Origin: Mesodorylaimus sp. YZB2_4
Lineage: Eukaryota > Nematoda > Enoplea > Dorylaimida > Dorylaimidae
Length of the DNA stretch: 64,000 nucleotides
NCBI GenBank assembly: GCA_030248295.1
Contig: JASANH010000020.1
Span: 23,667 to 87,666 of the forward strand
Direction: 5' to 3'
The notes below the pieces were generated by a model. It made no database searches, had not been told where the DNA came from, and worked only from the letters and a program-made list of their open reading frames with translations. Shown one piece after another: positions 1-64,000 of the stretch (position 1 is the stretch's first letter; each line of letters begins with the position of its first letter). The position numbers and the translations under genes are program-made.

Positions 1-784
1 CCATGCTTGACCATGTGTGCGTCCAATTTTACTTGATAGAGGTACATGCCGTATACTACTGCCCACATTGAGCCTGACTGGCCAGCTGCAGTCTCCATTT
101 TTTTTGGTCACCCAAGAAGTCGGCGGGAAGATGGGGCCAGTGGTGGGCGAGACGTGCTTTTGACCATCCAATGTGATCGTCAGCTGCTCGCAGTCTGGAA
201 AATGCCAGACCAGTCACATCGATTTCTACGTCTCCAATGTTTTGTCAAAAATCGTTACGAGCAACGCCTTGTTGATCCTCGACTCTTGGGGTGCACAACA
301 GCAGCAGGGTAGTTTCGAGAGCCTGGGTGAATTAGGCGTTAAGATTAAAAGAATGGTGATACCCCTTGGCGCCACAGCGACGACCCTGCCGCTCGACGTA
401 TTTCATAATCGTCAATGGAAGAGGGTTGTGAAGAAATTTTACGATTGTGCGGCAGTGAACAAGCTAAACATTAATCTGTATCAACGCGATAATATTATTA
501 AATTGCAATCGCTGGTCCATCATTTGTTCAGCCACCATTAATCCATCCCATTGGGCCAATACGCCAGCTTTGCATCTGGCCAGCGCCCTGATCGCCCACC
601 GCCCTTCGAAACTGTCAACAGCATTCTTTTCCCACCAACCCTGAATATCTGCAAGAATTGCACGCATAAGGCATTCATTCGATGTCCATATTGTCAAGTC
701 GATTTGTGTTTTAACAAATTTTTTGTGGAATATCACAATCATTTGGAAGCCGCTACGAGTGTGCTCGATTGGAGTTTGGTGTGA
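1..784 (+). pseudogene. pogo-like DDE transposase relic with C-terminal zinc-binding tail
   Basis: One reading frame, open from about position 92 apart from two stops, resembles the DDE_1 (pogo/Tigger-type) transposase core, which cuts and rejoins transposon ends in the nucleus. Visible landmarks are a LILDSW block with Asp at 281-283 and a IPLGATATTLPLDV block with Asp at 395-397. These match the second and third catalytic acids of the family; the first would lie upstream of the window. Past the core, 640-750 encodes CKNC, RCPYC and LCFNKFF, a cysteine-rich tail like those in related transposases. TGA at 161-163 and TAA at 539-541 break the frame, so the copy is dead. No terminal inverted repeats are visible because the left side is cut off. 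The family call is solid; the exact superfamily is less certain. Confidence 0.7.
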
Positions 785-1199
785 TCATTGGTCTCGATGT
801 AAGTGTTTTTGTTTTGGTTTTTGTTGATGTAAAATGCATTCTTGTTGGGTCACCACCATGAACCAGAGAAGGGGGACAGGCTATATCAGTGTCAGACTGT
901 TTGATCCACTTCGCTTCACCAAAAATCCCTTACTCACACTCTCATGATCACGTAAAACGATCATCAGAAACCTACCGCACTTTTCTGGGTGGAGGGTCAC
1001 ATAGATCCGAGGATAAATCACGAGACACAGAATCTGCGCTAGATTCGACTGTGATGACAGGTATCTTCAACCTCTCCTTTTCTTCTCTTCTTCCTTCTTC
1101 TTTGCTTCCCTCCTGGCTTTCAGCTCGTTCGGATCAAAATTCCGCTTCAGGTAGCCTAAAAATGTGCAGCGAATTGCTTTGGCCTGGCATCTGGCTCCA
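785..1199. other. no recognisable feature
   Basis: No conserved reading frame, repeat or promoter was recognised. A pyrimidine-rich stretch lies at about 1075-1115. Confidence 0.5.
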
Positions 1200-1781
1200 T
1201 GCGATTACTGGATATACCTCTATCCACACACTCTTGCGTTGTTCAAAATCCTGTTTCCCAATAGTGCTCTGGTGTTTTTACTTTCTTTACTCGTGCGTAT
1301 GTTGATCGGTGGCGACTGATCTGATTGACTCGTTCTTGCATGGACTTCGGGGTCAGATTCCAGGTCAGATTCCAACTGGCACTGGTGGCCTCTTTTTCCT
1401 ATAGCACACCAAAATGCTAATTCAAGCAAACAGGAAGCACCCCTAATACTCGTCAAAGCTAGCATTAAAAATTGAATCATGCAAGGACAGAGCTGGACTT
1501 GACGATTGGTGTACTTGGCTAGATAAAGCCAGTGGACCTCCGCCGCTTGTTTTGTTCTCAACTTGGACGCGGGGCGCATGACTAGCGGTTTCCAATACGC
1601 CGGGCCGCCTTTTCTTGGTTGCGCGTTCATCCGAGATCTTCTGATCGAACTCGGCCACTTCGTCGATTGCACGCTGTTTTTCCGAAGTGGTACATCCTGA
1701 CAGAAGCCACTTATCTTGCCATTCGAGACTACACGTATCATGTCTTTCGGGGCTGCTTATAAAAAGAAAGGTATCCGCCAT
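1200..1781 (-). CDS. unrecognised ORF, possibly two exons
   Basis: An ATG at 1781-1779 opens a 112-codon minus-strand frame that ends at 1443. The product starts MADTFLFISSPERHD, has a basic KKRRP patch near residue 57 and a Ser-rich tail. The composition looks protein-like, but I recognise no family. A possible GT-AG intron (about 1399-1449) lies at the stop. Joining at that acceptor soon meets a stop; an acceptor a few bases downstream gives a longer acidic frame (QLESDLESDPEV) reaching about 1202. A third frame in the same stretch is also protein-like, so the splice model is unresolved. It could equally be a gene fragment or a chance ORF. Confidence 0.28.
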
Positions 1782-2694
1782 CTTCTATCCATGCATACTT
1801 ATAAATCCTTACCCTCTGCTGAAACTCTTCTCTTTAACTGGATACTTCGCGTCGATTCCAAGCCTTTCATGTTCATCCGTAATCGAGTTTTGATTACTTT
1901 CCCCGAATGCCCCGTTCAGCTCCTATGCGTTTTATCACTTGGCCCATCGTTTCTGATACAGAGACAGTAATGGCGAGTGCTCCAACCAATTTTCGAATGA
2001 CCAGCCGCATCGTTCTCTGCAAGCAAGTAAGAACATGAGCACAATGAGTTTCGTCTTGGAGACTATCGATCAGCTCGAAAATTGATTTCTTACACAAATA
2101 CTGTGACCGCCGCAGAGCCAGCACATTGATCAAAGATAGATTAGGTATCAATATTAGGAGCTAATATCGATTTAGCGATTGGACTCCACTCTAAAGATCG
2201 ATCTGGTAATCAGGATCTCGATCTGGTGACCAGGGTATCAGTCTGGTGATCAAGATATCGATTAGGTGATTGCGATGTCGGTTCACAGATTGCTCGACTA
2301 TAATTCATCATAAAAACTCTCACCTCTTCCCGCAGGGTTTCCACCCAAAAATCAGACCGCTCGAAATCGAAACAAAGGCCGCTTCGACCTGAAACTGAAA
2401 AAATGCATGGACTCGATTCTTCAGCTCCAACAGTCTACCAGTCTACATTGAAATTCTTGAAATTCTAAAAATATTTGCAATAAACTTCTCACCTTTGCAA
2501 TGGCGAGATATCTGTTCGTGTAATGAAAAATTCTTTCTGCTCGAATGGGACAGACGGACTTTTCATACAGCCCAGAAATCGATCCACAGTCCACGTTGTT
2601 CTTTTGGTGTCTGCTCTGGTACAGACCCAAGCAAGCCAGGTAAAACGATCAGGTACACTTTATCGAACAAACAAGTCCCTACAGTATTCAAGTT
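1782..2694. other. no recognisable gene; short ATCTGGT-type repeats
   Basis: At about 2195-2275 there are imperfect short repeats of the form GATCTGGTGATCA/GATATCGAT. Otherwise I recognise nothing. Confidence 0.4.
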
Positions 2695-3178
2695 GTGGTC
2701 ATTTTTTTATCGCTTGGCCTTATTGACAACTCGCTCAGGTGCAGCTCAAACTTTGAAAAACAGCTTCTTCTTGTCCCGGCCTTTGTTTTAGCACTTGTCC
2801 GAATGCTTTCGAAAACTTTTAGCGATGTGCAGATTCCTTGTAAGTCCGTAGAATTGATCCAGCAAGCCATTGACTTTATTAAAGCCTGGGTCGAAGCATC
2901 GGGACTGCATTGCAACACAACAAAATCTCAAGCAATTGTTTTCCAAAAAAGACAAAACAAAATGCCTTGACTTCCTTTTTATGTGGACAAAAAGTGTAAT
3001 TTTTGATCAGGTAACCTGTCTTGGCGTTACTTTTTCTGGGGATACGGAATTTTCTAAGCATATTTCTGATCTGGTCCGCAAATGCATGAACATGATTGAA
3101 GCTCTCCCACGCGTAAGCTGGGTGGAAATATCTCTCCCAGTGTTTTCAGATCAGTTTATAAGACCAATTGTCTTATAG
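2695..3178 (+). pseudogene. LINE reverse transcriptase fragment
   Basis: Two overlapping frames resemble the stretch just after the catalytic centre of APE-type LINE reverse transcriptases. The first, to about 2965, contains IQQAIDFIKAWVEASGLHCN. The second, 2965-3178, contains TCLGVTFSGDTEFSKHI followed by DLVRKCMNMIEALPRVSW. The frame change near 2965 and the missing upstream catalytic motif make this a dead fragment. The homology stops where the 3157 repeat begins. The C-terminal part of a similar LINE appears at 7951, beyond the intervening gypsy element. The clade (Jockey, CR1 or RTE) cannot be fixed by eye. Confidence 0.6.
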
Positions 3179-3740
3179 AAAGAGGATTTACTACTCAACC
3201 GCACCGAGTACGCGTAGGCATGATAACTGGTAAGAGAGCGGGCATCTACCCGAAAAACAAAAGTGCACCAGCTTAGAACAAACAAACAACACACATTAGA
3301 CGAAGGGAGACCAGTTCCACACGCAGCAATCACCAGATATCACCACACAGGCCTCACATCAGACGAGGTCACTCTCATTTGCATAACTTGATCTTCATTC
3401 TTCTCTACATTACTACCTCTCCGATGGAGACGGACTTCTATTGTCTGGGGTAATAGATCTGACACACGGTCTACCCAAAAAATAAACGAAACACAACGCA
3501 TCCTACCAAAGTGCAAGAATCAGTCGCTAACATCAAATGCACACATGAAACGAAAAAGGAACTAATTTCCGAAAATCAGGTCCCAGGGCCCATCTACCAG
3601 CAACCCAGTTTCACACCCTATTGCCTGGTTGTGCACTGCCATTGCTCCAAGGGTGATCCAGCAGGAGTGCCTGTTTCAGGAACCTGACAATGGACACGTG
3701 CATATTCATTCCCCTAAACGTTACTATCCTGATAAATAAG
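3157..3740 (-). repeat. LTR-like repeat, copy A (3157-3412), plus adjoining shared sequence
   Basis: 3157-3412 closely matches 7694-7949. Both contain CAACCGCACCGAGTACG, AACAAACAAACAACA and CACACGCAGCAATCACCAG in the same order. The stretch 3413-3740 is not repeated at 7.9 kb but matches 55180-55535. The paired copies flank a minus-strand gag-protease region, so they are best read as its 3' (here) and 5' LTRs, with 3413-3740 as the internal sequence next to the 3' LTR. Clear TG...CA ends were not resolved. Confidence 0.55.
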
Positions 3741-4300
3741 CCAACGATTTTTTAGAAAACTCGAGAAAAACAGTTATGAAATGAAAAAAGAGGGGACGCG
3801 ATTTTGCAGAGCCACACAGTACATTCCAGTGCAATCCGAAAGTAGAACCATATTACGAAGCTGAGAATGAGTTGAATAAGATGAGCTTGGAGGGAATCGA
3901 GGAAATGGAGTTACGCCACGCAAGGGCGAGAATGCAGTCGGAATGGCGTTTATCGAAAGAGCGAATTTGAGTCTTAGGCAGGATTGAATCGGATTGCTAA
4001 TTGAAAAATCGGATTTTAATCGTGGCTTGGGAAAACTAGATCGCATAGTCACAGGCACTGCGGCTGTGGGATATCGCTCATGTCGATTGAATCGATGTCG
4101 ATTTCGCGTATTTGATCAAGAGATATTGGTTAAATGCATGGTTTTGCTTTCTTTTGTCGCTTCGCTTTCTTTAGAACAGTGTTCGGAAATGTGGCCAGAT
4201 CTGCTTCGAGTGACTAGTCTCGAATTTTCGGATTTCGTCGTCAATACGACCGATCGGGGTTGTTTGGACAGGGGCTGGCTTAAGGCGCGACAGCCGCAGA

Positions 4301-4905
4301 CTATACGAAAATGCGATTTTCATGACGCGTTGTTGTCGAGGAAGATTTCTTGACTACCTCGCCACTTTGGACGCCAGTGGTAGGATTTGAACGAAATTGA
4401 GCGCATACCAAACGACTGACCTGAGCTGATTCGTAGTCGATGGGAGAGGAGACGATTGGCATTAAAATTTGAGACTCGGCATTGCTGATTTGACTTGATG
4501 GGCTGACATACGGAATCTTGACTCTAGCGAGTGCTCCATTGTTGTATGTGACAGTTTGACTCGATTCGCATAGTGTATGCTTGTACACGGAACCAATGTC
4601 TTGACCAATGAGCATGGTGATGGTACCCGCAGGGTCATTCAAAATGGCGACAGGATGCAGAATTGTTGTTGTACCGTACGTGAGTTAAACATATTGGATG
4701 CCCAAAATTTGAACGATACTGTTGTCCAGTCGTTTGATCAGAAGTGAACTTGGTTGCATGCACTGACCGTTCCAATATGGATGGATATCATTGTATGTAT
4801 TACTGGACATGACTGAGGCTTGAGCGCCAGTATCGATTGTGACTTGAACTTGTCGATCGTCAATGCCAATAATAATTTCAGGTGATGGCTATTTCTGGAA
4901 AGGTG
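4301..4905 (-). pseudogene. Ty3/gypsy aspartic protease relic
   Basis: Reading leftward, the frame has VTIDTGAQASVMS. The active-site DTG is at 4834-4826, matching the catalytic triad of retropepsins that process Gag-Pol. About 60 codons later comes LIGQDIGSVYKH, which resembles the flap and C-terminal hydrophobic core. A stop codon separates the two blocks near 4690. Downstream, KIPYVSPSSQI is the usual linker toward RT, but RT itself is not found. Confidence 0.6.
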
Positions 4906-4951
4906 GAAAGTTACCAGCATGGCAAGAAAAACCATCACCTTGACTAGACGG

Positions 4952-6939
4952 CTAAGCGACAGCATTGTTGTGAAATAAAGTGGAAGTTGATGGGGGTTGC
5001 CGTTGTATGCATGGATTGCCTTTTTGAACAGCGGCGACATCTTGAGCGTACAAAAATAGACATCGAAATAGACCATGACCAGGCGGGCGTCTACACCCAG
5101 GCGTTGTGCAGGGCAGACGGCTAGGGCAATGAGCTGGAACATGTCCTACAGCATGACAATCAGAGCATTTTCTCGTTGCTACATCGGCGGGTGGAGGGAT
5201 CGACATTGTGGTATCGTACTGATAGCGAGTGATCGGGCACCGATGCACACGATCGCCAATTCCTCGTGGTGTTCAAACATTTGATTGGCTGGTCGTCTGA
5301 GACTGGTTTGACACTTGACTGGCATGCTGTGTCGCTGACGCCAACTTGACTAAGGCTGATGGTGTTGGCATTGGGGCTGGAGCCAACGATGATGGAGTTG
5401 GCTCAGGTGGTTTCGATAAAAATAAATTGCGTAGTTGCCACTTCGTTGCATGGAGTTTGACTCCATCAAAACTGGCTCCACTCAGTTTGTGAATATATTG
5501 CTCTTCGATGACCTTTGCTAATTCTGGTGGCATGTGACTGCGAAACGTGTCGATTGGTAGCCATCGGAGAAACGATGTGAGCGTGTCTGGGAACGCTTAC
5601 GGAGCAGCAAGCTCCAATTGATTTGCATATGCGAGATAGTGTTCTCCAGGCATTGGTCTGGTTTGCTTGAATTGCGTGTGTAAATACGACTCGTCGTGGA
5701 ATTGAAATTGCATGCACATTGCTCTCGTTACTTGAGACCATGTGAGTGTTGCCGGAGCAGGAAATTTGCAAATGTACTGACGTAACCATTGGGCTGCTTT
5801 GTCGCCTAGAAACAAAGGCAGAACGGCTAACAAATCTCGATCAGATGTCGCTTGATACACTTGGATACGAATTAAAAAATCGGCCCACCATTCGTCCAAT
5901 GGTGGCAAATCGACTTGACCAGTTTATTTTTCGATATTGAGCTGCGGAATCTTGCCTTTATCCAACGCGATTTGAATTCGTGAACCAGTCAGTGCATGTT
6001 GCTGACCATGCTGTAGTTGTCCAGGAGGGGTCGCATTGGCTTTGTGCGCTCGTCGTCGTTCGTACGTTGCAAGATCGATGCTTTTAGTTGATTGATCGAT
6101 GTTGTTACCAGTTTGTGCGGCTGTAGCAGGCACAGCTAAGTTAATGACAGAAGAGGAGATTGCTTTTGCCGCTTTAGACAGGGCGATCGTGGCTTGCACG
6201 GTCTCCTTGACTAGTGCTTGTAGATCGGGTATGGGGTTGGAAGAGGCCGCTGGAACTGGCGGACCAACCTGCACTGGCGTCAGCTTTGGTGGATCGGTTG
6301 GCTGAGGGGGATTCCGACGCACCTGTTTCAATTCTTGTTGGAGGCGCTGAATCGTTGCAGTCTGCTCCTTGTTCTGCTCTGCATGTCGGTGATTTCGTGG
6401 GATGCCAATGACAGCTCGTTGTCTTGTGCCTGGCACCATTCGATCAGTGTCTCGCGGGGGACTTAAGACAAGTCGTCAGCCGGTGGTGGTGGCGGGACAA
6501 TCATCTGACCATGTAGTGGTGGATCGGTGAATCGGACGTGGCGTTGTTGGGGCTGCAAGCCAGTTCTCGAAGATGAAGTAGGCTGATTAAGAACGACGCC
6601 TGGATTGGACACAGGTTCGGATTGCTGCTGGGTGTTTGTTGGGCGACCCCACATTTGCGCACGAGCGTCATACATGAGCGGCTGCTCCATGACTTGATGT
6701 AGATAAAAAATATCAAGAGGGATTGTTACGAAAAAGTCGACAAAAATACCACCTGTGCTATATGTGGTCGTGATCTTATCGAGCCAGAATTGCATCAAAT
6801 TACTTTCTGGACCAAACGTGCGATCCAAATTGGACTGAGCTCGGGCGTGGGCCGCGGATGACACTGCTTGGCGATGTGTGTCAACGTTATCTTTATTGCC
6901 AGGTTCGGGGGATGCTTGAGGGACCTGCGAGCGAAGCAC
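4952..6939 (-). pseudogene. Ty3/gypsy gag (capsid and nucleocapsid) relic
   Basis: The minus strand holds gag pieces in several frames. A capsid-like block at 5908-5600 contains EWWADFLIRIQVYQAT and GDKAAQWLRQYI, which resembles the Ty3-type capsid helices. Nearer the protease, C28-X2-C-X4-H-X4-C at 5167-5126 (CSDCHAVGHVPAHC) is a classic nucleocapsid zinc knuckle that binds element RNA, followed by a second Cys-rich stretch. Upstream pieces (6439-5924 and 6939-6463) are proline- and glutamine-rich with a short coiled-coil-like stretch. At least three frame changes make the gene nonfunctional. Confidence 0.6.
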
Positions 6940-7693
6940 ATTCCGCTAAAAACGAAGGATGTCGTACCATTAGAATTGTGACCACAAGAAACAGTCACTG
7001 GTTACAATCTTGACGAGGGAGCGTCAAGTGGGTCGAAACGTTCTTAAGACTGTGGCGGGTCATTGGAAGGAAGAACTGGATTAGAACGAGCATGGGCGGG
7101 GCACACTGGGATGACTCCAGTACTAGGTTGGTGACCACCCTGAGCAGAGCAACGGATGTCAGATTGCTCACTCTGCTCTTCCATGTTCACCTTCGCTTGC
7201 AACGCTGGTATTTGAGCCTCGAGAATAGCCGTCTTCAACCATTCTTGAGCAAATTTTTATCGTTCTCCGGCCCATCGCTGCTCTCCTTGTTCGATCATGC
7301 TCCGTATCGACTCAGCATGACGTCTGGCACTGTCTGTCTCCATGACGGCTGCAACAGCATGTTCATACGACTCGGACACTTCTTGGCGGAGTTGCTTGGC
7401 CTGTTCAACAGAGATGAGCTGTCGTGCTGTCGTCGAGTTGCGGGAGGTAATTGGTCGCGTTCAACGGGGGGAACGGGGTGTATCGACGGCCGTTATCTGG
7501 ATGGTGGACTCTTTGAAGGGATTCTTGTTGGTGACCTGATCAGCATTGGGCGGCTGATCGGCCATTTCGAACAGAATAATCAGCGAAATCAATGAGTGGT
7601 TTGCAAAGCCTGGCTAGTATCAGGCAGGAGGAAAGTGGAAAATCAGTGGCTAGGATGCACGGCTCACACGGGTTGGAGACCAGCAATGGGAAC

Positions 7694-7949
7694 TAATATA
7701 AGACCACTTGTCTTACAGGAAAAGGATTTACAACTCAACCGCACCGAGTACGTACAAAAATGAACACTGATTAGAGAGCGAGCATCTACCCAAAGAGCAA
7801 AAGTGCACAAGCACAGAACAAACAAACAACACTCATCAGACGAAGGAAGACCAGTTCCACACGCAGCAATCACCAGATATCACCAGACAGGCCTCACATC
7901 AGACGAGGTCACTCTCATGTGCATAACTTGATCTTCATTCTCCCTTACA
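7694..7949 (-). repeat. LTR-like repeat, copy B (5' LTR of the minus-strand gypsy relic)
   Basis: Matches 3157-3412 almost base for base over about 255 bp. A TATAAG sequence sits at its left end. Sequence to the right switches abruptly to LINE coding sequence at about 7951, marking the outer boundary of the gypsy element. Confidence 0.55.
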
Positions 7950-7950
7950 A

Positions 7951-8512
7951 GCTTACCAATCTTGTATTTGTTCTGTATCCGAGTATGGTAGTGTCATCTG
8001 GGATCCAGTTTCAAAGCATGACATTGATGAATTGGAACGAGTGCAGTTCTATGCAGTTCGCCTCTTTCCAAACAATTTCACGATTTATTATGACGCTCTG
8101 AAACTGTCTGGCTGGTCATCTTTATCTAAACGTAGAAAGCGATAAAACCTATGCCAGTTTTATAAATCATATCACGGCCACAATGATTTTTGTAGCGTTT
8201 GCTTTGTTCATAAAGATTCCACTGTTCGTGCCAGTAATCGATTAGCCGATACTGATCACCATCTTATTGTGCCACGTCATAATCTGGAATCGTATAAGCA
8301 GTGGTTTTTGCATTCTTCCATACCTCTCTATATTTATGTGCTGTTGAATATATGTAGCCTTGGGCCATTTTTGGCAGGTTTAGAGAGCATATTTGACGGA
8401 CTCCATATGGTATGTTTTCTTTCTTTTTTTGCGTTATATATTCTGCATGTGTCTGGTCTTAAAGTGCACTGCTAGTGTTTGGCGAAGAATAAACCATGAT
8501 GATGATGATACT
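7951..8512 (+). pseudogene. LINE C-terminal fragment with (GAT)n tail
   Basis: From 7981 the frame reads EYGSVIWDPVSKHDIDELER, a block conserved after the RT domain of many APE-type LINEs. It is followed by LKLSGWSSLSKRRKR, a TAA at about 8140, FYKSYHGHNDF and then PRHNLESYKQWFLHSSIPL, the usual LINE C-terminus. The coding part ends near 8475. An AATAAA at about 8489 and a GATGATGATGAT run near 8498 look like the 3' end and microsatellite tail of the element. It resembles the fragment at 2695-3178 and may be the other half of one LINE split by the gypsy insertion, although the join would overlap by a few codons. Confidence 0.6.
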
Positions 8513-11464
8513 ATCTTCGTCTGGTTCATCTCCACTTCTAGGTTGGGTGAAGCACTGGTGACGCTAATGAATGTTGATCGCCATTTTGCATGTGTGACAC
8601 TTCCTTACACCGCACTCTTGTTTTTTTCTAGTGTAGTACTCGAGCTTGCAAGCTTCACACCTGAGCAGTTTCTGACAAAGCGGTATTAATTGGCTTGCGA
8701 TGCGACGTTTTCGGCACCTTTTTATCGCAGTTATTTGGATAAAAAAAAGTGGAGATTGTTCTCGTAAAGTGGTCAGATCTAGATGCGAAATTCTTTTAGA
8801 GGAAAAACTGAATCATTTAGTTAAATTCAGTTAACCTGTGCAGGAAGTTTGAGCGCAGCATTTCAATTTGCTGTAATCCACTGCACTTAAACTGCTACTC
8901 GATATCTTTGATTGCCCACCAGTCAGACGTCGATTTTAACATGGAAGGGCACACTGGCAACCCAGTTCCGTTGAAGCTCTCTCATTCTCTCTGCTGAAAA
9001 CCCCACAAAAACGATGAAATTTAGAAAGTGGCAATGCTTTTGCTTTAGCACTAATTTTAAACTTGAAAGTAGCGCCTGGAAACAGTGAAACCTATCGTAT
9101 TCGATCTGGTTTCTGATCCAAATAGCAATGCGTGCAGGTGCACACAGCGTTCTACGTTATATGGCCCACCTAATATGTTTTGCACACGGCTCACACGCAA
9201 AACATAAGGCCCCCCCCCCCGCCTATAGACTTATCCTCTATTCCGGAGGAAGTTTGGGACAGCAAATTTTTTGAGTCCGACTTGGAAATATGTGACAGTG
9301 CATTGTCAGCTCAGTCACTTCAGATAACCATTTTGTCAAAAATTGCAGATTCTTGTCAGGATTTTCGTTCTCCTAGGCTGCACAAGTTCTCTATCACCTA
9401 GACAGCAAATTGGGAAAACAAGCTTGGACGATGGCCAAACGATGTTCGTCAAGCCCTTTTTCGACGTCAGCAGGCCGATGCGGGGAATCGACTGTAAATC
9501 GACTGGAAAATCGGCAGAAATCGATTCGACTGTATCGAACAAAATCAATGATCAGCCCAAATCGATCGATGCTTCTGATCGATCGTCGTTCACATCCACT
9601 ATTTCCCGCATGTCGATCGGAAGTGATGCCCCAATCCCAGGTCTGGCCCCCTACAGCAGTCAATATCGACCAAAATATACAACAATCGGAGATGGGGGAA
9701 GAGTCATTTGATCGAGGAGTCTCGTCTGCTCGGCCTGATCCCTGATTTTAGCGCAGTCATAGCCCGGCGATGCAGACTGTGCGACTCGCACATGTCGAGG
9801 ACGAAAATTGAGACTCCACAAATAATTCAGATAGGGGTCCAGATTTTGGCATCTCACAAAAACGTAGGTAATGAAAATGAATATCATACTCTCTTTTCAA
9901 TATTCCCACATCAATTCGACAATGCACTCCGCCTTTGAGCCCGTTCGTCTTTGACTGGCCAGCAAGGCTGTGAGGGGACCAGAGGCCCTCTGCGTCCCCA
10001 AAAAGACAGAAGGCCATGGCTGTGGTTATAAACAGTAGGAAACGGCGTTTTTTTCCATTGCGGTAGGAATTAAGTTTGAGAACTATAGATGGGTACTGTA
10101 GATGTGATTTTTTAATTGCAAATCCTGTTTGACGTTGTTAATGTGTAGATGATTATTTATGTATTAACTGCTCCTTTCGATAACCGAAGCCCCGGCGTTC
10201 ACTTAAGCAGCGCTGTGCGACCACGATTCAGAATGGTGGATGCGATATCAAAGGCTTCCACAAGTCTGCATGGACCCATGTCTGATCTGATCCCACTATC
10301 TGCTGCCGCTTGTCGGGATTCTGGCTTGAAGCATGCCCAGGACCGACCACCTGCCAACAAATTTACGAAGAAAGTGCGAAAATGTAAGTGCTGCTGGCGG
10401 AAAGGGTCGAAATGTCGGCACGCAAGCAAATGGTAGGTTGCCATGGTCCCAAAATATGGAAATAGTGAAAACCTCGCAAGATGCGACAGCTAGTCGTTCC
10501 TTGCTTTGCCAATATATAATCCAAGATGAGCATCAAGTTACAGTATAAAAAAATGCAAAAACATCATTTTCAAATGCAAAAAATCACAATGCACACAGCA
10601 CAGCAAAACACACCAAATGAAATTATTCACGTAGAAAAGGCCATTTGCAAACACCATTCCATCAATTTCAATGCTTTTGATTCCTGATCGAAGGGCAGTG
10701 TTTGGGCGAAATAGGGCACGCGCTCGTCGTGCTGCTTGTCCACGTCGACGTCCATGTTCGCGCACGCCCTGCACTTATACACCGGGTACATTCACAGCAT
10801 CAACAAATCAAATCAACAAAATCAATCAACAAAGCCACAATCACAGTATTAAAACAATGCAAGCGCGTACACAAGCCGTTCTGGTTGGACTTTGGGTGCT
10901 AGGATCGCACTTCCGAGAGGCATATAAACGCTGCCAAAATCACAAGCCACCCTGCGAGTTTTAGGGCTGTACTGAGCAGGTTGATGAATTCTTGACATCA
11001 ACTGCGCACAACTCTACAAAATGACAGAGCACAAGTGCGATCGATATCATCTGATTAAAACCCATGTATGATATGGTGGGCCAGTGTCAGATATCACGCT
11101 TGGAGTTTAGAGCTCTTAGGACGTATCTACATGAAGAAGTGGTGTGTTGTGGTGCGACAGATGCTGCATGGGAAATAGGTTGAGAGGCCAGATCATAACC
11201 GCAAGAATGGCTGCTTAACAGTAGGGGTCTCGGGTTACACGTATGGTCTGAGCGGCTGGACACCAGACAGAGGCCAGTGACCGCTTGGACAGTTAGTTAA
11301 CAGGTGTCGAGTGCCGCCTGATGACCGGCGGCGGTGACCAAACAGTTGCGTTGCTTCTTGCTTAGGTGAATGAACGAGGGGGTTGTGCCTGGCGCTAAAC
11401 TTTTTGTTGTGAAGATTCGCTCTTCACTAATCGATCTACCCGAATGTCTAGTCTGGCGATGAAG
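8513..11464. other. unclassified region
   Basis: No protein family was recognised. Several ORFs of 70-120 codons overlap on both strands at 9.3-10.5 kb without family motifs. An ATCGATCGATCG-rich patch lies at about 9520-9610. A Cys-rich peptide (CKCCWRKGSKC) is encoded at about 10383, but its spacing fits no zinc-finger class I know. Simple CAACAAATC-type repeats occur at about 10800. Confidence 0.4.
9170..9250 (+). repeat. isolated copy of the C-rich satellite unit end
   Basis: CACACGCAAAACATA followed by a C11 run (9210-9220) and CGCCTATAGAC..CTCTATTCC recurs in the palindrome arms at about 52750, 53150, 53900 and 54510 and, inverted, at about 47580 and 48330. Confidence 0.55.
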
Positions 11465-11905
11465 TTAAGAAGGAAGGGATCTAAAAATATATTCTTCGAA
11501 TGCATGAATTGCTGTCTTCTTGCATGGTGGAGTATATACTGTTACGTATATGAGGAAACCCAGTTGGCCATTTTGAATACGCAAAGCCAATACCTCAATA
11601 CTAGGGCATTCGATTCCAAAGCTGATGACTGGTTTCTGACGAACCACATCGCGCCCGTTTCGAACATACGCCGCAGCGCCACCGCCACTTCTATTTCGAT
11701 CGATACGAAATAATTTTATTCCCCCGATAGACAATCTGAGTCAGCAATAGTTAGATCAATTTTAGTTCCTCCAAGACTAAATATGTCGTAATGGCCGCCA
11801 GGGATAGTTGCCTCGTGCTCGTGGCCTTCATCAAATCCTGTAACACTATTAATATTGGCGAACCCAATAAACCAATTATGAGTCCGTTGTTTTGGGGAAG
11901 TGGAG
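11465..11905 (-). pseudogene. LINE AP-endonuclease fragment
   Basis: The frame 11734-11465 reads IGGIKLFRIDRNRSGGGAAA, then IECPSIEVLALRI and IYVTVYTPPC. These are the N-terminal third of the AP-like endonuclease that nicks target DNA in LINEs. A preceding frame (about 11905-11735) continues upstream with PGGHYDIFSLGGTKIDLTI, shifted by one base. It lies downstream of, and is therefore separate from, the RT fragment at 12450-14064 on the same strand. Confidence 0.55.
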
Positions 11906-12449
11906 CAAAATCACTTGGGGAGGAAGATGGGGTAATGTGATCGAAGAAAGAGTCAGAGGAATTACCACCTCATGGGTGGGATGGGCTTACTGTGCACGCT
12001 GAATTCTTTTGTTTTGTAAATTGCACTGTTAACCTGATGCTGGTATCTTAGTTGGCTCCCTATTTCTTTGGTCACCATATTTTTATTGCAGGAACGGAAA
12101 AAAGGTAATCAACACAAAATAACCACCTGGTTAATCATTTCACTATAAATCACTTGTCATTTCTTATCTTCTTTATCTTCATCAAGCCACCGCCTACTTA
12201 GTGACTGAGGAGCAATCCCCCCCCCCCCCCCCCCCAAGTACCGTACATTGCGCGATACACGCACATTGGTTTTATATTTTTTTTCAATTTTCCCTCCTTT
12301 TTTCATTTTTTTATTTTTCATATTTTTTTAAAATAGAATAATTTTTTATAGTTTTTCCTCTTCTTTATTTTGTTATTGGATTTTTTTATTTTCAAAATTT
12401 TTCAAATGTTTTCTTTTTTATCTTCATTCTTTGAATTTTCCTTTCATCT
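11906..12449. other. C19 run and T-rich tract next to a LINE 3' end
   Basis: 12217-12235 is an uninterrupted run of 19 C. 12270-12440 is strongly T-rich with TTTTTATT blocks. On the minus strand this is an A-rich tail directly beyond the stop of the LINE at 12450, consistent with a decayed poly(A) end. Confidence 0.45.
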
Positions 12450-14064
12450 CTATCTTATTCTGAGGAGATAAGAAGACTTTACAAAGATCTCGTTGAAACG
12501 ATGTGGTGTCATGGTATACCTAGCTCTTTTAAACAAAAGTCGAAGGCGCTTCACGAGTGAAACCCAAAGGTCAGTGTCTGAATTCTTTTCCTCATAAACC
12601 ATTCTAGCAAACCAAATGCATCTCTGCGCTGATCGTAGAATCAAGTTCACAATCATCTTCAGATGTAAGAATTTTCTGCCAGTCACTCCAAAAATCCTGC
12701 TTTTCTCTTTCAAAGTGATTGGATAAGTCTTCGCGTCAAGACCCACGCTATGATCACTCAAAATACTAAAGTTAGCACTCAGAACGGCTTTCCGAACGTC
12801 CTTGTATAAACGGGGTGCCTGCTTAGAGCTGATCTGCGACAAAGGTGCCTTCTCAACTTTACCATAAAAGCAATCGAAGAACGAGTGTCGTACAGCCTTC
12901 TCCTGAGCCGAACGCCTGCGTATCAACAACATCAAACGAAAGGCGAGCACTTTAAAGCCAATGTCAGGGTACCCCACTCCTCTTCGCTTTTTGGCCCTTT
13001 TGAAAATGAGCTTATTTATCTTATTTTGCTTTGCCGGGTGCCTTAGATATGAATCCATGTGTGTCTCAGCAAACCTTTGCAAATCATTTTTAGGCGCAAT
13101 TACTGATGCTAAATACCAAAGTTTGGACAGGAAATAAGTATTAGCCACGTATGCACTACCGAAAGAGGACACCTCAGTGCGCGGAATCTTATCTCCCAGC
13201 GTGCCAATGTGTCCTCGCACTGCTTCCCGATTTTTCGTTATCTCCATCCCCTCGTTTTTAATTAAGAAACCGTATACTTTAACTCGACTCACAACGAGGT
13301 CTTGCAGGTCGTGTAATAGGCGGAATAGCCCTACATTGGCGAAGATACCGCGGGGGGCGGATGGACTCAAAAACCTTCCAGGCAGGTCAGCTAGTCGTAG
13401 GTGCCTGAGACCTCAACCCGACGGGTTTCAGCCTCGCCTGGATGAGCGTATCGAGCGGACAACGAAGGCAACTGATGCGCTGTATGCGGCGGCCAGTCAA
13501 GGCAACTGCATACTGCTCGTGCATAAGGCGGCCAGTTAAGGCAACCAAATGCACTACCTTATCCACAGGCCAAACACGCCCACTACAGTCGGCATCCAAG
13601 CAGTCCTTTTTCATCTCACCCAGCAACAGAATCTTTGTTTTGGCTCTTTTCAATGTTGCCCCAGAAGTCCTATTGTACCAATTGTATACCTCAAACACAC
13701 GCTTTACAGACTTTGAGTCAGCTAGCAAATAATTTGTGTCGTCTGCATAGTTGTTCAGTTTTAGTTGTTGCCTAAACACATCGATGCCTTTTGCTGTTCT
13801 GTCCCTCCTTATGAAATTGGTTACAGTCTCAGAGACCAACGCGTAGAGCAAAGCCGACAGGGGACAGCCCTGCCTGATTCCTCTGGTCAGACTGAAAGGC
13901 GAGGACACGTATCTATTTACCTGACCTGACGAACTCATTGATCCTATTCTGTAGATGATACCAACCCATTTTTGGAAAACAGGCCCCAGTCCAAAAAAAT
14001 CTAGCACTCGGAAAAGATATTCCCATTCGATGATGTCAAAAGCTGACATATGATCCACCCACAA
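12450..14064 (-). pseudogene. LINE reverse transcriptase and C-terminal region
   Basis: The 225-codon frame 14064-13387 carries SAFDIIEWEYLFRVLDFFG, then RGIRQGCPLSALLYALV and NNYADDTNYLLAD. These are RT motifs with an intact YADD catalytic centre. A second frame (13370-12450, 306 codons) continues with KIPRTEVSSFGSAYVANTYF and SKLWYLASVIAP, typical of the post-RT region. The two frames are out of register near 13380. A duplicated VALTGR segment at about 13440-13545 suggests a short tandem duplication there. Endonuclease and ORF1 are missing, so this is a 5'-truncated copy. The clade is uncertain; L1/Tx1-like or CR1-like are both possible. Confidence 0.65.
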
Positions 14065-15345
14065 AAGTAGGTGGATACCAGTGGATTACATGGATTAGAC
14101 TGACATACTAGTACAATCGGATGATGCTGCCGATTTTTCTTGTCGCAGTCATTACCAGACATGCCGCACACGCTTAGCTGAAAATCGGAAGCCGCCTGCC
14201 TGGTCGAAGTCGATAGCGGCAGCAATGTATCTAAAATTTGTCCAAGTTAAACATAAAAACCCAGTGTTACTACTGATGATCTCAAAAGCTTTACCTGCTT
14301 CATGGTCTTGTAGCCCAGAGAAATTTTGGCGTGGTTCTGGTCGCGGTTCACTGATCCTTTGAATACGCTGATGACAAGCGTGGCATGTTTAAATCTGATC
14401 GATACAATCAGCACTAAAACAAGCAATACTATTCTTTGCAACACACTATCGGACGGGTAAGCTCACTCTTGAAAACTGGTTGCCCCAGTTGAAGGAGTAG
14501 CACCACATTGAACGCTGTTCTGCTCCATAGGCAACGACCTAAGATAATGGGTTTCACGGTCGTACCAAACAGATCTACTGTATGCAAATTTTCTTACCTT
14601 CTCGTTTAAAATTTTTCGAAAAGTTTTCAGTTCAGACTTCAGATTCGACAGACGAACCGCCTTGCGCAAATAAGCATGGCCAACGCTATTGACTTGACCG
14701 CGATAATCCGTATAGATGACTGCCGCGAAACGTGTCGGTTTTTTCGGTTTCGAGTTTTCTTTGAATTGCTTGATCTTCGACTTGAACCCAGCGAGAATCG
14801 CAGCATCAACAGCGCCACGATGAGACTTATTACAGGTACCTTTAAAAAATATACGTACACTACTGGGCTATCTTCGGAAACTCGCAAAAACAAAGGCAGT
14901 AGAAAACCTTGAACTTACGCTTTTTCGCCGTATCAATCCTGCTTTTAGAAGGCAGTTCCGCCGTAAAAACAGTTCAGCAGAGGTTTCAGTTACACCAGTT
15001 TCGTACATGGCAAACAGCTGTTCGCATTCGTGAATTAAAAATATCCACAATATCTTACTCAACAAAGTTCCAAATGACGGTGGGTAATATGGAAAAAATG
15101 ATTTTATTTATTTAGCTTTGCACTCTAGACAGATCTATCTTGATATGATGAGGTCTATGATATTTATGTCTATGATGAGTGAACTTATTTTGACGCAAGG
15201 GCATTGCGATGGATAAATATGGCGCACAGTGGCACAGCAAACGATAGATTCATATCTCGTGCGGGCACCGCTCGCAAGGTGCCGTCATCGCGCAGAGCCT
15301 ACCGTATGCGATGTTTCCGCCTCGCAGTTAATACCTGGAGGGGGA
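14065..15345. other. unclassified region
   Basis: Several short frames exist on both strands, including hydrophobic minus-strand ones near 14250-14440 and 14640-14890. None has a family motif or an unambiguous start and splice structure. Confidence 0.35.
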
Positions 15346-17360
15346 CAATGAAAAGACAGCATTCCGGGTGCCAGGAGGCGGACACTACCAGTTTGAAGTG
15401 TTGCCCTTTGGCCTGACAAATTTGCCTGCTGTTTTAATGAGGCTCATGAATGCCACCTTAGCAGGGTTGAACTTGAAACGATGCGTCATTTACTCAGACG
15501 ACATTTTGGTCATGTCGAAATCCTACGCAGACCTAAGGAGCAGGTACAGGAAGTATTTAAGTGTCTGCATGAAGCTAACCTTCGTCTAAAATTATCGAAG
15601 TGTCAATTTTTAAAGACTGAAGTGCCTTTCTTGGGGGTATCCGCTGAGGGACTTGAAACAGATGAAAGAAAGGTCAAAGCTGTTGTAGAAATGCCAACTC
15701 CGAATGACAGAAAGGCAGTGCGCCGGTATCTGCGCATGTGTGTTTTCTACAGGCGTTTCATTCCGAATTTTTCGAAGATTGCGATGGTTATGAACACGTC
15801 ATGACTTATGCAAGCCATAGATTGCTACCAAGCAAAACGCGTTATCCAGTGACTGAACTAGAAGGACTTGCAGTATACTGGGCTGTCAAACTATTTCGAC
15901 CCTACATTTACTAGCAGAAGTTTACTATCATCACCGATCATTTACCATTAGTGTCAATGTTCAGAAACGAAAGCAATGATGGCAGACTCGCAAGGTGGAT
16001 TGCTAATTTGGCTGGCATGCATTTTGAAGTACGATATCGTGCGGGTACGAAACATGCAAATGTCGATGAATTTAACCGTGCGAGCAACATCTTACAGCAG
16101 TGTCATAGCGATGCATTTGCCGCACACCCTGGGATTGGTAAAACATTTGACAAAGTAGCACAGCGATATTATTGGGATGGTTACTTCCAAGACGTTGAAC
16201 AATACGTCAAACAATGCACTTGGCGTGCACGCTTTGAGAATCCATCAAACACTCGTGCTGCCGCGCTTCAACCAATGCCCTTAACTTCGAAACCTTGGAA
16301 GAGAGTTGCAGTAGATCTGTTCGGCCCATTGCCACCAACCGCGCAAGGAAATACGTACGTTACTGTCTTTACTGATTACATTACCTGTTGAGTTAGAGCA
16401 GTACCGCTACCTGACAAAGGATCCAAAACAGTAGCAAAAGCCTTCGTGCAAGAAATACTTTGCCGTTATAAAAGTTGCAAAGACTTGTTATCCGATCGAT
16501 GCACCAAATTTCTTTTCTTGTATGATGCAAGAAGTACGTCAGATGTGCGATATCGAGAAGAAGAACACTACAGCTTACCATCCAATGACAAATGGTCTAA
16601 CGGAATCTTTTAACAAAGTACTTGGTACGATGCTAGGTATCTACTAGAAGCAGTTTGGTAAAGAATGGGATGCAGCATTACCATTTTCACTATTTGCCTA
16701 TCGGTCGTCCATACAGTCTTTTGTCACGTACTCTCCCTATTGGATATTATTTAGGAAGGAACCAAAAATACCAGGAAAGCTGACACTTGCATTATCGGAG
16801 AGAAAGCCTACGAAAGATGATGCAGATGCAGTTGCTGCAGGTCTTCAAGTCATGAAGACAATAATTCGTAATAATCTGCAAGAAGCGCAAGCACGTCAAG
16901 AGAAGCATTACGATAAGAATAAGGATATACATGATTTTGGTGTGAATAGTCTAGTTTGGCTGCAAACAGTTCCTTTTACTCGGTGCAAAGCTACAACCGA
17001 AATGGGACGTACCATGTATAATTTTAGCCAAACCTTCCACCACTGATAGCGTTATCCGCCTTTGGTCAAAACCTACAGCAGAAAGGAAACTGGTGCATGA
17101 TAATCGTCTGAAACCGTGTTACGTCCCTTGGCAACCGCCCCCCATCGAGGACAGAGACGATGATTTATTGCCAAATGATGGAGTCTCAGGCCAGGCTGAA
17201 CCACGATCAGATCAGCCACTGCCTAACCCCGAAACGCCGCAAACGCAACCGCGACCACAGCCAGAACGGAAACGTGTTGTCAGACCAAATTTATTGGAAA
17301 ACCATGAGGTCAGCAGAGCACAACACCTGATATCGCTATACCACCAAGTCCGCCATTGAC
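15346..17360 (+). pseudogene. Ty3/gypsy RT-RNase H-integrase relic
   Basis: RT begins with EKTAFRVPGGGHYQFEVLPF and has VIYSDDILV (YSDD in place of the commoner YVDD). The front half of RNase H is deleted at about 15800; the back half survives (TRYPVTELEGLAVYWAVK). The integrase has an HHCC-type block (AAHPGIGKTFDKVAQRYYW, 16115-16210), the first acid in VAVDLFGP, the second in LLSDRC and the third in NGLTESFNKVL, the last in another frame. TGA near 16389, TAG near 16646 and frame changes near 15480, 16500 and 17040 inactivate it. The C-terminal tail (17093-17359) is proline-rich with no chromodomain. It is 5'-truncated. Confidence 0.7.
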
Positions 17361-17727
17361 AAGATCACTTAACGAGCTGGCTACATCACGATCACAGACA
17401 CCTGATAACGCTGTAGAAGCACGCGGTCAACTCACACAATCGACAAGGACTGACGACTGCGATTGTCGTGAGACCGCGATACGTCAACCCGCAACCTAAC
17501 CTACTACGACCAGCACAAACACCAACAATCCACGACCTAATGCCGCCGTATCCTCATCACGCGCCACACAACAGCGATCAACGCCGACAAAGACTGTACG
17601 ATTATCCACATCGCAACAATCCACCGTAAACCGACCACATGGATACAACTTGCCAACGAGTCCAACCAAGACGACGCGATACCAAGAATTTTTAAAGGAC
17701 AAACAATAACGGTCGAGGACGACTCGT

Positions 17728-18190
17728 GTGATAACCCCCGGCGTGTGTGATAAGGCTACCTTTCCCGCCTTTAGTGTAAATGTTGTCCTGGATCTTTCTG
17801 GAATAGGTTTTAGGCAGGCACTGTTTACATCGCAGGTGCCTGCGCACCTTTTGCATTTTGGACCAGTTTGGTGCTTTCCTCTGCCTAGACTCGCGTGCTC
17901 GGTGCACCTTATTTTTCTTTAGTATTCAAACTAGAAGTTTGTTCCCTTCACTTTGCATAGGACATGATAACTTGTTTTTCTATTAGACCCTGTGTCGAGT
18001 TTGTGTATATAAGCTGTGTATTTTCCTGTGCTGGCCAGTCTTCGATTCTGCCGGCTCATCGTTACGTCGTGTTTCTTCGAGTGAAGACTTTGTTTCTCTA
18101 TGGCTCGTTTTTCAACTCGGCCACGACAATCGTATAGACACGCACCATATCGTTGGCAAGTACCGACGCGCGGATTTGGTAAGAACTGTT
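17728..18190 (+). repeat. 3' LTR-like block of the preceding gypsy relic
   Basis: Follows a purine-rich GGTCGAGGACGACTCG stretch and starts TGTGATAACCCCC. It includes GTATATAAGC at about 18004-18013 as a likely TATA box and a T-rich, CT-rich downstream portion. No matching 5' LTR is in the window, so the assignment rests on position and promoter-like content. Confidence 0.4.
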
Positions 18191-18949
18191 AAATATCGTT
18201 TTGGTGTAACTTGGTTAGGCTCTATTATTTCCCTTGACTAGGCGATAGCCTAAACTTGTAACAGAATGTCAATGTCAAGAATGGCGTCTGCAGATAAATC
18301 CGGCTGCGTTTTAACATCTCCATCAAAAATTCGATTGGATCAAGGACAACGCATCAGTCAGCTGCAGTGCAACGAACGTAATTTGTTAGACGTGCCAATT
18401 CGCAGTCGCCGAAGTACTCGCCATCTGGTCGGCATGTTTTTAACGAAACATCTAGTATAAAAGTCACTGGTCCGACTCCTCCACAGCCTCGCTATCGAGA
18501 CCCAACCAATCCAACTACGCCCGATACTGAAAGAAGAAAACGTCTTGGAATAGAAATGGATTTTCTTGGAAGGAAAAGAGACAACGATAAGAATTGAAAT
18601 CTCCACTGGCGTTGGACCCTAATCCTGCATCACCAGTCCAACTGTCGCCTTAACTGCCGCCAATGGTGCTGAGAGGAAAGAAACACATTCCAGTTTTCAC
18701 GATCAGCTCCAGACGCCATTCCCAATGAAAAATTTACTGATTCGGATTTGATCTTGGGAAGTTAGACCAGTTGTGACCTGGCTTTTGTGAAACGCCGGGC
18801 CGCTTCATTACCTCTAATTAAGACCTCTTCGTTGCGCCAACATGCATCTTTGCGTTCATTATCCGATAAGAGTATGGTTTATATGTTGATCAAATACAAA
18901 AATCGGTGAATAATTATAGAAGTTTGAGCTGTCACTGGCTGACTTCGAT
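18191..18949. other. unclassified, possibly 5' part of the ISL2EU-type transposon
   Basis: Short plus-strand frames rich in Pro, Arg and Lys occur (GPTPPQPRYRDPTNP near 18470). Their place just upstream of the transposase suggests decayed transposon N-terminal sequence, but no THAP zinc-finger pattern was found. Confidence 0.3.
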
Positions 18950-20190
18950 TCGTTTAGATATCGTGTCTTACGAGCGTTAGCAAAAGATGACGAAACATAC
19001 CCAGAACAAGAACTGAGGAAGGCGAAACAAGAGAAAAAGTTTGGTTGGCATCGTATCGTGGATGACGACGACGCCACAGGAGCATGAACTGGCTTGCCAT
19101 CTTATACAAAGCTAAAAGATCTGTTCGATTTACATTTGATGCCGCACGCAGCGCAGCTGTCATTGAAGAAAGGAGCATTGGGAAAACGGAAAAGATTACG
19201 AAAGTACGTGGTTTCAGTGACGAGTGCATGTACATATCTATGGAAATGCAAAGGGAGGCTGCACAGTACGAACCCCCACCTGTATGCCGGCAGGGGGTGG
19301 GAGGGGGAGGAAAGAATATCTTTAGGGCTTGCTTGACCCAGAAATTTGAATATCTCTTATTTATCCCTCCTCTGCATCTCGCTCAAATATGCGTGCAGTA
19401 TGTAAAGCAGACCACTGGAAAACATAATTTTCTCGGATCATCCGCATTTTCTAGGTCGACAGGAGAGAACGAATACCAGTTCACTTTGATTCGTCTGCGA
19501 ACAAATCTGCGAACCTACCTGGTTGCTTCGATTTTTGGTGTCAAAGCAGAGTATAGGGGCGACATTTCACGTACGTGGATTCCGTTTTTGCCTGGAAAGC
19601 TCAGGCAAGCGCAGGATATCTCGCCACGAGAATACACAACTACCGCCCATCTTCCGCGGTATTTTCAAGAAATGTGTGGGCGTTTCGGATTGCTTCGAGC
19701 TGCAAGTCCAAAAGCCCTCCAACTTGGCGAAACAGCAGCAAGTATGGAGCGAATACAATCAGCGTCACACGCGTTTTGCTCGTAATTGCTCTAAATGGTA
19801 CTATAATGTACATCTCGAAGGCTTGGGGCGGACGGATCTCAAACGTTGATGTCGTTCGAAGATCTGAAAAATTCTTAGATCAATTGCATTTCGGTGACGA
19901 GCTGCTAGCAGCTCGTGGATTTCGCATAGTCGAATGGTTTCGCTTGGCCCACCATGTCTACCTGCAAATCTCCGCATTCTTGAAATGGGGCTTTTGCAAT
20001 GGGGGGGGGGGGGGGAACTTACAGGACGAGGAAATTGGCAATGGCTTGTATCCATGTCGAACGATGCATCGGGCATTTGAGAACGTTTCGTATCCTTAGC
20101 GAAATCTATCCTGTCAAACTGTTTAAATAAATTGACGATGTCGCTACGATTTGCGCTGGTGTATGCAATTTGCACAAGCCAATTGTGTCG
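18950..20190 (+). pseudogene. DDE_Tnp_4-type transposase relic (ISL2EU-like)
   Basis: Pieces in different frames line up in the order of a DDE_Tnp_4 transposase, the class that excises and integrates DNA transposons. They are LPSYTKLKDLFDLHLMPHA (about 19093), LTLIRLRTNL-type helix (about 19480), DCFELQVQKPSNL with the first catalytic Asp (about 19690), KAWGGRISNVDVVRRS then DELLAARGF (about 19820-19925), IHVERCIGHLRTFRI with the catalytic Glu (about 20055), and a C-terminal DVATICAGVCNLHKPIV. Relatives usually have ADRGF where this reads AARGF, so a catalytic Asp appears lost. Multiple frameshifts and the G15 run at 20001-20015 also break it. It converges on the YqaJ gene at 20395. Confidence 0.65.
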
Positions 20191-20394
20191 AGTCGTGATT
20201 TGTAAGTGTGCGGATCCTTTCTTTGTCATTTTTTCATCTTTTGCCAAATTACATTTATGATCCGCAGCAATGTAATAGCGGTGACGCGTCATGCACTGTG
20301 AAAAACTTTCAGCTATCGATGTTCAACATATCGTTCGCATAAGTCAGGACCAAGGGAGCCACATACTCTTGATAAAAAACAATTAACTTCGCTT

Positions 20395-21350
20395 TCAAAT
20401 GACTCCAAACGACTGATCGAATGGAACACTGATAGGGTCAAGCCACCACTTCTTTTTCTTTTTTCCTTTTATGCTTCCAGTTTCCTCTTTGTCCTTTGAC
20501 CATCCCCACAATTCGCTCTCGTGGATCCCATGAATAGCCATTTGCATCAGTAGCTGCGTGTAGTATCCAGAGGTTTCTTTGACCTCTGCGAAAAACTGAT
20601 TGTTTCCAGCTTGTATGCATCGGAGATGAGTGAGTTTCGACACGGCCTGGAACGATGGCGGTCGCATGTCGCTGATGAGCCAGGGACACTTGATTTCAAC
20701 GATCCATTCCCCCTTGCACCAGTCCTGGCCACAAAAACATATCGCCAGGCGATCGATGGAAGCGCCAAGATGACCATCGCCTTCTGGAACAACCAATCCA
20801 ACACGTTCTAGCCTCAAGCGGTTCTGATGCCTGGGCCCATGCACTTTAAAGTACAATTCCGCTGCAGCTGCTTCGCTCTCAATGCCGAATTCAATCGCCT
20901 TCTTCCGTTTGACGCAGTTGTCTTGTTTCTCGCCAGTTGAGGGACATATCTGAAACAGGTATATTCATGCAGCGTGTTCTGTACCGAACGAGCGTGGAGA
21001 GTAGCCCTCACAACTATTATGGAACAAAAATGTTTCTACGCATCAATTTCTTATGTTTTCGAAAATGGGCATCTCTATACCTTGAATGTCCTAACGAAAT
21101 GGACTTTAGATCCGCTTATTCTGCCCCAGCGATGGCTGAACCATTCGGCGACTGCAACTTGTTCGCGCGTAAATTTCTTTAACGCAGTTGATTGCTCCTT
21201 CGTGATGCTGCTTTTAACAATATCAGCAAACGATAACGGACTGACAGCTGTCTCTCCATTTTCATCCAAAAAGGCGGCTGCTAAATTGGCCAACGGCAAA
21301 GACAACGAGACGCATGGATTACTCACAAACGCATCGTCAGGGATTTAGTC
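20395..21350 (-). CDS. YqaJ-like nuclease with one intron
   Basis: The minus strand encodes a YqaJ-type (lambda-exonuclease-like) nuclease. Exon 1 (about 21350-21081) contains TREQVAVAEWFSHRWGRISGS. Exon 2 (20949-20395) starts within an acidic helix (FGIESEAAAAELYFK), then has HLGASID, IVEIKCP with the E-x-K catalytic pair, and SGYYTQLLMQMAIHG, the usual YYxQ motif. Between them, 20950-21080 is a 131-bp GT...AG segment with a pyrimidine-rich 3' end (CTGTTTCAG) that joins the frames in phase. No ATG opens exon 1; an in-frame TAA lies just upstream, so another exon or loss of the start is likely. Relatives normally read SPDG where this has SIDR, so activity is uncertain. ISL2EU DNA transposons are known to pair a transposase with such a nuclease. 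Confidence 0.65.
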
Positions 21351-21619
21351 GACAGAAGTGAAAGCCGGTTGACACTGCGCCAGAAGATTGCATGGAACTT
21401 TTTTTTGCTGTCGTTAAAAAAAGTGTTCTAAAATCAGGAATGGTGGATCGCGATGCAAGCGCTTCCAATTGATGTTTGGAGAGAAAAAACCAATTTTTAT
21501 TAAACGCCATAAGGCACATTTCCATTAGCGACTCTTGTGCCTATCTTAACCAGGACATTTGCGAGGCTGTGGATGCCGGTCTGGACCACAATACCACGAC
21601 GGCTCAATAGATCTATCGC

Positions 21620-22682
21620 GACTTCCGGGCTATGAGGCCGTGGCATCAGACGACAGTGCCACGTAATCTGAACATGGATGGAGTAACAGAACGCGCTAAC
21701 CGCATTGTAGTTAAAACTGGGCGGGCGACGTTGCATGGCGCGAAACTTTCCAAAACCCTTCGGGCAGAGGCAATTAACACAGCAGTCTATATAAAGAATT
21801 GCGTAGTTACGATGGCAGTTAAGCAGAAAACGCCATTTTAGGCCTGGTTCCAGCGAAAACTATCGGCTACGAGAAAGCAACGATACATACTCGGCCCAGC
21901 GGTAACGCGGCAAGGCAACATCACGTTCAATGAGTCAAAATACGCAAAGTAAGCTCCCTAGCGATTTGAAATCAAAAATTGTAAAGCTATCAGCATGCAC
22001 GCGGGGTAAACGAATATTTACAGCGAGACGCGGGTAATCCAGTTGATCAAACAACTCAGGCGCTAGTCAGAAGTCCCATGTATCTACTTAGCACAGGGAA
22101 GACATCTAGACATCGCCAATGCAGTGGGGGCAGCAGCTCAGCTCTGCAGTGATGCAAGAACAGAATATTTGGCCGCCGAAAAGCACATCTTGCGCTACTT
22201 ACAAGGAACAGTAGACTATGGCTTGCTGTTCGAGAAATCTGGAGAGAACAAACTGGTGGGATATGCGGACGCTGATTGGGCTGGCGAAAGAAGTGACCGA
22301 AAATCGACAAGCGAATATGTTTTCCTATTAGGTGGAGGTGCATCAGTTGCGCGTCCAGAAAACAAACAACTATTGCATTATTCACAGCAGAAGCCGAATA
22401 TACTGCAGGCTCGTCTGCGACTCAGGAACTTATTTTGCTGCGTACACTGATGGCATCGTTGCACGTACCACAACCAGAGGCAACCTCGCTACACAAAGAC
22501 CACGAGAGTGCTATTGCAATGGTGAAGAATCCAGTTCATCATACACGTGCAAAGCACATAGAAATCGGAGTGCACTCTGTCCGCGATGCAAACAGATGAG
22601 GTCTCGTGAAGCCACTGTACTGTCCAACAGCCGATAACATCAGTGACATCCTGACAAAAGGGCTGGGAAAACACGCTTAGAA
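21620..22682 (+). pseudogene. Ty1/copia integrase and RNase H relic
   Basis: The integrase core tail reads NMDGVTERANRIVVKTGRAT then AEAINTAVYIKNCV, matching the catalytic-Glu helix region of Ty1/copia integrase. RT is almost wholly deleted between about 21960 and 22080. The frame then resumes at DIANAVGAAAQL, HILRYLQGTVDYGLLFEKSG and KLVGYADADWAGERSDRKST, the RT-RNase H connection and RNase H start. The last part (22440-22680, another frame) has AIAMVKNPVHHTRAKHIEI and NISDILTKGLGKHA before the stop. Missing RT, a TGA near 22594 and frame changes make it nonfunctional. Confidence 0.7.
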
Positions 22683-24429
22683 AAAACATCGAGGCAACAT
22701 GCATATATGTAGTACACCTGCGCAATTAGCAACAACAGTACACCGTAAGAACTTGCTACATTAACAACAGAAAAGAAAAACAGAGCTGGAAGAAACTCTG
22801 AACAGTCGAAAACTCCAAATAAGTGCTCTGTGTCCAAAGTGCGGTCATTGCCATAATGGCGGGTCTGTGTGCCACCTTGGGTTTACTTGGTAACCCTCAT
22901 TCTTATTCAGCGTCAAAGGTCAAAGTCATGAGCGTCAAAGGACTAGAAGAATGTCCGCTCATCTGGACTCGAGATATATCCCTTTCGGATCAACGTCAGT
23001 CGTATAGACATCCTATTTTTTGCACCCCTGAAAAAAACAGATGGATTGGGCCATATGGTGACTACACGGAAATCCAACCACGCAGTCGAGGAAAGCATTA
23101 ATGCCAGGGTAGCCCTAGTGGTTCAGCAAGAAAAAATGTCCGAAAACTTCCTGCTGCTATTCGCGTGCCTAACGCTGTTTACCAGAACCCAGGTTAAGCT
23201 GGAATGTTAAGACGAAGACCGACATGCTAGAAGAACAGACTCCTCGCAGTTTAAAATTATCCCCAGGCTAAGAAGAATCGTGAAGAAACGGCCCAGTTTC
23301 TTGGAAGTCGAGGCAAAAGCAACTAGAGGACTAAAGTTTAAAAGCTCTCACGCCTAGCCGCTTCTTTTTGTTGTGTCTCCTCGTAGCCTTCTTGCTTGGC
23401 TGCTTCTTGATAGACTTTATTGGCCTTAGCTTATATTAGTCAACTGCATTAGTCTTGCCTTGTGGAAAATTATAATTTCATCACGCAACTGCACCAACAT
23501 TTCTGTTTCATTGATTTCTCACATTTTCTGCCCTGGCGAGACTTTATTTCTCACTACCGAGCACGCAGATTTGGAAACGAAAACATTCTGATAGATGCAA
23601 GCTTTTTCCATTTCACAGAGTCGCGCTCTGGCTCACCATGTTGTGAGTGGGGCGCGTAGAACGGCTGCAGGCGCGTCACGCGAGGGAGGGGGGGGGGCAA
23701 GGGTGCAAATGAATCCCCCATCGCGGCAAAGTGTCAGTGTTCAAGGACCTTTGCGCATTTTTCCCTCACCCGCCACTCCGTACAAAATTAAAGTGGTGAG
23801 AATTCACTATGCTTCAATGGTAGTTCATTGAGAAAAGATTAATTTCTTGGAGTCTGAAAACCCACATTTTCCGCCTCTGTGGAGTATCCCTGCCCCGCGC
23901 ACCCCCCCCCCCCCCCCCCCATCCTTCCCCCGCTCAATAAACAATCTGCCGTACACGCAATGCGAAGCTCATAGACATCATTGTGATGTACCCCGCATAA
24001 ATCATTTGTGCGCCACCCGTCAATTTCATTTTGCTCTCCTCGAGAAGAAAACAATTAGATTCTAGGCGAGTGAGCGAAGAAATTGGAAACAAATTAAATG
24101 CTTCAAATGAACGAACACTGATAGAATTTTGAGAAAACCCCCGTGAAGAAACTCATTCCTTGCTGCTGCCAAGGTGTTGCTTGCCAAGAATGGTTATAAT
24201 CGCCAGGCCGTGGGTGACTCACCCAGTACCGCCGAGGTGCTTTAAGTGGAGCGATGGAAGCCAAACGAGTATGCAGTCTCGACTGTCGACTGTCGCAGAG
24301 GGACGCTGCTGTGTGTGCTGGTCCCTGCACATTTCTGCTTAGTAGGTTCGACTGCTAGCAAGCTAGAGGCATTTTTAAAGTGATCTGACCCATGCAAGTA
24401 TGTAGTAATTGAGGGTCCGTGAGCCACTT
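22683..24429. other. unclassified region with long C and G runs
   Basis: Probably includes the 3' end of the copia relic. G10 at 23688-23697 and C19 at 23902-23920 are the notable features. A short frame at 23136 (MSENFLLLFACLTLFTRTQ) looks like a signal peptide but ends soon after. Nothing else was recognised. Confidence 0.4.
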
Positions 24430-24625
24430 TTCGGTACAAATGCTTAAGCATAGGCAGTGTGAAGCGTAAAATAAAAAGCATGCGTGCAGTGTTGAGTAAT
24501 AAGTGGAAAGCGCGCAGTGTGAAGTGTAGAGTGAAACACGTGGACGCAGTGCGCAGCGTTAAGTAAAACAAAGCGCGCAGGGAGTGCGCAGTGTGGAGGT
24601 GGTGTAAGGGGCTGTTTGCAGTAGA
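24430..24625. repeat. degenerate GCAGTGTGAAG-type minisatellite
   Basis: Imperfect repeats of the core GCGCAGTGTGAAGTGTAGAGT recur about every 25-40 bp through this stretch. Confidence 0.45.
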
Positions 24626-26207
24626 CCGTTCGAGTCAGTGTAACTTTGGCGTTTACTGTCAACATAGGCTACAGTAATCTATCGTGCCAAAAAATTATGA
24701 TTCAGTACAGTGCTCACATATCTCCACAATAAGCGCCTCCAAAATGCATTCACTGTATCAGCGCCTGGATCACAATAACACTTTATACGCTAATTGACAG
24801 CCCTAAGAATCCGTTTTTCCACATATTCTAATGTTCCATTATCAACGAATTGCTTCGGAAAGTTTGGGGAATTGTAAAGCTTCAAGAACCCCTGCCGTTA
24901 AAACTGTCATGATCGGGGCATATGACTTCTCACGAATACGGATGAAACTTGGGGCATTTGATGCCCTACCCAACAGTAGTACATGGCCGCAGTATGACCG
25001 CTCCACGTTGCATCTGTTGGCCTTTCAAAAATGTGACTAAATTCTCGGCCAAAACATCAGTGGCCTCAACATAAACGATGGTTCCTGAATAACTACTACA
25101 GATAACTTGACTTTCTTTTCTTTTGAGATCGAGCACAGAATCAGCTACAAAAATTTTTTTTCAAATTAAGAATTTGCAAAAGTTAAAATTTTGGTTGGCA
25201 ATCGAACAGATTCAAAAAATGGCCATGTTTGGTATCGCGACATACCTGTGTCGCCCCACATATTTCAATGAAACTTTAACCCGAGGTAGTTGATCATGTC
25301 CTGTACCTGTGATAAGATTTTCAGCCTTGGCATCGGACTCTGTAGTGAAATAATGTTCCCAAAAGTGGCCATATTTTTCTAAAAATCGAGAATTTTGGCG
25401 CACCCCTAAAGCGTGTGAAGTGGTGCGAATGAAAAGTGAACTTGCAAATTTAAATAGATTATAATGATGAGTACAACATCATGAGCCAAGTGATTTTGTT
25501 TGGACGCGATCTAGCCAACCGAGCTTGGCTATAAAAAAATAGATTGCGCATAAGATATTGCGGTGGACTCTTCGAGCTAGATCAAAACTCACACGAATGA
25601 TAAGTTCTGATTTGCAGAAAGGCTTATATTTTCTGCTCAGTACTAGCAAAACTTCTTGCTGTCTGCTAAAGCTCGATTTTGTGAATCTGGCGAGTAGAGA
25701 GAAGGCGGGTGAATATGGGTGCCTAACACGGAATCATGGTTATCAAAAGCATCGTTTCGGTATTATTGTCTCAAAGTTATTGATTGCGTGGGTCTGCTTC
25801 TCCCAGCGCCCACCAACCAATGCTTCCAAGCTTAAAGTCATTAAAAGCGCAAAACTCCAAAGTGATAGATATAATGACATTGCGAAATTCGGTATTTTGT
25901 CGTCGTCGTTCGTCGTTGTTCCTGGTCTTTGAGATTTCAGTATTCAAAAATTAGCTCCTATTACTGGTTATTTGTGTTACTGATATTAGTAGGCGACGTT
26001 AAGAGTACCTTATCTAGATGAGTAATCGTTTTTCTTTTTTTAATTCGATTTGTGGTTGTTTTCGGTCATGATGGCTGGAGAAATGCAAAGCGTCAAAGCA
26101 AAAAGTTTCTACGCAAACTCGCGTTGCATTTTCTGATCTACATGAAGCTTAATGCCAGGGAGTACAATGGCTTTTGTTCGTAAAGGTAGTCTGTATAATA
26201 AAGTGGG
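24626..26207. other. no recognisable gene
   Basis: AT-rich sequence with a 124-codon plus-strand frame at 25558-25932 that lacks an ATG start and any motif. No repeats shared with the rest of the window were noticed. Confidence 0.4.
26203..26207. other. target site duplication of BEL (left copy)
   Basis: GTGGG directly before the left LTR; the same five bases follow the right LTR at 31607-31611. Confidence 0.8.
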
Positions 26208-26434
26208 TGTCGCGGATTGGAGAGCAACCGCGAGGGTTGTAAAGAAGAACGATAGATGGCACTTTACATCCGCTAAGCCAGTTTCATGTTAGGACGAAGA
26301 CAAGGGTTTTTTTCGCTTTACTGTCATAGTGTACGGTCGGTTCGAAAGAGTATCTATATATAAACGCTAGTTTCGTTACGCATACGACTATCGCCAGGCA
26401 CGCGTCCGTCACCAACGACAACCTATTCGCGTCA
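26208..26434 (+). repeat. BEL 5' LTR
   Basis: Begins TGTCGCGGATTGG and ends CTATTCGCGTCA, giving TG...CA ends. TATATATAAACG at about 26355-26366 is a likely TATA box. Identical to the 3' LTR except for one fewer T at about 26308-26314. Confidence 0.92.
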
Positions 26435-26436
26435 AG

Positions 26437-26450
26437 TGGTAGCAGAACGT
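26437..26450 (+). promoter_or_regulatory. probable tRNA primer-binding site of BEL
   Basis: TGGTAGCAGAACGT begins two bases after the LTR. Its TGG start pairs with a tRNA CCA end. The tRNA species is not assigned. Confidence 0.55.
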
Positions 26451-26517
26451 GGTTGGTTGGTTCGGTTTGGTTAACGTTGGTTCGGTTGGTCGTGGGACGG
26501 GCAACGGAAGATCGAAA

Positions 26518-29458
26518 ATGGCAGCGGTCTCGGGTGGCCGAATTCGCCAACGTCTGGGCCCTGCGAAGAAGATTCTACGCGCAGCAATGGGGCGAAGTCC
26601 GCAAGTAGAACTGGAAACGGTCGAGTCAAGGCATCTCGCGAAGTTGGAAGAAGAGTGCGAAGGATACGTAAGTAAATTGGACGGTCTTTATGAGAAATAC
26701 GAAGCGCTGATGCGGGAGTTGGATGGTGTTGAGGAAAATGGGACAACGGAGGAGGAATCGTTGGAAGCGGCTGAAATCGAGGCTGAAGTCGTCGAGATCA
26801 GGGCGCACGTGCGAGCTAAGTTGAAGGCAGCCGCAGCGCGTAGGCAGCGTGAAGTGGCAGAGGGGGAACGGGAACGTCTGCGGGTCATGGAAACGGAGGA
26901 GCGCAGGCAGAAGCTGCAGAAAGAGTTTGAGATTATGGAGCGCGAGTCGGCGCGGCGAATGGAAACGCAGCGGGAGGCCATGGCAGCAGCAGTACAAAAT
27001 GGTAATCCGCAAAATAACGGCAGCGTAAGCGGCGCTGGTAACGTAAAGCTTCCAAAGCTTACTCTGGCAGAATTTGGCGGTGATCTCATGCAATGGAAAC
27101 CATTTTGGGATTCCTTCGAAGCTACTATCGATCGTAATAGGAGCTGCGATAACCGCACGAAGTTGGACTACCTCATGAAGTCGCTCAAGGGTGAACCGCT
27201 CGACATGGTCAGGGGATTCGCTATCACCAACGAAAATTATGAGGTCGTCGCTCGCCGTTTGAAACAGCGCTATGATCAGCCAGATCTTATCATTCAAGAG
27301 CATGCTATTGCCATAAATGAACTCCCAGTCGCGCATACAATGACATATGTCCCAGTCATACTGAATAAGTTCGAAATGCACTTGCGATCAATTGAAGCTC
27401 TCGGCAGAGGGGTCGACGACGCCTGGGTTATCACATTCTACTCAAAGTTGCCAGTCGAGTTCCAGAGGCGGTTGCAGGAGAAAACAGGAAAGAAGGCATG
27501 GAAAGTCGAGGAGTTCCTGGAGGCAGTTCGTCAAATCGCTGATATCCACTGCTATAGCCCGACTCATGGCAAGCACTCGCCTGTAGAACGAAAAGGGAAA
27601 CCTCAGAGCGAGGGCCAAAATCGCAGAGACGATAAATCCGCTCATTATCATCGCACAACGGAAACGTTGTTGGTCCACTCGAAGAAAGTTCCAAATTGCG
27701 CCTTCTGCGATGAAAAGCATTACTCCGATGAGTGTACAAAGTTCAAAACGGAAGAGGAACGCCGCGCCCAGTTGAAAAATCGCTGCTTCATATGTCTGCG
27801 GTCAAATCATCTCGCAAAGGATTGCAAAGAGAAGCAAAAACCATGTCGCTACTGCAAATGGGAAAATCCAAAAATCCGCAAGCATCACTCCGCCTTGTGC
27901 CCGATCAAAGAAAAATCGACACCTCTTGAGGAAAACGCGAAACCAGAAGGAATCGCTCTATTTGCAAATACCAAACAGTCATTCTTGCAGACTGCGGTTG
28001 TAAACGCTTATCAGTTCCTAAGGAATAAAACGCCCAGGCAGAAGGTCAATCTTGTCATCGATCCAGGATCGACAGATACGTACATACGCAAAGCCATCGC
28101 TGACCAGTTACAATTGAAAGAGCTCAAACGCGAGAAGATTTGGGTTGGAAGGTTCCAATCGAAACCGGTCTGCATCACTACGCCTATCGTAAAAGTCCAT
28201 CTCGAAACTCGTGATGGGACTCGCATCAGTGTCCAAGCAAAGGTTCTGGACGAAATCACTACGCCGCTATATCGCCCGCAAGACGCATATGAAGCTATCG
28301 CTGGAGAATTAGAAGAGTACGACATCGCAGACTCGACGCTGCATGAAGACAAACCATTCGGAGTCGATCTGCTACTAGGGAGCGACTACTACCCGCTGGT
28401 CGCCATAGGCGCCCCTATCCGAATTCGGGATACAGTCAGCATCATCCCCACCAAGTTTGGCTACGTCATAGCTGGTCATTTGGAGGTACACTCAGATAAC
28501 CATCAGCAACAAACGGCCATGCTCACAATCACGCAACCGTCGGTCTATGGAATAATGCCATTTGAAGAAACACTTGGCTCAGATCAAACGCAGTGCGAAC
28601 TCAGGGATCTATGGGAACTCGAAAAGGTTGGTCTGAAACACGAGAAGAAGGAAGAAGAAGACGAGAAGGCACTCGCTTATTTCAATCGCACTATCGCGTA
28701 CAGAAATGGCCGATATGAGGTCAAGTGGCCCTGGAAGGACCCAGAGGTTAAACCGCCAGGAAATTATAAGCTCGCTCATGATCGCGTTAGTTCGGTTTGC
28801 AAACGCTCGCTCATCCTGAAGAAGTACGATGAAATCATCGAGGATCAATTAAAGAAAGGAATCATCGAAGAGGTTCCGGAAGCTGCAAAGGAACGGCCGC
28901 AAGGTCCAGTGCACTACTTAGCTCATCATCCGGTCATTACGCCACAGAAAACAACCACAAAGGTTCGCATAGTATATGATGGCTCTGCGCGCAGCAAAAA
29001 CGCAGAACGAAGCCTAAATGAATGTCTTTATCGTGGTCCAGTCATCCTCGAGGATGTAGGCAAACTCCTGATTCGCTTCCGCTTACATCAAATCGCTCTC
29101 ATCTCCGACATCGAGAAGGCATTCTTGCAAGTTGGCTTACAAGAAGAAGACCGTGATGTTACCCGCTTCATCTGGATCAAAGACATAACCAAATCCGCAT
29201 CGCCAGGCAACTTAATCGAATATCGTTTCACACGAGTGCCATTCGGGGTGATCTCGAGTCCATTCTTACTCGCAGCAACCATTTTGCATCATCTCAATCT
29301 GAAAGGCGGACCTGTTGCAGAAAAAATCGCTCAGAATATCTATGTGGACAACGTCATCACTGGCTGTCATACACTCGAACAGAGCAAGCAATTCTACGAG
29401 ACTGCCAAACAACTCTTCGCCATCGCTTCAATGAACCGGAAGACACAAAGCCAAAGAA
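26518..29458 (+). CDS. BEL gag-protease-RT polyprotein (front part)
   Basis: The first ATG in frame is at 26518; the frame stays open for 980 codons. Residues about 25-175 form a highly charged coiled coil (many EERR and KLEEE stretches). Residues about 180-345 match the DUF1759 Gag domain (KLPKLTLAEFGGDLMQWKPF, WDSFEATID). Three Cys-rich knuckles follow at about 27700-27900 (CAFC, CFICLRSNHLAKDC, CRYC). The protease block has VIDPGSTDTYI with Asp at 28060, a DUF1758-type active site with DPG instead of DSG/DTG. RT has IVYDGSAR, ISDIEKAFLQVGL and YVDN at 29341-29352. From 29459 the sequence collapses into low-complexity C and A runs, so the end of RT is lost. Confidence 0.9.
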
Positions 29459-29636
29459 AAGTCCCAGAGAAGGGGGGCGGGAGGGAGAGGGGACACGGAA
29501 GAGACCCCCCCCCCCAGGGAAAAACCCACCCCAAAAAAAAAAAAAAAAAACCCCCCCCCACCAAAAAAGCCCCCCCCCCCAAAGCCCCAACAAACAACCC
29601 AAGAGAGCACACCCCCCCCCCCCCCACCCTGGATAC
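29459..29636. other. low-complexity block replacing part of BEL pol
   Basis: About 180 bp of G-rich then C/A homopolymers (C11 at 29505-29515, an A run of about 20 bases and several C runs of 8-14). The frame stays open by chance and encodes Pro/Lys/Gly runs. About 400 codons of RT thumb and RNase H expected here are absent. It may be a real deletion filled with simple sequence, but it looks more like a sequencing or assembly artefact. Confidence 0.6.
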
Positions 29637-31426
29637 GGTCAGTCAAGCCGCTCTCAGTCTTTGTCGAGAATCGAGTACGTGATATCAAGAAAAACCCACA
29701 TCTGCGCTTTCGCTATGTGCCTACGAAAGACAATCCGGCAGACACAGCCACGAGAGGAAGGTCAAGCGCCGAACTGCAGAAAGATTCGCAATGGTGGCAT
29801 GGCCCGAAATGGCTAATACATCCTGAATCGGAATGGCCTGGCAACGAACATATGTTGGATCAGACGACACAGGAAAACATTGAATCAGAAGAGGCTAGAA
29901 AGAAAACGCCGCTGTTTACAATGGTTGCCACGGCGAGGCCACCAGACCGATTAGAAGTTCAGAACTTTTCAAGCTATACACGCCTGCTTCGAATCACAGC
30001 ATTGTGTCAGAAATTTGGACGGAAATGCCGAAGTCAAGACAGCTATAAGGGAGAACAACTTACGGCGCATGACATAGAAATCGCAGAGTCATACTGGATA
30101 AAACGAGATCAAGAAGCGCACTTTGGAGAAGAACGACAACGTCTAGAATGTGGAGAATCAGTACACATCGGACAAATCCCGCTAGAACTGGATGCCAAGG
30201 GTCTGATTCGAGGTCGAGGTCGGATCACACACGCTCCTCTGAACGAAGAGGCAAAGAAGCCAATCCTGCTATCGAGGAAATCTGAGCTTGCGAAGTTGAT
30301 AATCGCACACACTCACGCTCAACTGTGTCACGCTGGAACGGCACAGACGCTCGCTCATCTTCGCCAACGCTTTTGGGTCACCGCCGGACGGCAGGTTGTG
30401 TTCAATGTCATTCGTCGCTGCACTCAGTGCAAAAAGCTCGATGGAGGTCCATTTACTGCGCCAGAATCTCCAAGCTTACCGCGTGAACGAGTCAATGTCT
30501 TCACACCGTTCGGGTCGATTGGCGTCGACTACCTTGGTCCACTCACAGTTACAATTGGGAAGAACAAACTCGCAAAGCGTTGGATCTGCCTATTTACATG
30601 CACCGCAACAAGGGCAGTCCATCTCGAGGTCGTTGAGGGCTTAGGCGCTGACGACTTTCTCAACGTTTTCCGCATCTATATCGCACGCCGACAAAAGCCA
30701 AAAGTGGTCTGGTCGGACAACGCCGGTCAATTCACCGCAAAGCACGTACAGAGGTTCGCTGCTGACAATGGAATTCAATGGAAACGTATACCTGAACGGG
30801 CCCCCTGGATGGGTGGTTTCTACGAGCGACTTGTGGGAATGGTCAAGCGAGCGCTACTCAAGACAGTCGGGAACGCACTACTCAATGCGCGACAGCCACA
30901 GGTGCTTACAGCAGAAATATAAGCCGTAATTAATGACCGCCCTCTCATTCATGTGGGATCTGAACTTGGGGAAACGGTAATCACGCCAGCACATTTCATA
31001 CATCCTGGAGAATCACCTCGCGGAGAAAGTGTGGCAACACCCAACGAACACGCTGTCAAAGAATACTGGACGCGTCTACAGAATATATACAACGCATTCG
31101 TTAAAATATGGCAAACCGAATATTTGACCTCGCTACGAGAGCGCCAAAGGGTACAACTGAAGCAAGGAAGAATTAAGTCGGCATCTACACCGCAGATTGG
31201 AGAAATCGTTCAGATTAAATCAGAAGACCCACGACATCGCTGGCGCACAGGCATTATCAAAGATTTCGCCACAGCAACTGACGAAAAGATCAGGGTCGCC
31301 ATCATCAGGCTGACCAATGGACAAGAAATCAAACGGCCAATAGTTCATTTATACCCATTAGAAATCGTCAGTGGGGAGTGTCGCGGATTGGAGAGCAACC
31401 GCGAGGGTTGTAAAGAAGAACGATAG
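29637..31426 (+). pseudogene. BEL RNase H end, integrase and C-terminal domain
   Basis: The true frame resumes with SVFVENRVRDIKKNP and RYVPTKDNPADTATRG, the BEL RNase H/connection block. The integrase has an HHCC-type finger (HTHAQLCHAGTAQTLAHLRQ to CTQC, 30308-30425) and the catalytic acids in IGVDYLGP, WSDNAGQF and FYERLVGMVKRA. The frame meets TAA at 30920-30922, where relatives keep a Glu codon (TAEIEAV), so one G-to-T change probably inactivated it. The same frame continues to 31426 through a DUF5641-like domain (EYWTRLQNIYNAFVKIWQTE, PQIGEIVQIK) and runs into the 3' LTR. Confidence 0.85.
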
Positions 31427-31606
31427 ATGGCACTTTACATCCGCTAAGCCAGTTTCATGTTAGGACGAAGACAAGGGTTTTTTTTCGCTTTACTGTCATA
31501 GTGTACGGTCGGTTCGAAAGAGTATCTATATATAAACGCTAGTTTCGTTACGCATACGACTATCGCCAGGCACGCGTCCGTCACCAACGACAACCTATTC
31601 GCGTCA
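31379..31606 (+). repeat. BEL 3' LTR
   Basis: Starts TGTCGCGG directly after a purine-rich AGTGGGGAG tract and ends GCGTCA. One T longer than the 5' LTR. Followed by GTGGG. Confidence 0.92.
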
Positions 31607-31875
31607 GTGGGGAGCCAGCTTTACTATAAGCCTGTGGCTATCAGAGTGTTCGAGCGTGGCATAAAAGTAGGCATGGCGGAGGCGACAAGTATAACGTTTC
31701 ATAAACAATGCCAGGTACTAAAAGTAAGCTAAGCCTAAAGCGTAACCTTGCTATAGTCGGATTAATCAGCCTGAAGGCACTACGATGCACGGCGCCAGTC
31801 TGGCGGGGAGGCCCATGGCCGCGCGAAACACAAAACTAGTGACGAGCGCGCGCCTGAAAACAGGTTTCTTGTATG

Positions 31876-32115
31876 CTAGGGGCGGGGTTTTTTCGAATTC
31901 CAATCGCCAGATTTGCGATACCTTTTTCGAGTAAGGTCTTCTAGATAGCCGCATGACATCGAGAAGACCATCTGCACATTGATAAATGCAGAAAAGCCAA
32001 TGTTTTTGAACCCAGCTCGGTTTTGTTCAGTGAATTTGTCTTTCTCCCCACTGCACATCCACACAGCAGGCTGAACTATCCTTTGCGAACATCCGCTACG
32101 GTACCTGAATTGCAT
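31876..32115 (-). CDS. transposon ORF A, unknown function (copy 1)
   Basis: 79 codons from an ATG at 32115 to a TAG at the inner edge of the left inverted repeat. The central block (VWMCSGEKDKFTEQNRAGFK then SAFINVQMVFSMSCGY) is nearly identical in copy 2 (50382-50618). The size is small for a transposase and no DDE triad is visible. It could be an accessory protein or the remnant of a larger gene. It diverges from ORF B. Confidence 0.4.
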   Translation of the reverse strand: MQFRYRSGCSQRIVQPAVWMCSGEKDKFTEQNRAGFKNIGFSAFINVQMVFSMSCGYLEDLTRKRYRKSGDWNSKKPRP

Positions 32116-32190
32116 AAGTCGTGATATATAAAAATTATGAAAACTCTATTCATAGTACCAATAATTTTATTACTATTAGTTCGCGAAAGC

Positions 32191-32680
32191 TAACATGGCG
32201 ACACTGATGAGGACACCGAGCTGTTTACGGAGCCAGATGCCAGTATTTATATTGACATGGACACAAGTATGGATGTAGCCATGAACACACCAGAAGTTCA
32301 CGTCCAGTTAAACACAGATGTGAATTTGAATGATGGAGTGGATGGCGGATTAGCGTGAAAACGCACTCAAAAACGTCCATGTGGGATCACGCAGCATAAC
32401 TTAAATTTATTCCTCAATTGCAAGCTGATCCCGCTGCAAATGAAAAAAATGAAGGCCACTAGGGATCATAAGTACCTTGTGCCAGCAGTGCAACAGATTC
32501 CCCACCTCAATGCTCCAAAGTTCATGTAGGAAAAATACATGTGCGCCCCGAATTTAACAAAGATGCTCTGGCACCAATCGAGAAATTCGATAGCCCCGAT
32601 GTACAACTAAAGCTAGCACTGATCAATGCGAGCCTTAATTTTTTCCGCCTTACACCCCGCCCCCGCCCGCCATAAAAGGT
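32191..32680 (+). pseudogene. transposon ORF B, unknown function (copy 1)
   Basis: A frame shared with copy 2 encodes an acidic start (DEDTELFTEPDASIYIDMDT), a basic KRTQKRPCGITQHNLNLFLN block and, after a frame change, VRPEFNKDALAPIEKF and LALINASLNFFRL. In copy 1, a TGA at about 32356 replaces a Ser codon that copy 2 retains, and a TAG lies at about 32527. Function unknown. Confidence 0.4.
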
Positions 32681-33341
32681 CAATAAAATCCACCCCTGCC
32701 GAGCGGGACAATCCTTAGATACATGTCCTTTTGCTAAAACTCTCCCGCCCCTAGCATACAAGAAACCTGTTTTCAGGCGCGCTCTCGTTACTAGTTTTGT
32801 GTTCCGCGCGGCCATGGGCCTCCCCGCCAGACTGGCGCCGTGCGTCGTAGTGCCTCTAGGCTGATTAATCCGACTATTACTGGATCTTCTATCCTGAATG
32901 CAGGTTCACTACATCTTCTCCCCTACAATTCATGTTTCTGGCCCATCAGATAGTCGCCATATGGTTTCACGACTGGCTTACGAATTCTCGCTGACAGGGC
33001 TCAGGTTGGTGGCATATGGCTGGTATTGATTGATGGCTTGGAAACAGGTGTTCCTTACTCTGTTTGCTGTGGTTGCTGTAAAGCTGGCTGTTGTTGATAT
33101 CGGCTTGGCACTCGACCACCTTCTTCTTGTTGAAGCGGCTCTGCATAGTCTGCCAGCGCCTGAGACGACGGATCTTGTTTATGTGCTGGGTGTTCTACAG
33201 AAGGCTGTATACTCTGCGATTGGTCCTGCGCGCTTGATGATGCTGATCATGCATGTGCTCTGCTTTTGTCTTGGACTGTGTCATGCTCAGGCTGCTGTGC
33301 TGACCACATCTGATCAGCGTGTTTCCTAGAGATTTTACTGT

Positions 33342-34146
33342 TTACGCTGACCAAGTATGAATATTCTGCTGTTCTTTGCGCAGTGCCTTTATCATCACCT
33401 TTGCCCTGCGTGCGTTGTACCCATACTGTCTTTCCCTCCATAAAACGAGCGTGGTGTACGTACAAGTGCGGTCATGGTACTGCTGTTGCTTGAAAAGGGA
33501 GCGGTCGATCGCGTGGGGAACATTCGGTTTCAGCAAGTCAAGCAGGGTGCGGATGCGGCGTCTAAACATAAGTTCAGCAAGTTCTCGTCCCGTAGTACTG
33601 CGCGGAGTGTTGCGATAAGAAATCAGAAATCGCTGAAGGCGGAGACTCTGATCGCTGTTCCCATCTCGCGCTGCTGTGGAGCGTTGTTTTGACTGTTTGT
33701 ACCGCACGCTCAGCAAGTCCATTTGTTTTCGGATGGTATGGCGTACTTCGGATGTTCTTGATGCCGTTGCTGGTACAGAATTCCTTGAATTCCGCTGAGA
33801 CAGAATTCGGTTCATTATCTGAAATAATGGTGCGTGGTAAACCAAATTGTGCGAAGACAGCCCGCAGTAACCGGATTGCTGCGGATGTCGATGTATCCAA
33901 GGTTGGTTTGATTTCAAGTTATTCGGTGTAGGTATCCACAATAACTAGCCATGACTTCCCTTTAAACGGTCCAGCGTAGTCAATGTGCACTCGCGACCAT
34001 GGTTCGGCTGGCACAGCCCATAAATATAATGGTACTTCCGGCTGTTTCGGTCGAGTTTCCTGACAGCCGTTGCAGCTTTTCACGAACTGTTCGATGTCCT
34101 CGTCAATGTGCGGCCACCACTTATGCCATTTCGCAAGTGACTTCAT
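33342..34146 (-). pseudogene. gypsy integrase
   Basis: Shows the end of the zinc finger (KWWPHIDEDIEQFVKSCNGC). The catalytic acids lie in VHIDYAGPF, TIISDNEPNSV and NGLAERAVQTV. A stop falls at 33919-33921 and a frame change near 33690. The C-terminal region (SYRNTPRSTTGRELAELMF) runs on to 33342. No chromodomain or PWWP follows. Confidence 0.7.
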
Positions 34147-34682
34147 CGCTGCTTCTCCTGTATGTCACTCGGGCAAGGCCTCCAGGATTTCCATGCGCAG
34201 CTCTGTTGGAATTACAATCCTTCCTTGCCATAGAAGAATCTCCTCCTCATACGACAGTACTTGCCTCTTGTCGAAAAACACCTCATGTCATGTCATGTCA
34301 TGCATCATTCATACATTAACGCATAAGCGCACTTGGAAATGTATGAAACACAGAGAAAAAAGAACTACCAATTGAACCTGCAGCTCGGATGGTAATTGCT
34401 TCTTGTCGCCTGGCCAGCCCCGCTCGTGATATGCGATGATTCGGGTCCATGTTGGATCTCGAATCGTTTGTTGTTGCAATACGAACCGCGTTACAAGCGA
34501 TACCTTCAACTAGAGGTTCAGTAGGTGGTAAACCTGTCCCAGTTGCTCCGTCGCTGAACTTGATGTGTTCTTGCTAGGAAGGCGCGATAATGCGTCCGCT
34601 GGCGCATTGCTGCCCCCACTAAAATACTCTATGTCGTAGTCGTATGTGCTGAGGGTAAGCGCCCATCGTACCAAGCGATTGT

Positions 34683-35560
34683 TTAGCAATTTTGAAATCT
34701 CTCGCTGCGCTCCAAAAATTTTCTTAACGGTTTGTGGTCCGCTCTCAATGTAAAGTGTCTGCCGTACAGGTACTGATGGTATTTTGTCACACCAAAAATA
34801 AGTCCTAGTGCTTCTTTGTCAATGCATGCATAGCGTTTTTCTGCCTCTTTCAATGTGCGTGATGCGTATGCAATAGGTCTATCTGTGCCGTCGGGAAATC
34901 TTTGCATCAAACCTGCCCCTAGTCCCTTGTAGCTAGCATCTGTTGCGAAAATGAGCGGTTTGTGAGCGTCATAATTAACTAGAGCATCCTGCCCCGTCAA
35001 GATTTGCTCAAGCTGCTGGACGCATTGATCGTCGTCCTTTGTCTATCTCCAGACTGTATTCTTCTCCGTCAAACGATGCAGGTTAGCACAAAGCGTTTGA
35101 AGCCGTGGAATAAATTTGGCATCTTGGTTGATTGATCCCAAAAATGAGCGTAACTCGGAAACTTTGGTTGGCATCTGCAAATTGTTGATTGCCCAATCCG
35201 TTCTGTCGTTGGATGGATCCCACCTGCATCAATCGTATGTCCGAGATAAGTGACAGAAGTTTGCAAAAACTTGCATTTTTGGGCGTGCGTTTTGACGTTT
35301 GCTGCGGATAAGCGTTCGAGTGCTGCTCGAAGGCATGCATTGTGCTCCGACACGGTTCTCCCTCCAAAAAATATCTTCGATGAAAGGTTTAGCGGCCTCG
35401 AGTCCTTCTAAGATCGACTCCATCGTCTTTTGAAGTCAAGCCAGTGCGGAGCTTACTCCCGAAAGGTAAGAGCCTATAACGCAAATAGCCGTTGTGCGTT
35501 GCAATCACAAAGTCATTCCTCGACCTTTCATCGAACTCCATTTGCAAATATGCCTCTATC
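34683..35560 (-). pseudogene. gypsy RT and RNase H fragments
   Basis: RT pieces in several frames read AYLQMEFDERSRNDFVIATH (about 35550), GLEAAKPFIEDIFWRE (about 35400) and AANVKTHAQKCKFLQTSVTY (about 35290). The catalytic YxDD is replaced by FIED, so the enzyme would be dead even without the frameshifts. RNase H (35000-34683) is open: PLIFATDASYKGLGAGLMQR, then IDKEALGLIFGVTKYHQYLY and LRADHKPLRKF. Confidence 0.65.
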
Positions 35561-35612
35561 AAGTCAATTTTTGAGAAATGCTATGCACCAGTCCAGTCCA
35601 AATAGTGATGCG

Positions 35613-35849
35613 TCATCCTGCTTGACGACGTATACTTGCAATTGTTTGGCTTTTCCGAAAGCCTTGACTGGGATCGTTGCTTCGCCTAACGTTTCCACTG
35701 GTACCTTGGTGTAGGCCACTGGCGTGGGCCACTGGCGCGAGTCGTGGCGAACCGATTTTCTCTCTTGTTGCCTCGCTGATCACGGTTTGCGCTGCCCCAG
35801 GGTCGTACAGCATGCTGACCTTTGTACCGTTGAGCTGTGCTTGTAACAT
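35613..35849 (-). pseudogene. gypsy aspartic protease fragment
   Basis: Encodes KVSMLYDPGAAQTVISEATR, an aspartic protease active-site block with DPGA. It lies between the zinc knuckle and RT, as expected. A TAG at 35613 and frame changes follow. Confidence 0.6.
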
Positions 35850-36498
35850 GGCTTTGCATATCAGAGAGTCGATGGCATTGAGTGCGTTTTAAGTCGTTCG
35901 ATGATGCAGGCATGTCGTAAGCTTCGTCAGCTGATCCAGACTCGTCCCCTGGGTGTTGCTGCAAAAGACGAACTTGTTTTTGTTTTCCCTGTTTACCTTG
36001 CTTGCTCCTGGAGAGTTTGGCGTTACCATTGTTGATGCAGACGCTGGCGAAATGGTTTTGTTTCTCACACGCCTTGCAGTCTTTCCCTTCCGCTTGACAC
36101 AGTTCCCCTGTTCTGTGCGCCTTGTTGCCACACTTCAGACGGTCGATGCCCGTCCGCAGTTGACGATGCGTGCATTGGCTGCTATCTGGAGGAGTAGCAG
36201 GCTTAGGGTTGACACGGCGGGTCGTTGTCTCTGTTGCTCCTGTACCCATGGATTGAAGACGGTGCTGTTGTAGTTCCGCTCCTTCTAGAATCAGTGCTAA
36301 TGCTTTCACTTGTGCCAGAGTGGCATCCTTATTCAGGTGCAGCCATAAAAGTTCCTTTTGCCAAGAGGGGTTCTTGATTCCGATAAAGAGCTGGTCGCGT
36401 GACCTGGTGTTCAGGTTGGCTCCAAAATCGCAGTTTCCTGCAATGCTGCGGAGAGTGTTTAACCATACGATACTTGTTTTGTCTTCTTTGCGCAGACG

Positions 36499-36822
36499 TT
36501 AAGCGAATCGTACACGTTCTGCCTTGGTACAGACCTGCTTTGCATAAAATCCTTTCAACGCTTTCTCAATCGTGCCATAGGTCTGGTCATAATCTGCGTT
36601 CAGTCGGAAGTGATCAACCAGCATTCGGAATGCGTCTGGTCTGATACTGGTCAATAGCAGCGTGCCTCTTGCCTCTGCTGTATCAGCTCCCATAAAGTCG
36701 AACCGGCGCAGCTCAAGTTCAAAACGTTGAATGTAGTATCCGTAATCCTTCGCTTGTAGATCGAATTTCTCGAACTTAAACCGATGAATGCGGTCTTGAC
36801 GTGTGTGATCGGAATTGGCCAT
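36499..36822 (-). pseudogene. gypsy gag capsid fragment
   Basis: The frame starts with ATG at 36822 (MANSDHTRQDRIHRFKFEKF) and carries YYIQRFELELRRFDFMGADT, similar to the start of gag in gypsy elements of this type. It continues past a TAA at 36501 into related frames to about 35890 (AGNCDFGANLNTRSRDQLF). There CKACEKQNHFASVC forms a C-X2-C-X4-H-X4-C nucleocapsid knuckle at about 36070. Confidence 0.65.
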
Positions 36823-36911
36823 GGTTCGTCAGCCCAATGGAGTCCTCGTCGGTGCGTCCAAGAATGAAAATCCAGACTTTCAGGAGTTCAGGTATATATA
36901 TATATACTTTC

Positions 36912-37121
36912 AGGTATATATCGCGGTGCACGTGGGTATGCAGTTGGAGGAGTATATATTGCAGTGCACGTGGGTATGTACTTGAGAGGGTATATATTGC
37001 AGTGCACGTAAGTATGCAGTTGGGGGGGGGGGGGGTTATATTGCAGTGCACGTGGGTATGTAGTTGAGGGGGTATATATTGCAGTGCACGTGGGTATGCA
37101 GTTGAGGAGGTATAATGTTAG
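36912..37121. repeat. 38-bp minisatellite with CACGTG cores in the gypsy leader
   Basis: Five units of GTATATATTGCAGTGCACGT plus a GGGTATGCAGTTGAGG-type tail. The GTGCACGT starts fall at 36926, 36964, 37002, 37046 and 37084, a period of 38 bp, with one 44-bp unit stretched by a G14 run (37022-37035). Four of the five units contain the palindrome CACGTG; the third has CACGTA. It lies between the 5' LTR and gag. Confidence 0.8.
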
Positions 37122-37142
37122 ATGTCGCCAAAAAAAATAGAT

Positions 37143-37319
37143 TGGAGGAGCCGACTTTACTATAAGCCTGTAGCTAGCAGAGTGTTCAAGCGTGGCATAA
37201 GGCTAGGCAAAGCGGAGGCGAAAAGCATAACAAATCATAAACAATGCCAGGTAGTAAAGGTGAGCTTAGTCTGAAGCGTAACCTTACTTACTGAATCTTC
37301 TATCCTGAATGCAGGTTCA
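37143..37319 (-). repeat. gypsy 5' LTR (unoccupied)
   Basis: Matches 31608-31753 plus 32877-32908 across the whole length but lacks the 1.12-kb transposon, so it shows the pre-insertion site near 37286 (CCTTACTTACTG). Confidence 0.75.
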
Positions 37320-38598
37320 TAACAGTCTGGTTACTGCTTTATTGCATGCAGCAGTCCAGGTCATGTACGTTGTACAGTCTATGCCCATTCGCGACCGCCG
37401 AGAGCTGAGAACCAGAGCGACAAAATGATACAACAGAAGGTCTTCCACTTCACCAGAGGAAAAACGGGAGCCAACTTATGGAAACGTCCAAGAATGCATA
37501 TCGTTTGTGTCGAGACGCAATTGTGGTGTTACAAGGCTGTCTAAAGAGACATGCTATCATCGTGACTTGACAGACGCGTTTGGCGATAACGATACGGGAA
37601 TCAGACTTAGGCTGCCTGAGGGCTTCGCAGAACGAGACCTGATATTGAACAAGTTGACTTGCAAGCATCCAGATGTTCCAGTTTAACACGGTACTCAGCT
37701 GTGTCCAGAACGCAGGTATCAACTGGGGTCGGTAATAAAAATTTATTTGCAAATATTATTCGAGGTACCATTTTCGAATGGAAGCATGGAAATCACTTAG
37801 CCAGAGAAGGTCGAGTTGTTACTTTTCCTATTAGTTGGCAGGTTGCGAGACCAGTGGGACGACATCAGCAACATGCATCAATAGAGACACCGGTCTGTCG
37901 ACATTGTTACCCAGACCGCGACACCTGCAATATGACTCCTGTAGCTAATCAAGCTCGTTACGATACCAAAAGATCAGTTTGGACCAAGTGTAGCGCCGCC
38001 ACCTTTACTGCCATATCCAACGCGACCGCAGCCCCTTGAGCCCAGATTTTCTCCATCTACACCAGACACCAGAGTTGCAAAAGCAAGAGCGCGAGAGAAA
38101 ATTTATGCCAGCAGCGGATGGTAAAATATCTTTCTTGGCCCACCCTATCGAGCCAACCCTGGCTGCGCGCCCGCACTCGTGCACGGTATAGCCTGCTTCA
38201 ACATCGTCGGGAAACTTGTTGTCACCGTTATACCTGTGCCTCCAGGACACGACTGGAAAGATGGGCCCGAAGATCAGGAAGATATATTTTTAGGCCCCTA
38301 ATGTCGAAGTATGTTTTATTATTTTCAAAAATGTCTGTTATGAGAGACTCAAAACTTTCAGACCAGCCAATGCACAGAGTGGATAACCAGGGCTTAAGAT
38401 GGCTGGTCTACTCGGCATCTGCTAATCGCAACAACGGCTGATTAGGGAACGTGCTCGAGCTGATTTTTCTGCATGAATATAAGCACCACGACTAATCGTG
38501 AGAGTCATTCAAAGAACCAGTTCGTCGTCTACATAGTGGGCTTGGAGTGCGTGCCTCTCGGGTTAATTGCGCACTACTAGCAAGTGTTCAACCCGCAA
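37320..38598. other. unclassified region
   Basis: A protein-like plus-strand stretch at about 37490-38039 (LTDAFGDNDTGIRLRLPEGF, then FEWKHGNHLAREGRVVTFPI and CRHCYPDRDTCN) runs across two frames and hits stops. I recognise no family; it may be another decayed transposon. Confidence 0.35.
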
Positions 38599-38640
38599 GG
38601 GTAAGATTATAGCCCTCTGTCCAGGGCTATTATCTTACCC
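38599..38640. other. strong 18-bp stem hairpin
   Basis: 38599-38616 (GGGTAAGATTATAGCCCT) pairs with 38623-38640 with one mismatch around a 6-base loop. It lies about 35 bp beyond the 3' end of R2-like element 1. Confidence 0.75.
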
Positions 38641-38675
38641 TTATCGTTTACCCGAGATACTGCATTGGCCTTTTG

Positions 38676-39111
38676 GCTTGCGCGTCACTTTACGCATTTA
38701 TGGGCAACCCGGCCAAAGGCTGGTTAGAGCGAGGCACCTCACTCTATACCACTCGAATCACGCTTAATCATTATGGATTAACGGATTCCCACTGGTATCC
38801 CTGACCTTAGGGAGCGTACGGCTACTGCTCCACCCTTCCGAGCCCATTAGATGTTTCGGAGCTCGGATTTACTCGGAAAATCCAAAACGAACGAAGTTGG
38901 CGGTTAGTGCACAGCCGTTTTCTACCGAGTGGGCAAGCCCACTGGTCATACGTTTTAGACCGTAGATCCCCGCTATATAGGGTCTGCGTCTAAGCTTTCT
39001 ACTAGTATTTCTACTAGCGTCTGTTCCGTATCAAGCGTATCCATCCAAAGTCAAGTCCGTTATCCGATTCGTGATTTCGCTTCACAATCGCACTTTCGCT
39101 CCTCTCTTCAA
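38676..39111 (-). other. 3' untranslated region of R2-like copy 1
   Basis: 436 bp between the stop and the shared terminal 16-mer. Several short inverted repeats are present, but none is shared in sequence with the copy 2 tail. Confidence 0.45.
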
Positions 39112-40335
39112 CTAACGATTACTGGGTATCGCGCAGTAAGCTTTTATTATAATGCCCGAACCAATGACTGCACTCCGTTCTAAACGCTCGATAACCGAGC
39201 TAAGCTTATTCTGGGGTATGGGAAGTTCCGCCAAGGTCGCAACTAGGCGCTCGGTGACTTCTCCGCAGGCTCTGATAACTATCGGATGCACGGTAACTAC
39301 GTAACCCCAGTCACGACCTAACTCGCAAGCTAGGTTGTCACCTGGGGGAAAGTGACCGTCCAATAAAGGATGGTCCTCTTTCAACATGGAATTTTCGGCA
39401 TACTTGGCGTATTTACGACATTCTTGCTGACGCAAGTTAGAGAACCAAGACACCGACACTTCCATTATATATATCCGTTTTGCCTGCTTATCTATCAATA
39501 CGATATCGGGATGATTATGTCCTAATTTTCTAACGGTAATCAACGGGTGATCCCGGTAAAGATCGTAACATTCATTCGTCATTACGCCCTCGATTCTCTG
39601 TCTGAAATGACGGGATTCGAACCCGCATTCAATACAGATACTATTGTACAGACTCAGTGCCACGCCGTTATGCCGCTTGACCATCAAACTAGGTCTCCAG
39701 TGCGGACATAGCGATAACACGTGTTCAGCCGTCTCTTTTCTCAGACGAGCCGGTAAGGTCGAACATTTCAACCTGCACGTTTGGTCTGTTCCAATATGCA
39801 TTGGATGACCCCTCAATAACAGCTGGCCTTCTTGCGCGGCCACTATATTGTTCACAATTCCAGAGCTAAGGAGTCCTTTCCGCAACCAAGCAAAGCTATG
39901 GCTCAAGTCAAGGTCCTGGTCTCGAAACGGAGCTCCCGCCGTTTCCAGCGAAAGCAGCTCTCGATACTTGGACTTCTGAAACTTCTCGCGGAGTCTACTC
40001 ACTATTTCTCTGGCCGCGTCGGTGGGTATGTAAAAGACCATTTCGAACCCGACATCGGACTCCTCTCCCGTACTTTCGCGCACAGTGAGAGTCAGCTGCT
40101 CAGGGTCATCGATCACCTCGAGCGTCATGTCCAATCCGAACTCTTTAAGTACGTTCCAAAAGTCACTGACGATAGCTCTTTTCTTTCGTTTAGTCAACGC
40201 TTGCATCAAGGAGAAACAGGGCTTAAGCTCACTGGTCATAGCATTATAACAGTAACTGTAAACTATTGACTCGTAGAGTGCCTGTTCAAACGAGCTTAGA
40301 CCCAGGCCTCCCTTGTCCGTGTCCAGGTACATCAT
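39112..40335 (-). CDS. R2-like thumb, zinc finger and restriction-like endonuclease
   Basis: 407 codons, open. The start (MMYLDTDKGGLGLSSFEQAL) aligns with the region after the RT fingers/palm in copy 2, so it is a frame-shifted continuation, not an independent gene. A C-X3-C...H-X4-C finger (CRLKC to HVLSLC, about 39780-39710) leads into the endonuclease core: NHPDIVLID and RIYIMEVSVSW, the PD...(D/E) pattern of R2-type nucleases. It ends IERLERSAVIGSGIIIKAYC, again conserved in copy 2. It would nick the target DNA to prime reverse transcription. Confidence 0.75.
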   Translation of the reverse strand: MMYLDTDKGGLGLSSFEQALYESIVYSYCYNAMTSELKPCFSLMQALTKRKKRAIVSDFWNVLKEFGLDMTLEVIDDPEQLTLTVRESTGEESDVGFEMVFYIPTDAAREIVSRLREKFQKSKYRELLSLETAGAPFRDQDLDLSHSFAWLRKGLLSSGIVNNIVAAQEGQLLLRGHPMHIGTDQTCRLKCSTLPARLRKETAEHVLSLCPHWRPSLMVKRHNGVALSLYNSICIECGFESRHFRQRIEGVMTNECYDLYRDHPLITVRKLGHNHPDIVLIDKQAKRIYIMEVSVSWFSNLRQQECRKYAKYAENSMLKEDHPLLDGHFPPGDNLACELGRDWGYVVTVHPIVIRACGEVTERLVATLAELPIPQNKLSSVIERLERSAVIGSGIIIKAYCAIPSNR

Positions 40336-41831
40336 GCAACTGAGCTGAATCTATGCCGAACTTTCATTCGCACGAGCAAGGTGCGAACGGCCTCGTCTAA
40401 TTTTCTCGCGTCCCGAACCAAGGAAGCGAACTTCCCAGCTCCTATGATTATGTTCGAGAAGTAGTACCGAGCCTTCGGGATGGGCCCAGAATTAAAAATG
40501 CCCACCTTTTGCCGAAAGGTTAACTCGGACTCCCAAATTACTTGGGTTCTCAACATTACTGACTCCTCGATTCGTCGCCACGCATCGGCGTGACTGACGT
40601 TACCTGATTTCTCCACACCCAAGTACTTATAGACAGCACGAAGTCCGAGGGTGGGAATTCCATCGCACGGATCCTCTTCGCGAGGAACCGCATCAGGCGT
40701 GGAATCTTCTTTCAAGTGATAGAATGCCGATTTCTTTCGGTTAATCGACATACCTATTTCGTTGGCTAAAATTTCGAGCTCATGCACAACTCGTACGAGC
40801 TGCGCCGGATCACGAGCGTATATGACTAAATCGTCCACAGAGTAGATATGGTTTAGCATTAAGGCATTAGGCCCTATGCGACCACCTATCATGCCATGCG
40901 CCGTGACGTACAGAGGTGATTGAGTATTCAGGTAGTAGGTTACGGAAGCGACGCATAGCCCGAAGATCAGCGGGCTCAAGGTATCACCTTGCAGTACTCC
41001 GTTACAAACCCTTAAGGGTCTGCTCTTTCGCAGTCGCCCTTCACTCACCCCTTCGAATACGAGTTCCCAATTGGACATTTAGCTAGAGATCATTCGCCGA
41101 AGGCTGCCGTCAATTCCAATAGTTTCTAGGACAAATCGTATATAGTCATGCGAAACACTATCGAATGCTTTCGCAAAATCGATCCAGCATACACTGAGAC
41201 CGGGGTCTCGCCGGTATTTCGCATCTATCACCACGTTACGATCCAACGAATGAGCTAGGGTGCAACCCCATACGCCCTTCTTAAGTGCTACCTGATTTCG
41301 CGGTAGACCTGTATCATAACGCCCGATATCTTCTTGAATCCACCGCGTGATGATCCCCGTTACGAGCTTATAGCAAGTATTCAGGCACGCTATGGTTCAA
41401 TAATTTCCCGGATCATTTCGGTCCCCAGTTCCCTTGTAGAGCGAGACTGCTCTACCTCGGGAAATCCATCTCGGGAGTTCATAGCTTTCATCCTGCCGAA
41501 GCCGAATGACATGAGCGAAAAGCTCTAGATTCGCTACGCTAAGAACCTTCCACCAGAAATTATGAATACGATCTGGCCCAGTCGCTTTCCAGGACCTGGC
41601 TTTACCACATACTTGACGCCAAAGCGCGAGCTCATTTCTGGGCCCGTACATTTGGTCGCCCTTCCAGTGGGAAACATTCTCATTGCAACTTACAGCCCAA
41701 CTCTCGGTCATCCGATTACTGATATAGGACTTATCGATGCCTATAATATTACTCCAGTAGTCCCGGACTGCGTCAATGGGAACGGATTGCCCTTCGTCTT
41801 TCTTACAAAGCGACTCCGAGATTGGTGCCCA
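40332..41831 (-). pseudogene. R2-like reverse transcriptase
   Basis: RT motifs run in order: KARSWKATGPDRIHNFWWKV, WISRGRAVSLYKGTGDRNDP, WIDFAKAFDSVSHDYIRFVL, CNGVLQGDTLSPLIFGLCVA and YSVDDLVIYA with the catalytic VDD at 40838-40830, then GMSINRKKSAF and VYKYLGVEKS. SVDD stands where most relatives have FADD or YADD. In-frame stops at about 41396 (TGA, an Arg codon in relatives) and 41081 (TAA), plus a shift at the 40335 end, break it. Confidence 0.75.
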
Positions 41832-42178
41832 TCAAATTCTCTTACGTTCGACTTTCTCTAGTTTGACCTTTCGAAGCTTTTTACACTTCCCCAGGTGCAA
41901 GACTAGATCGTAGTATAAAACATCCATATCTTGCATGGATCGGAGCTTATATCTCTTGCCGAAGACTCGACGTAATTGCTTGAGATTACTTTCCTGTCTC
42001 CGAGTTAGGGACTTATTGCCCTTCAGGCAACCAATGATATCCTTAAGCTTTCCCAAATTTTGGATTAGAGTCTGAATTTTATTACGATTCTCTCCTAACC
42101 ACTCTTTGGTAGTCTCTTGGGCCCTCGATTTGGTGGGTATATCGGTAATTGTTTTAGCAACGGCATACACCGCACAAT

Positions 42179-43407
42179 TCAACCGAGTAAACTCCTAGAG
42201 GCATCCTGAGACCCTGGTAAGATCGTCTCTAGAATCCAATCATTACTGAACTTAATCAACCGATCCAGAACACGACCATGTCTTAACGGTGTAATCGGTG
42301 GGCGATAACTGCCCTTCCTGACATTGTCAAGGACCGACTGACATAGACTGGCAAAATCACCATATTCAATCTCGGTCATAGATATCGTTGGCGGCTCTTC
42401 GTCTTGATTCCAGGTCCTTGGGCTTGTCGAAGCCCCAGCCGGATCGCCCGAATCGCCTTCATTAGTCTCTACTAGGGCTGGCATTACCAGACCCTCCAAC
42501 TCGTCAACAAGAGAAAGTTCCCTTGATGGATTAATCAGAGAGGAGGCGCCCGCAGACTGGCGCTCCTCAGGACTTAATATCGAGAGGCTAAGTTCAGGTA
42601 TACGACCAGTCAGACTAGCGCCCGTACTTCGCGGGGAGACTACAGGTTCTCCCTCACTTCCAGGAACGCCCTGCGTATCGGCAGTCGTTTCCTCTCTTTG
42701 CGCTCTCTCAACGACTGGGGTCTCGCATTGCTGCGAGTTGCTCGTCGCCTCTCTTGCGACTTCGCCCACGTCGTTCTCTTGTTCAGATCTATTTCTTTCC
42801 GATCTATATTTTTGAACTAACGCTTGAGCAGATCTTACAGCATTAGACACTTTCCCTTCAGCACATAAAACGTCCCAGACGCTTTTCAGCCGTTTACTAT
42901 CAACCTTTCCCGTTGGCTGGGAGGTGCAGCTCTTGCCAGCTGCCACCAAGGCGACGACGTCGGCATTCGTCCAGACGTTCTTACGTTGGGATCCACGATC
43001 GCCTGCTTGACTAGCAAGCGGAGCAACGCTCATGCTAGCGGCCGCTTGACGACTAGCGTCTTCCTGCGGTGCTTGACTACTAGTTCCGGGCCAAGACCCT
43101 TCCCCAGTAGCTACCGAGCTGTGATCGCGCGCAACTGGGTTATTTGAAGCCACCCTCGGGGCTTTTTTTGGTTTTTTATACTCGCTCCCTTGTTCACCTT
43201 CCCCGCGTTTTACCCCACGGGTACTAGGTCCAGAACGAGTTCGTAAATCTCGGTCAGCTTTTTGGCTGGCATATTCTTCGCCGCCTTCTTCTTCACTGTC
43301 CGAGGGTGAGTCCGAAGTCAGGTTAACAAGCGCGGCAAACCGGTTTTCTCCTGTTTTAATCTTCGGGGCATATGGGGTACGACCACCTTGGCTAACTGCC
43401 AGGCCTT
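42179..43407 (-). CDS. R2-like N-terminal region with Myb-like domain
   Basis: The frame is open for about 410 codons from just after a TAA near 43408 to TGA at 42181. It starts with PKIKTGENRFAALVNLTSDS, then an acidic stretch (SDSEEEGGEEY) and Lys/Arg-rich patches (EYKKPKKAPRV). A Myb/SANT-like block has KNVWTNADVVALVAAGKSC followed by KRLKSVWDVLCAEGK (about 42975-42840). The back half is Ser/Glu-rich and probably disordered. There is no ATG before about residue 120, so the start codon may be mutated or translation may start unconventionally. A one-base shift links it to the next frame (42182-41832, MDVLYYDLVLHLGKCKKLRK), so the original was probably one long ORF. Confidence 0.55.
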
Positions 43408-45340
43408 ATAGGTTGAAGGACGAGGGAAGAGGCACTGCCTAATCCCGGGTTGTTTAACGTGGCTGTAGGCGTTTACGTCGCTGCGCTTCCCACCACAGCA
43501 TCGAATCGGCTCTCATACCCGGGTTCGATAGCTGCCCGTGCATGCTTCAGCAATTCTAATACCTTAGATCAGGGTACAGGAACTCATCCAAGTTTGTGAG
43601 CATACCTCCCATCGAGATACTTCGACGGGGCTCCTAGGTAGCTCGTTTCAAGTACCACTCCTACTAGACTACCGATGCACTACAGTACGTTCTGACACCA
43701 AGGGCCATCCAGTCCTCGGGTCATACTCGGGTTCCCACTTGGTCGGCTAACCTATAATTAGCCATATGGGACCACATATTGTATAGCGCAGAGGCTAAAA
43801 AACCATTTCATATACTCTATAATCGCGTTAGCTGGCTAAGCTACTCGCGAATGGGTTCTCTCCTGGATACACCCCTAGAAAGGTTAGTATAGACACGTCA
43901 TACTATCAGGGACAGAGGTCCACAGGTGCTAAGGCCTATAACCGAAGCGCCCTACTCGTCCTTAGGAGACTAGGTTCATACTTACAACTCGCTGGTTAAC
44001 CACGCCTATGCGAGAGGGACAAATGCAAGAGGTAGCTTTACTGTACACTCTTATTAATACTGAGAGCGGAGCGTGTCAGGCGAACTGCCCCCAGGGAGTA
44101 TTTCGGCTTATGGCCATGGAATACTACCTATCCATTCAGGGTTTTATAATGCCCTTGAATTAACAGTAGCCAAAGTGGGAAAAGGCGACCCACTCAAAGT
44201 ACTCAGTCTATCCCGCAGCGAGAGAGACCTCGCCTATGGGTAGAAGGTTCAGGCCTTATACCTCGACCTATACGTCTGAGACTTCTTTAATACTTGGTCT
44301 ACCGTTTATAACTTCAGGCTAGCCCCAATCGCCGAGTTATTTATATGCAAGCGGCATTATTCGATACCGCATTGGCTTTTAGAGTCCCGACGATTATCTC
44401 GAAGGGACTCTCTATACTAGCCTATAACTAGTACATTCAGCTAATGATTGTATCTATATACATAGGCCTGATGGAAGGTCCTATGATAGGTCTAATTCTC
44501 CTATATAGAGTATTCCACCCTGTAAAACCAACCTCAGGGGGAAAGATAAGAATACGCCTACTGAAGTCAGACGGAGACGACAGTATCAATAGTTTAGGTC
44601 CACTTGCACTCTTATCTATGCAAGTTTCCCTAGGTATGTTTCAGGCCTATAACCTGGGGCCATACCCTGTCCCGTATTCATAAACTTAAGCAGGAGAAGA
44701 GGGTTCCGCCAACCCTCGCCTCCTAGGAGTACTTCGGCTTATGGCCCTGGGGTACTACCTACCCAGTCAGAGACTTAATCTAATGCCAGCCCTCTTATGA
44801 GTAGCCTAGTGGGAAAAGGCGACCCACTGGAGGTACTTGGTCTACCCTAGGCAGAGTATTAACTCACCCGGGTTAGAGGGTCAGTCTTCTCGACTAGATC
44901 CTTATATCCAAGACCTCGCTCGTCAGGTCTACTTACGAGACTCGAGGCGCGTCCTGGAGGCGCTGAGTCTCATTGGAGCAAGCGGCATCATTCGATACTG
45001 CATTGGCTTCTGGAGTCCCAACGATAAGCTCGAAGGGACTCCCTATACTAGCCTATGACTAGTCTATTCAGCTAATGATTATATCTATATACATAGGCCT
45101 GATGGGTAAGGTCCTATAATAGGTCTAATTCTCTTATATAGAGTATTCCTCCCTGTAAAACCAACCTCAGGGGGAAGGATAAGAATAACCATACTGAAGT
45201 CAGACGGATACGACAGTATCAATAGTTTAGGTCCGCTAGCACTCTTATCTATGCTAGCTTCCCTAGGTATGTTTCAGGCCTATAACCTGGGCCAAACCCT
45301 GTCCTGTATTCATAAACTTAAGCAGGAGAAGAGGGTTCGC
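43408..45340 (-). repeat. about 630-bp tandem repeats upstream of R2-like copy 1
   Basis: At least two units with a 631-632-bp period. For example, GAAGGGACTC at 44401 recurs at 45032, CGGCTTATGGCC at about 44103 recurs at about 44734, and AGCAGGAGAAGAGGGTT at about 44689 recurs at about 45321. The units share about 85-90% identity by eye. A more diverged unit seems to precede them (43900-44090, with a similar GGCCTATAACC). The array begins right after the copy 2 tail at 45341 and extends to the start of copy 1. It may be the promoter/5' UTR of copy 1 or a satellite into which the elements inserted. Confidence 0.65.
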
Positions 45341-45371
45341 GCTTGCGCGTCACTTTTAGTTTTCTTGATAA

Positions 45372-45442
45372 GCGCCCGAAGGGCGCCCATCAAATCACCT
45401 TTGGGCCGTAAGCTTTCTCTTACGGGTATAGATAGGTGATTT
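45372..45442 (-). other. hairpins in the 3' tail of R2-like copy 2
   Basis: GCGCCC-GAA-GGGCGC at 45372-45386 is a tight hairpin. Next, AAATCACCT (45392-45400) pairs with AGGTGATTT (45434-45442) and encloses CCGTAAG/CTTACGG (45406-45412 with 45419-45425). Such structure close to the 3' end could be the RNA recognised by RT, as in R2, but this is inferred. Confidence 0.6.
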
Positions 45443-45732
45443 ACCCTTAGTCGAACAAGGCTTTATAGAAACCGCTGACGATTTGCCAGCTAGATAGTCC
45501 TAACTATTTAGCCTGTCCTACCACTTGGCCTGGGCCTATGGGGATTCAGTATACGATCATCACCACGAGGAGGTATAGTTAGTATTCCCTGACTATCTGA
45601 CCACTATGGTTTCACCTCGGTCGAGACCCCAGTCAAGCTGAGGGGGTATTGCGCTTGGTAAGTAATCGGCGATTATTTGCGTTTCTTCGAGCTGCGGAAA
45701 ATACCTTAAGGCTGGTCCTGTTTTTTACAGGA

Positions 45733-46578
45733 CTACTTACGATCTGGTAGCGAACAATGCGCCTTGATAATCCGGGCACTGCCCAGGACTGCGCTTCGCT
45801 CCAGTCTTTCGATGAGACTTTTAATATCGCTGTCACTAAACAGGTCGATATCTCTAATAAATCTTAGGAGATTTTTTGAGACCTCGCCTGTCGCCCCCAA
45901 AACGATCGGTATAACTCGAATTCTGTGGTTCAGATCCCGCCCTAGCTCGGTAGCCAAGTTGTCTCCCAGGGGAAACATCCCATTGGCATCGAGAGGGTGA
46001 TCTTCTGGCAGAGTCGAGTTGATGGCATATTTGGCATACTTACGATTTTCCTGGCGTACCAGGCGAGTATGCCAGGAGACCGATACTTCGAGAACCGTAG
46101 TTACTCGCTTTTCGTTATCAACTAGTACGATATCTGGTCTGTGGTGTGATACTTTCCGAGTCGTAATCATCGGGTGATCCCAGTACAACATGTACTGATC
46201 TTTTTCTCGAACTCCTTCGATGCGCTGATTATAATGCCTTGTTGCAAAGAGTAGCTTTTTGCATATGGCATCATAGAGGGACCTAGCGACACTATTGTGC
46301 CTCTGGACCATTAATGACGTTCTCCAGTGCGGACATATCGTAAGTATGTGTTCCGCCGTCTCTTGTCTTAGTCGTGCAGGCAACTGCGAACAGTTGATTC
46401 TACACGTTTGGTCTCGTTCCCTCGCATACATCGGATGCCCCTTTCGGTATAGTTGCCCTTCTTGAGCAGCTATGACATTGTTCGCGACAGTCGAGCTGAT
46501 AAATCCCTTCTGTAGCCACATAAAACTCAGAGAGGCGTCAATGTCCGGTTCCTTTAATACGGCGCTGGCTACTTCCAA
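45733..46578 (-). CDS. R2-like restriction endonuclease, copy 2
   Basis: 281 codons open: C-X3-C...H-X4-C finger (CRINC to HILTIC), then HRPDIVLVDNEKRVTTVLE and VSVSWHTRLVR, the PD...E nuclease core. It ends IERLERSAVLGSARIIKAHC as in copy 1. Upstream, the same frame continues through a TGA (about 46640) and TAA (46747-46749) into the RT thumb at 47175, so no frameshift is needed. Confidence 0.7.
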   Translation of the reverse strand: MEVASAVLKEPDIDASLSFMWLQKGFISSTVANNVIAAQEGQLYRKGHPMYARERDQTCRINCSQLPARLRQETAEHILTICPHWRTSLMVQRHNSVARSLYDAICKKLLFATRHYNQRIEGVREKDQYMLYWDHPMITTRKVSHHRPDIVLVDNEKRVTTVLEVSVSWHTRLVRQENRKYAKYAINSTLPEDHPLDANGMFPLGDNLATELGRDLNHRIRVIPIVLGATGEVSKNLLRFIRDIDLFSDSDIKSLIERLERSAVLGSARIIKAHCSLPDRK

Positions 46579-47269
46579 TTCGAGAAACTCATCGAGGAGT
46601 TTCGTTTGCCACGCTTTATATAGGATACCGGTAATTGCTCAGGCTGCTTTCGTTGGATGTTCATATGAACATTCGTTTACTATTACGCGACATGTCTCGG
46701 GGTCCTGATCGACTCGCACCTGAACTCCCACAGTTTCTGACACATGTTAAAAATCTGTAGTCAAGGTCCGTTTATTTCGTCTCTTCAGACATTCCATCAT
46801 ATACCAGCAGGGCTGGAGTGGACGGGTACTCGCTATGTAACAGTATGTGTATACTACTGCTTCTAGTGTGGCATACCAGAATGATCCGAGTCCCCAACCT
46901 CCTGTCTCCCGATTGAGATATAGGCGAACCTTGCTATCTGATCGGTGTCTGCACTTTAGACTGACGAGGAAGAATCGGACGTCTTTGTCCAATTTTTCCG
47001 CCTCCGCTAGAATGGAAGAGAATTTGCACACTCCGTAGATTTCGTTCGATGCGAGATATTTGGCCTTTGGGATTGTAATCGCGTTAAAGGCTTTAACCTT
47101 TTGATCGAAGGTTAACTCGCTTTCCCAGATAGCTCTGGTTTTAGACAAAATCTCTTTGCTGCACTTTTCCCACATACCTTTATGGTCGATGGATTCACTC
47201 TTATCCAGACCAAGGTATCAGTAAGTTTCGTATCTGCTTAGTGATGGAATGTTTTCCCTTTCGTCCAGC

Positions 47270-49207
47270 AGCGGGGTTGCGGTGCGTTGTGCAATTCATC
47301 GAGGTATAGAGACTATCGCCATAGGCCAAGGGGGGGTGATGGCAATTTAGTATAATTTTGTAGCCGACGGACGCTAGGAGAGACGAGTGGTGGTAAAGGC
47401 TGTGAGATTTATTGTGGTTGCTAACGATAAAAGTTGGGCAGCTATTAGATTTTCGTTAATTACGGTTTTTTTGGTTTTGGATTATTGGGTGAGTGCGATG
47501 GATTTTTTTTTAGTAGGGTTATAAAAAGGTTTTAGTATAAGTTAGAGTACAATAATGATAGGCGAGGGGAGGGGGGGGGATGCGGTATGTTTTCAATGTG
47601 TGTGCCCTGTGGAAAGCATGGTGGAGGGACTGGTGGAAGTCGGTGGGAAAAGCGGTAGCACGAGGTGTTTGGGATTTTGGCGTTTTTGCAGTTCGTCGCC
47701 CAATCTTGTCAATGTAGTCCATCTTAGCGTAAGGCTGAAACAAGGCTATCGTAGGTTAAGGCTAAGGCTAAGATAATGGTAAACCAGCCGACCCTGGTTT
47801 AATCCTCAAGTGCAGTCCATGATAGCCTAAGCCCTAAATGCAGCCTAACGTAGCCTAAGCTTTTCAAATTTAGCGCATATTAGGTGGAGCGCCAAAACCA
47901 GCCTAATCTAGCCTAAGCCTGAAGCCAGCTTACCTTAGCTCCAGCAGAAGCTGGAAATCCAGCGCATTGTAGCTAAGCTCGAAATCATGCCTATCGTAGG
48001 CTAAGCCTTAGACAATTAGGGGACAAAGTGCAAAAGTGGCGCAAAATTAGCCGACTTCTTAGGGCAGGGGTGGGTGTTATTGCGCAATATGATGAAATGT
48101 GCAAGTTTGTTGCGTTAGAGTGGAGTTTGTATTCTATCGCGAGTTTTAAGGATGGAAGAATATAATTAGGATTGTGATGAGTTATTTTTGAGAATATTGT
48201 AGGTTATTTACATGGTTAGAGGAAGTATGAAATGTGTAGGCGAATAGGACGAAACAGGTTGTAATCGTTAGTGCGGTAGCGGTTAGTTTAGGAATAGAGA
48301 GTATCGTTATAGGCAAGGCAAGGGGCGGGTATGTTTTGCGTGGAAAGTACAGTAGGGGATTTTCAGCACGGTCGGTGGGCATCTGGGTATAGCAATGGGG
48401 TATGCATGATCACGTGCTGATGGGGTGGCGGCGAGTGGCAGCGAGGGGGTGTTATAACCAGTGTTTTCTGGAACTACAGTATTTGGTAATGACATAGATA
48501 TTTTATGGATGAACTGTGTGGAGAAATGTGGGGAGTAATTCATGGCAGTTTTGTGGTATGGGGCAATCCTGGAAGTCTTTCTCGCCACACTGCTGGTCGT
48601 CATCTCCATCGGTATCTGCCAAATCGTACATGACGACTTACGAATATGAACTCTTAGAATTCTATAGTTACCTTGCCTGAAATCGCATGCACACCTATCA
48701 TTTGATCGGAACAACTCGGACATATTTTCGACCAGAAAACAAGACTTGATGTCGTCGCGATTCTTAGCAGTGAAATTTATTTGTTCACATATCTATTGTC
48801 GCTAATTTGGTCGACAAATCATCCACAACGCCAATCATGCCATATACTACTACTGGCAACCTGCCAGTAGACGAGACCCCCCCCACTAAAAAAGGTCCAT
48901 GAAAGACCAACTTCTAGGTGCTTACAAATAGAGAACACAAACTGCCACCAAAAAACCGTGCGAAAAATTTCCCCTCTCTACACGCTTCTCTATTCCTGAG
49001 CCCTGACAAATGATACCATTGTGCGTTGCTGCAGGAACGCTAAAGCTTCGTGGCATGCGGTCACTACACTCACGTTCTATATATAAAGTGAAATAAACAT
49101 TGCACAGGAAGCTTGCTCTCTGACACAATGAGTAACTGACACAGCCATTATATCTGGACACTTGGCATTCTATTATTTGACCTACAGCTCGCAATCGTAA
49201 CATGCCT
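47270..49207. repeat. left arm of the 7-kb palindrome
   Basis: Runs inverted relative to 51886-54237. Matching landmarks include GCAGCGGGGTTGCGGTGCG at the outer end, the CTAAGCCTAAGG-rich stretch near 47750-48010 and GACTTGATGTCGTCGCGATT near 48747. The innermost match is TGACCTACAGCTCGCAATCG near 49178-49197. No gene was found within it; the ORFs are not conserved in frame between arms. Confidence 0.8.
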
Positions 49208-49211
49208 AGTC

Positions 49212-49627
49212 CACACACAGTCCAAGACAAAAGCAGAGCACATGCATGATCAGCATCATCAAGCGCGCAGGAGCAACCGCAGAGTATACAGCCTTCTGTG
49301 GGCTGTATAATCTGCGGTTGCACCTAGCACATGAACAAGATCTGTCGTCTGCGGCGCTAGGAGACTATGCGAAGCCGCTTCAACAAGAAGAAGGTAATCG
49401 AATGCCAAGCCGATATCAACAACAGCCAGCTTTACAGCAACCAGAGGAAGGAACACCTGTTTCCAAGCCATCAATCAATACCAGCCATATGCCACCAACC
49501 TGAGCACTGTCAGCGAGAATTCGTAAGCCAGTCGTGAAACCATATGACGACTATCTGATGGGCCAGAAACATGAATTGTAGGGGAGAAGATGTAGTGAAC
49601 CTGCATTCAGGATAGAAGATCCAGTAA
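49212..49627 (+). repeat. fragment of the 31.6-37.3-kb gypsy element, inverted
   Basis: 49212-49595 matches 33293-32909 in reverse. 49596-49627 matches the first 32 bases of the gypsy LTR (TGAACCTGCATTCAGG...), and then the DNA transposon starts at the same base as in copy 1. A small insertion of about 20 bp lies near 49305. Confidence 0.75.
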
Positions 49628-50740
49628 TAGTCGGATTAATCAGCCTAGAGGCACTACGACGCATGGCGCCAGTCTGGCAGGGAGGCCCATGGCCGCGCGA
49701 AACACAAAACTAATAACGAGAGCGCGCCTGAAAACAGGTTTCTTGTATGCTAGGGGCGGGAGAGTTTTAGCAAAAGGACATGTATCTAAGGATCGGCAGG
49801 GTCAATTTAATTGACCTTTTGTTGCGGGCGGGGGCGGGGTGTAAGGCGGAAAAAATTAAGGCTTGCATTGATCACTGCTAGCCTTAGCTGTACATCGGAG
49901 CTATCGAATATTTCGATTGGCGCCGAAGCATCTTCGTGAAATTCAGGGCGCGCATTTTTTTTTCCCACATGAACTTTGGAGCATTGAAGTGGAGAATCTG
50001 TTGCACTGCTGGCACAAGGTACTTCTGAGCCCGAGTGGCCTTCATTTCTTTCATTTGCAGCGGGATCAGCTTGCAATTGAGGAATAAATTTAAGTTATGC
50101 TGCGTGATCCCACATGGACGTTTTTGAGTGCGTTTTGACGCTAATCCGCCATCCACTCTATCATTCAAATTCAAATCTGTGTTTAACTGGATGTGAACTT
50201 CTGGTATGTTCATGTCTACATCCATACTTGTGTCCATGTCAATATAAATACTGGCTTCTGGATCCGTGAACAGCTCGGTGTCCTCACCAGTGTCCCGATG
50301 CTAGCTTTTGCGAACTGATAGTAATAAAATTATTGGTACTATAAATAGAGTTTTCATGATTTTTATATATCACGACTTATCCAATTCAGGTACCGTAGCG
50401 AATGTTCGCAAAGGATAGATCAGCCTGCTGTGTGGATGTGCAGTGGGGAGAGAGACAAATTTACTGAACAAAACCGAGCTGGGTTCAAAAACATTGGCTT
50501 TTCTGCATTTATCAATGTGCAGATGGTCTTCTCGATGTCATGCGGCTATCCAGGAGGCCTCACTCAAAGAAGGTATCACACATCTGGCGCTAGAAATTCG
50601 AAAAAACGCCGCCCCTAGCATACATGAAACCTGTTTTCAGGCGCGCGCTCGTCACTAGTTTTGTGTTCCGCGCGGCCATGGGCCTCCCCGCCAGACTGGC
50701 GCCGTGCATCGTAGTGCCTTTAGGCTGATCAATCCGACTA
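49628..50740. mobile_element. 1.12-kb TIR DNA transposon, copy 2
   Basis: Starts TAGTCGGATTAATCAGCCT and ends AATCCGACTA, with the same long inverted repeats and the two divergent frames seen in copy 1. ORF A here is 50382-50618 on the plus strand without an ATG. ORF B is about 50296-49884 on the minus strand, open for about 137 codons. The left flank is gypsy LTR as in copy 1; the right flank (TACAGAAGTC) is unrelated to the copy 1 flank. Confidence 0.75.
49884..50296 (-). CDS. transposon ORF B, unknown function (copy 2)
   Basis: Open frame with GEDTELFTDPEASIYIDMDT, KRTQKRPCGITQHNLNLFLN and KYLVPAVQQILHFNAPKF. It lacks an upstream ATG close to the start but has internal Met codons (MDTSMDVDMN). 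A run of nine A near 49955 sits where the overlapping frame (ARPEFHEDASAPIEIFDSSD) takes over, so homopolymer slippage may have split one protein. No known family recognised. Confidence 0.4.
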
Positions 50741-51885
50741 TACAGAAGTCAGTTGGAAGACTGTGCGGTTTTGAGGACGCGTGAGTGACGAGGAGTGGGG
50801 GTGCATAAAGTGTGGCCAAGCCAAGCGCGGTTATCGCACTATTGCGAATTATATTCATTTTTTGTTACAGCAATCGTGCTTTTTGATATCCATGTTAGGA
50901 ACGTTTAGTGCGCAAGTGGACGATGTGATACTGCCACTATTTTCCTATATTTTATTTATGGGTTGCTTATATAGCGGGTACTGTTCATTTTAGTACGTGC
51001 ACGCGGCGCGAGTGTAGCGACTACTCCCCATTTGATAGATGTTACGACAGTTTCTTCATTACATAGGATTACAGGGCTAAGCGATTGCTATCAGCAGAAA
51101 CAATAGGTCACTCCTACACCGCTGGCGTGCACAGGGGCAGTATCAGCCAACATCAACACAATTTTAGCGAGCGTATTTGAATTCAAGAATACAATCAAGG
51201 CGCAAATCGTAACTAATTTCTTGAAACCAGATGGGACTATATGCTTAAAACAATTCGTGCATGAGCTTTATTTTGTACTGCTTTGATGAAAAAACGAGCG
51301 AATTTGTTGTTAGGTGCCTCCAGTTCTCCGAAATTCTTATAACAGAGCGCGCGAATTTCAAATTCGAATTCTAAGCTACATTATCATATCAAAGGCGACA
51401 AAAAACCGTTTCATAACATTAGGTAAAGGATACATGCATGTCTTATTATATACATGTATTCATGAAAATGAGTTTCTAGTTGCGGGATCACACAATCCGA
51501 ATTTGCGCGCTTTGTCATAGGAATCGGCAAGAAAATGACAAACCTTCAAGGGCACTCATTCTCGACCCAACTAAAAAAGGTCCATGAAATGAACCAACCC
51601 CCAGGTGCTTAGGAATGAAGAACACAAACCTGCCACCAAAAAACCGTGCGGAAAATTTCTCCTCTCCACGCGCTTCTCTATTTCTAAGCCCTAATATACG
51701 CTTGCGTTAGGTATAGCGTGGAGAATACATTGCATGCCGATTGATAATGCATGGAAGCATTTGCTGCATTGCTTGCATGGTTGGAGGCATGAGATTTTGC
51801 TGTTATGGGTTTGCAGTGATTCGTTAAGTCTTTCAAGTGAACTATGCATTTTGTGAATGGACAGTGCGTTTTGTCACTATAACTG
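50741..51885. other. palindrome centre, unclassified
   Basis: No gene recognised. 51570-51700 repeats 48885-49010 in the same orientation (AAAAAAGGTCCATGAAA, CTGCCACCAAAAAACCGTGCG) and so is inverted relative to 52080-52210. It forms a smaller foldback inside the large one. Confidence 0.5.
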
Positions 51886-54237
51886 TTGGCATGTTACGAT
51901 TGCGAGCTGTAGGTCAAATAATAGAATGCCAAGTGTCCGGATTTAATGGCTGTGTTGGTTACTCATTGTGTCAGAGAGCAAGCTTCCTGTGCAATGTTTA
52001 TTTCACGTTATATATAGAACGTGAGTGTAGAGACCGCATGCCACGAAGCTTTAGCGTTCCTGCAGCAACGCACAACGGTATCATTTGTCATGGCTTAGGA
52101 ATAGAGAAGCGTGTGGAGGGGGGAAATTTTTCGCACGTTTTTTGGTGGCAGTTTGTGTTCTCTATTTCTAAGCACCTAGAAGTTGGTCTTTCATGGACCT
52201 TTTTATTGGGGGTCTCGTCTACTGGCAGGTTGCCAGTAGTAGAATATGGCATGATTGGCGTTGTGGATGATTTGTCGACAAAATTAGCGACAATAGATAT
52301 GTGAACAAATAAATTTCAATGCTAAGAATCGCGACGACATCAAGTCTTGTTTTCTGGTCGAAAATATGTCCGAGTTGTGCCGATCAAATGATAGGTGTGC
52401 ATGCGATTTCAGGCAAGGGAACTATAGAATTCGAAGAGTTCATATTCGTAAGTCGTCATGTACGATTTGGCAGATACCGATGGAGATGACGACCGGCAGT
52501 GTGGCGAGGAAGACTTCCAGGATTGCCCCATACCACAAAACTGCCATGAATTACTCCCCACATTTCTCCACACACTTCATCCATAAAATATCTATGTCAT
52601 TACCAAATACTGTAGTTCCAGAAAACACTGGTTATAGCACCCCCTCGCTGCCACTCGCCGCCACCCCATCAGCACGTGATCATGCATACCCCATTGCTAT
52701 ACCCAGATGCCCACCGACCGTGCTGAAAATCCCCCACTGTACTTTCCACAGCCCACACACGCAAAACATACGCCCCCCTCCCCTCGCCTATGGCGCTAAT
52801 CTCTATTCCCTGAGCTAACCCGCGCTTACGATAAATTGCACAACGTCACCGCAACCCGCCCGCCTATTAACAAACATGCGACCCTAACGAAATCACAGCA
52901 CACCAAATAGCCAAATCGCTATTCCGCGTACCACCATCGACAAAATTTTCTTTTCTACCTGATTTTAGAAAAATTACCCTCATTTTTTGCTGTACAGCGA
53001 AAACTTTTCTACAAACTTCATATCTAAACCAACTATGTCAGCACTCAAAATTTCTGGAAAACAGTCATCCTATAATTTCCTCGCTGCCATCCGCCGCCTT
53101 TCCTTCCACACATCCGTGTCCACACCGCACCATACTTTCCACAGAACTCACACGCAAAACATACCCGCCCCTTGCATTGCCTATAACGATACTCTCTATT
53201 CCTAAAATAACCGCTACCGCACTAACGATTACAACCTGTTTCGTCCTATTCGCCTACACATTTCATACTTCCTCTAACCATGTAAATAACCTACAATATT
53301 CTCAAAAAAAACTTATTACAATCCTAATTATATTCTTCCATCCTTAAAACTCGCGATAGAATACAAACTTCACTCTAACGCAACAAACTTGCACATTTCA
53401 TCATATTGCGCAATAACACCCACCCCTGCCGTAAGAAGTCGGCTATTTTTGCGCCACTTTTGCACTTTGTCCCCTAATTGTCTAAGGCTTAGCCTACGAT
53501 AGGCACGATTTCGAGCTTAGCTACAATGCGCTGGATTTCCAGCTTCTGCTGGAGCTAAGGTAAGCTGGCTTCAGTCTTAGGCTAGATTAGGCTGGTTTTG
53601 GCGCTCCACCTAATATGCGCTAAATTTGAAAAGCTTAGGCTACGTTAGGCTGCATTTAGGGCTCAGGCTATCATGGACTGCACTTGAGGATTAAACCAGG
53701 GTCGGCTGGTTCACCATTATCTTTGCCTTAGCCTTAACCTACGATAGCCTTGTTTCAGCCTTACGCTAAGATGGACTACATTGACAAGATTGGGCGACGA
53801 ACTGCAAAAACGCCAAAATCCCAAACACCTCGTGCTACCGCTTTTTCCACCGACTTCCACCAGTCCCTCCACCAGTCCCTCCACCATGCTTTCCACAGGG
53901 CACACACATTGAAAACATACCGCATCCCCCCCCCCTCCCCTCGCCTATCATTATTGTACTCTAACTTATACTAAAACCTTTTTATAACCCTACTAAAAAA
54001 AATCCATCGCACTCACCCAATAATCCAAAACCAAAAAAACCGTAATTAACCAAAATCTAATAGCTGCCCAACTTTCATCGTTAGCAACCACAATAAATCT
54101 CACAGCCTCTACCACCACTCGTCTCTCCTAGCGTCCGCCGGCTACAAAATTATACTTAATTGCCACCACCCCCCCCCCCCCTTGGCCTATGGCGATAGTC
54201 TCTATACCTCGATGAATTGCACAACGCACCGCAACCC
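51886..54237. repeat. right arm of the 7-kb palindrome
   Basis: Inverted copy of 47270-49207. It is about 410 bp longer because it has an extra unit at about 52750-53160, bounded by CACACGCAAAACATACG repeats. The two arms differ by point changes and small indels, so they are not recent exact copies. Confidence 0.8.
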
Positions 54238-54543
54238 CGCTGCCCAAAACAAACATGACCGGCTACATACATCGCGTCTCGCCGCGAAACCCAAGACCTC
54301 TCGCTTTTTTTTCTTAAACCATCTAAAAAACCCCTTATTTTTACGAACATTACCCTCATTTTGTAGAGCGTTCAATTCTCTATAAACCACATGTCTGATC
54401 CACCCATGTCAACTCTAAAAGCTTTGAGAAAACAACGGTAATAAAATTTCCTCGCTGCCAACCGCCGCCTTTGCTTTAACACGTAGGTATAGACACCGCA
54501 CTATACTTTTCACAGAGCCCCACGCAAAACATACGACGCCTAC

Positions 54544-54669
54544 GAAAACATCTCGAACGAATGATACCCATTGCGCAGCAGAGGCGAAAGCACCTCGAAC
54601 GAATGATACCCATTGCGCAGGGGAGGCGAAAACACCTCGAGCGGATGGAACCCATTGCGCAGCAAGTGA
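54544..54669. repeat. three 42-bp tandem repeats
   Basis: GAAAACATCTCGAACGAATG... starts at 54544, 54586 and 54628, an exact 42-bp period. On the minus strand the unit encodes 14 residues (AQWVSFVRGAFASA-like) in a frame open from 54720 to 54415. Confidence 0.75.
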
Positions 54670-55089
54670 ATAAGAACAATTTTCCGAGACCTCGACTGCG
54701 CGTTCCCCCTTTTTTTGCAAAAATTTTTTAGGTCAGCTTATAAAAAATATAGGCTGTTATAGGGTTCCGGGATGTATGGAGGGCCTGCATTGCAGTCCCT
54801 TGCTCGGGAATCAACTCAGGATATTATCTGACATGGAGGCTGCAAGGCTGGAACTAGAAACGTTGTTGGAGGACGACACACAATCCTCTTAGTAGAACCA
54901 GTAGAAAAAGCGCAGATTGAAAGTTGGGTAGCCCAAGTTAGCGAGCACGACCCACGGCGGTCAAGTGCCGTCGTCCTTGGCGCAATCGACCAGCCCCTCC
55001 AACACTGGGAGCTCCGTTAATCGTTAGACGGGATGGCTAGGGGTGAGACGCAAGGGCGAGATGGCCTTCAGTCGAATGGTACTGGGGCT

Positions 55090-55535
55090 TCTGGGATGTA
55101 GCAATCAACACAGCAATCACCAGATATCACCAGACAGGCCTAATATCGGACCAGGTCATACTCATTTGCATATCTTGAATTTCATTCCACCCTTAAATCA
55201 CCACCTCGCCGATGGAGACGGCCTCCCACTGTCCGGGGCGATGGATCTGTGAGAACCCTGGCACAGGGTCTCACCCAAACATAAACAGAACACAACGCAT
55301 CCTACTGAAAGTGCAAAACAGTCACTAAACACGAATGACACACATGACACAAAGGGAACTAATTTCCGCAAATCAGGACCCAGGGCCGCAAACCAGCAAC
55401 CCAGTTTCACACCCTATAGCTTGGTCGTGCACTGCCATAGATCCGAAGGTGATCTAGCAGGAGTGCCAGCTTCAGGAACCTAACAACGGACATGTTCATA
55501 TTCATTCCCCTGAACATTACTATCCTGACGCTAAA
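55090..55535 (-). repeat. dispersed repeat, third copy (gypsy LTR and 3' internal fragment)
   Basis: Matches 3323-3740 along its length, including CAATCACCAGATATCACCA, ACACAACGCATCCTAC and CATATTCATTCCCCT. It holds only the inner LTR part and the adjoining internal sequence. Confidence 0.65.
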
Positions 55536-56018
55536 AAGTGAAGCAAAAACCTAACGCACATTCGGAGATATGGCACAGGTGAAAAAAATAAGGCATCATC
55601 AAAAACGGGGTAATGCATGTGATGCTCGGTGCAAAGACACAAACACACTGCTAACTCAAAAGCTCGAATCGCGAAAACAGGCTAATCAGGAAAGAATGGG
55701 AGACACTTATAAGCCGTCGGTGCAGGACAAAAATAACTAGGCGGGGAACCAAAATTCATGAAGCGAATAGTCAAAAGACTGGAAAACTTAACACAGAAAA
55801 CGGGGGGGGGGGTAAGTACGAAAAGGGTTGGAAAAATTGAAGAAAGAAAATCTGACTTAAATCCATGTTGAGATGAGATGAGGAAGAATTACCACAACAC
55901 GTCACGATGGCAATGCCAAAGGGAAGGTAAAATAGAAGACGAAAATCAACAAGTGAAATCGAAATAACCAAGCGAAATGAAACCAGAAACGGCCTGCAGA
56001 GCCCATACGCTTCTCTTC
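55536..56018. other. no recognisable gene
   Basis: Contains G11 at 55802-55812. No motifs recognised. Confidence 0.4.
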
Positions 56019-56720
56019 TTATTTAATCCACCCATACTCGCGAAGCAGATCGGCTTCGTTGGTGGAGACATCCAAAATAGCATCGTTGTCACCATCAGAT
56101 TGATCACTATCGGCGGCATAGGAATCGTCACCACGACGCTGTTCACAATCAGAGGCCGATGGTCCTGTATCCATTGGCTCGGGATCAGTGGTGCTAGCAG
56201 ATAGTTGATTGTCAGCGCCAACGCCGACGTTCCATGATAAATCATCATCATCAGTGTCTCCAGGATCAGCGGACTTGGGAAGCGGTGTGGGGGTGCAACC
56301 CGCAAACGTGATCCAGGCGAGACGCATCATGGGCTCCAAAGAAGACCAGACCCAACCAGGGTTCGAAATCAATGAAATATAGTCAGCCAAGAAATTTTTC
56401 TTTGCCATGTCGCATGCAGCTAACGCTTAGGCCTCGTCGACATTCGCTGGGAGTCGACCCCGACGAGAACCCTGCTAACAGATCAGAAAATAATACATTG
56501 TAATAGTCACAAAAAAATTGAAAGAACTGCTGACGAAATCCGGCAGAGTCCCACGACAATAGATCTGGTGCTCTTGCATCGATCAATGTCGGATTGAGAG
56601 TGTACGAGGCTGGAAAACGAACATTAGTAGTGAACCATCAAACAGGGTGTAGGCCCAATAATCTCGTTCGAGTGGAAACGGTACTGGCTGGTCGGCACGA
56701 CCATATTCGAAGAACCTTCT
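56019..56720 (-). pseudogene. unrecognised acidic protein gene, frameshifted
   Basis: Three frames join with two shifts. The first reads RADQPVPFPLERDYWAYTLF (about 56700-56630). The second reads VRFPASYTLNPTLIDARAPD and FRQQFFQFFCDYYNVLFSDL (about 56610-56410). The third runs 56408-56019 from ATG (MAKKNFLADYISLISNPGWV) and ends in a strongly acidic, Ser-rich tail (DPGDTDDDDLSWNVGVGADN). The amino-acid pattern looks like a real globular domain with an acidic tail, but I recognise no family. It lies opposite the gypsy pol that follows and might be a host gene remnant or a transposon protein. Confidence 0.35.
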
Positions 56721-56759
56721 GAGTCCATAGTCGTGGCCTTGATGTTAATACATCAACTC

Positions 56760-57540
56760 AAGCAAGTTCGCACTGGATTTGAGCGTTCCACTTGCTCAAT
56801 GTGTTGGCAAGGTATCGAAATAACGCTAATAGACTGCTTCCAATAACGATACTGGCAACGGGTAACGACGATCGACCATCTGATAGGGATCGTCAAAGCT
56901 CGCAGGTTCGCTCTCAAGCTCGCGAATGGTCGCCAACTATTCAACGGCGTCAGCAGCCACTGGCACGTCAATCGTCGTATGCAAAACGCAAGTTTTAAGT
57001 CCCCGCTACGAGTCCAGACGACAACGATGGAGAGCCGAGACCACATGTTATCGCCGCACAAGTTCAATGCCCTGTCGTAGCTCTGCGGGCGTAACCACCG
57101 CTGCGGTAAGCGATGCGTGCGAAGGAGCGAAAGTAGATTTCGAAAGGAGATTGCGAGAGATCTTTGAAAAATTCGTATCCCAAACTTAACCAACCGATTT
57201 TAGTGACCAGGCGCTGCGTGAGCATTCGCTGACCAAATACGTGAAGCTGATGCTCGGCACGTCGCCCGATAAATGAGAAAATACAATCGATCGAAAGCGT
57301 ATATTTGTGGCGACACCAGCAGCTTAGCAAGCGGCCTGTGCATGGTGGGACCGTCAAAAGCGCCAATCATCCACCTCTGCTGGTGTCCCTTGCCTTAAGT
57401 TGGACGAATCTAATGTCGAACGGTCGACTAGTGCCAAACCCATGGACAAAACATCGGCCAGCACATTTCCTAGTGGCCATGTTCGTACATCCCAGCGGGA
57501 GTACAGCTGCCTTCTATTACTACGCGTATTAATCACGTCG
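56760..57540 (+). other. probable gag remnant upstream of the PWWP gypsy pol
   Basis: Short plus-strand frames (CEGAKVDFERRLREIFEKFV near 57120) lie just before the protease, where gag should be. No zinc knuckle or capsid motif was clear, so this is positional inference. Confidence 0.25.
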
Positions 57541-58328
57541 ATTTGATTACGCTAATTGATAGCTGTTCATCAGTATCACTTATTAGCGAACCGACTCTTC
57601 GCAGTGTCTTAGGCTTGTCCTACTCAAGAGACCTACTACAACCTGGTGGTACTTAAGACAGCATCGATGGTGATGGTCAGATAATGCGCCTCTTGAAATT
57701 TATCAGCCTCGATGTGGTTATTGGTGATAGAGTTGCTTTTAATACCCCACTATTCGTTTCAGAGCAAGGCCAATACCAAGTCCTTCTCGGTGAAAAATTT
57801 CAATCGTGAACGTCATCGATTTCAGTATCTCACCGATATTGGTGTTATTCGATACACGGCTGGTTACCTGGCTGGTGTCGAGGTTCCGTTCAGAAAAGAC
57901 AGCATTGTCTTAGGACGAAACAATATGGCAATGCTCACGTACGACATCAAATTAGAGGCGCATGCTCATGCTGTAGTGCCTGTTCGTCTACCTCCAGCGT
58001 ACAGGAATGTTCATCTCGTGATCGAACCCGTACACGTCGATTCTCGGGTAATGATCTTGCGCTGTACTGTCAACGCACGATCAAAGAATTGTGTTAAGAT
58101 CACAATGATCAACCTCGCTGGTTATCCCCAAATACTACCGAAGTACACGTATGTGGGTTTACTATCTCAACCAGATCCATTCCGAGTGGTCTGACTCGAT
58201 ACTTATCGCAATCTGGCTTTGCGCGTCAGAGAAAGCCCGCGCAAAGTATGGGTTGTTCCCGATCTCGTCCAGTACGATGACATTGGTGAGTACAGCTTTG
58301 TTGGTAACATAGGTCCTAAGGGAGGCCC
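57541..58328 (+). pseudogene. aspartic protease and linker of the PWWP gypsy element
   Basis: LITLIDSCSSVSLIS carries the catalytic Asp at 57559-57561. The usual third residue Gly is Cys (DSC), which should disable a retropepsin. The frame then passes a shift near 57800 into an open stretch (57712-58194) with VIRYTAGYLAGVEVPF and HLVIEPVHVD, a beta-rich linker typical before RT. TGA at 58192-58194 and a shift near 58325 follow. Confidence 0.55.
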
Positions 58329-59145
58329 ATGCCAAAGTTCCTTCAGCCTCAGCTACTTATTGACCCAGAGGTGGAACTCGTCAATTTCACTTTCACGACT
58401 GTTCGTGACCTGGAGGACTATAACTCTGAGACATGGCCAAAAAATGTTTATATCGACCCTAATGATCCCGATAGGCAACAGACGCTCTTGCGCAGACTCA
58501 ATGTTAACCATGATCAACTTCCAAAATCCGATCGTGAGAAACTTCGAAAAGTGGTAGCCTCAAACTGTGATGTTTTCGCGCTAAACAAATATGAGATTGC
58601 AGTTACGCATTTAGCGAAGCACAAAATCGACAAAGGCGATGCCAAGCCCATTATGACTCGACCTCGTCGCCTGATAGATCGATCGTGAAAGAAGAAATTG
58701 GTAAATTACTTCGTCTTGGTTAGATTCGACCATCCCGTTCTTCTTGGGCATCTCCGATCATTATGGTCAAAAAGAAGAATGGCGATTGGAGAATGTGCAT
58801 CGATTTTCAGGCTGTTAATGCTGTGACACGGAAAGATGCGCACTCGCTTCCAAATATCCACGTAATGTTGGACACATTGCGAGGTAGTACCATCTTTTCT
58901 GTTTTCGATATGACTTCAGGTTACAGCCAGATCCCCTTGGATCCATCAACGGCTGAGAAGACAGCATTTATCACCCCCTCAGGTTCTGGGAATATACAAA
59001 TATGCCGTTTGGCCTCTGCAATGCCCCTGCTGAATTTCAACGATGCATGGAATTGGCTTTGAGTGGTCTCCTTTGGCAATACGTCATGTGTTATCTTGAC
59101 GATATTATTATTTTTAGCAGATCGGTTGATGAACACGAGTCTCAC
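58329..59145 (+). pseudogene. reverse transcriptase of the PWWP gypsy element
   Basis: Frames in order: KNVYIDPNDPDRQQTLLRRL and HLAKHKIDKGDAKPIMTRPR (to a stop at 58686), VKKKNGDWRMCIDFQAVNAV and STIFSVFDMTSGYSQIPLD (58763-58980), then [12 protein letters not shown] and [12 protein letters not shown]. The catalytic YLDD at 59092-59103 is intact. TAG at 59146-59148 separates it from the long ORF in the same frame; a single base change from CAG would explain it. Confidence 0.75.
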
Positions 59146-59154
59146 TAGGCAACT

Positions 59155-62100
59155 GTGTTCGATCGACTTCGATATGCTAACTTGAAATTGGAACCTTCGA
59201 AGAGTTCGATTGGAATGGACAAGGTCGAGTACCTTGGACATTGCATATCGAAAGACGGTTATCGTCCGACAGACGATAAAATCGATAAGGTTCGCAATTT
59301 TCCAGTTCCCCGTAACCAAGACGAACTACATAAGTTCATAGGTCTTGCTAGTTACTATCGATCGTTTATCGAGGGATTTTCTCAACGATCTCGTTCCCTG
59401 AGGCATCTCCTCAGAAAGGGTACCGAATTCAAATGGACAGACGCATGTCAGTCAGAATTTGAAGATCTCCGTCAGCGGCTGGTTTCTCCACCAGTCCTGC
59501 GATTTGTTGATTTTTCTTTACCTTTCCGGTTGAGCACAGACGCTAGCAACACGGCTATTGGCGCAGTGCTGGAACAATACGACCCAGCCCGTCCAACGAA
59601 ACCGTGGCCGGTGGGCTATGCGTCTCGTACGCTCAACTCAGCCGAACAGAAGTATTCGACGATCGATCGAGAATGCCTCGCCATTTATTGGGGCATTCTC
59701 CATTATCGATATTATCTCTATGGTCGCCCGTTTGAGGTATATACCGACCATAAACCGCTCCTACAATGGTATAAGGAGAAAGATCTCGAAGGTAGGAGGG
59801 GTAGGTGGTTACTCAAACTACAGGATTATCTGTTTAGCATCACTCACGCTCGTGGATGCGATAATGGTGCTGCTGACGCCTTGTCGAGATTACCAACAGC
59901 TGATATTGTACTATTTGCAGCATTGCATCCATATCAACGGTGTAATCGATGTAGTGCCTCCGTTTTGGCCGCATTGATTCCTCATGGTTTCACTTCGACG
60001 CCTGCGCCTGTCGCAGCAGAAGAAGTCCAGACCTATCAGGACGCCATCGACATGATAGATGCGCTTCCTGCACCAGAATTCCATTCCACGTCTGAGAGTG
60101 AGTCTGTTCATGATTCCTGCTCTGATCCCCGTAGTGGATATGAATCAGAGAGCGACGATCGTATCGATTGCCCGCCCGAACTCCTGCATAGGAGTCTTCG
60201 GTGCTGGCGATACGTCAAAATTCCAAATGCTTCTTGCGTGAACGAGGTGCTCCCTTCACCTCTTACTGCTGCGTTTTCTATGAATATGGTAGCTTTGACC
60301 AATAAGCTCGAATTACCAGCTATTCCAGAATACGACAGTGATTATGACAGCGCCGTCGATTTGGCAGTGAGTTCGGCGAGCCCGTCTCAGCCTTCTCACC
60401 TGCCAACAGCTCGTGTACACGTCACGGATCGAGTTGATCCTAATGATGCGACTTTAGAATTGTCTGTTCAACCTGATCATAATCTATCTTTAGATTCTGA
60501 CTCTGATCAGGATGATCTCGAATTGATTGATGAATTAGACCCTGATTGTCAGGTGGAAACACAACTCGATATTCCTTCATTGGCATCCGACGTGTTTCCC
60601 GACGCGCCTTCGCGTAAGTTGCTTTATAAGATGCAACGTGACGAAGAATATTTGTTTCAGATTATTCGTCACCTAGAAGGCTATGATTTGCTTCCTGCAA
60701 AGTCAGCACGAATAGCGAAAGACTATTTATTGGACAAGGATGGAATCCTCCCGCATAGGTGGTCTCATCATGGTCGTCTCGTCGAAGGAGCCGACATGCA
60801 CGACAGAATTGTCGTCCCTGCGGTTCTGCATAAATTCATCTTTGATTCTGCCCACAGGGACGCCAATCATCCCGGTTTCGATCGATTATTCGCAGCTTTG
60901 CGATGTAAGTTCTTTTGGCCTTCTATGCGTAGAGATTTGCGCCGATGGTGCTCTGAGTGCGGCACTTGCGCACGATTCAAGCAGCCACATCGATACGAAC
61001 GGCCGCCGATGCAAACAGTGCCCAGAACAGCCCCGTTCGACACTGTTGCGATCGATGTGCAGGGACCTTTCCCTGTCTCCAATAAAGGCAACCGTTTCGT
61101 AGTGGTCATTATGTGTATCTTCACAAAATGGGCCGAAGCCTATGCTGTTCCCGATCAAACGGCCCCTCGCATTGCTCGTCTATTGGTCGATGGATGGATT
61201 GCCCATCATGGATTCCCGAGAGTCCTACTCAGTGATCGTGGCTCAAATTTTCTTTCCCGACTCGTCCTACGCCTTTGCAACGAGTTTGCTATCAAAAAGG
61301 CATCGACGACTCCGTACCATCCTCAGTGTAATGGTAACGTAGAAAATTTGAATAAGCTTATTGGCTTTTCTATGGCATGCTATGTGCACCCTGATCAGAA
61401 GGATTGGGACAACCGACTCCAACTGATCATGATGCACTATAGACATACCCCTCACTCGACAACTAAGGTATCCCCATACCTTATGTGTCACGGACGTGAG
61501 CCTCCTACGTCCTTGGATGTCCTGCTGGCTCGACCCGCCACCCAGCACATCCCGACGACTGATTATGTCGATCATTTGCGTGTTCGCATGGCAAGCATTG
61601 AAGCTAAGGTTCGAGAGAATCTTGCAATTGCCCATCTTCATCAAAAGATGCAATTTGACAAGACATCTAGGCCTCTTTCTTTGGAAGTTGGTGATTGGGT
61701 CAGAAAGCCTAATTACCACTACAAGGAAGGCCTATCTCGCAAACTTAGTCTTCACTGGCTTGGTCCATACGAAGTTGTTATGATCCTAGGTGACACAGGT
61801 GTTATTATCCGTAGTGTCCTGGATCCGACCAAACCATTGGAACGTTGGCATCCACAACTTTTGGTCAAGACCAACGAATCCATCGAAGGTATCAGTGCAC
61901 CTACGCCCGTTGTGGTCGACCCTGCACTGGCAGAAGAATCCGAAACTATTCAAATCGACACTCCTGCTGTGGTTTCCCGTGAACCTGATCAGCGTATGGA
62001 AACGATTGATTCTGGTACTCCTGCTGTGAGTATGCCCCCCGTCCTCACTGACAAACCCAGTGGTGCGTCACAAGGTGGGAAACCAGGTGAATTTCGCCGT

Positions 62101-62529
62101 GGTCAAATTGTGTGGGTCAAGGTCACAGGGTATCCGTGGTGGCCTGGCCTCATCGTCGAATTCCCCGATGGTTATCCTATCGATTTTGAAAACAAGGAGA
62201 AAATCATGCGCACTTATGAAAGTTTGTTCCGCATGTCGGACATTTCTCAAATTTATCGTGTACTCTTGTACAATGATAACATGAACGAAGTTTATGTCCA
62301 CATTAATGCGCTCAAAGACTTCAAGGATCACTTGTCCTATTTTGAAGCGAAATTGAAACAGAAGACGTATCTTCCTCAGAAATATAGAGGTAGAAAATCC
62401 AAATTTCACGAAGCAGTTCGTTTAGCTAAACTTGCAGCTAACGAAAAGGATCTTTTGGATTTCCCAGTCCAGACTTTGGACATGGATAAACTCTATATTT
62501 ATCAGGCTTTACGCTATATCAAATTTTAG
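59155..62529 (+). CDS. RNase H-integrase-PWWP polyprotein
   Basis: 1124 codons, no stop. The frame is a continuation of RT, so the apparent start is only the first usable codon after the TAG. Residues 1-110: RT thumb (KVEYLGHCISKDGYRPTDDK, LASYYRSFIEG). About 120-245: RNase H (FRLSTDASNTAIGAVLEQ, YTDHKPLL, DALSRLP). About 250-490: long acidic Ser/Asp-rich insert. About 559-605: HHCC zinc finger. Integrase core acids D634, D694 and E730 give a D-59-D-35-E triad. LGPYEVV near 869 is the GPY/F module. After an acidic linker, residues 978-1075 form a PWWP domain (IVWVKVTGYPWWPGLIVEFP) with Y993, W996 and Y1039 as candidate aromatic-cage residues. A basic tail (KYRGRKSKFHEAVRLAK) ends the protein. 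It would insert the element's cDNA into chromatin, with PWWP probably reading a histone mark. Confidence 0.88.
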   Translation: MFDRLRYANLKLEPSKSSIGMDKVEYLGHCISKDGYRPTDDKIDKVRNFPVPRNQDELHKFIGLASYYRSFIEGFSQRSRSLRHLLRKGTEFKWTDACQSEFEDLRQRLVSPPVLRFVDFSLPFRLSTDASNTAIGAVLEQYDPARPTKPWPVGYASRTLNSAEQKYSTIDRECLAIYWGILHYRYYLYGRPFEVYTDHKPLLQWYKEKDLEGRRGRWLLKLQDYLFSITHARGCDNGAADALSRLPTADIVLFAALHPYQRCNRCSASVLAALIPHGFTSTPAPVAAEEVQTYQDAIDMIDALPAPEFHSTSESESVHDSCSDPRSGYESESDDRIDCPPELLHRSLRCWRYVKIPNASCVNEVLPSPLTAAFSMNMVALTNKLELPAIPEYDSDYDSAVDLAVSSASPSQPSHLPTARVHVTDRVDPNDATLELSVQPDHNLSLDSDSDQDDLELIDELDPDCQVETQLDIPSLASDVFPDAPSRKLLYKMQRDEEYLFQIIRHLEGYDLLPAKSARIAKDYLLDKDGILPHRWSHHGRLVEGADMHDRIVVPAVLHKFIFDSAHRDANHPGFDRLFAALRCKFFWPSMRRDLRRWCSECGTCARFKQPHRYERPPMQTVPRTAPFDTVAIDVQGPFPVSNKGNRFVVVIMCIFTKWAEAYAVPDQTAPRIARLLVDGWIAHHGFPRVLLSDRGSNFLSRLVLRLCNEFAIKKASTTPYHPQCNGNVENLNKLIGFSMACYVHPDQKDWDNRLQLIMMHYRHTPHSTTKVSPYLMCHGREPPTSLDVLLARPATQHIPTTDYVDHLRVRMASIEAKVRENLAIAHLHQKMQFDKTSRPLSLEVGDWVRKPNYHYKEGLSRKLSLHWLGPYEVVMILGDTGVIIRSVLDPTKPLERWHPQLLVKTNESIEGISAPTPVVVDPALAEESETIQIDTPAVVSREPDQRMETIDSGTPAVSMPPVLTDKPSGASQGGKPGEFRRGQIVWVKVTGYPWWPGLIVEFPDGYPIDFENKEKIMRTYESLFRMSDISQIYRVLLYNDNMNEVYVHINALKDFKDHLSYFEAKLKQKTYLPQKYRGRKSKFHEAVRLAKLAANEKDLLDFPVQTLDMDKLYIYQALRYIKF

Positions 62530-62955
62530 GACCCGTGTCCTTTATAGCACTAGAATGCGCTCGTCGCACCTTGCGATTTTTGAATTCCCGCCTCGTGGTG
62601 GAATCCCTGAATCTGCTTATATCACTCGATTCCTATATCAACTCCAGCCGGATGTGCTGTCCTCGCGTCACGCCACTTGGCGTTGTTTACGCATCGTCAT
62701 TGTTTTCAGCGAACGACTAGCGTCTAGTGCCTTTACTTTCGGTGCTTTAAAATTTTCTTTGGTGATTTTCCGGTTGAATTTTTCTTTTCAAACGAGCTTT
62801 ACTTTGGTCTCAATTTACCAAATTCTAATTTCGAATCTCTTGATTCTCAGTATTTTCTAAATTTACGGGTTTTTCTTTCGTTTTCTATTTTCTTCTCAAA
62901 AATTTCGGGTATCGAGGCCAGTCCTCGTCTAATTTCTCTAAATTTTGCTCAAATT
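62530..62955 (+). repeat. LTR-like block between pol and a gag-like ORF
   Basis: Follows the pol stop directly. It contains CTTTATAGCAC (about 62540), T-rich sequence and an inverted counterpart at 63460-63895. Its position suggests an LTR, but no second direct copy is in the window and the ends are not defined. Confidence 0.45.
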
Positions 62956-63189
62956 ATGGCTCAACAGCTGTCTTCAGCTCAAATTTCTACGCCTTTATTC
63001 GTTGGCATTCATTCTCCAGCTTTAATGACCCCGCCTACTTCCACGCCGGGTCCTGGTTCTATCCAAGGTCCAACTCCGACCTTGGAGCAACTGCACAAAT
63101 ATTATCACGCGTTGGACCCCTTGGTCCGTGATCGCGTAATCGCTTTTGATCAACAAATTCGCGAATTGGTCTCCGAAGTCGAGCAAGCG
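62956..63189 (+). pseudogene. gag-like N-terminus, left copy
   Basis: ATG at 62956 opens MAQQLSSAQISTPLFVGIHS, a Pro/Thr-rich stretch, then a charged helix (LDPLVRDRVIAFDQQIRELV). Homology to the right copy stops at 63189, where sequence reverses. No capsid motif is included, so gag is inferred from placement after an LTR-like block. Confidence 0.45.
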
Positions 63190-63461
63190 TCGCTTAAGCC
63201 AGCAAGAGCTTGCGTGCGACTATACGCTTGTTCGACTTCGGAAACCAATTCACGAATTTGTTGATCGAAAGCAATTACGCGATCACGGACCAAGGGGTCC
63301 AACGCGTGATAATACTTATGCAATTGCTCCACAGACGGGGCCGGACCTTGAATAGATCCAGGGCCTGGCGTCGAAGTAGGTGGAGTCATTAAAGCCGGGG
63401 AATGAATACCCACAAACAACGGAGTAGAAATTTGAGCAGCTGAAGGCAGCTGTTGAGCCAT
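63190..63461 (-). pseudogene. gag-like N-terminus, right copy (inverted)
   Basis: ATG at 63461-63459 opens MAQQLPSAAQISTPLFVGIH. The protein matches the left copy with a few substitutions (PAPSVEQ for PTPTLEQ) and continues through the spacer as YSRTQALAGLSDA before running into the reversed left arm. It shows the spacer belongs to this copy. Confidence 0.45.
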
Positions 63462-64000
63462 AATGCGAAGGGAATGATAGAAAAAATTGAGCAAAATAAA
63501 CGAGGACAGGCCTCGAAACCCGAAATTTTGAGAAAAATAAAAACAAAAGAAAAACCCGTAAATTTAGAAAAAACTGAGAATCAAGAGATTCAAAAGAAAA
63601 TTTGGTTTTATGAGACCGAGATAAAGCTCTTTTGAAAAGAAAATTCAACCGGAAAATCACCAAAGAAAAAGATTTTAAAGCACCGAGAATAAGGCACTAG
63701 ACGCTAGTCGTTCGCTGAAAACAATGACGATGCGTAAACAACGCCAAGTGGCGTGACGCGAGGACAGCACATCCGGCTGGGGTTGATATAAGAATCTAGT
63801 GATATAAGCAGATTCGGGGGTTCCACCACGAGGCGGGAATTCAAAAACGCAAGACGCGACGAGCGCATTCTAGTGCTATAAAGGACACGGGTCCTAGAAT
63901 TTGATATAGCGCAATGCCTGATAAATATAGAGTTTATCCATGTCCAAAGTCTGGACTGGGAAATCCAAAAGATCCTTTTCGTTAGCTGCAAGTTTGGCTA
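63225..64000. repeat. right arm of the right-edge palindrome, running off the window
   Basis: Reverse complement of the left arm with scattered substitutions and small indels, around a 35-bp spacer (63190-63224). The arm is still matching at the window edge, so a second inverted PWWP element probably continues outside. Confidence 0.85.

Follow-up and report, generated by a model that had tools for sequence, protein, structure and literature searches.

A Ty3/gypsy-type integrase with its own C-terminal PWWP domain in many copies and subfamilies of a nematode retrotransposon

The element in the window and its surroundings

The window, by which we mean the whole stretch of 64,000 nucleotides of Mesodorylaimus sp. 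YZB2_4 that was analysed, contains part of a Ty3/gypsy-type LTR retrotransposon, namely the 3' half of a copy that has decayed (Table 1). A single uninterrupted frame on the plus strand (59149-62526, 1126 aa from stop to stop) encodes RNase H, an H2C2 domain, the rve core and a PWWP domain, as read from the open reading frame (ORF) listing and from Pfam searches run piecewise. Upstream of this frame, tblastn with a reverse transcriptase (RT) piece of the related copy L058 matches 58685-59002 in one frame and 58987-59469 in another, one tested RT piece upstream of 59149 contains a stop, and the ORF listing of the window holds no long open frame upstream of 59149. It is the RT homology in two frames, together with the stop, that identifies the window copy as the 3' half of a decayed element. 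The Ty3/gypsy domain order of RT, RNase H and integrase is present, as are the DDE core and GPY/F module of a Ty3/gypsy integrase, and the original prediction of an unbroken frame leading from RNase H through a D-D-E integrase and GPY/F module into a PWWP domain is thus borne out by the ORF, by Pfam and by our integrase alignment (A1). In this alignment the catalytic triad of the window is D146, D206 and E242 (numbering of the translated piece from 60619), and the triad is kept throughout, the sole exception being copy L055 of subfamily B, in which N replaces the first catalytic D.

Table 1. Features of the retrotransposon copies at the end of the window (window positions).
Feature	Position	Strand	Basis
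Reverse transcriptase homology, two frames, decayed in window copy	58685..59469	+	tblastn with L058 RT piece
RNase H domain of pol	59509..59829	+	RT_RNaseH PF17917, E 2.3e-34
Integrase H2C2 zinc-binding domain	60814..60984	+	PF17921, E 3.9e-15
Integrase catalytic core, D-D-E	61027..61344	+	rve PF00665, E 6.7e-10
GPY of GPY/F module	61762..61770	+	invariant columns 382-384 of alignment A1
Fast-evolving linker, integrase to PWWP	61876..62100	+	about 31-49% identity between subfamilies A, B and F
PWWP domain	62101..62436	+	Pfam PF00855, E 9.7e-13, 48.9 bits
C-terminal tail of frame	62437..62526	+	stop at 62527-62529 (ORF listing)
Start of gag-like frame, same element type, after non-coding stretch	62957..63190	+	L032 and L034 continue with the same start
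Inverted second copy: pol end, non-coding stretch, gag start	63224..64000	-	inverted repeats; 88% match on minus strand

The assignment of the C-terminal domain to PF00855 exceeds the Pfam cut-off of 25.6 bits, and an AlphaFold model of it (mean pLDDT 74) predicts a beta-barrel plus helices like those of solved PWWPs, all of the structural matches listed being PWWP proteins. Two details of the original prediction have to be corrected: the domain proposed at 62086..62380 exists but extends past 62380, and its GYPWWPG motif is present but falls at residues 994-1000 when counted from stop to stop, rather than at 992-998. The tail of the window frame as a whole (62050-62526) has a pI of 9.3.

Beyond the end of pol, the inverted copy runs up to position 64000, where the contig itself stops. 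A comparison of copies of the window's subfamily (62530-64000 of the window with L032, L034, L036 and L038-L040) reveals two alternative sequences after the pol end: several copies depart from the window at 62616 and have a different sequence in common from there on, and others continue into gag. The similarity of L034 to the window begins only at about 62037, so that PWWP, non-coding stretch and gag stand in succession there without an integrase, an arrangement in which the PWWP possibly lies inside a long LTR.

The window also holds other mobile elements. At 26443-30922 (+) DUF1759, DUF1758 and a weak RT share one frame, with H2C2 and rve in another, an element that we take to be BEL/Pao-like. 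Pieces of non-LTR-like reverse transcriptase lie on the minus strand at 13387-14085 and 40332-41078 (RVT_1, E 1.8e-13 and 3.3e-10), and similar C-terminal frames are found at 39112-40350 and 45733-46638 (-). Elsewhere in the assembly, L041 and L043 (both on contig C73) and L042 contain COX1-like stretches with in-frame TGA on large contigs, which are perhaps nuclear copies of mitochondrial DNA. The assembly has 133 matches to the N-terminal family of cuticle collagens, which is nematode-specific and marks the host as a nematode; a test for an arthropod host with PF00379 found no match, and found none in any control genome either.

Copies, subfamilies and mobility

The integrase with its own PWWP domain occurs in many copies and in several subfamilies. 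At least 146 PF00855 matches were found in the 145-Mb assembly (150 of 173 candidates scored), and the loci fetched for closer study cover 57 of the 146. In 56 of these 57, integrase homology lies just upstream on the same strand, and the remaining match has only 25 bases of sequence upstream. By our own grouping there are at least nine subfamilies with integrase and PWWP: A (the window and L085), B (L027 and L055), C (L004), D (L008 and L022), E (L044 and L054), F (L081), G (L082), H (L083) and I (L084). In all nine the integrase reads through in frame into a C-terminal PWWP, which scores above the Pfam cut-off, the nine element tails ranging from 30.3 to 61.4 bits. In L058, a copy of subfamily E, gag, a zinc knuckle (CCHC), protease, RT, RNase H, integrase and PWWP form one open frame. 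Nine further small pieces were judged by eye; six of them (L086-L091) resemble element tails, one (L093) is a fragment of the F type and L094 alone resembles a host gene. The last, L092, has a divergent PWWP at 131-700 (-) that scores 26.6 bits, above the cut-off, in a 594-aa frame, and is perhaps a tenth element type.

Gypsy elements without a PWWP also occur in the genome. Among the best 150 H2C2 matches (of 691 candidates), a PWWP match lies at most 2.5 kb downstream in 49; from the 101 H2C2 loci without one, ten were fetched, and in five of these with readable tails Pfam found nothing past the integrase. No Pfam match to a chromodomain was obtained in the window tail or in the nine element tails. 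Chromodomain-like matches are numerous elsewhere in the genome; they lie in short frames, about 72-74 aa long, are spread over many contigs and resemble copies of another repeat.

Three copies of subfamily C, on contigs C48, C55 and C180, could be read at both ends. Their LTRs are 182-184 bp long with TG...CA termini, and the two LTRs of a copy differ by two mismatches and one 2-base gap (C48), not at all (C55) or by two mismatches (C180). Each of the three is flanked by a 4-bp target duplication, of a different sequence in each case, the 3' LTR is preceded by a tract rich in purines, and one base past the 5' LTR comes TGG. The LTR hallmarks of Ty3/gypsy elements (TG...CA, target duplication, purine tract and TGG primer site) are thus present in all three of the copies read at both ends, all of them from subfamily C. 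The frames at the PWWP in the C48 and C180 copies are 2153 aa long. Because the LTRs are nearly identical and target duplications are in place, copies encoding the fusion have moved recently. Where the 3' LTR is complete, in seven copies of the C family, the flanks differ and have no target sequence in common, by which sequence-specific insertion is ruled out; nine short flanks, taken from seven C copies, showed no clear gene by eye and are too short for their gene content to be judged.

These data also bear on whether the fusion might be peculiar to one locus. The window copy, with its broken RT and its place at a contig end next to an inverted copy, would be in keeping with a chance capture, a pseudogene fusion or a misassembly, and the original prediction had itself named a fusion confined to this copy as the sign of such an accident. 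The layout recurs, however, in the fetched loci on many contigs, and recent insertions with target duplications carry the PWWP, which is under purifying selection (see below). Many copies and subfamilies mean that the fusion is neither a chance capture nor a misassembly, both of which are ruled out by the copies, the target duplications and the LTR pairs, and we give a one-locus origin practically no credence.

Conservation and aromatic cage of the PWWP domain

Ratios of dN/dS, calculated by the Nei-Gojobori method on pairs with computable dS, indicate that the PWWP is under purifying selection. In a pair of subfamily E copies the ratio is 0.054 for the PWWP and 0.158 for the integrase; two C/D pairs give 0.097 and 0.12 for the PWWP, values that are rough owing to high dS, and the window tail compared with L034 gives 0.143. 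Between C and D, identity amounts to 41-44% in the linker, 66-69% in the PWWP and 73-80% in the integrase. Among A, B and F it is just 35-50% in the PWWP and 73-81% in the integrase, A compared with B has a dN/dS of 0.24, with dS saturated, and two closely related B copies give 0.51 on very few changes. Judged by these comparisons, the PWWP is kept, yet evolves faster in the branch of the window.

The positions of the aromatic cage, which we take to be Y233, W236 and F266 in the numbering of NSD2, were located by alignment with that protein. Subfamilies B and F retain all three aromatics (F-W-F). The cage is incomplete in A (Y-W-L), C and D (V/I/L-W-F), G (H-W-F) and H (Q-W-F), and broken in E (H-L-F) and I (F-A-F). 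For the window, the original prediction had proposed Y993, W996 and Y1039, of which the third is misplaced, as it aligns with NSD2 F267, off by one; at F266 itself the window's family has L and is incomplete. The phenylalanine of strand beta-3 is kept in 10 of the 11 alignment rows. Reading of H3K36 methylation by these PWWPs is thus only possible, most plausibly in B and F, where the cage is full, and less so in the window's family, the cage being partial elsewhere.

Such variation is what might be expected if the PWWP were a general module for binding DNA or nucleosomes or for building multimers, which would read no methyl-lysine and would raise the efficiency of integration without choosing its sites. 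The cage is incomplete or broken in seven of the nine subfamilies, nine of ten PWWP domains are basic (pI 8.3-9.7, the exception being the acidic domain of subfamily H, pI 5.4), and the seven C copies inserted at different target sequences. Set against this are the three aromatics of B and F and the near-constant beta-3 phenylalanine, as well as the chromodomain of other elements, which occupies the same place and, according to the available text of PMC3350952, acts in targeting. On balance we consider a purely general module improbable, if still to be reckoned with.

Origin, proposed role and known systems

A search with alignment A1, in which the 7,997 best candidates by common words were scored, yielded 32 outside integrases, and Pfam found no PWWP and three chromodomains among all 32. 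One protein, P0016 of Ixodes scapularis, has a gypsy-like integrase and also a SCAN domain and a zinc knuckle. No relatives of the window piece 61549-62526 or of the C-family PWWP region were found in the protein database, which is weak evidence of absence since this database seems to hold few eukaryotes. Viral contigs contained no relative of the window integrase, and with alignment A1 they gave seven short matches to the core only. The earlier statement that no clade with such a layout had been described agrees with the literature matches listed, none of which reports one, within a body of literature that includes few subscription papers and no preprints from bioRxiv. Two candidates for prior reports, PMC3978060 and PMC9817154, were set aside, their available text dealing with host genes and with no integrase-PWWP element.

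In the integrase tree, which has 47 rows, the PWWP label must change twice, and a topology that keeps all 17 PWWP rows in a single clade is not rejected (AU p 0.279). Support is modest (93/81) for the grouping of the chromodomain proteins with subfamily E, and long branches meet in this tree. One or a few captures of the PWWP are possible.

From its position, conservation and charge, and from precedent in other elements, the PWWP of this Ty3/gypsy-type integrase probably tethers the integration complex to nucleosomes at insertion. After reverse transcription the integrase would bring the cDNA ends to chromatin, where its C-terminal PWWP would bind a nucleosome through a histone tail plus DNA; this would hold the intasome where the element inserts and bias insertion, a part equivalent to that of the chromodomain in chromoviruses and of host LEDGF for lentiviruses. 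The PWWP might instead serve some other end, such as escape from silencing or contact with a non-histone partner, and play no part in integration, which would fit its position and conservation equally well. Its in-frame place at the integrase C-terminal end in all nine subfamilies is, however, the site of targeting domains in other elements (available text of PMC3350952), and we regard such a role as very unlikely. Going beyond tethering, we put forward more tentatively, and as something that may well prove wrong, that a clade of nematode Ty3/gypsy elements acquired a PWWP, perhaps in a single ancient event, at the place of the chromodomain; that it served as a built-in address label for the K36-methylated nucleosomes of transcribed genes, with no need of a host tether; and that the cages have since been retuned to other marks by subfamily. 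At least nine subfamilies with differing cages, together with PWWP-less gypsy elements in the same genome, provide a natural experiment in which the influence of a reader domain on the choice of insertion sites can be followed.

The nearest known systems differ in where the reader comes from and what it reads. In chromoviruses such as MAGGY a Ty3/gypsy integrase likewise ends in a fused chromatin reader, but there it is a chromodomain, which for MAGGY is reported to bind histone methylated at H3K9 and to direct integration into heterochromatin (PMC3350952), whereas the present elements have a PWWP, with no chromodomain match in the tails scanned. Lentiviral integrase is linked to chromatin by the PWWP of LEDGF/p75 or HRP2, that of LEDGF being a reader of H3K36me3 (PMC4176367 and PMC8149907, in the parts accessible) with a DNA-binding face beside it (PMC4176367, likewise), but this PWWP resides in a host factor distinct from the integrase to which it binds, whereas in the present elements it lies inside the integrase frame. 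Capture of a host epigenetic domain is shared with retrotransposons that have acquired a cytosine methyltransferase (PMC5890265) or an m6A demethylase (PMC9289625), which, as far as the accessible portions of these papers go, are enzymes, in contrast to the putative histone-tail reader on the integrase described here. With an integrase fused to a reader of silent chromatin already known on the one side, and lentiviruses that borrow a host PWWP on the other, an integrase that has a PWWP of its own would be the counterpart linking these two cases.
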